Source: an uncultured Eubacterium sp.
Lineage (GTDB): Bacteria > Bacillota > Clostridia > Lachnospirales > Lachnospiraceae
Direction of reading: 5' to 3'
NCBI GenBank assembly: GCA_949959185.1
Contig: CATLIX010000034.1
Coordinates: 1 to 37,134 of the forward strand
Length of the DNA: 37,134 nt
Part shown: piece after piece, positions 1 through 37,134 of the stretch
How positions within the stretch are numbered: position 1 is the stretch's first letter
Layout of the letters: each line of letters starts with the position of its first letter
Notes under the pieces: model-generated
The model's input: the letters and a program-made list of their open reading frames with translations, nothing else
Told to the model about the DNA's origin: nothing
Databases searched by the model: none
Made by a program: the position numbers and the translations under genes

Positions 1-34
1 CGTACCAAACGTCAAACCGCCTAAATACAGGCGT

Positions 35-60
35 GGCAGGAGAAAATCTATGCTCCTGCC
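35..60. other. Perfect 8-bp hairpin near the window start
   Basis: GGCAGGAG at 35-42 pairs with CTCCTGCC at 53-60 around a 10-nt loop. A T-rich run (TATTTTTTAT) follows about 10 nt later, so this may be a weak terminator for a gene lying outside the window. It sits just before the orphan ATPase stub and could also mark a deletion junction. Confidence 0.35.
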
Positions 61-123
61 GATACATATCTATTTTTTATCCCTATCTGGTTTAACCCAT
101 ATGTAACCCTTGAAGAATGGATT

Positions 124-1056
124 GTGAATCAGAAGACAGTATATGAAGAGCTGAACAGAAAATTTGCTGTATGCAGCGAACAACTGGATGAGCTGCAGGA
201 TATATCCCTTTTTCAGGAGACGGATTTTGAAAAGCAATATCTGCAAATACAGCGGCAGATAGAGAGCACAGGGAAAGAATTGCTATCTGTAAGAAATCGG
301 CTGTCTGATATGCTGAAAATGGAGATTTCCAATGAAGCGGAAATACCTGTTGCCAATCTTGAAGATGTGGTAAAAGAGAAAAGAAAAATACTTTTGAAAG
401 AAAAGGAGCATATTGAAGCATGTACGGAATGTTTGCGGAAATTAAAATACAACAGGGAAGCCGAGAATTATTTTCTGCAGTGGAAAGAAGTATCTGAGAG
501 TTTGAAAAAGGCGGAAAAAGAAGCAGCCACAGGAAAGAAATGGGTAGAGGAAACAGAAGAAAAATATCAGCAGCAGAAACAGAAAATAGAGCAGGAAATG
601 GAGGAATTTTTGCAAAGATACCAGATGGGAGAAATTTATGAAAAGCTGGAACCTCATGAGAAGCTAAAGCATCTGGTTGCAAGATTTTCCTTTGATGAGA
701 AAGAACAGCCAGGACTTTCCTTTGCTGTAATTGGGGAGGAGGGGAAACCATATCCACCTGCGTGGTTTTTGAGTACAGCGCAGCTTAATGTTGCGGCATT
801 TGCCATTTTTCTTGGAAAGGCGTTGCAAAAAGGAAACGCACCTCTGAAGAGCATTTTTATTGATGATCCAATTGGTCATTTTGATGAGATGAATATTGTT
901 GGGTTTGTAGATTTGCTGCGAAATATTCTGGAAAATACAGACCGGCAGCTTATTATTTCCACCCATGAGGAACGGGTATTCAGACTTATCAGAAGAAAGA
1001 TGCCGGAAGAAAGTTATCCCGTGTGTTACATTGATTTTCGGGAAATGCAGGCGTAA
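124..1056 (+). pseudogene. C-terminal fragment of an SMC-like ATPase
   Basis: The 310-residue reading frame is a long charged coiled coil (about residues 1-170) followed by the C-terminal half of an SMC/Rad50-type ATPase. An ABC-signature-like LSTAQ lies near residue 218. FIDDPIGHFDE (Walker B and D-loop) and the switch sequence IISTHEE follow. There is no Walker A anywhere upstream: the frame is closed by TAA at 22-24, only 33 codons before the GTG used here, and no good ribosome binding site precedes that GTG. Such ATPases need both halves for ATP hydrolysis, so this stub should be inactive alone. It most likely lost its 5' part by deletion. The next gene starts 56 bp downstream. The parent family is unknown; DNA repair or phage-defence ATPases have this layout. 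Alternatively, it is the second half of a gene frameshifted near the window edge. Confidence 0.55.
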
Positions 1057-1112
1057 CGATTTTTCATAGAAAGTTATTTAAAAGGAATTTTTCAGAAGAA
1101 AGGACATCTCAG

Positions 1113-2021
1113 ATGACAGATACCATACAACAGTTTTCCTCCCTGGAGCAGGCATTGCATATGCTGTCCGGTAACAGCATGAAAATCACAGCCAGAGAGC
1201 GGGTAACGGGAGGCGACATCAACGAGGCAACGAAACTGACCCTCAGTGACGGAACGCACATTTTTATGAAATCCAACCCTGGAAAAAACGTATCGTTTTT
1301 CCTGCGGGAAGCGGAGGGCCTTGCGGCCATTGCAAAGACGGGCGTCATTTCCACACCGCAGGTACTCGGCTGCGGAGAAGAAGCAGGTGAAGGAGCTTTT
1401 CTACTGCTGGAATTTGTGGAAAGGGGACGTCCCAGGAGAGATTCTCAGGAAATCCTGGCACGTCAGCTGGCTCGAATGCACCAGGCCGGGACGGAGGATT
1501 TTGTTACCGGAGGAACTTATGGGTTTGTTCAGGATAATTATATCGGTGCAAATCCGCAGGTGAATACACCGTGCAAAAGCTGGGTGGAGTTTTTTCGGGA
1601 TTGCCGGCTGAAACCTCAGTTTCGTCAGGCTTCCGGCTATTTTCAGGAAGAAGAGCGGAAAAAGATAACAAAGCTGCTGGAGCGGGCAGAAGACATTCTG
1701 GTGGAGCCGGAGTACCCGTCTCTTGTCCATGGAGATTTGTGGGCCGGAAATGTAATGACAGGGAGCGACGGTCTGGCGTGGCTGACAGATCCGGCGGCTT
1801 ATGTGGGACACCGGGAAGCAGACCTGGCCATGACGGAGCTTTTTGGAGGATTTTCCCGGAGATTTTATGAAGAGTACCGGGAAGCTGCGCCTCTGCAGCC
1901 AGGATATGAAAAGCGGAAGGATTTTTATAACCTTTATCATTTGCTGAATCATCTGAATCTGTTTGGCCGGGGCTATCTGTCTTCGGTAAGACGTATTGTG
2001 GAGGAATATTATGGATTTTGA
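1113..2021 (+). CDS. Fructosamine/ketosamine-3-kinase family protein
   Basis: The 302-residue product belongs to the fructosamine kinase family (aminoglycoside-phosphotransferase-like fold). These enzymes phosphorylate the sugar of glycated amines at O-3, so the Amadori adduct falls off, which repairs glycated proteins or salvages sugars. Visible marks are the substrate-loop TGGDIN near residue 30, the Lys-containing IFMKSNPG strand, the YGFVQDNYIG block, the catalytic loop HGDLWAGN with Asp208, and the metal-binding TDPAAYVGHREADLAM. Length is typical for the family. The ATG at 1113 follows AGAAAGG. Its end overlaps the methyltransferase start by 11 bp, so the two are probably co-translated. 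Substrate cannot be read from sequence. The family call is firm. Confidence 0.88.
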   Translation: MTDTIQQFSSLEQALHMLSGNSMKITARERVTGGDINEATKLTLSDGTHIFMKSNPGKNVSFFLREAEGLAAIAKTGVISTPQVLGCGEEAGEGAFLLLEFVERGRPRRDSQEILARQLARMHQAGTEDFVTGGTYGFVQDNYIGANPQVNTPCKSWVEFFRDCRLKPQFRQASGYFQEEERKKITKLLERAEDILVEPEYPSLVHGDLWAGNVMTGSDGLAWLTDPAAYVGHREADLAMTELFGGFSRRFYEEYREAAPLQPGYEKRKDFYNLYHLLNHLNLFGRGYLSSVRRIVEEYYGF

Positions 2022-2817
2022 ACAACTTGCAAAAATAGAAAACGAAAGTGAACGTGTAAACAGAACGTATGATATATTCAACGAGGACAGCAGACTCAAT
2101 CATTCAAAGGCCGCAAGGGTTGAATTTCTGACTACCGTTCATTACCTGGAAAAATATCTGAAAGCGGGCGACAGGATACTTGACATCGGTGCAGGTGCAG
2201 GCGAATACAGTCTTTACTTTGCACATAAGGGTTATGAAGTGTCGGCTCTTGAGCTTGCCGACGCCAACATTGCGGCTTTCAGAAAGAAGCTCACCAGCGA
2301 AGACAACATAGATCTTGTTCAGGGCAACGCCCTTGATCTCTCCCGCTATGCAGATAAGTCCTTTGACGTCGTGCTTCTGTTCGGCCCCCTTTATCATTTG
2401 AAACATGATGGGGACAAACAGAAGTGCATCAGCGAAGCCAGGCGAGTTTGCAAAGACGACGGTAAAATATTCTTTGCCTTTATTTCCAATGACTTTGTTT
2501 TCCTTACCGAGCTTGCATACGATGTAAATTATTTTTCAGGCGGCGATTATGACAGAGAAACATTCAAACTCAATGACTTTCCGTTTGTATTCCACACGGT
2601 GGATGCTGCAGAAAAACTACTTGCTGACGGCGGCATAAACGTATTGCACAGGGTTGCATCCGATGGTGCAAGCGAGCTTCTGGCGGAAAGAATCAACGAA
2701 ATGAGCGATGAGGACTACGCACAGTATCTCCGTTATCATTTCTATATCTGTGAAAAGCCGGAGCTGCTCGGTATGACAAACCATCTGCTGTTTGTCGGAG
2801 AAAAAAGCAGATTATAG
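2011..2817 (+). CDS. Class I SAM-dependent methyltransferase
   Basis: This 268-residue cytoplasmic protein has a Rossmann-fold methyltransferase core. Motif I is LDIGAGAGEYSLYF (about residues 56-69), then ALELAD as the acidic end of strand 2, and motif IV VVLLFGPLYHLK. The nearest look-alikes are Methyltransf_11/25 proteins of unspecified substrate. I chose the ATG at 2011 because GGAGG at 2000-2004 is well spaced; a TTG at 1996 has no such support. The gene begins inside the 3' end of the fructosamine kinase gene. Codon use (GAC, CTT, AAC rich) differs from the flanking genes. Its 3' end abuts, within about 15 bp, the broken end of the minus-strand AAA-ATPase remnant, so it may have arrived by insertion. 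The methyl acceptor is unknown. Confidence 0.82.
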   Translation: MDFEQLAKIENESERVNRTYDIFNEDSRLNHSKAARVEFLTTVHYLEKYLKAGDRILDIGAGAGEYSLYFAHKGYEVSALELADANIAAFRKKLTSEDNIDLVQGNALDLSRYADKSFDVVLLFGPLYHLKHDGDKQKCISEARRVCKDDGKIFFAFISNDFVFLTELAYDVNYFSGGDYDRETFKLNDFPFVFHTVDAAEKLLADGGINVLHRVASDGASELLAERINEMSDEDYAQYLRYHFYICEKPELLGMTNHLLFVGEKSRL

Positions 2818-2829
2818 CAGGGTTTCCAC

Positions 2830-3352
2830 ATGTCGACTTCTGATTCAGAAAAGCCGAAATATTCCCCAAATCGGATTTTTGTGGCCATATCGTATTCCAG
2901 GAACATGTTCAGTTCAGAGCCTTCCGAATACTTTGCAATGGGAAGGATGCCTGTCATATAAGCAAAGGCAACGTAGCTTTTTCCTTTTAACAGAGCTTTC
3001 AAAAACAGGAGCCAGGTTTTCAGGTCTTCCTCATCTGAAAAAGGCATGTGGAAGACAGCGTCCCATTCATCAATGACAAAAATAAACTTCTGTTCTTTTT
3101 CTCGAACAGCAGAGACAGTAAATCCCAGACAGCCCGGCGGCAGTCTGGCTGCAGTTCCGGATAAGACGTGACCAGGTCCTGTAACATGTTCTGCTCGATT
3201 CTTTTAATATAATCTTTATAATTATTGCAGTCTTTTGGCACTTCACTGCAGTCAGGAGAAATCACATCATATTTGCCATAACCGTTTTCCCGAAGCTTTG
3301 TTATGGTTTTGTATTTATCAAAAGGTACAATACTGTTTAAAAACAGGCCCAT
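2830..3352 (-). pseudogene. Decayed AAA-ATPase_like / PD-(D/E)XK family gene
   Basis: Read on the minus strand, this starts MGLFLNSIVPFDKY at 3352 behind AAAGGGGG. It continues as YGKYDVISPDCSEVPKDC, then changes frame at a GAAAAAG run near 3100, after which FIFVIDEWDAVFHMPF (Walker B) and LPIAKYSEGSELNMFLEYD follow. These blocks match the N-terminal half of the AAA-ATPase_like family (ATPase plus C-terminal PD-(D/E)XK nuclease) common in gut Clostridia and Bacteroidetes. Compared with intact members as I remember them, the segment with YFVDK and the P-loop (about 75 residues) is missing between PFDKY and YGKYD. The reading also stops after SEVD near 2832, where methyltransferase-side DNA begins. 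There are thus three lesions: an internal deletion, a frameshift and a 3' truncation. Confidence 0.75.
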
Positions 3353-3510
3353 GGGCCGGTCCCCCTTTCTTTTTATCTTTTCTTAATTATTGTATCATCC
3401 AAAATGAAAAATAACCGGTCCATAAATCCACAGTAGAAAAATCATCTTTCCTGTGGTAAACTGGTAAGCAGGAGAAAATGAAAACACATGCGCAGAAAAG
3501 GAGAATCGGA

Positions 3511-3903
3511 ATGTTGGAGACAGGAATCAAAGGACATCAGGAACTGACCGTAACTGCAGAGGATACCGCAAAAGTGCATAAAAGCGGCACGCTTAACGTG
3601 CTTGCCACACCGCGTATGGCGGCTCTTATGGAAGAAACTGCCTGGAAAAGCGTGGCAGAACATCTGGAGGCGGGCATGGGCACCGTGGGAATCAAACTGA
3701 ATCTGGAACACCAGGCTCCCACGCCGGTGGGTATGAAAGTATGGTGCGACAGTGTTCTGACGGAAGTGGATGGCAGGAAGCTGACATTCTCCATCACCGC
3801 TTTTGATGAATCAGGAAAAATCGGAGAATGCTTCCATGAGCGTTTTATAATAGAAGAAACAAAATTCCAGAGCAAGGCAGATAAGAAAAAGCAGGGACAG
3901 TGA
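3511..3903 (+). CDS. FlK-like (fluoroacetyl-CoA-type) hotdog thioesterase
   Basis: The 130-residue hotdog-fold protein resembles fluoroacetyl-CoA thioesterase FlK. The FlK catalytic residues Thr42, Glu50 and His76 have counterparts Thr33 (LATP), Glu41 (MEET) and His67 (LEHQAPTPVG) with identical spacing of 8 and 26 residues. The family hydrolyses short acyl-CoA thioesters; natural fluoroacetate is not implied, and many gut bacteria carry homologues of unknown substrate. The ATG at 3511 is preferred over an in-frame ATG at 3478 because AAAGGAG (3497-3503) sits 7 nt before it. The stop overlaps the GTG of the next gene, so it heads the run that leads into the cobalamin genes. A role in cobalamin metabolism is not evident. 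Confidence 0.8.
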   Translation: MLETGIKGHQELTVTAEDTAKVHKSGTLNVLATPRMAALMEETAWKSVAEHLEAGMGTVGIKLNLEHQAPTPVGMKVWCDSVLTEVDGRKLTFSITAFDESGKIGECFHERFIIEETKFQSKADKKKQGQ

Positions 3904-4577
3904 GCGTATATATGAGGAAAAAAGGTCAGATGTCAGAATCGGCAGCTGTGGTGGCAGTCCTGTGCATTTCCGGGGGATTTCAGGACGCCTATACCTACAA
4001 CTGCAGGGATGAGGTATTTGCCAATGCCCAGACAGGGAATATGGTGCTGATGGGACAGAATTTCGCCATGGGGAACTGGCGCCTGGGCGTGCGTTATCTG
4101 CTGCCGGTGGCTGCCTTTGCAGTGGGAATTTACGGAGCTGAGAAAATACGCAGGCGGTTTAGCAGGTCGGAAGCCATTCACTGGAGACAGATTGTGGTAT
4201 TGTTGGAGGCTGTGCTGCTGTTTGCGGCAGGATTTTTCCCTCAGCAAATCAACCTGTTTGCCAATATGCTGGTTTCTTTTGTGTGTGCCATGCAGGTGCA
4301 GAGCTTCCGGAAATTAAATGGAAACGCCTACGCCACTACCATGTGCATCGGGAATCTGCGGGCGGCAACGGAACTGTGGTGCAGCTACCGTTCCACCGGG
4401 AACCGGGAGCTGAGACAGAAAAGCCTGCTGTATTACGGATTTATCGGAATCTTTATCGCGGGAGCCGCTCTGGGAGGCATACTGACGAAACTTCTGGCAG
4501 AGAAGGCCATCTGGATTTCCAGTGTGCTTCTTCTGGCAGTTTTTGCGATGATGTTTCAGAAAGAAAAAGTGCCATAA
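3900..4577 (+). CDS. YoaK/DUF1275 family membrane protein
   Basis: The product (225 residues from the GTG) is hydrophobic with about six membrane segments. It has the DUF1275 hallmarks: an N-terminal GGFQDAYTY stretch, the AQTGNMVLMG block near residue 45, and a C-terminal repeat of hydrophobic helices. Function is unknown for the family; it is presumed to be an inner-membrane permease or chaperone. The start is uncertain. GTG 3900 overlaps the upstream TGA and follows AGGGA. ATG 3912 and ATG 3930 (after AAAAAAGG) are in frame and also possible; the last gives the more usual N-terminus. It lies between the thioesterase and the DUF6483 gene, in the same direction. Confidence 0.75.
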   Translation: MSVYMRKKGQMSESAAVVAVLCISGGFQDAYTYNCRDEVFANAQTGNMVLMGQNFAMGNWRLGVRYLLPVAAFAVGIYGAEKIRRRFSRSEAIHWRQIVVLLEAVLLFAAGFFPQQINLFANMLVSFVCAMQVQSFRKLNGNAYATTMCIGNLRAATELWCSYRSTGNRELRQKSLLYYGFIGIFIAGAALGGILTKLLAEKAIWISSVLLLAVFAMMFQKEKVP

Positions 4578-4616
4578 TCCCCGGCGCAGACAGGACAGAG
4601 GAACAGGAGTGTATCA

Positions 4617-5018
4617 ATGGTAGAAAAAGATTATATTATGCGTATCATTCATGAAATGGTGCGCGCCATACTGAAACTGATTTTCCATGTGGACGAAGAA
4701 AAGCAGGAACTGGTGTTTCTGGAAGGAAAAGACCAGGATTTTTATCAGCAGCTGTGTCTTATGGCAGACCAGGGAAATATAAACGGGGCGGAAAATATGC
4801 TGTATGAATATCTGGAAAGCGAATCCTGGACGGAAGAAGAGGGAAAACCGGAACATCTGAAGCTGTCTCTGGCATTTTATGATTATCTCAACGAGAAGAC
4901 CAGTGATTTTCTGGAAGACCATGACTTTTCCAGAGAGGAAGTGGCAGAAGGAATCAAAAGTGTGATGAAACGCTATGGATATGGCGGGCTGGCAGAGACA
5001 TTACTGGAAAATCAGTGA
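4617..5018 (+). CDS. DUF6483-type small protein
   Basis: This soluble, acidic, all-helical protein of 133 residues begins MVEKDYIMRIIHEMVRAILKLIF, the typical opening of the DUF6483 proteins found in Firmicutes, and has tetratricopeptide-like helix pairs (DQGNINGAENMLYEYLE). No catalytic motif is visible and no function is known. It starts 39 bp after the membrane protein and ends 10 bp before cbiA, so it is likely transcribed with the cobalamin genes. AGGAG precedes the ATG by about 9 nt. The family assignment is from memory of the N-terminal pattern. Confidence 0.65.
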   Translation: MVEKDYIMRIIHEMVRAILKLIFHVDEEKQELVFLEGKDQDFYQQLCLMADQGNINGAENMLYEYLESESWTEEEGKPEHLKLSLAFYDYLNEKTSDFLEDHDFSREEVAEGIKSVMKRYGYGGLAETLLENQ

Positions 5019-5028
5019 AGGAGGAACC

Positions 5029-6522
5029 ATGAAACTGCCGAGAATTATGATTGCCGCTCCCTCCAGCGGAAGCGGAAAAACACTGATTACCTGCGGGCTG
5101 CTGCAGGCCTTTGCGAACCGGGGCCTTAAGGTTACTTCCTTTAAATGCGGCCCGGATTACATAGACCCCATGTTCCACCGGACAGTGCTGGGGATTCCGG
5201 CCCGGAACCTGGATACCTTTTTTACCGGAGCAGATATGACCCGGTATCTGCTGGGAAAAGCTGCGGCACAGCGGGATATGGCCCTGCTGGAAGGGGTAAT
5301 GGGATTTTACGACGGAGCGGGAGGCGTGACAACCACTGCGTCTTCTTATGAACTGGCAAAAGTTACGGATACGCCGGTGATTCTTGTGGTGAATGCCAGA
5401 GGCATGAGCCTTTCAGTGGTCTCCCTGATACAGGGATTTCTGGGATTTCGGCGAGACAGCAATATAGCCGGAGTTATTTTAAATCAGGTATCATCATCTT
5501 CTTATTCCCTGCTCAGACAGGAAATTGAAAAGACTTTGCCGGTTTCCGTATTCGGCTATGTGCCCAAATGTCCGGAACTGACACTGGAAAGCCGCCATCT
5601 GGGCCTTGTCATGCCAGAGGAGGTGGAGGGATTTCAGGAAAAACTGCAATATTTTGCCGGGATGCTGGAGGAAACCCTGGATTTGGAAAAAATCCTTACG
5701 TGTGCACGGACTGCCGGAGAACTGGATGCAACAAAGCCGGAGAGCCTGTGCGGGGAGACCGGTTCGGAGCTGAAAAATCCGGAGAAAGCAGAGCCAGGTG
5801 CGGAATCTTCAGGAATACAGAACACCTGTCCGGATTCTGAAATAAGGCTCCGTATCGGCATTGCAAGGGACGAAGCGTTTTGCTTCTGCTATGAGGAAAA
5901 TCTGGAATTGCTGAAAGAACTGGGAGCAGAACCGGTATTTTTCTCCCCCCTTCACGACAGAACTTTACCGGAGCATCTGCAGGGTATGATTTTTTACGGA
6001 GGCTATCCGGAACTGCATATGGCAAAGTTAAGCGGCAATCAGGAAATGCGCCTTGAGATTTCCGCTCAGTTAAAAGCCGGTATGCCCTTTCTGGCAGAGT
6101 GCGGAGGCTTTATGTATCTGCAGGAATCCATGGAGGATTCAGAAGGAAACCTGTGGCCCATGGCGGGGGTTTTTCCGGGAAAAGCATATCCCACAGGAAA
6201 ACTGGGGCGTTTCGGGTATCTTACTCTGACTGCCAGAGAAGAACATCTGCTTTTGCAGCCGGGGGAATCTATAAAAGGCCATGAATTCCATTATTTTGAC
6301 TGTACAGAAAACGGAAATGCCTGCCACGGGAAAAAGCCTTTCGGCAGCCGGGAATGGGACTGCATTCAGGGAGGCCCAGGGTATGCGGCGGGATTTCCTC
6401 ATCTCTATTATTATTCCAGTCCCCGGTTTATCCGGAGATTTTTACAGAAATGCAGAGAGTATGCCGGTAGAATGGACGAAGTATCACAGAATGTAATGTA
6501 CGAAAGGAAAGAAGAACTATGA
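5029..6522 (+). CDS. cbiA: Cobyrinate a,c-diamide synthase
   Basis: CbiA amidates the a and c side chains of cobyrinic acid using glutamine and ATP. The 497-residue protein opens with a dethiobiotin-synthetase-like ATPase domain: P-loop APSSGSGKT (residues 10-18) and KCGPDYIDPMFH. A glutamine amidotransferase domain follows, with the nucleophile Cys in LAECGGFMYL and His in KGHEFHYF. A charged linker of about 40 residues (roughly 235-275), rich in Glu, Pro and Ser, joins the domains and is longer than I would expect. ATG 5029 has AAGGAGG at 5018-5024; a longer frame reaching back to 4975 overlaps the upstream gene and has no such support. The stop overlaps cobT as ATGA. With cbiB, cobT, cobU and cobS this covers late steps. 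The other corrin-ring genes are not in the window. Confidence 0.93.
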   Translation: MKLPRIMIAAPSSGSGKTLITCGLLQAFANRGLKVTSFKCGPDYIDPMFHRTVLGIPARNLDTFFTGADMTRYLLGKAAAQRDMALLEGVMGFYDGAGGVTTTASSYELAKVTDTPVILVVNARGMSLSVVSLIQGFLGFRRDSNIAGVILNQVSSSSYSLLRQEIEKTLPVSVFGYVPKCPELTLESRHLGLVMPEEVEGFQEKLQYFAGMLEETLDLEKILTCARTAGELDATKPESLCGETGSELKNPEKAEPGAESSGIQNTCPDSEIRLRIGIARDEAFCFCYEENLELLKELGAEPVFFSPLHDRTLPEHLQGMIFYGGYPELHMAKLSGNQEMRLEISAQLKAGMPFLAECGGFMYLQESMEDSEGNLWPMAGVFPGKAYPTGKLGRFGYLTLTAREEHLLLQPGESIKGHEFHYFDCTENGNACHGKKPFGSREWDCIQGGPGYAAGFPHLYYYSSPRFIRRFLQKCREYAGRMDEVSQNVMYERKEEL

Positions 6523-7571
6523 AATTAGAAGAATGTCTGGAACAAATCCGTCCTTTAGATGGGGAAGCATGTCTTGCCTGTGAAAAGCGGTGGGACAGTA
6601 TTGCGAAACCTTTAAAAAGTCTGGGAAAGCTGGAAAGCAACCTGATACAGATTGCAGGAATGCAGCGAACCGGGCAGATTCATCTTGGAAAAAAGGCTCT
6701 GGTGGTGATGTGCGCGGATAACGGCGTAGTGGCAGAAGGTGTGACTCAGACCGGGCAGGAAGTTACCGCTATTGTGGCGGAGAATTTTCTGGATGTAAAA
6801 TCCTGCGCTGCCATTATGTGTAAAGATACCGGAACAGACATTTTTCCCATTGACATAGGAATGGTAGTGGATACGCCCAGAGTGGAAAAACGAAAGATTG
6901 CCTATGGTACCAGAAATATGGCGGTGGAACCGGCAATGACCAGGGAAGAAGCACTTCAGGGCGTGGAAGTGGGGATTAATCTGGCAAAAGAGCTGAAAGA
7001 CAAGGGGTACGATATCATGGCCACCGGAGAAATGGGAATCGGAAATACCACCACCAGCAGCGCAGTGGCCAGCGTTCTGCTGGAAAGACCGGTGGAGGAG
7101 ATGACCGGACGGGGCGCAGGCCTTACCACAGCAGGCCTGCATAAAAAGATTCAGGTGATTCAGAACGCCATTGCATTGCATAAGCCCAGTCCCCAGGATC
7201 CACTGGATGTACTGGCCAAAGTGGGCGGACTGGATCTGGCAGGGCTTACGGGAATTTATCTGGGCGGAGCTGCCTTTGGAATGCCAGTGATTGTGGACGG
7301 GTTTATTTCCGCAGTGGCGGCATTGCTGGCAACACGTTTCAGTGCTCTGGCGGGGGACTATATGATTGCATCTCATGTTTCCAAAGAGCCGGCCGGAGCA
7401 GCCATACTGGAAGCCATTGGGAAATCCCCCAGTCTGATATGCGATATGTGCCTGGGAGAGGGGACCGGAGCAGTGGCATTGTTCCCACTGCTTGATATGG
7501 GACTGGATATTTATGAGAAAATGAGTACCTTTTCCCAGATTCAGGTGGAAGAATATGTACCGCTGGACTAA
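6519..7571 (+). CDS. cobT: Nicotinate-nucleotide:dimethylbenzimidazole phosphoribosyltransferase
   Basis: CobT activates the lower ligand base (dimethylbenzimidazole or another benzimidazole or purine) to its alpha-riboside phosphate for attachment by CobS. The 350-residue protein has the usual length, the nicotinate-nucleotide site EMGIGNTTTSSAV and the catalytic Glu in LGEGTGAVALFPLLD (Glu314). VMCADNGVVAEGVTQTG lies in the base-binding half. It is translationally coupled to cbiA by an ATGA overlap. No further cob gene follows directly: the next 4 kb is an AT-rich defence island, after which cobU resumes. CobT substrate range cannot be told from these motifs. Confidence 0.93.
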   Translation: MKLEECLEQIRPLDGEACLACEKRWDSIAKPLKSLGKLESNLIQIAGMQRTGQIHLGKKALVVMCADNGVVAEGVTQTGQEVTAIVAENFLDVKSCAAIMCKDTGTDIFPIDIGMVVDTPRVEKRKIAYGTRNMAVEPAMTREEALQGVEVGINLAKELKDKGYDIMATGEMGIGNTTTSSAVASVLLERPVEEMTGRGAGLTTAGLHKKIQVIQNAIALHKPSPQDPLDVLAKVGGLDLAGLTGIYLGGAAFGMPVIVDGFISAVAALLATRFSALAGDYMIASHVSKEPAGAAILEAIGKSPSLICDMCLGEGTGAVALFPLLDMGLDIYEKMSTFSQIQVEEYVPLD

Positions 7572-7574
7572 AGA

Positions 7575-7754
7575 ATGCCGATGTATGATGCTCCTGATGC
7601 GGCAGAGGAATTGAAACAGCTGGGAGAACATCTGACAGAGGAGAAAGTGGAAGCGATAAAGGAGGTGTTGAAGTATTTTGAAGTATTTTGAAGTATTTTG
7701 AAGCATTTTGGAGTAATTATTCAGGATGAAGAAAAGGAGGAGGGGCTGAAATGA
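7575..7754 (+). pseudogene. Short ORF broken by 10-bp repeat expansion, coupled to the SMEK gene
   Basis: From ATG 7575 the frame reads 38 codons (including DAPDAAEELKQLGEHLTEE and AIKEVLKYFEVF) and stops at TGA 7689-7691, inside the second copy of a 10-bp tandem repeat. Four copies minus one equals 30 bp, so the same frame resumes after the repeat. It runs KHFGVIIQDEEKEEGLK and ends at TGA 7752-7754, overlapping the ATG (7751) of the SMEK gene as ATGA. With a single repeat copy the ORF would be open to that stop. The product is unrecognised; the acidic helical segment could be the tail of a small regulator or antitoxin, but this is a guess. No good ribosome site precedes ATG 7575 or the in-frame ATG 7581. 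Confidence 0.5.
7671..7710. repeat. Tandem 10-bp repeat, four copies
   Basis: AAGTATTTTG occurs three times in perfect tandem (7671-7700) and a fourth time with one change as AAGCATTTTG (7701-7710). The unit length is not a multiple of three, so slippage by one unit would change the reading frame of the ORF that crosses it. It lies 41 bp before the start of the ABC-three-component operon. Confidence 0.9.
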
Positions 7755-8722
7755 ACCGTAGTAATTATTTTAACTACATAGAAGAAAAACTAAATATATT
7801 ATCGTATCGCATAAAAAGTAGAGGTAAAATAAATCTACTGGATTTAAATATTTATTCTGAGACATTTTTTGCTGAGCTTATGAACCACTTGTTGGGATAT
7901 GAGTTAAGAAATATTAATGCTATCAGCCAAAATACAGAGGGAATAGATTTGATTGATAATAAAAACAAAGTTCTTGTTCAGGTTTCAGCTACTTCTTCCA
8001 AACAAAAGATTGAAAACTCTTTAGCTAAAAAGAGTTTTAAAGATTATTCTGGATTTAATTTTAAATTTATTGCAATTTCAGGAGAGGCTGATAAATTACG
8101 GGCGCATTCGTTTACGAATCCATACAAAGTCATCTTTTCGCCGTTGAACGATATATATGATATTAAATCATTGTTGAATATTGTTTTGAATATGCAGATT
8201 AGTGCGCAACGAAGATTGTATGATTTTTTAAAAGATGAGCTGGGAAGTTTTGTTGATATAGTTAAGGTTGATTCTAATCTGGCGTCTGTTATCAATATAT
8301 TATCTCAGGAAGATTTGTCAGGTATAGTTGATTCACCAGAAATAAATTCATTTGAAATATTGAGAAAAATAGAGTTTAATGATTTATTGGCTGTTCAGCC
8401 TACCATAGACGATTATAAAATTTATTATAGTAGATTAGACGAAAAGTATAAAGAATTTGACAGACAAGGTGCAAATAAAAGTCTTTCTGTTCTGGCAGTT
8501 ATTCGAAAACAGTATGTTAAATTATCCGGGGAAAATGTAGAACCATATGAGATGTTTTTTTCTATTATAGACAATCTGATTGAGCTGATAATGAATAGTA
8601 AAAATTATGTGGAAATTCCTTATGAAGAATTGGAAATGTGTGTCTCGGTTTTAGTTGTGGATGCATTTATTCGTTGTAAGATATTTAAGAATCCGGAGGG
8701 ATATAATCATGTTGCTACCTGA
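7751..8722 (+). CDS. SMEK-domain effector of an ABC-three-component system
   Basis: This 323-residue protein matches the SMEK-domain proteins found as effector subunits of ABC-three-component (ABC-3C) conflict systems. N-terminal block NYIEEKLNILSYRI is followed by LNIYSETFFAELMN, GIDLID and VLVQVSATSSKQKIE (about residues 30-90). The order Glu...Asp...Gln-x-Ser-x(n)-Lys resembles a divergent restriction-endonuclease core, so a nuclease role is plausible but unproven. The C-terminal 200 residues are helical and probably bind the partner subunits. GGAGGAGGGG lies 6-14 nt before ATG 7751, and the start also overlaps the upstream broken ORF. The stop lies 14 bp inside the next gene. Base composition is far more AT-rich than in cobT and cobU, indicating horizontal transfer. 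Confidence 0.75.
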   Translation: MNRSNYFNYIEEKLNILSYRIKSRGKINLLDLNIYSETFFAELMNHLLGYELRNINAISQNTEGIDLIDNKNKVLVQVSATSSKQKIENSLAKKSFKDYSGFNFKFIAISGEADKLRAHSFTNPYKVIFSPLNDIYDIKSLLNIVLNMQISAQRRLYDFLKDELGSFVDIVKVDSNLASVINILSQEDLSGIVDSPEINSFEILRKIEFNDLLAVQPTIDDYKIYYSRLDEKYKEFDRQGANKSLSVLAVIRKQYVKLSGENVEPYEMFFSIIDNLIELIMNSKNYVEIPYEELEMCVSVLVVDAFIRCKIFKNPEGYNHVAT

Positions 8723-8936
8723 CAATATACATCCTGAATTGAGTATATATTATAATGGCTCATTTGTTCTTGAAGAGTTGAAGAAAATGGATAATCAGAC
8801 AATTATGGATTTGTATCAGAATGTAAAAGTTAAAAACGAAATGTCTTTTCCAACTTTTATGTTATGTCTTGATTGGCTATATTTAATTGAAGTGGCTAAA
8901 ATGAATGAAAGGGGGTATATTCAATTATGTTTATAA
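8709..8936 (+). CDS. ABC-3C middle component (small MC6-like protein)
   Basis: This 75-residue protein begins MLLPDNIHPELSIYYNG and ends SFPTFMLCLDWLYLIEVAKM...GYIQLCL. That is the pattern of the small middle components (MC6 type) placed between effector and SMC-like ATPase in ABC-3C systems: an LLP..HIP/HPE opening, then a winged-helix-like C-terminal half. The role is presumably to bridge effector and ATPase. ATG 8709 has GGAGGG at 8695-8700 and overlaps the SMEK gene; an earlier in-frame start at 8655 lies inside that gene and lacks a ribosome site. The end overlaps the ATPase start by 10 bp, so all three proteins are probably made in fixed ratio. Confidence 0.72.
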   Translation: MLLPDNIHPELSIYYNGSFVLEELKKMDNQTIMDLYQNVKVKNEMSFPTFMLCLDWLYLIEVAKMNERGYIQLCL

Positions 8937-10657
8937 AAAAACTTATCATTTCAAGTTCGTCTGAGATTATTCGGGAGATAGACTTTTGCTCCGGACTAAA
9001 TTTAATTATTGATGATACCCCGGTTGGTGATACTAAATCAACGGGAAATAACGTTGGAAAAACAACGGTCTTAAAATTGGTTGATTTTTGCCTGGGGGCG
9101 AAAGGAAGTATAATTTATACAGATACAGAGAATAAGAAAGAGACTTATGATGTTGTGAAAAATTTTCTGGTTGATAAGAAAATAGAAATTAAACTTATTT
9201 TAACTGAAAACTTAAATGATTCAAAGGCAAAACAATTAGTAATTGAGAGGAATTTTTTGCAGCGAAAAAAGGCTGTTAGAAAGATTAATGGCAAAACTGT
9301 TCCGGATAAAGATTTTGAAGACGAACTGGAAAAAAATATAATGCCAGATAAAGATGTCGAAAAACCTACTTTCAGACAAATTATATCTCATAATATCCGC
9401 TATAAAGATGATAGCATAAATAATACCTTAAAAACATTGGATAAATTTACTTCGGATGTAGAATATGAAACATTATATTTATATTTGCTGGGATGTACTT
9501 TTAATGAAGGAGCAAAAAAGCAGGCACTGGTTACTAAAATCAATCAGGAAAATACATTTAGAGAACGTTTAGAGAAAAAGCAAACAAAAACAACTTATGA
9601 AATAGCATTAGATTTGGTTGATGATGAAATTGATATTCTTAATAAAAAAAAGGCATCCTTTAATTTAAATGAAACATTAGAAGAAGATTTGGAGCAACTT
9701 AATATTGTTAAATATAATATTAATAGAACAAGTGCATTAATCAGTAAACTCGAAATCCGTAAGAATTTGATAGAAGAATCTCAGAGAGATTTAGAACAGA
9801 GTATTTCGAATATTGATTTGCAACAATTAAGATTGTTATATGAAGAAGTGACGAAAAACATTTCCGGTGTCCAAAAAACATTTGAGGATTTAGTCGCTTT
9901 TCACAATAATATGGTAATAGAAAAGATAAAGTATATTTCTAAGGATTTGCCTGAATTAATACGGAAGCTGAAAGATTCACAGGAGGAATTATCTCTGTTA
10001 TTAAAGAAAGAAAAAGAATTGACAGATGAAGTTGCCAAAGGAGATTCTTTTGAAAAATTAGAAAAAATTATTTTTGAATTGAATGAGAAATATAGAATTA
10101 AAGGTGAGTATGAAAGCATAATTTCTCAATTAAATGAAGTTGAAGAAAATATCAATACACTTAATGAGCAAATTGATGATATAGATAATTATCTTTTTTC
10201 AGGAGATTTTGAAATTCTGTTAAAGGAACAGGTTAAAAAGTTTAATAAAATATTTTCTAATATTTCACAGGAATTATATGGAGAAAAATATGCACTTACG
10301 TTTAAAAAAGAAACAAACAAGAAGGAACAGCAATTTTATAAATTTAATGCCTTTAATGCTAATATGAGTTCTGGTAAAAAACAGGGAGAAATTTTATGTT
10401 TTGATTTGGCATATTTATTGTTTGCTGATAAGGAACAACTTCCGTGTTTACATTTTTTACTCAATGATAAGAAAGAACTTATGCATGATAATCAATTAAT
10501 TAAGGTTGCAGAATTTGTACAAAATAAAAATATTCAGTTAGTAATTTCTATATTAAAAGATAAATTACCAGTGGCTGTACTGGATAAAGCACATATTGCA
10601 ATAGAACTTTCGCAGCAGGAAAAATTATTCAGAATTGAAAATAGTCAGAGCTTTTGA
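8927..10657 (+). CDS. DUF2326 SMC-like ATPase of the ABC-3C system
   Basis: This 576-residue cytoplasmic ATPase opens with an SMC-type head: strand MFIKKLIISS, the Walker A GNNVGKTT at residues 40-47, then DFCLGAKG. A long coiled coil (about 200-445) follows. The C-terminal head half has MSSGKKQGEILCFDLAY (signature-like) and CLHFLLNDKKELMHDNQ in the Walker B position. There an Asp precedes KKE where typical ABC ATPases have D-E, as is usual for DUF2326 proteins. In ABC-3C systems this subunit is thought to sense invading DNA or its replication and license the effector. Length fits the family. The start overlaps the middle component. The gene is strongly AT-rich with AAA, AAT and TTA codons dominating. 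Confidence 0.8.
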   Translation: MFIKKLIISSSSEIIREIDFCSGLNLIIDDTPVGDTKSTGNNVGKTTVLKLVDFCLGAKGSIIYTDTENKKETYDVVKNFLVDKKIEIKLILTENLNDSKAKQLVIERNFLQRKKAVRKINGKTVPDKDFEDELEKNIMPDKDVEKPTFRQIISHNIRYKDDSINNTLKTLDKFTSDVEYETLYLYLLGCTFNEGAKKQALVTKINQENTFRERLEKKQTKTTYEIALDLVDDEIDILNKKKASFNLNETLEEDLEQLNIVKYNINRTSALISKLEIRKNLIEESQRDLEQSISNIDLQQLRLLYEEVTKNISGVQKTFEDLVAFHNNMVIEKIKYISKDLPELIRKLKDSQEELSLLLKKEKELTDEVAKGDSFEKLEKIIFELNEKYRIKGEYESIISQLNEVEENINTLNEQIDDIDNYLFSGDFEILLKEQVKKFNKIFSNISQELYGEKYALTFKKETNKKEQQFYKFNAFNANMSSGKKQGEILCFDLAYLLFADKEQLPCLHFLLNDKKELMHDNQLIKVAEFVQNKNIQLVISILKDKLPVAVLDKAHIAIELSQQEKLFRIENSQSF

Positions 10658-10768
10658 ACATTTTGTGGAAAACTGTTAAGCCCATCGAATTTGCGGGGTT
10701 TAAAAAGCAGGCAGGTTATGATATTAAAAAATGAATTACAAGATAGTGTAATTAAGAAGGTGATAAAA

Positions 10769-11598
10769 ATGAGAGGAAAGACAATACGACAATTTTTAAT
10801 TGATGGACAGGCAGATGGGCCAGTGAACTTCCTAATTGGACAGGTAAGGCATATAAAATTCCCCGTACATATATTAATTAATGTACGGATAGAGATGATT
10901 TGAGAAATACGGGTGTGTATTTTTTATTTGGGCGTAATGATGAAACAGATGAAGAACAGGTTTATATAGGAGAGGCTGAAAATATTTTTAACAGGCTTAA
11001 ACAACATCTTTCTGAAAAAGATTTCTGGACAGAGTGCATAGTGTTTATTAGCAAAGATAATAATTTGAACAAAGCACATATAAAATATTTGGGAAATCAT
11101 CTTTATATTTTGGCGAAAGAATCTAAAAGATATGAGGTGGTAAACAGTAATGTGCCTGCAGAAGCATCAGTATCTGAAATGGATCGTGCAGAAATGGATG
11201 AATTCATTGATAATATGCGGTTGATTTTAGGGGTACTGGGACATAAAATTTTAGAACCGTCTATAAAGAGAAAAAGTGATGAGAAAGAAATTCTTTACAT
11301 TTTACAGGACCGTTCTGGAACCAGGGCGAGTGGCAAACCAATCTCAGAAGGTTTTGCAGTGTTGAAAGGTTCTAAAGTTGCTGATAATGTAGCAACATCT
11401 TTATCAAAGTCTGTTATAAATAAACGACAGTTATTATTTGATAAAGGTATTATTGATGAAAATTTTACTTTTACTCAGGATTGGGCATTTATGAGCCCGT
11501 CACTTGCAGCAGCAATAGTTGTAGAATATAGTATTAATGGCAGGAATGCATGGAAGAATAAAAAGGGGATATCATTAAAAGAAATAGAAGAAGGATAA
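10769..11598 (+). pseudogene. GIY-YIG nuclease with DUF4357 domain, broken near its 5' end
   Basis: The family reads as a short N-terminal region, then a GIY-YIG nuclease domain, then DUF4357. Here ATG 10769 (after GAAGG) gives MRGKTIRQFLIDGQADGP. One base is then missing near 10820-10825, because the next recognisable residues, SELPNWTGKAYKIPRTYIN, are in another frame. That frame then meets TAA at 10879-10881, where relatives as I recall them have Glu before CTDRDDL. From there the frame is open to 11598: GVYFLFG and VYIGEAE are the GIY and YIG motifs, NRLKQH contains the conserved Arg, and MSPSLAAAIVVEYSINGRNAW is DUF4357. TTG 10900 could restart translation and would keep the whole nuclease domain, so activity is not ruled out. 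It is AT-rich like the ABC-3C genes before it. Confidence 0.75.
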
Positions 11599-11608
11599 AA
11601 AATAATTC

Positions 11609-11699
11609 TTGTGGGAATCCGGTAATACCGTTGAGTCGGAAACTGTGCTGCAAAGACAGTAACCGACCTTTGAAAGAAAACGACAGACAGGAGGCGGGA
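11609..11699 (+). promoter_or_regulatory. Partial cobalamin-riboswitch-like leader of cobU
   Basis: This stretch reads GTGGGAATCCGGTAATACCG, then a nested hairpin (GTCGG 11636-11640 with CCGAC about 11665-11669, inner CTGT/ACAG), then GACAGACAGGAGGC just before cobU. The order resembles the 3' half of a cobalamin riboswitch: GGGAA with the CCGG hairpin, the ACTGTGC-GCAA-CTGTAACCG core, and a B12-box-like AGxCAGGAG. The 5' half is not there; its place is taken by the end of the nuclease gene. The GGAGG of the box-like motif is also the cobU ribosome site. I infer a remnant left after insertion of the defence island. A covariance-model search is needed to confirm it. Confidence 0.4.
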
Positions 11700-11700
11700 A

Positions 11701-12279
11701 ATGGTAGTTTTTGTAATCGGCGGCAGCGGCAGCGGAAAATCAGAATATGCGGAGAATCTTGCAGTGTCTTTCAGGAAGCAGGAGGGAGACCAGCTGGTCT
11801 ATGTTGCCACCATGAAGCCGGGGGATGAGGAGAGCCAGGCCCGGATTCGCCGCCATCGGAAACAGCGGGCCGGAAAAGGATTTGAGACCAGGGAGTGTTA
11901 TACCGGTCTGGAAGAGCTGCCCGTGAAAGAGCATGAGATTATATTGCTGGAATGTCTGTCAAATCTGACTGCTAATGAAATGTTTTCTGAAAACTGCAGG
12001 AAAGAATCTGCAGCAGGAAGAATCTGGCAGGGAATCCTTCATCTGGCAGAACATACCCGTCACCTGGTTATTGTGGGCAACAATGTATTTGAGGACGGAA
12101 TGGAATACGACAGCACAACCATGGAATATCTGGAGCAGATGGCAGAAGTCCATGGGCGTCTGGGAACAATGGCGGATCGTGTGGTAGAAGTAATCTGCGG
12201 AATCCCAATAGAATGGAAAGCGGATTTTCAGGAACGCCCGAATACGTCAGATGACGGGACAAAAGGGGGATTGTTATGA
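11701..12279 (+). CDS. cobU: Adenosylcobinamide kinase / adenosylcobinamide-phosphate guanylyltransferase
   Basis: CobU phosphorylates adenosylcobinamide and then transfers GMP to it, giving the AdoCbi-GDP used by CobS. The 192-residue protein has the P-loop GGSGSGKSEYAE (residues 7-18), the motif RIRRHRKQR containing the His that is guanylylated in the family, ILLECLSNLTANE as Walker B, and VGNNVFEDG near the C-terminus. Length is about normal. GGAGG precedes ATG 11701, and the stop is overlapped by cobS (ATGA). The final residues (FQERPNTSDDGTKGG) are an unrelated hydrophilic tail. It is the first gene of the cobalamin operon after the AT-rich island, and base composition returns to that of cobT. 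Confidence 0.92.
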   Translation: MVVFVIGGSGSGKSEYAENLAVSFRKQEGDQLVYVATMKPGDEESQARIRRHRKQRAGKGFETRECYTGLEELPVKEHEIILLECLSNLTANEMFSENCRKESAAGRIWQGILHLAEHTRHLVIVGNNVFEDGMEYDSTTMEYLEQMAEVHGRLGTMADRVVEVICGIPIEWKADFQERPNTSDDGTKGGLL

Positions 12280-13046
12280 AATATCTGAAAGGCTTTATCA
12301 TTGCCTTTGCCATGTATTCCAGGGTTCCCATGCCCAGGGTGGAATGGGAGCAGGAAAATATGAAATATGTAATGTGTTTTTTCCCCTGGGTGGGTGCGGT
12401 CAGCGGCCTGTGCTTTTACCTGTGGGGAAGTTATGGGCCGGCTATCCCGGTGGGACAGATCCTGTACGGGGTGATTCTGACGGTGATTCCGGTTCTTGTT
12501 ACCGGGGGAATCCATGTGGACGGATTTCTGGATACCATGGACGCGCTGAGCTCCTGGCAGCCCAGAGAGCGGCGCCTTGAGATTTTAAAAGACTCTCACG
12601 CAGGAGCATTTGCAGTAATTGCCGGGTGTCTGTATTTTCTCACCTGGTTTGGGTTTGCAACGGAGCTGGGAAAACAGGGAATCCCCCTGGTGTCTCTGGG
12701 ATTTTTTCTCAGCCGGTGTCTCAGCGGTTATGGAGTCACCGCCTTTCCCTGTGCTAAAAGCAGCGGGCTGGTTTCCATGTTTGCGGAGAAAGCGGAGAAA
12801 AAAAAGGCGCAGGCTGCACTGCTGGCGCAGACAGGGGCAGTTTTGCTCCTTATGTTGTGGATAAATCTGTATTTCGGACTTGCAGTACTTGCAGTATCCG
12901 GACTGGTATTCTTCTGGTATTACCGCATGTCCCTGAAGAAATTCGGAGGAATCACCGGGGACCTGGCCGGATGGTTTCTGCAGATTTGCGAGCTGGCCAT
13001 ATTGATTACGGTAGTTGCAATGGAAAAGATAATTACAGTTTTATAG
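12276..13046 (+). CDS. cobS: Adenosylcobinamide-GDP ribazoletransferase (cobalamin synthase)
   Basis: CobS joins AdoCbi-GDP to alpha-ribazole (or its phosphate), the last assembly step, in the membrane. The 256-residue protein has five to seven membrane helices and the metal-binding signature GGIHVDGFLDTMDALSS (about residues 70-88), followed by LKDSHAGAFAV. The N-terminus MKYLKGFIIAFAMYSRVPMP is also characteristic. It overlaps cobU by ATGA. The next gene follows after 11 bp. CobT, CobU and CobS encoded here form the whole nucleotide-loop pathway apart from an alpha-ribazole phosphatase, which I do not see. Confidence 0.93.
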   Translation: MKYLKGFIIAFAMYSRVPMPRVEWEQENMKYVMCFFPWVGAVSGLCFYLWGSYGPAIPVGQILYGVILTVIPVLVTGGIHVDGFLDTMDALSSWQPRERRLEILKDSHAGAFAVIAGCLYFLTWFGFATELGKQGIPLVSLGFFLSRCLSGYGVTAFPCAKSSGLVSMFAEKAEKKKAQAALLAQTGAVLLLMLWINLYFGLAVLAVSGLVFFWYYRMSLKKFGGITGDLAGWFLQICELAILITVVAMEKIITVL

Positions 13047-13057
13047 AGGGAATAATT

Positions 13058-13450
13058 ATGATACTAATCACAGGCGGCGCCTTCCAGGGAAAACTGGAGG
13101 CGGCAGAACATATATATAAGACACAGAATCCGGAAAAACAGCCGCTGCTGGCAGAGGGAGAACAGGCAGAGCCGGAAGAACTGCAGAAGGCAGATATTAT
13201 TCACAATTTTCATTTGTGGCTGGGAAGGCTTCTGAAAGAGGGCAAAGACCCCTGTTCCATGGTGGAAGCATTGCTGGAGGCGAATCCGGATGTGATACTT
13301 GTTATGAACCAGCTGGGCTGCGGTATTGTGCCCCTGGAGAAATCTGACCGGGAATACCGGGAGCTGGCAGGCCGGATGGGCTGTGCGCTGGCCAGACAGG
13401 CGGAAGAAGTGTATCTGGTGAACTGCGGGATAGCCAGGAGACTGAAATAA
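13058..13450 (+). CDS. Short CobU-like paralogue
   Basis: The 130-residue product aligns by eye with both ends of CobU. MILITGGAFQGKLEAAEHIY corresponds to the P-loop region but with GAFQGKL in place of GSGSGKS. VILVMNQLGCGIVPLEKSDREYRELAGRMG with AEEVYLVNCGIARRLK matches the CobU C-terminus. The central part with the guanylylated His is missing, so it is unlikely to be a guanylyltransferase. ATG 13058 follows AGAGGG by 7 nt; a longer in-frame reading that begins inside cobS is not credible. It is the last gene of the operon. Similar short proteins occur beside cobS in related Clostridia and are usually labelled CobU; the true role is unknown. Confidence 0.7.
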   Translation: MILITGGAFQGKLEAAEHIYKTQNPEKQPLLAEGEQAEPEELQKADIIHNFHLWLGRLLKEGKDPCSMVEALLEANPDVILVMNQLGCGIVPLEKSDREYRELAGRMGCALARQAEEVYLVNCGIARRLK

Positions 13451-13493
13451 GAATTCTGTGTACCTTATGGCAGAAGAAAAAGTGGGAAATAAT

Positions 13494-13636
13494 GTAACAG
13501 TTCAGCCTGTGGCCTTCCTGTTACAGAATCCGGCCCATGTAAAATTTGCTTTCAGCAAAGGGCCGGATTCTCTGGCTGAATTCACGTCTTCTTACGGACT
13601 TTGCAGCAGGTGCAAAGTCCTGGGCTGAACTGTTAC
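13494..13636. repeat. Large nested palindrome with two internal hairpin arms
   Basis: GTAACAGTTCAGCC (13494-13507) is perfectly complementary to GGCTGAACTGTTAC (13623-13636). Inside are two arms. AGAATCCGGCCC (13525-13536) pairs with GGGCCGGATTCT (13560-13571), extended by TTTGCT/AGCAAA (13545-13550, 13554-13559). GGACTTTGCA (13596-13605) pairs with TGCAAAGTCC (13611-13620). Parts of the outer stem recur inside (CTGTTAC 13519-13525, GGCTGAA 13574-13580), giving alternative pairings. No T-tract follows, so it is not a classic terminator. It fills the gap between the cobalamin operon and the next promoter. Confidence 0.8.
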
Positions 13637-13664
13637 AAAATAATAATCCAGGCAGAAAAATGTT

Positions 13665-13693
13665 TTGAGTAATAATAATATATTTGATATAAT
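13665..13693 (+). promoter_or_regulatory. Consensus-like sigma-70 promoter for the RloAB pair
   Basis: TTGAGT (13665-13670) and TATAAT (13688-13693) are separated by 17 bp, with an extended -10 TGA directly before TATAAT. Transcription should start near 13700, about 40 nt before the ATPase gene. Confidence 0.75.
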
Positions 13694-13740
13694 ACATATT
13701 ATAAGCTATAAAAACAGAAAAATGTTTGGAGGAAAGCCTT

Positions 13741-15012
13741 ATGATATTAAATTATAAATTTCAAAATGTTACGTCATTCCGGAAATGTGCAGAATTTTCC
13801 ATGGCAGCTCCGAAAACAAAGGTGAAAAACAGATTTCCGGATCACTATGTGTCTGACGGGCAGGGGTGCGATGTCTTAAAGACAGCGGTGATTGTGGGAG
13901 AAAATGCCGGAGGAAAATCTAATTTTGTGGAAAGTCTGGATTATCTGAAATACTTTTTCAGGGAAAATGAAAAGGTAAGGGCGTACCGAAATATGATTTA
14001 CGTTGATAATATTATGGATAAGTGTCTGAAAAATGCCGATGCGTGTCAGACCTTTGAACTAGAAGTGTGGCTGAATCAGGAAGCCTTTTATCTGTATCAT
14101 CTGGAACTGGATATGGCCGGGATTGTGAAGGAAGAATTAAAATTTAAAGAACAATTCAGACACAGGTATAAATCGGTTTTGAATGTAATACGAAAGAATT
14201 TTGATCTGGAATGTGAAAAAGAAGGTTATGAATGCCTGGGAATGAGTCAGTGTGAAACCAGTGCGGAAGTAGAATATAACCTGAATGTTCCAGGATTTGA
14301 ACCGGAAATGGAAGTATTTCTTCAAAAAACAACAGGAAACCAGATGCATACAGGTCTGTACATTACGAAACTGGCAATTCTTGGAAACGAACATGCAGTG
14401 AAATTTACTGAGTGGATGAAAAACAGCCTCTGTCCGGAGACAAATACGATTAATTATGATTTGTATAAATCCATGCGAAATGAGGAAGCAGATTTTCGGA
14501 TTCTCCATGATTCCAGGTTTCTGGAGATTTTCCGGATGATTGACAGCAGTATTGATTCCATTAAACTGGACAAAGAACATCCTTTTACGAAATCTGTAAT
14601 TGTAAGAACGAAAAAGGATGGAAGCAGATTTTCCAGAGAGCTTGGAAAAGATTCCAGCGGGGTAAGAGAGTTTTTTGCCTGGGCCGTTCAGATTTTTAAA
14701 GTAGTATATGAAAATAAGATTATATTTGCTGATGAGATGGACCGTGTGCTGAATCCAGTATTGTCCGACCGGGTAATCGCATTTATCAATGGAAAACAGC
14801 ATTACGGGCAGTTTATTTTTACTACTCATAATGTATTGCATCTGGATTTGAAGAATTTTATGAAAGAACAGATTTATTTTATTACAAAAGACGTGGAATG
14901 TCTGGAATCAGAGCTGTATTCTCTGGCGGATTTTCCGGATGTGCGGTATGAGACCACAAAAATATATGAATTTTATATGAAAGGGATTTTAGGGGGAACT
15001 GCTGTTGAGTAG
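13741..15012 (+). CDS. RloA-like AAA-family ATPase (defence)
   Basis: This 423-residue ATP-binding protein is of the AAA_15/21 (OLD-like) kind. Opening strand MILNYKFQNVTSFRKCAEFSM leads to Walker A GENAGGKSN (from residue 53). KDSSGVREFFAWA lies in the signature region, KIIFADEMDRVLNP is Walker B, and FIFTTHNVLHLDL carries the switch His. It is followed immediately by an RloB-like Toprim protein. Such ATPase/RloB pairs occur in restriction-linked loci and in abortive-infection systems of the AbiL type, where both proteins are needed. ATG 13741 has GGAGGAA at 13728-13734. It has its own promoter (13665-13693). The stop overlaps the next gene by 8 bp. Involvement in phage defence is inferred from the pair. 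Confidence 0.75.
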   Translation: MILNYKFQNVTSFRKCAEFSMAAPKTKVKNRFPDHYVSDGQGCDVLKTAVIVGENAGGKSNFVESLDYLKYFFRENEKVRAYRNMIYVDNIMDKCLKNADACQTFELEVWLNQEAFYLYHLELDMAGIVKEELKFKEQFRHRYKSVLNVIRKNFDLECEKEGYECLGMSQCETSAEVEYNLNVPGFEPEMEVFLQKTTGNQMHTGLYITKLAILGNEHAVKFTEWMKNSLCPETNTINYDLYKSMRNEEADFRILHDSRFLEIFRMIDSSIDSIKLDKEHPFTKSVIVRTKKDGSRFSRELGKDSSGVREFFAWAVQIFKVVYENKIIFADEMDRVLNPVLSDRVIAFINGKQHYGQFIFTTHNVLHLDLKNFMKEQIYFITKDVECLESELYSLADFPDVRYETTKIYEFYMKGILGGTAVE

Positions 15013-15655
15013 AAAAGTGCGGGAGATAAAAAAGAATTTTAAAGTGTTCTGCGAAGGGGATACAGAATATCATTATGTGGATGAAATGCGGCGGCAGCTG
15101 AAACTTTCCATTACGTTAAAACCGGTAAATATGAAGGGCGGAGGCTACAGCAGTTTTTTGGACAGTCTGAAAACAGACAGCAATACGAATTGTCTGGCGA
15201 AATTTATTATTATTGACGGAGACCGGGCAGTCAGTGAAAGCGGAGAGAAAGCAAAACTGCGGGAACTTGTGGAATATTGCATTCTGCAAAACGACAGTGG
15301 CAGGACACCGCATGTTCTTATTGTGAATGATCCTGATTTTGAATATGTGGGCTGCCTTCATACGCCAGAATACAGAGGGCAGAATACGGAGCAGTATATT
15401 ACCAAAATCATGGGATATAAAGATATGGATGATTTTAAAGGAGATACGAAGATATACCAGGTACTTAACAGCAATGGAAATTCCAGTCAGCTTATGATGA
15501 AAAGATTAAAACCTGAAGACTGCTTTGTGATAAACCATTACACAGTCAGCAGAAGCCAGTTTGAAATTAAGATAAAAACCATATACGACTGGGAAAAACT
15601 GGGCTGGAAAAGTTCTAATATCCACGAATTTTTCCAACTCATCCACGCATTCTGA
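15005..15655 (+). CDS. RloB-like Toprim-domain protein (defence)
   Basis: The 216-residue product has the RloB pattern. FCEGDTEYHYV (residues 15-25) carries the Toprim Glu. KFIIIDGDRA (Asp71 and Asp73) is the D-x-D motif. IVNDPDFEYVGCLH matches the family's S/N-x-P-x-F-E block. The Toprim fold suggests a metal-dependent nuclease activated by the upstream ATPase. The start is a TTG at 15005, supported by AGGGGGA at 14991-14997 and by coupling to the overlapping ATPase gene. No nearby restriction-modification genes are present, so this would be a stand-alone two-gene system. The family name is secure; the nuclease activity is inferred. Confidence 0.78.
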   Translation: MSRKVREIKKNFKVFCEGDTEYHYVDEMRRQLKLSITLKPVNMKGGGYSSFLDSLKTDSNTNCLAKFIIIDGDRAVSESGEKAKLRELVEYCILQNDSGRTPHVLIVNDPDFEYVGCLHTPEYRGQNTEQYITKIMGYKDMDDFKGDTKIYQVLNSNGNSSQLMMKRLKPEDCFVINHYTVSRSQFEIKIKTIYDWEKLGWKSSNIHEFFQLIHAF

Positions 15656-15686
15656 CCACAACGGAATCACAGAGAGGAAATAAGTG

Positions 15687-17930
15687 ATGAAGAAGATAAA
15701 AACATGTTTCCTGCGCATACAGGAAACATACCGCAGCATGAAACAGCGTTTTAACAGTTACAGGCTGAAAAACTGGCATGAAACCGGCGTCCTTCTGTAC
15801 TGGGCAGCCGTTTTTCTGTTCAGTCTGTGCGTGGGCCTGATGTCCGGTACCTTTATGCATCCGGTCTGGCTGGGCACAGTTCTGGCAGCAGCTCTGACTT
15901 TTCCTGTTACCATGATTGTCCTGTGGCTCCTTGAGAAAATCCTGAAGCTGTTTCTCAGAAACGGAATCCGGGAGCTGCTGTCCTGGCTGCTGCTTGGCAT
16001 GGTCTGCATTCTGGTCATGACCGGGGACGTTTTTTATGCGGGAATGGAAGAAACGGTATTATTTGCAGGAATTTTCAGCCTGATTCTGGCGCTGTTGTTC
16101 AAAAGCCTGTGGGCCCTGCTGCATCACAAAGTACGGACCAGAACCATTGTGATAACGCTGGCCCTGACCGGAACATGTACAGTTACAGTTCTGGCTTTTC
16201 TGGCAGGCCGGGGTTTTGAGGATACCTATATTGAAATTTATGGAAATCTGAGCAGCCAGAATCCGGGAAAATCAATGCTTACGGAACAGGAAAAAGAGGC
16301 GTTTGAGAAATTTTCCGGGCAGGGGCCTTATACTGTGGAAACCCTTTCCTATGGCGCCGGAGACTCCGGGAGTCTTCCGGAACGAAGGGTAAACATCAGC
16401 AGATTTGCTGAAAATGACGGGCTGAATGGTTTCATGAAAGAACACTATCAGGGATACTCCCTGGACGAGGTGCCACTGACCGGCGTTATCTGGTATCCAA
16501 AAGAACAGTCCGGATGTCCAACGCTTTTTATGGTTCACGGCAATCACAACTGGATTACGGATTCTTATATGGGGTATGAATATCTGGGTACTTATCTGGC
16601 CTCCCATGGTTATGTGGTGGCGTCGGTGGATGAAAATGCCTGCAACGGACTGTCCGGTGAAAATGACGGCCGGGCTGTGCTGCTTCTGGAACATATGGAT
16701 TATATCTTATCCTGCAGCCGCCGGAAAGACAGTCCCCTGTATCAGAAAATAAATGAAGACAGTCTGGCCCTGGCAGGGCATTCCAGGGGCGGGGAAGCAA
16801 TTGCCGCGGCGTATCTGTTTAACGAACTGAATTATTATCCGGATAATGGAAACCGTACATTCGATTATCATTTTTCTATTCAGTCGCTGATAGCCATTGC
16901 GCCCACCTGCGGACAGTACCTGCCCTCCGAGCGGGATGTGGAGTTGGAAGATGCAAATTATATGGTGCTTCATGGGGCAAACGACCAGGATGTGTCCACT
17001 TTTATGGGAATGGAGCAGTATGAGAATGTGACTTTCAGCGGTGACAGAGACTGTATAAAAACCTCCCTTTATGTGGCGGGAGCCAACCATGGACAGTTCA
17101 ATTCCCGGTGGGGAATATATGATTTGCCGGAACCCATGAACCGTGCCCTGAATATCAGAAATTTTATTTCAGAGCAGGAACAGCAGCAGATTGCCAGCAT
17201 TTTTATCCATGCATTCCTGGAGGAAACGCTGGAAAGAACCAGCAAAACAGATTCAGAACAGAATTTCTGCAGAACACTGCTGACAGATTACAGAAGATAT
17301 GAGGACTTTCTGCCGGAAACACTGTATATCCAGTCTTATCAGACCTCAGATTTGCATGTGCTCTGTAATTTTGAGGAAGATGCACGTCTGGAAACAGGAA
17401 CCTCTCCGGAAGTTAAAATAGAAGCAGATCATGTAAACAGCTGGCGGGAAGAACTTCTGCATTTTTCCGACGGTAATCCCAGAGGGAATTATGCGGCAGT
17501 TTTAAAATGGGAGCCAGGAGAAGAGGAAGAGGATGACAGCAGCCAGAAAGAACCGGCGGAATTTTCCATTTCCATACCGGAGACGGATATGACCGGAAAA
17601 TATCTGCAGTTTGACGTGATGGATTTACAGGAAGATTTTGCGGAAGAAGAAAGGGAACTTCCGGAGCTTATCATAATTGCGGCGGACAGTCAGGGAAATG
17701 AGGCGGTTCTGGAAGCCCAGGATTATGCCGCTTTGTATCCGTCTTTTCCGGTGCGCCTGAACAAGCTGCAGTATTTGTGGAAAGCGGCGGAATATAAACA
17801 TCAGTTTCAGACGGTGTCCATCCCCATGGCGGATTTTACAGGTGTGGACGGAACAGAAATCTGCCGGATTACCCTTCAGTTTCCGTCAGAAAAGGGGAAA
17901 GCGGCCATTGACAATGTGGGAATCAGATAA
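15687..17930 (+). CDS. Membrane-anchored alpha/beta hydrolase with C-terminal beta domain
   Basis: This 747-residue protein has three parts. Residues 30-175 hold about five membrane helices. Residues 180-520 form an alpha/beta hydrolase with FMVHGNHNW near the oxyanion site, nucleophile elbow GHSRGGEA (Ser about 367), HGANDQDVS as the acid region and GANHGQFNSRWG with the catalytic His. Residues 540-747 look like a beta-sandwich of carbohydrate-binding type ending in AAIDNVGIR. The hydrolase lies after the last membrane segment and probably faces outside, acting on an ester of a polysaccharide or lipid; substrate is unknown. ATG 15687 or GTG 15684 both suit AGAGGAAA at 15671-15678. It follows RloB by 31 bp and precedes a response regulator by 13 bp, perhaps co-transcribed with the latter. 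Confidence 0.7.
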   Translation: MKKIKTCFLRIQETYRSMKQRFNSYRLKNWHETGVLLYWAAVFLFSLCVGLMSGTFMHPVWLGTVLAAALTFPVTMIVLWLLEKILKLFLRNGIRELLSWLLLGMVCILVMTGDVFYAGMEETVLFAGIFSLILALLFKSLWALLHHKVRTRTIVITLALTGTCTVTVLAFLAGRGFEDTYIEIYGNLSSQNPGKSMLTEQEKEAFEKFSGQGPYTVETLSYGAGDSGSLPERRVNISRFAENDGLNGFMKEHYQGYSLDEVPLTGVIWYPKEQSGCPTLFMVHGNHNWITDSYMGYEYLGTYLASHGYVVASVDENACNGLSGENDGRAVLLLEHMDYILSCSRRKDSPLYQKINEDSLALAGHSRGGEAIAAAYLFNELNYYPDNGNRTFDYHFSIQSLIAIAPTCGQYLPSERDVELEDANYMVLHGANDQDVSTFMGMEQYENVTFSGDRDCIKTSLYVAGANHGQFNSRWGIYDLPEPMNRALNIRNFISEQEQQQIASIFIHAFLEETLERTSKTDSEQNFCRTLLTDYRRYEDFLPETLYIQSYQTSDLHVLCNFEEDARLETGTSPEVKIEADHVNSWREELLHFSDGNPRGNYAAVLKWEPGEEEEDDSSQKEPAEFSISIPETDMTGKYLQFDVMDLQEDFAEEERELPELIIIAADSQGNEAVLEAQDYAALYPSFPVRLNKLQYLWKAAEYKHQFQTVSIPMADFTGVDGTEICRITLQFPSEKGKAAIDNVGIR

Positions 17931-17943
17931 CAGGTGAGTGATA

Positions 17944-18651
17944 TTGAAGGAATACATATTAATTGCAGAGGATGATAACGACATTAATCAGATGTTAAAG
18001 GAACTTCTGGAGCAGCATGGCTATGAAGTTGTCCAGTCTTATGCCGGAACGGAAGCATTGCTTTATATGCAGCAGCGGCAGCCCCAGGCGGTGATTCTGG
18101 ATTTGATGCTGCCGGGAAAATCCGGTGAAGATGTGCTCAGAGAAATGCGGGAGAAATATCCGGAAACCGGCGTGATTGTGGCTTCCGCCAGAGATGAGGT
18201 GCAGGCCAGGGTGTCGCTGCTTCGCCAGGGAGCCGATGATTATGTGGTAAAACCTTTTGATACGGAGGAACTGCTGGCCAGGCTGGAGGCAGTGCTCCGG
18301 CGCAGAGAAACTCTGCCGAAGGAAGACCGGACTTCTGATAAGGAGGAAGCAGAACGGATACTGGAATACAAAGATGTCCGTATTCTGCAGGATAATTTTC
18401 AGGTGCAGACGGGCGGGCAGGAGCTTGCTCTTACAAAACGGGAATATCTGATTCTGGAGCTGCTTATGAGCAATCCCGGAAAAGTATTTACCAAAAGCAA
18501 TATTTATGAATCGGTGTGGAATGAGGAGTTTCTGGGCGAGGACAATGCGGTAAACGTTCATATCAGCAATATCCGTCAGAAGCTGGCGAAAGCGCATCCG
18601 GGCGAGACCTATATCCGGACGGTATGGGGCATCGGATTTAAAATGGACTGA
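17944..18651 (+). CDS. OmpR-family response regulator
   Basis: The 235-residue protein has an N-terminal receiver with acidic pocket AEDDND, phospho-acceptor Asp53 in VILDLMLPGKSG and conserved Lys in YVVKPFDTEE. A winged-helix C-terminal domain (LTKREYLILELLMSNPG, DNAVNVHISNIRQKL, YIRTVWGIGFKM) binds DNA. The likely start is TTG 17944, 6 nt after AGGTGA (17932-17937); GTG 17938 sits directly against that site. The partner kinase is probably the one at 20655-21551, beyond two ABC transporter genes. That order matches systems that sense peptide antibiotics and induce a BcrAB-type exporter. About 280 bp containing palindromic repeats separate it from the transporter genes. Confidence 0.88.
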   Translation: MKEYILIAEDDNDINQMLKELLEQHGYEVVQSYAGTEALLYMQQRQPQAVILDLMLPGKSGEDVLREMREKYPETGVIVASARDEVQARVSLLRQGADDYVVKPFDTEELLARLEAVLRRRETLPKEDRTSDKEEAERILEYKDVRILQDNFQVQTGGQELALTKREYLILELLMSNPGKVFTKSNIYESVWNEEFLGEDNAVNVHISNIRQKLAKAHPGETYIRTVWGIGFKMD

Positions 18652-18730
18652 CCGGCGGCAAAACTTTATGTTTTCTTTATACTTTTTCTAAGATTTCTGA
18701 AAATCCTGCTGTTATACTGAATGCGTAAAA

Positions 18731-18803
18731 AAGAATTTTGTAAAACGAAATTCCGCGCCGCAAATGCGTCGCTCTGGCGACATATTTCCCTGCATTTGCG
18801 TGT
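18731..18803. repeat. Dispersed palindromic repeat, copy 1
   Basis: This is a 73-bp unit also found at 37061-37134. It has a short hairpin (AGAATTTTGT pairing with ACGAAATTCC, imperfect) and then a long one: CGCAAATGC pairs with GCATTTGCG around an inner GTCGC/GCGAC stem. The two copies are about 88-90 percent identical by eye and differ mostly in loops. It lies in the gap (18652-18932) between the response regulator and the ABC transporter genes. A TATACT at 18713-18718 just upstream might be a -10 element for the transporter. Confidence 0.85.
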
Positions 18804-18820
18804 GCATCTTTGTTTTTATT

Positions 18821-18870
18821 TTATAGGAAAGATACTTTCACGCTTTGGCGTGACAAGGTCTTTCCTATAA
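18821..18870. repeat. Inverted repeat with inner hairpin
   Basis: TTATAGGAAAGA (18821-18832) is perfectly complementary to TCTTTCCTATAA (18859-18870), and TCACGC (18838-18843) to GCGTGA (18848-18853) inside it. T-rich sequence precedes and an A-run follows, so it could terminate transcription from the minus side. On the plus side no T-run follows. It is adjacent to the dispersed repeat and may be part of the same inserted unit. The second copy of that repeat runs off the window, so this cannot be tested here. Confidence 0.75.
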
Positions 18871-18932
18871 GATAAAAAAACATCCCCCTGGGACGCTAAT
18901 GAAAAATGTCCCCGGACAGCAGGAGGAACAGT

Positions 18933-19841
18933 ATGGATTATGTATTAAAGACAGAGGGACTCACCAAAAAGTACGGAAAGCATACGGTGGTGAATCGTGT
19001 GAACATGCATGTGAGAAAAGGAGATATCTATGGATTTATCGGGAGAAACGGAGCCGGGAAGACCACTTTTATGCGCATGGTATCAGGGCTTGCTCTGCCG
19101 GCAGAGGGAACCATGGAACTGTTCGGCTCTCAGGAACTGGAGCAGCAGAGACTGCGTGTCGGAAGCCTGATTGAGCAGCCGGGCCTTTATCGGAACATGA
19201 CCGCCAGGGAAAATATGGAAACCGTGCGGCGGGAACTGGGAATTCCGGAAAAAAGCGCAGTGGATGATATGCTGGAATTTGTAAGATTATCCGGGACAGG
19301 AAAGAAAAAGGTGAAAAATTTTTCCATGGGCATGAAACAGAGGCTTGGCATTGCCATTGCATTGTTCAATAATCCGGATTTTCTGATTCTGGATGAACCC
19401 ATCAACGGACTGGACCCTGCAGGAATTAAAGAAATCCGGGATTTACTGCTGAGACTCAACGAGGAAAAACAGATTACCATTCTGATTTCCAGCCATATTT
19501 TGGGGGAATTGTCCAAAATAGCCACCCGGTACGGGATTATCAAAGACGGAGTTCTGGTGGAGGAATTTGACAAAGAGGAGCTGGAATACCGCTGCCGGCG
19601 CTGTCAGAAGCTGGTGGTGGACGACGTGGAACGTGCCGCTGCCATTCTGGAGGAGTGCCATGTGAACAGTTATGATGTACCGGAGCCCGGAATGCTGCGG
19701 GTGTTTGAGAACCTGGAGGAAGCCTGGAAAGTGAATCAGAATCTGGTAAACGGAGGAGTAAAGGTTCTGGAAAGCTATCGGGCAGGACAGGATTTGGAAG
19801 GCTATTTTATGGATTTGCTGGGAGGTGGAGAAAATGATTAA
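18933..19841 (+). CDS. BcrA-like ABC transporter ATP-binding protein
   Basis: The 302-residue ATPase is of the lantibiotic/bacitracin exporter type. Walker A is GRNGAGKTT, the Q-loop region SLIEQPGLYRNMTARENM, the signature NFSMGMKQRLGIA, Walker B FLILDEPINGLDP and the switch ISSHILGEL. The C-terminal 90 residues are the variable regulatory tail usual for this subfamily. ATG 18933 has AGGAGGA at 18921-18927; an in-frame ATG at 18906 lacks one. It overlaps the permease gene by 8 bp. With the permease it should form a two-subunit exporter or membrane-extraction complex, controlled by the flanking two-component genes. Confidence 0.88.
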   Translation: MDYVLKTEGLTKKYGKHTVVNRVNMHVRKGDIYGFIGRNGAGKTTFMRMVSGLALPAEGTMELFGSQELEQQRLRVGSLIEQPGLYRNMTARENMETVRRELGIPEKSAVDDMLEFVRLSGTGKKKVKNFSMGMKQRLGIAIALFNNPDFLILDEPINGLDPAGIKEIRDLLLRLNEEKQITILISSHILGELSKIATRYGIIKDGVLVEEFDKEELEYRCRRCQKLVVDDVERAAAILEECHVNSYDVPEPGMLRVFENLEEAWKVNQNLVNGGVKVLESYRAGQDLEGYFMDLLGGGEND

Positions 19842-20658
19842 CATACTGAGTGGTGAATGGTATAAAATTCGAAAGGAAAAGACGTTTTATGTGTGTCTGA
19901 TGTCCGTTGCCATTCTTGTGGGATTATTGTATTTCACACTGTTTATGGTAGATGAAATCAGAAACCAGCAGCCGGCTGAAGGGGGAACAGGAATTTATGT
20001 TTACAGTGAAGAAGAACTCAGTGAGGGGCCATATATATATCAGGTGGGAATTATGGGAGTTTTGCAGCAGATGCTGAACGGTCATTTTACCGTTTTTATT
20101 ATGGCTGTGTTTGCCAGTATTTTTGTGATAAAAGAATATACGGATGGCGCAGTAAAAAATATTGTGGGAAAAGGCTATTCCAGAGCTTCTGTTTTTCTCA
20201 GCAAGCTGCTGATTACGGAGCTGGCCGCAATGGTGATTCTGGGAGTGACTTTTGTGTGCTGTATCCTGGCAGGCGGATTGCTTATGGGAAAAGAAGGGCT
20301 TCAGGCCATGAACTGGAGAGAAACAGCGGCCTATATGGGAATGCAGATCATAATCAGCATGTCCGTTACGGGAATTGCGGTGCTGGTGGGAGAACTGACC
20401 AGAAGTCTGGCAGCAGGAATTTCCATCAGTACGGGAATTATAATCTTCTCCACATCTCTGCTGGCCGGTGCGGATACACTGCTCTCTGTATTCAGTATAC
20501 AGCCTTCCCGGTACTGGCCGCTGAGCCTGCAGATGGAATGCCCGGTCAGCGGGCTGGAACAGGAATTCGTGATGCGGGGAATCGGCGCGTCTCTGGCCTG
20601 GCTTTTTCTGGCGGTTTTTCTGGGAATTTTCCATTTTCAAAAGGCGGATGTAACATGA
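19834..20658 (+). CDS. ABC-2 type permease subunit (BcrB-like)
   Basis: The 274-residue membrane protein has six hydrophobic helices. It opens MINILSGEWYKIRKEKTFYVCL, with the first helix at about residues 18-38, an extracellular loop (RNQQPAEGGTGIYVYSEEEL), then the remaining helices, including FIMAVFASIFVIKEYTDGAVKNI, the characteristic ABC-2 segment. It is the partner of the upstream ATPase. Start ATG 19834 follows GGAGGTGGAG. The stop overlaps the histidine kinase start as ATGA. Substrate is not readable; peptide antibiotic export or resistance is inferred from the locus plan. Confidence 0.83.
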   Translation: MINILSGEWYKIRKEKTFYVCLMSVAILVGLLYFTLFMVDEIRNQQPAEGGTGIYVYSEEELSEGPYIYQVGIMGVLQQMLNGHFTVFIMAVFASIFVIKEYTDGAVKNIVGKGYSRASVFLSKLLITELAAMVILGVTFVCCILAGGLLMGKEGLQAMNWRETAAYMGMQIIISMSVTGIAVLVGELTRSLAAGISISTGIIIFSTSLLAGADTLLSVFSIQPSRYWPLSLQMECPVSGLEQEFVMRGIGASLAWLFLAVFLGIFHFQKADVT

Positions 20659-21551
20659 ACCTGTGGATGATAATTGTAATACTGGCAGCCGGGGCGGGCA
20701 TTTTCTCCCTTCGTCTTTTCTGTTACGGAAAGCAGGTCAGGCATTTGAGAAAACAGCTGGAATTTTTGAAAGCAGAGGACAGCAATCAGTTGCTGACCTC
20801 TGTTTGTGCAGTAGGGCAGACGGAAGAAATGATTTCTGCCATGAATCAGGTGCTGGAAAAAATCAGAGAGGAACAGCGGAGGCTGTACCGGGCAAACAGA
20901 AGCTACCGGGAGAGTATTACGGGCATTTCTCACGATATCCGCACACCGCTCACATCAGTGAAAGGTTATGTGCAGCTTCTGGGGCATCCGGGAATCCCGA
21001 AAGAGAAAAAAGAACAGTATCTGAAAACCGTGGAGCGGCGGATGGAGGACCTGGCAGAACTGTTAAACCAGTTTTTTGAATATGCCAGGCTGGAAGCCGG
21101 GGAACTGGAACTGAAACGGGAAAAACTGAATGTGACGAATCTGTTTGCAGAAACTGTTTCCATGTTTTATGAGGATTTTCTGGAAAAAGGCTGTGAGCCT
21201 GCGGTGGAAGTTCCCAGGGAACCATGTTTTGTGTACGGAGACGCTCATGCATGGCAGCGGATGACAGAGAATCTGATAAAAAACGCACTGGTACATGGAA
21301 CCGGAGGATATGTTTTTTCTCTGGTGCGGAAACAGGAAAGAACAGTTCTGCGGATAGCCAACGAGACAGAAAACATTCAGGAGCGGGATTTGGAACAGAT
21401 TTTTGAGCGTTTTTATACCACAGACCAGTCCGGAAACCGCAGAGGTACCGGACTGGGACTTGCCATTGCCAGAGAATTTGCCGAAAAGATGGGCGGGGAA
21501 ATCCAGGCCAGTCTGAAACATGGTATCTTTGAGGTGGAAGTGCGGTTTTGA
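20655..21551 (+). CDS. Histidine kinase of the exporter locus
   Basis: The 298-residue sensor kinase has a single N-terminal membrane helix (about residues 2-22) and no extracellular domain. Then come a coiled linker, the H-box ISHDIRTPLTS with His93, N-box NLIKNALVHG, and G-boxes ending GTGLGLAIAREFAEKMGG. With no visible input domain it probably senses through the membrane or through the ABC transporter encoded before it, as intramembrane-sensing kinases of peptide-resistance modules do. Its stop is followed by about 100 bp and then a convergent gene; I see no clear terminator there. Its likely partner is the regulator at 17944. Confidence 0.87.
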   Translation: MNLWMIIVILAAGAGIFSLRLFCYGKQVRHLRKQLEFLKAEDSNQLLTSVCAVGQTEEMISAMNQVLEKIREEQRRLYRANRSYRESITGISHDIRTPLTSVKGYVQLLGHPGIPKEKKEQYLKTVERRMEDLAELLNQFFEYARLEAGELELKREKLNVTNLFAETVSMFYEDFLEKGCEPAVEVPREPCFVYGDAHAWQRMTENLIKNALVHGTGGYVFSLVRKQERTVLRIANETENIQERDLEQIFERFYTTDQSGNRRGTGLGLAIAREFAEKMGGEIQASLKHGIFEVEVRF

Positions 21552-21654
21552 TGTCACAGATTTCTGTTTTACTGATAAAAGCAGGCTTCTGTAAGGGCTA
21601 TGGACGAATTACCGGAATTTTTTTCAGTTCTTACGCTTTCAATTCTTAATTTTG

Positions 21655-22338
21655 TTACACGGTAAGGGGAACAGCGAATTCGTACGGCAGACTTCCGATT
21701 GTCATGGGGTCCGTCTGGGTGATAAGCTCATCGTCGCCATAAAAATATATAACATGAACGTCATTGTAGTTTTTGCTTTCCTGCGGGATGACTGCGTTTC
21801 CTTTCAGGAGGCTGTACTGTCCGTTGATATAATATTCCGCATATAACGTATTTACATCCAGGTCACTGCTTTGATTTCTGGCGCCGCACAGTATGACATT
21901 GTTGTGACGGTTTCCGATGGAGTCCACCAGGTAAGGTTCCAGCTTGTAAAAATTACCTTTGGGCGTGTATACTGACATGGTATCCATATGAAAAAGAGAG
22001 TCTGAAAAAGTTTCCGATGCAATGGAATCATTGTCACTGTCATCATCAGCAGGATCCTGTCCCGGATCTGCAAGCTGCTGCTTCAGATGCTGCGTTTTAT
22101 TTACAGAATCCTTATATAAATTACTGATGGTATCCTTTTCATTTTTGAGCTGAGCATTTTCCTGTACCAGCCTGTCATTTTCCTGAGACAGGGAATCGGC
22201 TTTGTCTTTATAGTCGTTGTATTCATGGATTAACTGATTTATCATAATCTCCATGAAATCTTCATGATTTACCGTGATACCGCTGTTGGCAATATCGTTT
22301 TCAATTTCTGAATTTTGATAGAATATATAACAGATCAT
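21655..22338 (-). CDS. Unidentified coiled-coil protein with C-terminal beta domain
   Basis: I do not recognise this 227-residue protein. Residues 20-90 are a heptad-rich coiled coil (DSLSQENDRLVQENAQLKNE). An acidic spacer (PGQDPADDDSDNDS) follows, then about 110 residues of beta-rich sequence. LDVNTLYAEYYINGQYSLLKG and DPMTIGSLPYEFAVPLTV recall the NPCBM-like domains of Clostridial surface and signalling proteins. There is no signal peptide or membrane helix. An in-frame TGA lies two codons before the ATG, with GAGGT too close to it to be a good ribosome site. It may therefore be a gene that lost its 5' part, or start at a later Met such as MEIMINQL. It is convergent with the histidine kinase and divergent from the transporter operon. 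Confidence 0.55.
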   Translation of the reverse strand: MICYIFYQNSEIENDIANSGITVNHEDFMEIMINQLIHEYNDYKDKADSLSQENDRLVQENAQLKNEKDTISNLYKDSVNKTQHLKQQLADPGQDPADDDSDNDSIASETFSDSLFHMDTMSVYTPKGNFYKLEPYLVDSIGNRHNNVILCGARNQSSDLDVNTLYAEYYINGQYSLLKGNAVIPQESKNYNDVHVIYFYGDDELITQTDPMTIGSLPYEFAVPLTV

Positions 22339-22439
22339 ACCTCAAAAAATACAAATCATCCCATATCCACCAAAGCAAAATTTTTATCTGCTATTATAAT
22401 AATGTAAGCAGTGAATGGATAGCACTTATGACTGTCCGA

Positions 22440-22478
22440 GACATGGGAAGCTCTGTGCCGGGACAGAGCGATCATGTC
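22440..22478 (+). promoter_or_regulatory. Two-tier hairpin in the leader of the amino-acid transporter operon
   Basis: GACATG (22440-22445) pairs with CATGTC (22473-22478), and inside it GCTCTGT (22450-22456) pairs with ACAGAGC (22463-22469). It ends just before the ribosome site AAGGTGAGG of the first transporter gene. A TATAAT at 22395-22400 upstream would place it in the 5' untranslated region, though no good -35 is visible. No T-run follows. It may be an attenuator or a protein-binding hairpin. Confidence 0.4.
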
Positions 22479-22497
22479 AGACGAAAGGTGAGGAAAA

Positions 22498-24750
22498 ATG
22501 GTTTTACAAAAAAGAATGGCGCTTTTAACACTTGCCCTTTTAGGGATACTTTGCCTTGGGGGATGTGGAAGGAAGGAAAATGAAAAAATCACTTCCATAG
22601 AACAGCTCAACAATCCGGCCTGTACGATTGGCGTTCCGGAAGGCGGGGCAGGTATGTATATGGCGGAAAAATATCTGCCGGAGGCGGAGCATAAAACATT
22701 TTCCGGCAACACTTCGGGGTATCTTGCCATTTCCCAGGGAAAACTGGACGGGTTTGTTTATGACCGGGTAATGATGGAATTTGCGATTGCCAGCGGTCTT
22801 GAGAATGTGGAGATTTTAGAGGAAAATCTGGGAGAAAGTATGGATGTGGCTGTGGGAATTTCACCCAAAAGCCAGGTTGACAATTTAAAGGATAAAGTGA
22901 ACCGGTTTCTGTCGGAAGCAAGAGCCGAGGGAACGCTGGATGATATGTATGACCGCTGGGTAAGCAGGGCGGAGGGAACCATGCCCAAAATACAGGCGTC
23001 ACAGACGCCGGACTGTAAGCTTAGGGTGGGAACCACAGGGACGGTTGAGCCTTTCAGCTACTATGAGGGGACGACTCTCACCGGATATGATGTGGAGCTG
23101 GTTTACCGTTTTGGAGCGTGGCTGAATGCGGAAGTGGAAATTAAGATTTACGACTATGATGGAATTATTGCCGCGGCCGAGGCCGGCGATATTGACTGTA
23201 TTATGGCGAATTTAAATGCCACCGAGGAAAGACGCAGGCATATCGAATTTTCCGATTGTGTTTATCCTTCGGTGACTGCCGTTATGGTAAGGTCAAAACA
23301 GAAAGCCAGCACGGAGAAAAAATACGAGACGCTTTCGGATTTTGCCGGAGCAAGGTTTGCAGCGTTAAGCGGAGGGGTTTACGATAAACTGTTACAGGAA
23401 GTAATTGCGGATGCAAAAGACTTTTCCTACTACAATTCTGTTCCCGATATTGTCGCAGCCCTTAAGGCAGGCCGTGTGGACGCGGGGGCGTTGGATGAAC
23501 CGCTGGCACAGCTTGCGGCGGCAAAAAATGAAGGCCTGAAAATTTTTGAAGAACCTGTCGTGCGGGATAAATATGGATATGCTTTTCCCAAGGGAAGCCC
23601 TTTGCGGGAACAGTTTAATGAAGTTATTGCAAAGTTTAAAGAGGACGGAACAATCGAATCCTTAAAGGAAAAATGGCTTGGGGCGGATGATGGCATAAAG
23701 GTATTAATGGAGCAGGACTGGCCGGGGGATAAGGGAACCATCCGGTACTATTATGATGGCACCCATGAGCCTATGACTTATCTTGGAAGCGGCGGCGAAC
23801 CTTTAGGGCTTGAGATAGATCTGCTGCTTTTGATTGCACGTGAACTGGATAGGAAGGTGGAGATGACAACATGTGAATTTGCTTCGCTGATAACCGCCCT
23901 TGAAAGCGGGAAGGCGGATGTGGTCAGCGGAAGCCTTTCCATCACGGAAGAAAGAGCGAAGCGGGTAGATTTTGCAGATACTCATTATGACTCGGCTATG
24001 GTACTTCTGGTGTGTGATCTGGATGGGGAATTGCAGGAAAGAGGTTTCCGGGCAAGTCTTGAGGATAGCTTTCAAAGCACTTTTGTAGTGGAGGGGCGCT
24101 GGCGGCTGATTTTGCGGGGGCTTGGCGTCACCATACTGATTTCTGTCTTTTCAGGATTTTTTGGCCTGTGCCTTGGCTTTGGAATATGTATGCTGCGCCG
24201 GATCAGTTGTAAGCCGACTCAGTGGTTCGGAGCGGTCTTTGTCCGTGTGATTCAGGGAACCCCTATCGTAGTCTTTCTGATGATTTTATACTATGGAATT
24301 TTTGGTTCGGCGGATATTTCTGAAATTCTGGTTGCGATTATTGGATTTTCCATTAATTTTGCGGCCTATTCATCAGAGATGATACGGACAGGAATAGAAA
24401 CTGTGGATAAGGGGCAAAGCGAGGCAGCCCTTGCTATGGGCTATACGAAAGGCCAGACATTTTTTAAGATTGTATTGCCCCAGGCGGCCGGAAATTTTAT
24501 TCCTGTGTTGAAAGGCGAATTTATTTCCATGGTAAAAATGACGTCAGTAGTAGGATATATTGCTGTACAGGATCTGACAAAAGTATCTGACATTATACGC
24601 TCGCGTACCATGGAGGCGTTCTTTCCACTGATAATGACAGCAGTAATTTATTTTGTGATTGCCAATATGATGACGGCAGCTCTCTCAGTTGCAGAGAGGA
24701 AAGTTGCACCGAAACGGAAGAAACGCAGTTTAAAGGGGGTGCGCATGTGA
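22498..24750 (+). CDS. Fused amino-acid ABC transporter: substrate-binding domains plus permease
   Basis: This 750-residue polar-amino-acid ABC transporter has a lipoprotein signal peptide (lipobox LGGC, Cys23). Next comes a half substrate-binding domain (about 30-165: its second lobe and closing helix), then a complete type-3 domain (172-394) with [11 protein letters not shown] and [14 protein letters not shown] first-lobe-only domain (412-507) with [12 protein letters not shown] and [13 protein letters not shown] follows, and last a GlnP/HisM-type permease (about 535-735) with [22 protein letters not shown] as the ATPase-coupling loop. The two half domains could complete one another. The ATPase gene starts inside the last codon (GTGATG). 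Substrate is an amino acid, not further defined. It begins a five-gene unit. Confidence 0.88.
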
Positions 24751-25892
24751 TGGCAGAAAAGCATGAAATCGGGGACGTCTGTGCCGGTGGAAGTATGAAC
24801 ACGAGTATAATATCTATCCGGCATCTGTGTAAGGAATATTTAAACGTAACCCCCTTAAAGGATATAAGCGCGGAGATTAAAAAAGGAGAGGTGATTTCCA
24901 TTATAGGCCCGTCAGGCACAGGAAAGTCAACCCTGCTTCGATGTATCAATCTTCTGGAGACGCCCACAAAAGGCGAGATTGTGGTAGACGGTGTGGTAAC
25001 AACGGACAGGAAATGTAAGGTAAATCTGGTGAGGCGGAAGATGGGAATGGTATTTCAGTCCTTCAACCTGTTTGCACACAAGACCATTATAGAAAATATC
25101 ATGATGGGGCAGGTGGATCTTCTTGGCAGAAGCCGGCAGGAGGCTTATGATAAAGGGATGGAACTGCTGCGTAACATAGGGCTTGCAGACAAGGCTTTTT
25201 CTTATCCGGATGAACTTTCAGGAGGACAGAAGCAGCGTGCGGCTATTGCAAGGACGGTGGCCATGGAACCGGAAATTATTCTTTTTGACGAGCCGACTTC
25301 CGCCCTGGATCCCACTATGGTGGGGGAAGTTCTTTCGGTTATCCGCAGGCTGGCAGAGCAGGGAATGACCATGATGATCGTGACGCATGAAATGAAGTTT
25401 GCCCGGGATGTATCCACCCGGATATTTTATATGGATCAGGGCGAAATCTATGAGGACGGAACGCCGGAACAGATTTTTGAGCATCCAAAGAGGGAGAGAA
25501 CCAGGATATTTATCCGGCAGCTTAAGGTGCTCCATGTGGAAAAAATCTCACGTGATTTTGATTTTCCGGCCTTTATGACACGTCTTGAGGAGTTCGGACG
25601 TAAGCAGCAGTTTTCACAGAGACAGATTTACGCCATGCAGCTTGTTGTGGAGGAAGTGCTGATGCAAAAACTTCTGCCTGCGGCAGGGGAAGCGGAGGAA
25701 AGGGATCTTTCTCTGGATGTGGAATACAGCGAGAGGGAAAATCTGGCGCAGATGCGATTTTCCTATTATGGGCCTTCCTTTCATCCTTTTGGGGATGAAG
25801 AAGATTTGTCCGGCAGGATGGTAAAAGGAATGTCTAAAAAGATGGAGCATACGTTTGTGGATGGAAGGAATCAATTTATTATCAGTATATAG
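24750..25892 (+). CDS. GlnQ-like ABC ATPase with an extra GHKL-like C-terminal domain
   Basis: Residues about 16-255 are a complete polar-amino-acid transporter ATPase: Walker [23 protein letters not shown], signature [14 protein letters not shown], Walker [14 protein letters not shown] and [10 protein letters not shown]. Such proteins normally end there, at about 245 residues. This one continues for about 120 residues (from [11 protein letters not shown]) with [19 protein letters not shown] and [11 protein letters not shown]. These resemble the N-box helix and last strand of RsbW-type ATP-binding domains, and match the N-termini of the two symporters downstream. The N-box Asn is absent. Start: ATG 24750 or GTG 24747 after AAAGGGGGTG; ATG 24795 after GGTGGAAG is also possible. 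It powers the upstream permease. Confidence 0.85.
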
Positions 25893-25929
25893 ATTAAGAA
25901 AGTTTGATGGCATTGCCATGCTTTGTTTT

Positions 25930-25969
25930 GCGTACAGAAAGCAGATGCAAGGATAAAACAGCGTACAGA
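25930..25969. promoter_or_regulatory. Direct repeat in the leader of the first symporter gene
   Basis: GCGTACAGA occurs at 25930-25938 and again at 25961-25969, 31 bp apart (about three helical turns). An outer inverted pair TTAAGAAA (25894-25901) and TTTCTTAA (25973-25980) frames them. This 117-bp gap separates the ATPase gene from the symporter gene. A regulator operator or a small structured leader is possible. Confidence 0.3.
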
Positions 25970-26009
25970 GAGTTTCTTAAAAAATGCTTAATTGGAAATA
26001 AGAGAAAAA

Positions 26010-27596
26010 ATGATGGAAAAGTTGAAATTAAATAATGAAAATATTGCACAGACAAGCAGCCTTGCAGAAAAGACACTTGGAGAATGGGGCGTTGACGCCA
26101 GAAATATTATCCAAATCCGGCTTGCAGTGGAGGAAACGCTGTTAAAGTACCAGGAGGCTTTCGGCGTGGAGGCGGTATTTGCACAAAAATATATCAAACG
26201 TCTTAATCGGATTCGGCTGGAACTTTTCCTGCCAGGAGAAAGGTTTGATCCCTTTGATACAGGGGAGGAAGAACAGAGCCAGGTACTGCGGGGACTGCTG
26301 GCCAATATGGGGGTTGCGCCCGCGTGGCAGTACAAAAATGGAGAGAATCTTATTATATTTACTCCCAAAAAGAAGAAACGTTCTCAGATGGCTTCACTGG
26401 CACTGTCCGTAGTACTGGCATTTTTGTGCGGCGGTGTGTGCAGTTTCCTGCCGGAGAGTGTCAGGACTTTTCTTGCAAATGAGATTATCAGCCCGGTATT
26501 TAACCGTTTTATGGGGCTTTTATCAGCCATTGCAGGTCCTATGGTGTTTCTTTCCATTGTATGGGGAATATACAGCATTGGGGACATGGCGGCTATGGGC
26601 AGAATCGGAAAGAGGATGATTGGACGCTTTATGTGGATGACGATTCTTCTGACACTGCCCGTATGTGTGGTGGCCATACCATTTTTTTCTCTTAAAACCG
26701 GAGACGGGGGAAAGTTTGATTTTTCTGAATTGTTTCAAATGGTTCTGGATATTGTACCAGACAACTTTTTTACGCCCTTTACAGAAGGGAATCCCATGCA
26801 GATTATTTTTGTGTCAGTTTTAATCGGAATCGCAATGCTGATTCTGGGAAACAAAGCTACAATTGCCGCGGCCTTTGTGGAACAGTCCAATTATATGATA
26901 CAGCTTATTATGGAGGCCGTCAGTTCTTTTGTTCCAGTGTTTGTGTTCGGCAGCATTTTAAATATGATACTGGGTAACAGCTTTTCAGTATTTCTTCCTT
27001 TATATAAGGTGATTCTGGTAATGCTTATGGGAGATACTGTTCTTCTGGCAGTGTATCTTGTGCTGGTATGCAAAAGGAGGAAGGTACAGCCTGTGGTATT
27101 GCTGAAAAAGATGACGCCCACTTTTCTGATTGCATTAACCACGGCGTCTTCTTCTGCCGCATTTGGGGTGAATATGGAGTGCTGTGAAAAAGACCTTGGG
27201 ATTGACAGAAGGATCGTTAATTTTGGTATCCCTTTAGGGCAGGTTATCTTTATGCCGGGGGTTTCCGTTATGTTTCTGGCGGTGGGATTTTGTATGGCTG
27301 AAATCTATGGCGTGACGGTTTCTCCGGCATGGCTGGTTACGGCCGGTCTCATTGCTGTTGTGCTTGCGGTGGCGGCGCCTCCTGTTCCCGGCGGTGCGCT
27401 GACCTGTTATACGATTTTGTTTGCCCAGCTTAAGATTCCCATGGAGGCTGTAGCGGTCACCATTGCCCTCAATGTAATAATGGAATTTGTTACCACAGCG
27501 GTGAACCTGTTCTGTCTGCAGGCGGAACTTGTGGAACTGTCTGCCGGTCTTGATATGCTGGATGTGAGAAAACTGAGAGAGAAGAAAAATGTATGA
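26010..27596 (+). CDS. DAACS-type symporter with an N-terminal GHKL-like domain
   Basis: Residues 1-120 are soluble and hold IIQIRLAVEETLLKYQEAFG and APAWQYKNGENLIIFTPK, a domain shared with the preceding ATPase tail. Residues 126-528 form a dicarboxylate/amino-acid:cation symporter. MLILGN and LTTASSSAAFG correspond to the serine-rich hairpin 1. PLGQVIFMPG lies where canonical members have NMDGT, and PPVPGGALTCYTIL corresponds to hairpin 2. The last helix, NVIMEFVTTAVNLF, lacks the Arg that binds the acidic side chain in glutamate/aspartate carriers, so substrate or coupling ion may differ. ATG 26010 or 26013 is the likely start, with only weak ribosome-site sequence; TTG 25992 is in frame. 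The family call for the membrane part is firm. Confidence 0.85.
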   Translation: MMEKLKLNNENIAQTSSLAEKTLGEWGVDARNIIQIRLAVEETLLKYQEAFGVEAVFAQKYIKRLNRIRLELFLPGERFDPFDTGEEEQSQVLRGLLANMGVAPAWQYKNGENLIIFTPKKKKRSQMASLALSVVLAFLCGGVCSFLPESVRTFLANEIISPVFNRFMGLLSAIAGPMVFLSIVWGIYSIGDMAAMGRIGKRMIGRFMWMTILLTLPVCVVAIPFFSLKTGDGGKFDFSELFQMVLDIVPDNFFTPFTEGNPMQIIFVSVLIGIAMLILGNKATIAAAFVEQSNYMIQLIMEAVSSFVPVFVFGSILNMILGNSFSVFLPLYKVILVMLMGDTVLLAVYLVLVCKRRKVQPVVLLKKMTPTFLIALTTASSSAAFGVNMECCEKDLGIDRRIVNFGIPLGQVIFMPGVSVMFLAVGFCMAEIYGVTVSPAWLVTAGLIAVVLAVAAPPVPGGALTCYTILFAQLKIPMEAVAVTIALNVIMEFVTTAVNLFCLQAELVELSAGLDMLDVRKLREKKNV

Positions 27597-27642
27597 AATA
27601 GCTGAAAGAACCCGAACTGTCAGCAGAAGAAAAGGAGAAAAA

Positions 27643-28107
27643 ATGGAAAATGCATCAATGTTGGAATTTCATGCGGACGATATTATTTTGAAAGAAGGCG
27701 AAACTTATGAGGAAATGTACAAAATTATATCCGGTTCTGTAGCAGTTTATATCCGGTATGGGGAAAAGGAGGAACACCTGATTGGGATTTATTCCAGGTC
27801 CAGGTGTTTCGGCGAAACCAATGTGTTTTCCAGCCAGCCAGGTATTTATACGGTGGTGGCCTATGGGGATGTGCTTCTGATGCGCATTACAAAGGATTCT
27901 CTGGAAGAATTTATCAGAAGAAATCCCGGAAATGCAATTGATATCATGCAGAATATGGTACAGACCAATATGCTGATGCAGAAAAATATCGATCTGCTGC
28001 TGGACGATATTTATGAAAAGCAGGATATCAATAAGAGAAGAACAGAAGAGATGAAAGACAAGATCAGACAGTACCGCATGAACGGATTTAATCTTTTAGG
28101 AGTTTAA
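27643..28107 (+). CDS. Cyclic-nucleotide-binding-fold protein lacking a DNA-binding domain
   Basis: The 154-residue product has a CAP/CRP-type beta-roll: HADDIILKEGETYEEMYKIISGSVAVY, GIYSRSRCFGETNVFSSQPG, YTVVAYGDVLLMRI, then the helix EEFIRRNPGNAIDIMQNMV. The chain ends about 50 residues later in a charged helix (YEKQDINKRRTEEMKDKIRQ) without a helix-turn-helix. In the phosphate-binding cassette the FGE is kept, but the usual Arg-Ala after the Pro is replaced by Gly-Ile-Tyr. It may therefore bind another ligand or act as a scaffold. ATG 27643 has AAAGGAG 5 nt upstream; ATG 27589 overlaps the symporter end but lacks one. Placed between two symporter genes, it may regulate transport at the protein level. 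Confidence 0.8.
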   Translation: MENASMLEFHADDIILKEGETYEEMYKIISGSVAVYIRYGEKEEHLIGIYSRSRCFGETNVFSSQPGIYTVVAYGDVLLMRITKDSLEEFIRRNPGNAIDIMQNMVQTNMLMQKNIDLLLDDIYEKQDINKRRTEEMKDKIRQYRMNGFNLLGV

Positions 28108-28108
28108 A

Positions 28109-29242
28109 ATGCAGGATTACAACCTGACAAATCATGATATAGATGCGGCGTGTCATCAAGTAGAGATATTTTGTGAACGCGCCAATGGAGAAAAAAGAGA
28201 CATTCTCCGCACACGACTGGCTGTGGAAGAGATACTGATGAAATATCAGGAAGCTTTTGGCGCAAAGGGGACTTTTCAGTTTCAGTGCAGAAAGCGGATA
28301 AACCGTCTGCATGCCAGTTTTTCTATTCCGGGAGAAAGATTGGATGTGGTCCATACGGATGGCGGCGAAGAAAGCGCTATCTTAAAAGGCATCCTTTCAG
28401 GTATGGGAGAAATTCCCGCATGGCAGTTCAAAAACGGAGTCAATTACCTTACCTTTGTGTTAAAAAAGAAAAAATTATCTCCTGCCGTATCACTGCAGGC
28501 AGCAGTTCTTTTCGGCTTTCGGAACTTCTGGAAATGGTTCTGGGAATTGTACCGGACAATTTTTTAACTCCTTTTTTGGAGGGAAATCCTTTACAGATTA
28601 TTTTTCTTGCAGTTCTTGCAGGGATGGCAATGCTGATTCTGGGGAACAGGGCTGCGGTTGTTTCAATGTTTTTAAAACAGGCAAATGTCATTATATTACT
28701 AATCATGGAAAATATCAGTACTTTTGTCCCCGTTTTCATTTTTGGCAGTCTTCCTGAAAAAAGTTTTTCCGGTTTTTCTGATCGGTCTGACAACAGCTTC
28801 TTCTTCTGCCGCATTTTTGGAAAACAGGAAAGTGTGCGAGGAAAAGCTGGGGATTGATAAAAAAATTGTAAATATCGGCGTTCCTCTTGGACAGGTGGTA
28901 TTCATGCCGGGGTTTTCTATTTTATATTTTGTAATGGGAATTTGCATGGCGGAGATTTATGGTGTGAAGATATCCCCGGTATGGCTGATTACAGCGCTGA
29001 TCATTGCGGTAGTACTGGCTGTGGCTACACCGCCCATTCCCGGAGGCGCTCTTGCCTGCTATACGATTCTGCTTTTACAGCTTGAAATCCCTGCCCAGGC
29101 CATTGTGATTGCAGTTGCCATAAATGTGATACTGGATTTTTTTGCTACAGCAGTAGATTTGTTTTGTCTGGAGGCAGAGTTGACAGAACTGGCGGGGGAC
29201 CTTGAAATGCTGGATGTGGAGAAAATCCGGAAAACATTTTAA
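28109..29242 (+). pseudogene. Second GHKL-like/DAACS symporter, with two internal deletions
   Basis: This is a paralogue of the gene at 26010. Its N-terminal domain is intact (TRLAVEEILMKYQEAFG, IPAWQFKNGVNYLTFVLK). Near 28512 the frame jumps to LSELLEMVLGIVPDNFLTPF, skipping about 110 residues that the other copy has. Near 28755, after FVPVFIFGSL, it jumps again to LKKVFPVFLIGLTTASSSAAF, skipping about 47 residues. The rest to the stop (PLGQVVFMPG, TPPIPGGALACYTIL, DVEKIRKTF) matches. Both losses remove membrane helices and break the frame, so no transporter can be made. The first 120-odd residues could still be translated from ATG 28109 (TTAGGAG upstream), giving a free copy of the soluble domain. 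Confidence 0.85.
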
Positions 29243-29484
29243 AATTATGATAAATGTGCCATAATGGTGAAGAACAAACAGATAAACTGAAAAACGGGTT
29301 TTGCCGACAAAAGGTACAGATGTTGTTTTTGCTGCAATTTCATCTTCTTCACTCTTATTATCAAAGTCAGGTGTTTTAAATGGCAGGAAATTCACTTCCG
29401 GGTATTTCATGCAAATGGCAGATACGTTTTCTTTTGTTGAGAAGGAAAAAAAGGAATATTCTGAAATTGACCGGATTGTATAGT

Positions 29485-30465
29485 ATGAGAAAAATATGTT
29501 CGCCGGCAGTTCTGTGTCTGTTGCTCTGCTTCCTGGCAGCCGCAGGCTGCGGGAATAAAAACAGAACTGCCGGAATTCAGATGACGGTTTTAGAATTCTC
29601 CGGCAGCCTGGAGTTAAAGCTGGAACATTTTCTTCCGGATGGAAAGGTTTTGCTGGAACAACTGCCCGGAGGATTTGATTTCAGCAGCGGAGCAGGCGGC
29701 TGGGCAACATATTTCAACCTGCATACGGACGGAACTTTTACGGGCCGGTATCATGATTCCGACATGGGAGACGCGGGAACAGGATATTCTGCCGGTACGG
29801 TGTATGTCTGCAATTTTGATGGGAAATTTTCCATACCGGAACGGACTGGCCGGTATACATACGCCATGACACTGGAGTATCTGAATGGGGAAGGGACGCC
29901 GGGAACGGAGTATTATGAGGATAATATCCGGTATATTTACAGTGAACCATATGGATTTGATGATGGAGAAGAATTTCTTATTTATCTGCCGGGCTGTCCC
30001 CTGGAGAAGATGTCAGAAGAACTTCTTTTCTGGTCAGGGATGTATACCGGAATCAGAGAAACCCTTCCTTCCGGGTATTATGTTATCTATAATGTAAACG
30101 GGAAACAGGGATTTGTGGGGATGAAAGAAGACAGCCTGTGGGGAAAGCGGTATACTTCTTTCCATGAGGGCCGCAGGATGGAACTGCGTCCTTCTTATTA
30201 TTCGGAAAGCCATCTGATGCTTTTTTCGGAGGGCGGGGAAGTGGCAGCCGATTTGTGCTTTGCATGGGCCAGAGATGACGGGAAGGAATTTCAGGCATAC
30301 GATTCTTGCGGAGGGGGAGATTACAGGATTTCACCGTCCTTTTCCAGGGAGAATGGACAGGTGGAAATTTCTGTCACAAGCCTGTCGGGATATGATTTTT
30401 CTCCCTGGGGCGGAACGGAAGAAGGGGTTTTGGCGGGAGTTTTCGAGAACAGGGGCGGGTTTTAA
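29485..30465 (+). CDS. Putative lipoprotein of unknown function
   Basis: The 326-residue protein starts with a lipoprotein signal (RKICSPAVLCLLLCFLAAAGC; the Cys is at about residue 22). The rest is predicted beta-rich and aromatic, with repeated Gly-Tyr patterns (FDFSSGAGGWATYFNLHTDG, FTGRYHDSDMGDAG). This resembles Clostridial exported proteins that hold a lipocalin-like domain, but I cannot name a family. The frame is open upstream to 29380, yet the signal peptide points to ATG 29485. No strong ribosome site precedes it. The 240 bp between it and the broken symporter contain nothing I can identify. Confidence 0.65.
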   Translation: MRKICSPAVLCLLLCFLAAAGCGNKNRTAGIQMTVLEFSGSLELKLEHFLPDGKVLLEQLPGGFDFSSGAGGWATYFNLHTDGTFTGRYHDSDMGDAGTGYSAGTVYVCNFDGKFSIPERTGRYTYAMTLEYLNGEGTPGTEYYEDNIRYIYSEPYGFDDGEEFLIYLPGCPLEKMSEELLFWSGMYTGIRETLPSGYYVIYNVNGKQGFVGMKEDSLWGKRYTSFHEGRRMELRPSYYSESHLMLFSEGGEVAADLCFAWARDDGKEFQAYDSCGGGDYRISPSFSRENGQVEISVTSLSGYDFSPWGGTEEGVLAGVFENRGGF

Positions 30466-30489
30466 ACAGCCAGGATGAAAAAGCTGCAT

Positions 30490-30512
30490 GGCAGAAGCAT
30501 ACGCGTTCTGCC
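30490..30512 (+). terminator. Weak hairpin after the lipoprotein gene
   Basis: GGCAGAA (30490-30496) pairs with TTCTGCC (30506-30512) around a 9-nt loop, about 25 bp after the lipoprotein stop. Only short T-stretches follow further on, so termination is uncertain. Confidence 0.3.
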
Positions 30513-30581
30513 TGTAAAGACAATTTTACACAATTTTAAGATTTTTTATCACATTTTTTTATACCTTTTTGTCTGAGGTCT

Positions 30582-30589
30582 GGTATAAT
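30582..30589 (+). promoter_or_regulatory. Extended -10 promoter element before the alarmone synthetase
   Basis: TGGTATAAT is an extended -10 element with its TATAAT at 30584-30589, about 35 bp before the ATG of the alarmone synthetase. No good -35 hexamer lies 16-18 bp upstream; the surrounding DNA is very T-rich, as is common with extended -10 promoters. Confidence 0.5.
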
Positions 30590-30624
30590 TTACCCATAAC
30601 ATAGAGGAGGAACAACAGGAACCG

Positions 30625-31236
30625 ATGACGAACGAGGAATATTATGCGTTTATCCGGCCTTATGCGGATGCCAGTGAGGTGCTGCTGGCCCGGTTAAACG
30701 TTTTAAAGCATAATCTGTACAGTGAATCTTCCGGCCAGCCCATCCATAATATCCAGAACCGTATTAAGGAAAAGGATAGTATGGAGGAAAAACTCAGGAA
30801 AAAAGAAAAGGAACCTACCGTGATGAACGCCAAGGATTATCTGCAGGATATTGCGGGCGTCCGTGTCATCTGCTATTTTGTGGAGGATATTTACAATCTT
30901 GTGGATGCACTGAAGCGGCAGGTGGATTTAATTGTAATCCGGGAATGTGATTATATTTCTGAACCAAAACCCAATGGATACCGAAGTTACCATATTATTG
31001 TGGGCATTCCGGTGTACTGTCTGGACGGAATGGAATATTTTCCGGTGGAAATACAGTTCCGCACCATGTCCATGGATTTCTGGGCCAGTATGGAACATCG
31101 GATACTCTATAAAATGGAGCGGGACGACCGGGAGAAACTGGCGGCAGAGCTGAAAGAATATGCAGAACATCTGGTGAGAATTGAAAGCAGGTTTGAGCAG
31201 TACAGCGACGGGCATACGGTTTTGCTGGAACAATGA
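30625..31236 (+). CDS. Small alarmone synthetase, (p)ppGpp synthetase (RelQ-like)
   Basis: The 203-residue cytoplasmic protein is a single-domain RelA/SpoT-type synthetase, which transfers pyrophosphate from ATP to GDP or GTP. Visible motifs are DIAGVRVICYF, EPKPNGYRSYHIIV (GTP-site loop with the conserved Tyr), VEIQFRTMSMDFWASMEH and a C-terminal helix (YAEHLVRIESRFEQ) of the kind used for oligomerisation. It lacks the hydrolase, TGS and ACT domains of long RSH proteins, so it can make but not degrade the alarmone. AGGAGG (30605-30610) is rather far from ATG 30625; CAGGA nearer to it may serve. cbiB starts 13 bp after the stop. Confidence 0.9.
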   Translation: MTNEEYYAFIRPYADASEVLLARLNVLKHNLYSESSGQPIHNIQNRIKEKDSMEEKLRKKEKEPTVMNAKDYLQDIAGVRVICYFVEDIYNLVDALKRQVDLIVIRECDYISEPKPNGYRSYHIIVGIPVYCLDGMEYFPVEIQFRTMSMDFWASMEHRILYKMERDDREKLAAELKEYAEHLVRIESRFEQYSDGHTVLLEQ

Positions 31237-31249
31237 GTAAGGAGAGAAA

Positions 31250-32236
31250 ATGAAAATGAATCTGTATATCTGTACTACTGCCGCGCTGTTTCTGGGAATT
31301 CTGCTGGATTTTATTGTGGGGGACCCTCCGGGATGGTATCACCCGGTACAGGCCATAGGGGGAATGATTACCAGAACGGAACGGTGGCTGCGGAACCTGT
31401 TTCCCAAAACGCCCAAAGGGGAACGGACATCCGGAGTGGTTCTGGTATTTCTGGTGACAGGATGTTCCACCCTGATTCCCCTGGGATTGCTGCTGGCCTG
31501 CTATCATGTTCATGTTCTGCTGGGGACGGGCGTGGAGGCAGTCTTATGCGGTTCCCTTCTGGCAGCCAAATCATTAAGGCAGGAGAGCGGTAAGGTACAG
31601 GAAGCACTGGAAACAGAAGGTGTGGAGGCCGGCCGGAAAGCAGTTTCCATGATAGTGGGCAGGGATACGGAACATCTCAGTGAGGAAGGCGTGGTCCGGG
31701 CGGCTGTGGAAACAGTGGCGGAAAATACGTCGGACGGGGTAATTGCACCTATGTTTTATATGGCGCTGTTTGGCGGTGCGGGAGGTTTTTTCTATAAATC
31801 CATCAATACCATGGATTCCATGGTGGGTTATAAAAATGACAGATACCGCTATTTCGGTACGGGAGCGGCAGTTCTGGATGATGTGGTTAATTTTATTCCT
31901 GCCAGAATCAGCGCTCTGTTTATGATAATGGCCTGTCCTTTCTGCGGAATGGATATGCGGGGGGCTTTCCGGATTTTTCGACGGGACCGGTTTTGCCATG
32001 CAAGCCCTAATTCCGCCCAGACAGAGGCCGTAATGGCGGGAGCTCTGCAGGTGCAGCTTGCAGGAGATGCCTGGTATTTTGGCAGAAAGCATGAAAAACC
32101 ATCCATTGGGGATGATATCCGCCCGGTGGAGCCGGAGGACATCAGAAGAAGCGGGCGTCTGATGTATGTTACTGCGGTTTTATGTGCGGTGTTTCTGCTG
32201 AGTATAAAGGGATTTTTTCTTATGATGCTTTTTTAA
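31250..32236 (+). CDS. cbiB: Adenosylcobinamide-phosphate synthase
   Basis: CbiB (also called CobD) attaches aminopropanol, or its phosphate, to adenosylcobyric acid in the membrane. The 328-residue protein has the family opening LLDFIVGDPPGWYHPVQAIG, the central VRAAVETVAENTSDGVIAPMFY, NTMDSMVGYKNDRY and FGTGAAVLDDVVNFIPARI, the late CHASPNSAQTEAVMAGAL and several membrane helices. Length is normal. ATG 31250 follows AAGGAGAGA. It is separated by 18 kb from the other cobalamin genes and instead sits behind the alarmone synthetase, probably in one transcript. No cobalamin riboswitch is visible upstream. Confidence 0.93.
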   Translation: MKMNLYICTTAALFLGILLDFIVGDPPGWYHPVQAIGGMITRTERWLRNLFPKTPKGERTSGVVLVFLVTGCSTLIPLGLLLACYHVHVLLGTGVEAVLCGSLLAAKSLRQESGKVQEALETEGVEAGRKAVSMIVGRDTEHLSEEGVVRAAVETVAENTSDGVIAPMFYMALFGGAGGFFYKSINTMDSMVGYKNDRYRYFGTGAAVLDDVVNFIPARISALFMIMACPFCGMDMRGAFRIFRRDRFCHASPNSAQTEAVMAGALQVQLAGDAWYFGRKHEKPSIGDDIRPVEPEDIRRSGRLMYVTAVLCAVFLLSIKGFFLMMLF

Positions 32237-32277
32237 TGAAGTGCTTCCGGCAGTGTTTCCGGAAAGGTCTGAAACAG

Positions 32278-32306
32278 TTGATTTCAGAAAACACTTATGA
32301 TATAAT
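32278..32306 (+). promoter_or_regulatory. Near-consensus promoter for the HD-GYP regulator
   Basis: TTGATT (32278-32283) and TATAAT (32301-32306) are 17 bp apart, with TGA forming an extended -10. Transcription would start near 32313, about 30 nt before ATG 32344. Confidence 0.8.
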
Positions 32307-32343
32307 CGGGGCATGTAGGAGAAATTGCGGCAAAGGAGAAGTC

Positions 32344-33432
32344 ATGGAAAGGAACACTTTATTAATTGTTGATGATGTAGACATAAACCGTGAGATGCTG
32401 AAGTTTATTTTCGAAGAGCAGTTTGAGATTCTGGAAGCGGAGGATGGCGACGGAGCCATAGAGCTGCTGGAGGAAAAGGGAGATCAGATTGTACTGATGT
32501 TTCTGGATGTTATCATGCCGGGCAAGTCAGGTCTGGATGTGCTGGAATATATGGTGGAGAAGCATTATATGGAATATATTCCGGTTATTATTATTACAGG
32601 AGAAGCATCTGTGGATACGGAGTTAAAGGCATACGAATACGGTGCCTCTGATATAGTATACAAGCCTTTTACGCCTAAGGTTGTTATGCGGCGTACCATG
32701 AATATTATTGAGTTGTTTTCCCACAGGATTGATATTGAGAAGAAGCTGGAGAAGCGTACCCGGCAGCTTCGGGAGAGCAGGGAGAAGCTGAAGAAGAATA
32801 ATGATTTTCTGGTGAATGCCCTGAGTTCCGTGGTGGAATTCCGAAGCCTGGAATCCGGAGAACACATTCAGCGTGTAAAATATTATACGGAAGTACTGCT
32901 GAAATATCTTGTGAAATATTATACGGAGTATGAACTCTCGGAAGAGGACGTGGAGCTGATTATCAGCGCCTCCGCACTGCATGATCTGGGCAAAATTGCC
33001 ATTCCGGACAGTATACTGCTGAAGCCTGGCAAACTGACAAAAGAAGAATTTGAAGAGATTAAGAAGCATACCATATACGGCTGTGAGCTGCTGGAGAATT
33101 TCAAACAGGAAGAAGATGCTTTCTATCGTTACTGTTATGAAATCTGCCGGTATCATCATGAGCGGTACGATGGAAAGGGATACCCGGACGGTCTGTCAGG
33201 AGATGATATTCCCATCTGGGCCCAGGTGGTTTCCATTGCAGATGTGTATGATGCACTGGTCAGCAAGCGTGTATACAAAGCGCCATATGAAGTAAATGAA
33301 GCGGCGCGCATGATTGTAGATGGAGAGTGCGGTACGTTTTCACCTACGATTCTGGACTGCTTTGGACTGGCAAAAGAAGAATTTTTTCATGCAACGGAGA
33401 CGAAATTATCCTTTGCAGATGTGGAGAATTAG
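32344..33432 (+). CDS. Response regulator with HD-GYP domain
   Basis: The 362-residue protein is a receiver (VDDVDIN, Asp55 in MFLDVIMPGKSG, Lys in YKPFTPK) joined by a coiled linker (about 125-165) to an HD-GYP domain. The catalytic motifs HDLGK (His213, Asp214) and HHERYDGKGYPDG (from residue 271) are complete. HD-GYP proteins degrade cyclic di-GMP (some cleave cGAMP-type dinucleotides), and the receiver should switch that activity. ATG 32344 has AAAGGAG upstream; frames reaching back to 32182 lie in cbiB and are not credible. It has its own promoter and a strong terminator after it. The hybrid kinase that follows is its likely controller. Confidence 0.9.
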   Translation: MERNTLLIVDDVDINREMLKFIFEEQFEILEAEDGDGAIELLEEKGDQIVLMFLDVIMPGKSGLDVLEYMVEKHYMEYIPVIIITGEASVDTELKAYEYGASDIVYKPFTPKVVMRRTMNIIELFSHRIDIEKKLEKRTRQLRESREKLKKNNDFLVNALSSVVEFRSLESGEHIQRVKYYTEVLLKYLVKYYTEYELSEEDVELIISASALHDLGKIAIPDSILLKPGKLTKEEFEEIKKHTIYGCELLENFKQEEDAFYRYCYEICRYHHERYDGKGYPDGLSGDDIPIWAQVVSIADVYDALVSKRVYKAPYEVNEAARMIVDGECGTFSPTILDCFGLAKEEFFHATETKLSFADVEN

Positions 33433-33440
33433 TGAGGCGA

Positions 33441-33463
33441 AGAATCCTGCCGGGCAGGATTCT
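33441..33463. repeat. Perfect hairpin after the HD-GYP gene
   Basis: AGAATCCTGC (33441-33450) pairs perfectly with GCAGGATTCT (33454-33463) around a 3-nt loop, starting 9 bp after the HD-GYP stop. No T-run follows directly; it precedes a second, stronger terminator hairpin by 8 bp. Confidence 0.75.
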
Positions 33464-33471
33464 CTGCCTGC

Positions 33472-33512
33472 AACACCCCCGGAAGCTGCCTCTGTCTTCC
33501 GGGGGTGTTTTG
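33472..33512 (+). terminator. Strong rho-independent terminator
   Basis: AACACCCCCGGAAG (33472-33485) pairs perfectly with CTTCCGGGGGTGTT (33496-33509) around a 10-nt loop. A short T-run continues from the stem (GTTTTG). It lies between the HD-GYP gene and the hybrid kinase, only about 50 bp before the kinase start. Confidence 0.8.
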
Positions 33513-33558
33513 GGAAACAGAGTGCTGCAGGAGGAAGGAATCAGGGAGGAAATATCTG

Positions 33559-36500
33559 GTGAGAAGAAGAAAAAGATCGTTACAGGGAATGGCATATGTT
33601 TTTGTTCTGCTGGCGGCTGTTATTGTGCTTTTTCGGTGGTTTACCACACAGAACAGCAGGCGCATGATAGAGCGAAATAAGAATTATGCTGCAGATTCGG
33701 CCCGTATGACAGCAGACAAAGTAGATGAGAAGCTGAATAATGCCCGCAGTCTGATTACTGCCTATGCATATTTTCTGGAGGAAAGTCTGCAGGATCCGGT
33801 GGTATCTTCGGAAATGCTGAAGAAAATCGAGGACAATTCCAGCCACCTGTTTAATGCTCTGATTTATACGGATGCGGAAGGAAAGGACCATTCTTCGGAC
33901 GGGCGGGTTGCAGATGTTACCGATCGTGATTTTTATCAGAACGGTATCCAGGGAAAAAGCGGAATGGATATTATATTTGATCCATACCTTTTTGACGAAC
34001 CTATGGCCTGCTTTTATGCACCGGTGTATTATTACGGTGAAATTATAGGCGTGCTCCGCGGAGCGTTTCTGGCGGAAGAAAATCTCAAAGAAATGCTTAA
34101 AACTACTTACTTTGGAGAGGAAGCCTGGGTTTATCTCTGTATGCCGGACGGAAGCGTGATTGCCAGTTCAGATGACCGGGAATATCAGGGAGATGTACTG
34201 GACATCCTGATGGAAGAAAATGTGATTGACCGGAAAGCGGCAGAGGATGCACGGAAGGTTTTTATGGAGAACGGGGAAGGAGCTTTTGTCTGTGATGACG
34301 AATGCAGAACAGATAATATCTGTGTGGTGTATCTTCCGGAAAGCGAATATGTTCTTGTACAGACCTTTCCCAAAACAGTAACGCAGGCTATGATAGACGA
34401 TGAAAATCTGGTGGGAATCCAGCTGGAAACATGTCTGATTATCATGTTTGCTGTTTATATTGTAGCTCTGTTTTTCCGTTCAAGACGGGAACAGAAACTG
34501 CTGAAACAGGAAAATCAGGAAATGGGTTACATTATTCAGGGGATTAATACCCTGTTTCCGCGTTTTGTCATGGTGGATTTTGAAAAAGATACCTATTTCT
34601 ATCTGGCAGGAAGCCGGCCGGAGGACAGCAATATGGCTTCCAGAGGCGCTTACAGGGATTTTTACGAATATCTGTATGCTGCGCTGACAGAAGAAAATGA
34701 ACGTCAGGAATTTGCCGAATTTATGGACAGGGAATCCATGATTCAGGCCCTGATGAGGCATGAAGACCTGCGTTACGAATGCCAGGTGCTGAAAGATGGC
34801 CGGACAGAATGGGAGCATATCAATGTTGTGTGTCTGGAAAGAAAGGAAGGCCGGGCGGTCAGAGTACTGTTCAGTCGTCAGAATATTACTGAGGTAAAGG
34901 AAAAAGAACTGTTTATTCAGGCGGAAATGTCTCTTGCAAACCGGAAGGAAAGACAGTACCGGATTGCCATTACCTCCAACGCCCTCTGTACCTTTGATTT
35001 TAACCTGACCAGGGATCTGGTGGAGCATGATATCATCCGTACTATCAATGGAAACAGAATTTCCATGCTGAAAAAAGCGGGGCTGGAAGCTCCCTGCAAG
35101 GCTTCTGAGTGCTTTGCGTGCTGGAGAAAGTTCGTACTGCCGGAATCTCTGGAAAATTATGATACCATGACGAATCAGGAATATCTGAAAGAGCGCTTTG
35201 CCCGGGGAGAAGGGGAAGTGGATGTGGAATACTGGGAACAGGATCCCACCGGAGCGCAGATTTGCGTCCGCCAGTCTTTCCTTATGGTGCAGGATGATGA
35301 TACGGGCGATATTATGGTCATGGTTGTGACAAAAGATATTACCGAGAGTGAGAAGAAGCAGAGAGAGCAGACGCAGGCATTGCAGGATGCCCTGATGCAG
35401 GCCCAACATGCCAACCGGGCAAAGACAACGTTTCTGTCCAATATGTCCCATGATATCCGTACGCCCATGAATGCCATTATCGGGTTTGCAACCATAGCGC
35501 TGAGCCATATCAACAGCAAAGAACAGGTCCATGACAGTCTGCAGAAAGTGCTTTCTTCCAGTAACCATCTGCTCAGTCTGATTAACGATATTCTGGATAT
35601 GAGCAGAATTGAAAGCGGAAAAGTGCAGATTAAGGAACAGGAATGCAATATTTCCGAGATGATGCATAATCTGGTAAATATCATACAGCCCCAGGTAAAG
35701 GCCAAACAGCTTGATTTGTTTATTGATACCTTTGAGGTTGTAAATGAGGACGTCATTGCGGACTCCCTGAAAATGAACCAGGTATTTATCAATCTGCTGA
35801 GCAATGCGGTGAAATACACACCGGCAGGAGGCAGCATTTCTTTCCGGATTACCCAGAAAAGCACCTTCCGCCATGGATACGGCGATTATATTTTCACCAT
35901 TAAGGATAATGGAATCGGTATGGCGCCGGAATTTGTGGAACATATTTTTGAACCTTTCGAGCGGGAGGTAAGCGCTACACAGTCAGGCATTCAGGGGACA
36001 GGCCTTGGTATGGCGATTACCAAAAATATCGTGGAAATGATGAACGGTACTATCCATGTGGAGAGTGAAGTGGGGCATGGAAGCACCTTTACCGTAGAGT
36101 TTACCCTGAAACTGCAGGATGTGGAAAAAGATGCGGAACGCATTAAGGATTTGGAAGGACTGCGGGCGCTGGTGGTGGATGACGATATCAATACCTGCGA
36201 CAGCGTAAGTAAAATGCTGAAGGAAATCGGTATGCGGGCGGAATGGACCACCTCCGGCAGAGAGGCTATTTACCGTGCCGGAAGTGCCAGTGAGGAAGGA
36301 GATGCTTATCATACCTATATCATTGACTGGCAGATGCCGGAAACCAGCGGACTGGAAACAGCCAGGAGAATCCGAAGCGTGGTGGGAGATGACGTGCCTA
36401 TCATTATTCTGACTGCTTATGACTGGACCGATATCGAAGAAGAAGCCATAAAGGCAGGCGTGACAGCCTTCTGTGCGAAACCTCTCTTTATGTCTGATTT

Positions 36501-36957
36501 GAAATCTGCCCTTCTGTCTGCCAACAGCCTGAATGAGAAGGAAGAAGAAGTTGCGGCCTGGACTCTGGCTGATTTCAGCGGAAAGCGGGTTCTGCTGGTA
36601 GATGATATTGAACTGAACCGGGAAATTGCGGAAATCATACTGACAGAGGCAGGCTTTGTTGTGGAGTCGGCACCGGACGGAACGGACGCGGTGGCTATGG
36701 TAAGAGATGCGGAGGAAAATTATTATGATGTGGTTCTGATGGACGTCCAGATGCCCATTATGAACGGATATGAGGCCACCAGGACGATTCGGAATATGCC
36801 CAGAAAAGATGTAAAAGATCTGCCCATTATTGCCATGACAGCCAATGCTCTGGAGGAAGATAAAGAAGCGGCCTTAAAGAATGGAATGAATGCCCATATT
36901 GCAAAACCGCTGGATATGGATATATTCATTGATATGCTGAAAAAGTTCCTTGGGTAA
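33559..36957 (+). CDS. Hybrid histidine kinase with two receiver domains
   Basis: The 1132-residue membrane kinase has a first helix near residues 10-28 and an extracellular Cache-like sensor (about 30-285, with FYQNGIQGKSGMDIIFDPY and FYAPVYYYGEIIGVLRGAF). A second helix near 288-306 and two PAS-like regions (about 330-600) follow. Next are a HisKA box NMSHDIRTPMNAIIGFA with His631, an ATPase domain (NQVFINLLSNAVKYTP, DNGIGM, GTGLGMAITKNIV) and two receivers with Asp923 (IIDWQMPETSG) and Asp1062 (VLMDVQMPIMNG). GTG 33559 with GGGAGGA at 33544-33550 is the likely start; frames reaching 33505 run into the terminator. Output may pass to the HD-GYP regulator upstream. The ligand is unknown; no separate promoter is obvious. 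Confidence 0.9.
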   Translation: MRRRKRSLQGMAYVFVLLAAVIVLFRWFTTQNSRRMIERNKNYAADSARMTADKVDEKLNNARSLITAYAYFLEESLQDPVVSSEMLKKIEDNSSHLFNALIYTDAEGKDHSSDGRVADVTDRDFYQNGIQGKSGMDIIFDPYLFDEPMACFYAPVYYYGEIIGVLRGAFLAEENLKEMLKTTYFGEEAWVYLCMPDGSVIASSDDREYQGDVLDILMEENVIDRKAAEDARKVFMENGEGAFVCDDECRTDNICVVYLPESEYVLVQTFPKTVTQAMIDDENLVGIQLETCLIIMFAVYIVALFFRSRREQKLLKQENQEMGYIIQGINTLFPRFVMVDFEKDTYFYLAGSRPEDSNMASRGAYRDFYEYLYAALTEENERQEFAEFMDRESMIQALMRHEDLRYECQVLKDGRTEWEHINVVCLERKEGRAVRVLFSRQNITEVKEKELFIQAEMSLANRKERQYRIAITSNALCTFDFNLTRDLVEHDIIRTINGNRISMLKKAGLEAPCKASECFACWRKFVLPESLENYDTMTNQEYLKERFARGEGEVDVEYWEQDPTGAQICVRQSFLMVQDDDTGDIMVMVVTKDITESEKKQREQTQALQDALMQAQHANRAKTTFLSNMSHDIRTPMNAIIGFATIALSHINSKEQVHDSLQKVLSSSNHLLSLINDILDMSRIESGKVQIKEQECNISEMMHNLVNIIQPQVKAKQLDLFIDTFEVVNEDVIADSLKMNQVFINLLSNAVKYTPAGGSISFRITQKSTFRHGYGDYIFTIKDNGIGMAPEFVEHIFEPFEREVSATQSGIQGTGLGMAITKNIVEMMNGTIHVESEVGHGSTFTVEFTLKLQDVEKDAERIKDLEGLRALVVDDDINTCDSVSKMLKEIGMRAEWTTSGREAIYRAGSASEEGDAYHTYIIDWQMPETSGLETARRIRSVVGDDVPIIILTAYDWTDIEEEAIKAGVTAFCAKPLFMSDLKSALLSANSLNEKEEEVAAWTLADFSGKRVLLVDDIELNREIAEIILTEAGFVVESAPDGTDAVAMVRDAEENYYDVVLMDVQMPIMNGYEATRTIRNMPRKDVKDLPIIAMTANALEEDKEAALKNGMNAHIAKPLDMDIFIDMLKKFLG

Positions 36958-37060
36958 CCGGAATGTGGAGTTCTGAAAATAAAACAGCAGCTGGCATTTG
37001 AAAAGAAATGTATTGAGCGTAAACTTTACCAGCAGCCTCCGCTGATAAATAATTAATAAA

Positions 37061-37134
37061 AAGAATTTCGTTTTACGAAATTCTGCGCCGCAAATGCGTC
37101 GCCCTGGCGACATATTTCCTTTGCATTTGCGTGT
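37061..37134. repeat. Dispersed palindromic repeat, copy 2 (runs to window end)
   Basis: The unit of 18731-18803 recurs here. Its first hairpin is perfect (AGAATTTCGT with ACGAAATTCT around TTT), and the second has GTCGCC/GGCGAC inside CGCAAATGC/GCATTTGCG. The window ends within or at the end of the unit. It lies about 100 bp after the hybrid kinase stop. The rest of the gap (36958-37060) shows nothing I can identify. Confidence 0.85.

Follow-up and report, generated by a model that had tools for sequence, protein, structure and literature searches.

Why should two unrelated kinds of amino-acid transporter, an ABC importer and a secondary symporter, carry what looks like the same additional domain at a single locus, and what might that domain do? 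The question arises from a window of 37,134 nucleotides (the whole stretch of DNA that was analysed, from an uncultured Eubacterium sp. of the Lachnospiraceae, a gut-type bacterium, contig CATLIX010000034.1), in which an earlier note had read a GHKL/RsbW-like domain on a GlnQ-like ATPase and on two symporters, and had proposed a regulatory device acting directly on transport. The features concerned are the following.

22498–24750, + strand: amino-acid ABC importer, SBP_bac_3 domains fused to the permease, 750 aa (Pfam SBP_bac_3 6.7e-57, BPD_transp_1 2.1e-20)
24747–25892, + strand: GlnQ-like ABC ATPase extended at its C terminus, 381 aa counted from GTG (ABC_tran 9.2e-35)
25515–25889, + strand: predicted degenerate GHKL (RsbW-like) domain, ATPase C terminus (AlphaFold pLDDT 87.3, pTM 0.82; Foldseek; hhalign)
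25992–27596, + strand: SDF/DAACS-type symporter extended at its N terminus, 534 aa counted from TTG (Pfam SDF 2.7e-63, residues 137–506)
26013–26390, + strand: predicted degenerate GHKL (RsbW-like) domain, symporter N terminus (AlphaFold pLDDT 88.7, pTM 0.83; Foldseek; hhalign)
27589–28107, + strand: small cyclic-nucleotide-binding (CNBD, CRP-fold) protein (cNMP_binding 4.3e-18; no further confident Pfam domain)
28109–29242, + strand: second fused symporter, read as a pseudogene (own-genome tblastn pieces; comparison with 12 relatives)
28109–28486, + strand: degenerate GHKL (RsbW-like) domain of the broken second symporter (43% identity to the first symporter's domain; included in the domain alignment)

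The ATPase belongs to Pfam ABC_tran and the symporter to Pfam SDF; against NCBIfam the ATPase is GlnQ/TcyN-like, with scores under the equivalog cut-offs (TcyN 295 of 406 bits, GlnQ 292.8 of 379 bits). Its true start may be the ATG at 24795 instead of the GTG, and for the symporter we judge the ATG at 26013 to be a likelier start than the TTG. The reading frames are as originally described, except for that of the second symporter, which had been taken as intact: its body survives as fragments in different frames, lacking about residues 145–224 and 324–367, with the extension intact, and a stop-free frame of 515–539 residues is present in 8 of the 12 relatives examined, so that the gene as it stands in this DNA is a pseudogene. 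The CRP-fold gene had been placed between importer and symporter and given a central part. It actually lies between the two symporters, and it is present in 12/24 near loci and absent from all the more distant ones of that scan; being found near close relatives only, it was dropped as a core component.

The shared domain comprises about 125 residues, the last part of the ATPase and the first part of the symporter. A Pfam scan of the window ATPase and symporter at E<=1 returned no HATPase family and nothing in the extensions, just ABC_tran and SDF (with cNMP_binding in the CNBD protein), and among the NCBIfam matches listed (25 of 201 for the ATPase) none falls in the extensions. Pairwise comparison goes part of the way: the extensions of the two symporters share 43% identity (BLASTP 8e-35) and the ATPase extension matches that of the second symporter (9e-5), with no significant match between the ATPase extension and that of the first symporter (E 0.47). 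Homology is settled by profile comparison, which succeeds where this last pairing fails, the ATPase-extension and symporter-extension alignments matching in hhalign at 98.0% (E 1.5e-13). Searches of the window's own genome agree, the symporter-domain profile finding the ATPase extension (25581–25874, E 1.2e-5) and the ATPase-domain profile finding the second symporter's extension (28133–28456, E 8.4e-5). The earlier note's central observation, that ATPase and symporters share a domain, is thereby borne out, and the EE box and last strand lie where it placed them; chance likeness of short motifs is ruled out by the profile comparison, the own-genome cross-detection and the fold search described below. 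Three weaker matches were not retained: L060 (295 aa) and L070 (698 aa), partial matches whose sequences read as an SPFH-like and an RNase R-like protein, were left out as chance, and L131:366-1763, a weak partial match (6e-4), was set aside.

Conservation of the extensions in homologous loci had been named beforehand as a test that could refute the idea. They are kept there under purifying selection (dN/dS 0.06–0.22), the ATPase extension being looser than its own ABC domain (0.15–0.22 versus 0.04–0.09). A tree of the domain, built from 70 rows with few columns, gives support of 99 for the ABC group (the sole starred value), 92 for the SDF group and 87 for the kinases, with the MATE copies, which bear the same domain type as a C-terminal HATPase_c_2, not forming one group.

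What kind of domain is it? Against true HATPase_c_2 domains, hhalign gave 98.3% for the ATPase extension and 96.0% for the symporter extension, with negative controls against STAS at 0.3% and 0.2%; sequence profiles searched against the PDB found no RsbW, the top match (E 0.046) being an unrelated protein. Structure prediction followed by Foldseek, the fold test proposed at the outset, gave both extensions the same anti-sigma kinase fold. At E<=1e-3, all 18 matches of the ATPase domain model were RsbW/SpoIIAB/UsfX-type chains, as were 6/7 matches of the symporter domain model (UsfX/RsbW-type), and these RsbW-type matches had a probability of 1.00 and query TM of 0.57–0.73. Homology and fold prediction together show the two extensions as one homologous domain with the predicted anti-sigma kinase fold (RsbW/SpoIIAB/UsfX) of the GHKL / HATPase_c_2 superfamily.

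The ATP site of this fold has not survived. As the earlier note had reported, the N-box Asn is lost: Gln, Lys and Lys stand at that position in the three window domains. The DxG Asp is missing as well, and so is the G2 loop. For wider counts, copies more than 80% alike were merged first (57 to 37 SDF-borne, 28 to 17 ABC-borne, 8 to 7 MATE-borne, with nine related kinase domains), and L027, L200 and one further set of loci were left out. The N-box Asn is kept in 4/37 SDF-borne and 1/17 ABC-borne copies and in 9/9 kinases; the DxG Asp is present in 0/37 and 0/17; and the G2 column is a gap in 36/37 and 17/17, with the G2 Gly in 9/9 kinases. Some MATE-borne copies retain ATP-site residues, the N-box Asn among them in 3/7. 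The transporter-borne domain is probably a pseudokinase, a reading that rests on this loss of ATP-site residues (DxG Asp 0/54 versus 9/9 in kinases). The suggestion that the old pocket might still bind nucleotide or another small ligand, and so signal energy state to the transporter, fits the GHKL fold predicted to be kept and the N-box Asn retained in a few copies, yet is highly improbable given that 54/54 ABC and SDF copies have lost the DxG Asp and 53/54 show a gap in place of the G2 loop.

The explanation that we favour, and consider rather likely, is that the extensions are pseudo-RsbW target domains, part of a partner switch whose output would be transport activity and not a sigma factor. 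The pseudokinase domain would most likely be the docking site for a small RsbV/SpoIIAA-type STAS protein. In response to a signal, a SpoIIE-type PP2C would remove the phosphate from this protein, and an intact RsbW-like kinase would put it back; just one of the two forms would dock on the transporter's domain and thereby open or close transport.

Candidates for the STAS protein, the phosphatase and the kinase are present in the window genome, on a contig, C5, other than that of the window. One strong STAS match of this type (C5:75811-76104) stands in a non-ribosomal peptide synthetase (NRPS) cluster with a PP2C of the SpoIIE type, an intact RsbW-like kinase (C5:71255-71632) and a MATE fusion. 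A weak second STAS match lies on C26, paired with a HATPase_c_2 gene, the two being probably SpoIIAA and SpoIIAB. A six-frame scan of the window locus with STAS, PP2C and HATPase_c_2 profiles gave no match in any frame, and the likely partners in this organism would be the NRPS-cluster set, acting in trans. Our explanation is weakened by that absence from the locus, and also by the chance that the STAS and PP2C work for the NRPS or for the MATE transporter instead.

In some relatives, partner-switch genes do lie close to the transporters. In a six-frame rescan, STAS and SpoIIE-type PP2C genes were found near 12/52 fused SDF loci and 0/20 unfused ones (Fisher 0.013), compared with 12/50 and 0/21 (Fisher 0.009) under an earlier greedy choice of ORFs; in the rescan L027 is recovered, L200 counts as fused where it had counted as unfused, and STAS genes are added for L130, L136 and L238, while L210 is excluded as overlapping L205. 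The gene sets are as follows: STAS, PP2C-HATPase_c_2, fused symporter and fused importer in L059; STAS, importer, PP2C and symporter in L026; STAS, NRPS, PP2C and symporter in L014 and L024; and STAS, MATE fusion, PP2C, kinase and symporter in L128, with further partner genes close to transporters in L130, L136 and L141. A PP2C lies within 8 kb in 9/13 MATE-fusion loci, and a STAS, PP2C or HATPase_c_2 gene within that distance in just 7/34 ABC fusions and, beyond the clade of the window, in just 6/31 fused SDF loci, low counts that speak against our explanation. The proposal that a regulatory device may act directly on transport nevertheless gains support from these neighbourhoods.

Across genomes, a STAS of that type was found in all 22 of the family's genomes in which a fused SDF was verified, versus 87/326 others (Fisher 1.6e-12), where the verified set is at least 22 (20 from profile matches and two more), some of the others may carry a fusion, and the STAS profile, derived in part from fusion-bearing genomes, may favour such genomes. 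The symporter-domain profile had matched 48/348 genomes, larger neighbourhoods being taken for a selection of matches; the fusion and STAS searches presumably covered one and the same set of 348, since the two sets are equal in size and have labels in common. The corresponding 6/27 for unfused-SDF genomes is a hand count with fusion judged by frame length. Among the 23 genomes behind the near loci, 21 have a STAS match, which in G969 is a 47-residue piece only, and two do not. In six aligned STAS proteins both Ser residues of the ISSAGLR loop are invariant, a loop whose Ser is presumably the phosphorylation site.

The same gene associations would be seen if the flow were reversed, the transporter being a sensor whose substrate-bound or cycling state makes the pseudokinase hold or free a STAS protein that acts elsewhere, on the MATE exporter, the NRPS cluster or a sigma factor. 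The finding of STAS in NRPS clusters suits this reading, as does the absence of NMDGT, the helix 7 motif of SDF/DAACS symporters, from the window symporter, which has FMPGV at that position; most fused SDFs also lack NMDG (kept in 7/56 readable rows), as might befit a poorly transporting receptor. The loss of NMDG does not point to a receptor, since unfused SDFs vary there too (NMDG in 9/20); seven fused SDFs retain it, and the ABC importer has its normal Pfam domains. One domain on three unrelated transporter types is also more simply explained if the output is transport, and we consider the sensor unlikely.

More doubtful still is a structural or stabilising role, in dimerisation or in assembly of the ABC ATPase or the symporter trimer, for a domain that no longer meets STAS proteins. 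Loss of the ATP site would be expected of such an element, and around 27 of the 34 ABC fusions no gene for STAS, PP2C or HATPase_c_2 lies within 8 kb; it leaves unexplained the retention of STAS in all 22 fused-SDF genomes and the recurrent operon linkage in L026, L059, L128, L130, L136 and L141.

Returning to partner switching with transport as its output, a general class can be envisaged, to which we give an even chance, in which ABC importers, SDF symporters and MATE exporters acquired pseudo-RsbW domains by fusion, as distinct lineages, and one diffusible STAS protein, set by PP2C and kinase, switches uptake and export together, for example building blocks in and NRPS product out. If true, this would be post-translational control of membrane transport with target domains built into three unrelated kinds of transporter, and would connect the NRPS clusters of Lachnospiraceae with uptake systems of the amino-acid type. 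Annotation would miss such control because the scanned ABC and SDF extensions lie under Pfam detection.

Partner switching is known mainly as control of sigma factors, and in the present systems transport itself may be the switched process, through a domain that normally controls gene expression. The likeness to RsbW, SpoIIAB and UsfX (HATPase_c_2, PF13581) lies in predicted fold, profile homology and the STAS/PP2C genes near some relatives' loci; the extensions differ in being fused to transporters, in their lost ATP-site residues, in escaping Pfam and in that no sigma factor is implicated. The MATE fusions, with their nearby PP2C genes, share the domain type on a different transporter, and differ in that their domain is visible to Pfam, in all three of those that were scanned, and the N-box Asn partly persists. 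MetN is likewise an amino-acid importer ATPase with an extra C-terminal regulatory domain, responsible for trans-inhibition, of another fold and binding substrate, not a protein switch.

Among the matches listed in the open-licence PMC literature, no description of a transporter fused to an RsbW/HATPase_c_2 domain was found, and the main text of a review of transporter modulation (PMC10710835) contains none of the terms STAS, anti-sigma, partner, GHKL, SpoII or glutamate. Related arrangements have been described. In MlaFB, the STAS protein MlaB binds the ABC ATPase MlaF and acts post-translationally; its phosphorylation is a hypothesis, a phosphomimetic having weakened binding (PMC7367683). 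Our proposal is similar in having a STAS protein control an ABC ATPase, with the difference that MlaB binds the ATPase domain itself, the available text of PMC7367683 making no mention of an RsbW-like domain. SypA/SypE of Vibrio fischeri form a partner switch for which a non-canonical output has been proposed, the abstract containing no transporter fusion (PMC10120452). In SulP/SLC26 a partner-switch domain is likewise fused to a transporter (PMC8256260): there it is the STAS side of the switch, and here the kinase side.

The transporter genes of the window lie in a compact run that ends in a pseudogene:

22498-24750, + strand, binding-protein/permease fusion
24747-25892, + strand, GlnQ-like ATPase with about 125 residues beyond its ABC domain
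25992-27596, + strand, SDF-family symporter with about 125 residues ahead of its membrane part
27589-28107, + strand, small protein with a cyclic-nucleotide-binding domain (CNBD)
28109-29242, + strand, second fused symporter with about 125 residues ahead of its membrane part (the pseudogene)

The ATPase and symporter extensions have no Pfam match (E ≤ 1) and none among the NCBIfam families listed. In pairwise BLASTP the two symporter extensions match each other (8e-35) and the ATPase extension matches that of the second symporter (9e-5); it has no link to that of the first (E 0.47). Relatives (24 loci of one genome set, plus loci from further genome samples) supplied wide alignments for the symporter (A3, 17 rows) and ATPase (A4, 18 rows) extensions; an alignment of true HATPase_c_2 domains (A5, 7 rows) was set beside them. 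Profile comparison joined A3 to A4 with a probability of 98.0% (E 1.5e-13) and A5 to A3 and A4 with 96.0% and 98.3%, compared to 0.3% and 0.2% for a control STAS alignment against the symporter and ATPase extension alignments. Two results weigh against the reading preferred here, partner switching acting on transport: PDB sequence searches with the extension profiles found nothing relevant, and the symporter domain was not found at E ≤ 1e-3 in G465, a genome of the same genus as the window organism.

AlphaFold models of the extensions, for which narrow alignments of 13 and 23 rows were used, reached pLDDT 87.3 and pTM 0.82 for the ATPase and 88.7 and 0.83 for the symporter, and have an identical order of elements, strand-helix-helix-strand-strand-helix-strand-strand. 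In a Foldseek search of the PDB at E ≤ 1e-3, the ATPase domain had 18 matches, every one a chain of RsbW, SpoIIAB or UsfX (best 6m37_A, 1.2e-5), and the symporter domain seven, of which six are UsfX or RsbW (best 8ih8_C, 6.3e-5) and the remaining one a histidine kinase.

By fold and profile the extension domain is akin to HATPase_c_2, yet it fails the catalytic tests. Across 70 aligned non-redundant domains, all 9 related RsbW-like kinases have the N-box Asn, the DxG Asp and one G2 Gly; the Asn is found in 4/37 SDF-borne and 1/17 ABC-borne copies, the Asp in 0/37 and 0/17, and the G2 column is gapped in 36/37 and 17/17. MATE-borne copies are intermediate (Asn 3/7, Asp 4/7, Gly 5/7). The box Glu persists (SDF 34/37, ABC 17/17), as do the Gly of DxG and the last-strand Asn (each 34/37 and 16/17). 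Judged by these residues, the ABC- and SDF-borne domain is probably a pseudokinase, its ATP-site residues gone. The extensions are under purifying selection, with dN/dS of 0.15-0.22 for that of the ATPase (0.04-0.09 in its ABC domain), 0.06-0.21 for that of the first symporter (0.10-0.25 in the symporter body) and 0.20-0.45 for that of the broken second symporter.

In the window genome the second symporter survives only as a pseudogene: the pieces of its body lie in different frames, and stretches corresponding roughly to family residues 145-224 and 324-367 are missing. Among 12 relatives examined, eight have a stop-free frame of 515-539 residues, one (L018) has a frame that stops at the contig end, and three (L008, L012, L014) are broken; L007 is likewise fragmented, so that the decay looks real and repeated. 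Helix 7 of the window symporter reads FMPGV where many SDFs have NMDGT; the NMDG motif occurs in 7 of 56 readable fused SDF rows (a count including redundant rows), while of 20 unfused SDFs 9 have it and 5 more show a near form.

In some relatives STAS and SpoIIE-type PP2C genes share one gene run with fused transporters:

L059: STAS, 5TM-5TMR_LYT/SpoIIE/HATPase_c_2 protein, fused symporter, entire importer and extension as a single 910-residue chain
L026 (a MAG labelled Spirochaetales): STAS, SBP-permease, ATPase with extension, PP2C, symporter
L014 and L024: STAS, 1418-residue protein (in L024 an NRPS by Pfam: condensation, AMP-binding, carrier, reductase), PP2C, symporter, CNBD protein, second symporter
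L128: kinase, PP2C, MATE fusion, STAS, symporter

Partner genes also accompany fused transporters in L130, L136 and L141. Counting STAS, PP2C or HATPase_c_2 genes within 8 kb, transporter fusions excluded, 12 of 52 fused SDF loci have a partner, compared to 0 of 20 unfused (one-sided Fisher 0.013); these 12 are not fully independent, six of them being closely related to the window locus. Beyond the clade of the window locus the count is 6/31, for MATE fusions 9/13 and for ABC fusions only 7/34. The remaining 40/52 fused SDF and 27/34 ABC loci, many cut by contig ends, have no partner gene in that distance, and a six-frame scan of the window with the profiles used gave no match to STAS, PP2C or HATPase_c_2; all of these loci are counted against direct control.

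Several other arrangements were seen around these loci. A 407-residue protein adjoining a STAS gene (L061:9322-10542) has no Pfam match at E ≤ 1e-3 and a weak match to the symporter-extension profile (E 0.009), and looks like two copies of the domain. Close to fused transporters, STAS domains are themselves fused to TCAD9 (L237:2078-4441) or to an APH-type phosphotransferase domain (L136:10043-11230, L063:13823-15043). Next to transporters, a MIF-like protein recurs in L021 and L022, and a gene for a periplasmic binding protein of type Peripla_BP_4 or close to it in L021, L022 and L026. A transposase gene separates ATPase from symporter at L013:4515-5846. The entire amino-acid importer (binding domains, permease and ATPase) forms one chain with the RsbW-like domain at L059:8653-11382, L068:5262-8714, L207, L208, L209 and L240, the longest having 1151 residues. 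Elsewhere in the window, an AAA_21 ATPase gene followed by an RloB-like gene (below the Pfam cut-off) at 13726-15655 may form a defence pair; a protein with DUF2326 lies at 8927-10657.

A STAS of partner type (E ≤ 1e-10) was found in 109 of 348 genomes sampled from the family. It is present in 22/22 genomes with a verified fused SDF (20 from one profile search and 2 from another, checked in neighbourhoods) compared to 87/326 others (Fisher 1.6e-12; 2.2e-11 restricted to the 20 of the first search), with some bias possible because the STAS profile contains rows from fusion genomes. For genomes with unfused SDF only, as judged by frame length and with STAS tallied by hand, the figure is 6/27 (Fisher 7.6e-9 against 22/22). 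Of 23 genomes behind the 24 near loci, 21 have a STAS, G969 among them with a 47-residue piece only; the two with no match are counted against partner switching on transport. In the window genome the single strong STAS lies on contig C5, clustered with a MATE-HATPase_c_2 fusion, GH3-type enzyme, methyltransferase, PP2C and RsbW-like kinase, and adjoining a 2988-residue NRPS frame. Clusters of PP2C, GH3-type enzyme and MATE transporter fused to HATPase_c_2 were noted at L081, L082 (contig C5 of the window genome, G000) and L241, L081 additionally holding STAS, RsbW-like kinase and NRPS.

To the observed homology, predicted fold, ATP-site loss, conservation, gene neighbourhood and co-occurrence we would add a mechanism in which the domain on the transporter binds the STAS protein; the kinase would phosphorylate STAS and PP2C remove the phosphate, the phosphorylation state would decide binding, and binding would alter transport. 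Such direct control by partner switching we consider moderately probable. The reverse flow, with the transporter serving as sensor, appears unlikely, a structural role of the domain is more doubtful still, and ligand binding by the domain is very improbable.

In a midpoint-rooted domain tree of few columns, three sets each come out as a single group, namely ABC copies (support 99), SDF copies (92) and kinases (87), and the MATE copies fall just short of one; these groups indicate distinct lineages, each bound to one transporter type. ABC fusions also occur beyond the window's class, within the phylum (G928, G672, G832, G762). Among the described cases found, the closest are MlaB on MlaF (PMC7367683) and SulP transporters with their STAS domain (PMC8256260). 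Among the matches listed from the open-licence literature none describes a transporter fused to the kinase side of a partner switch.
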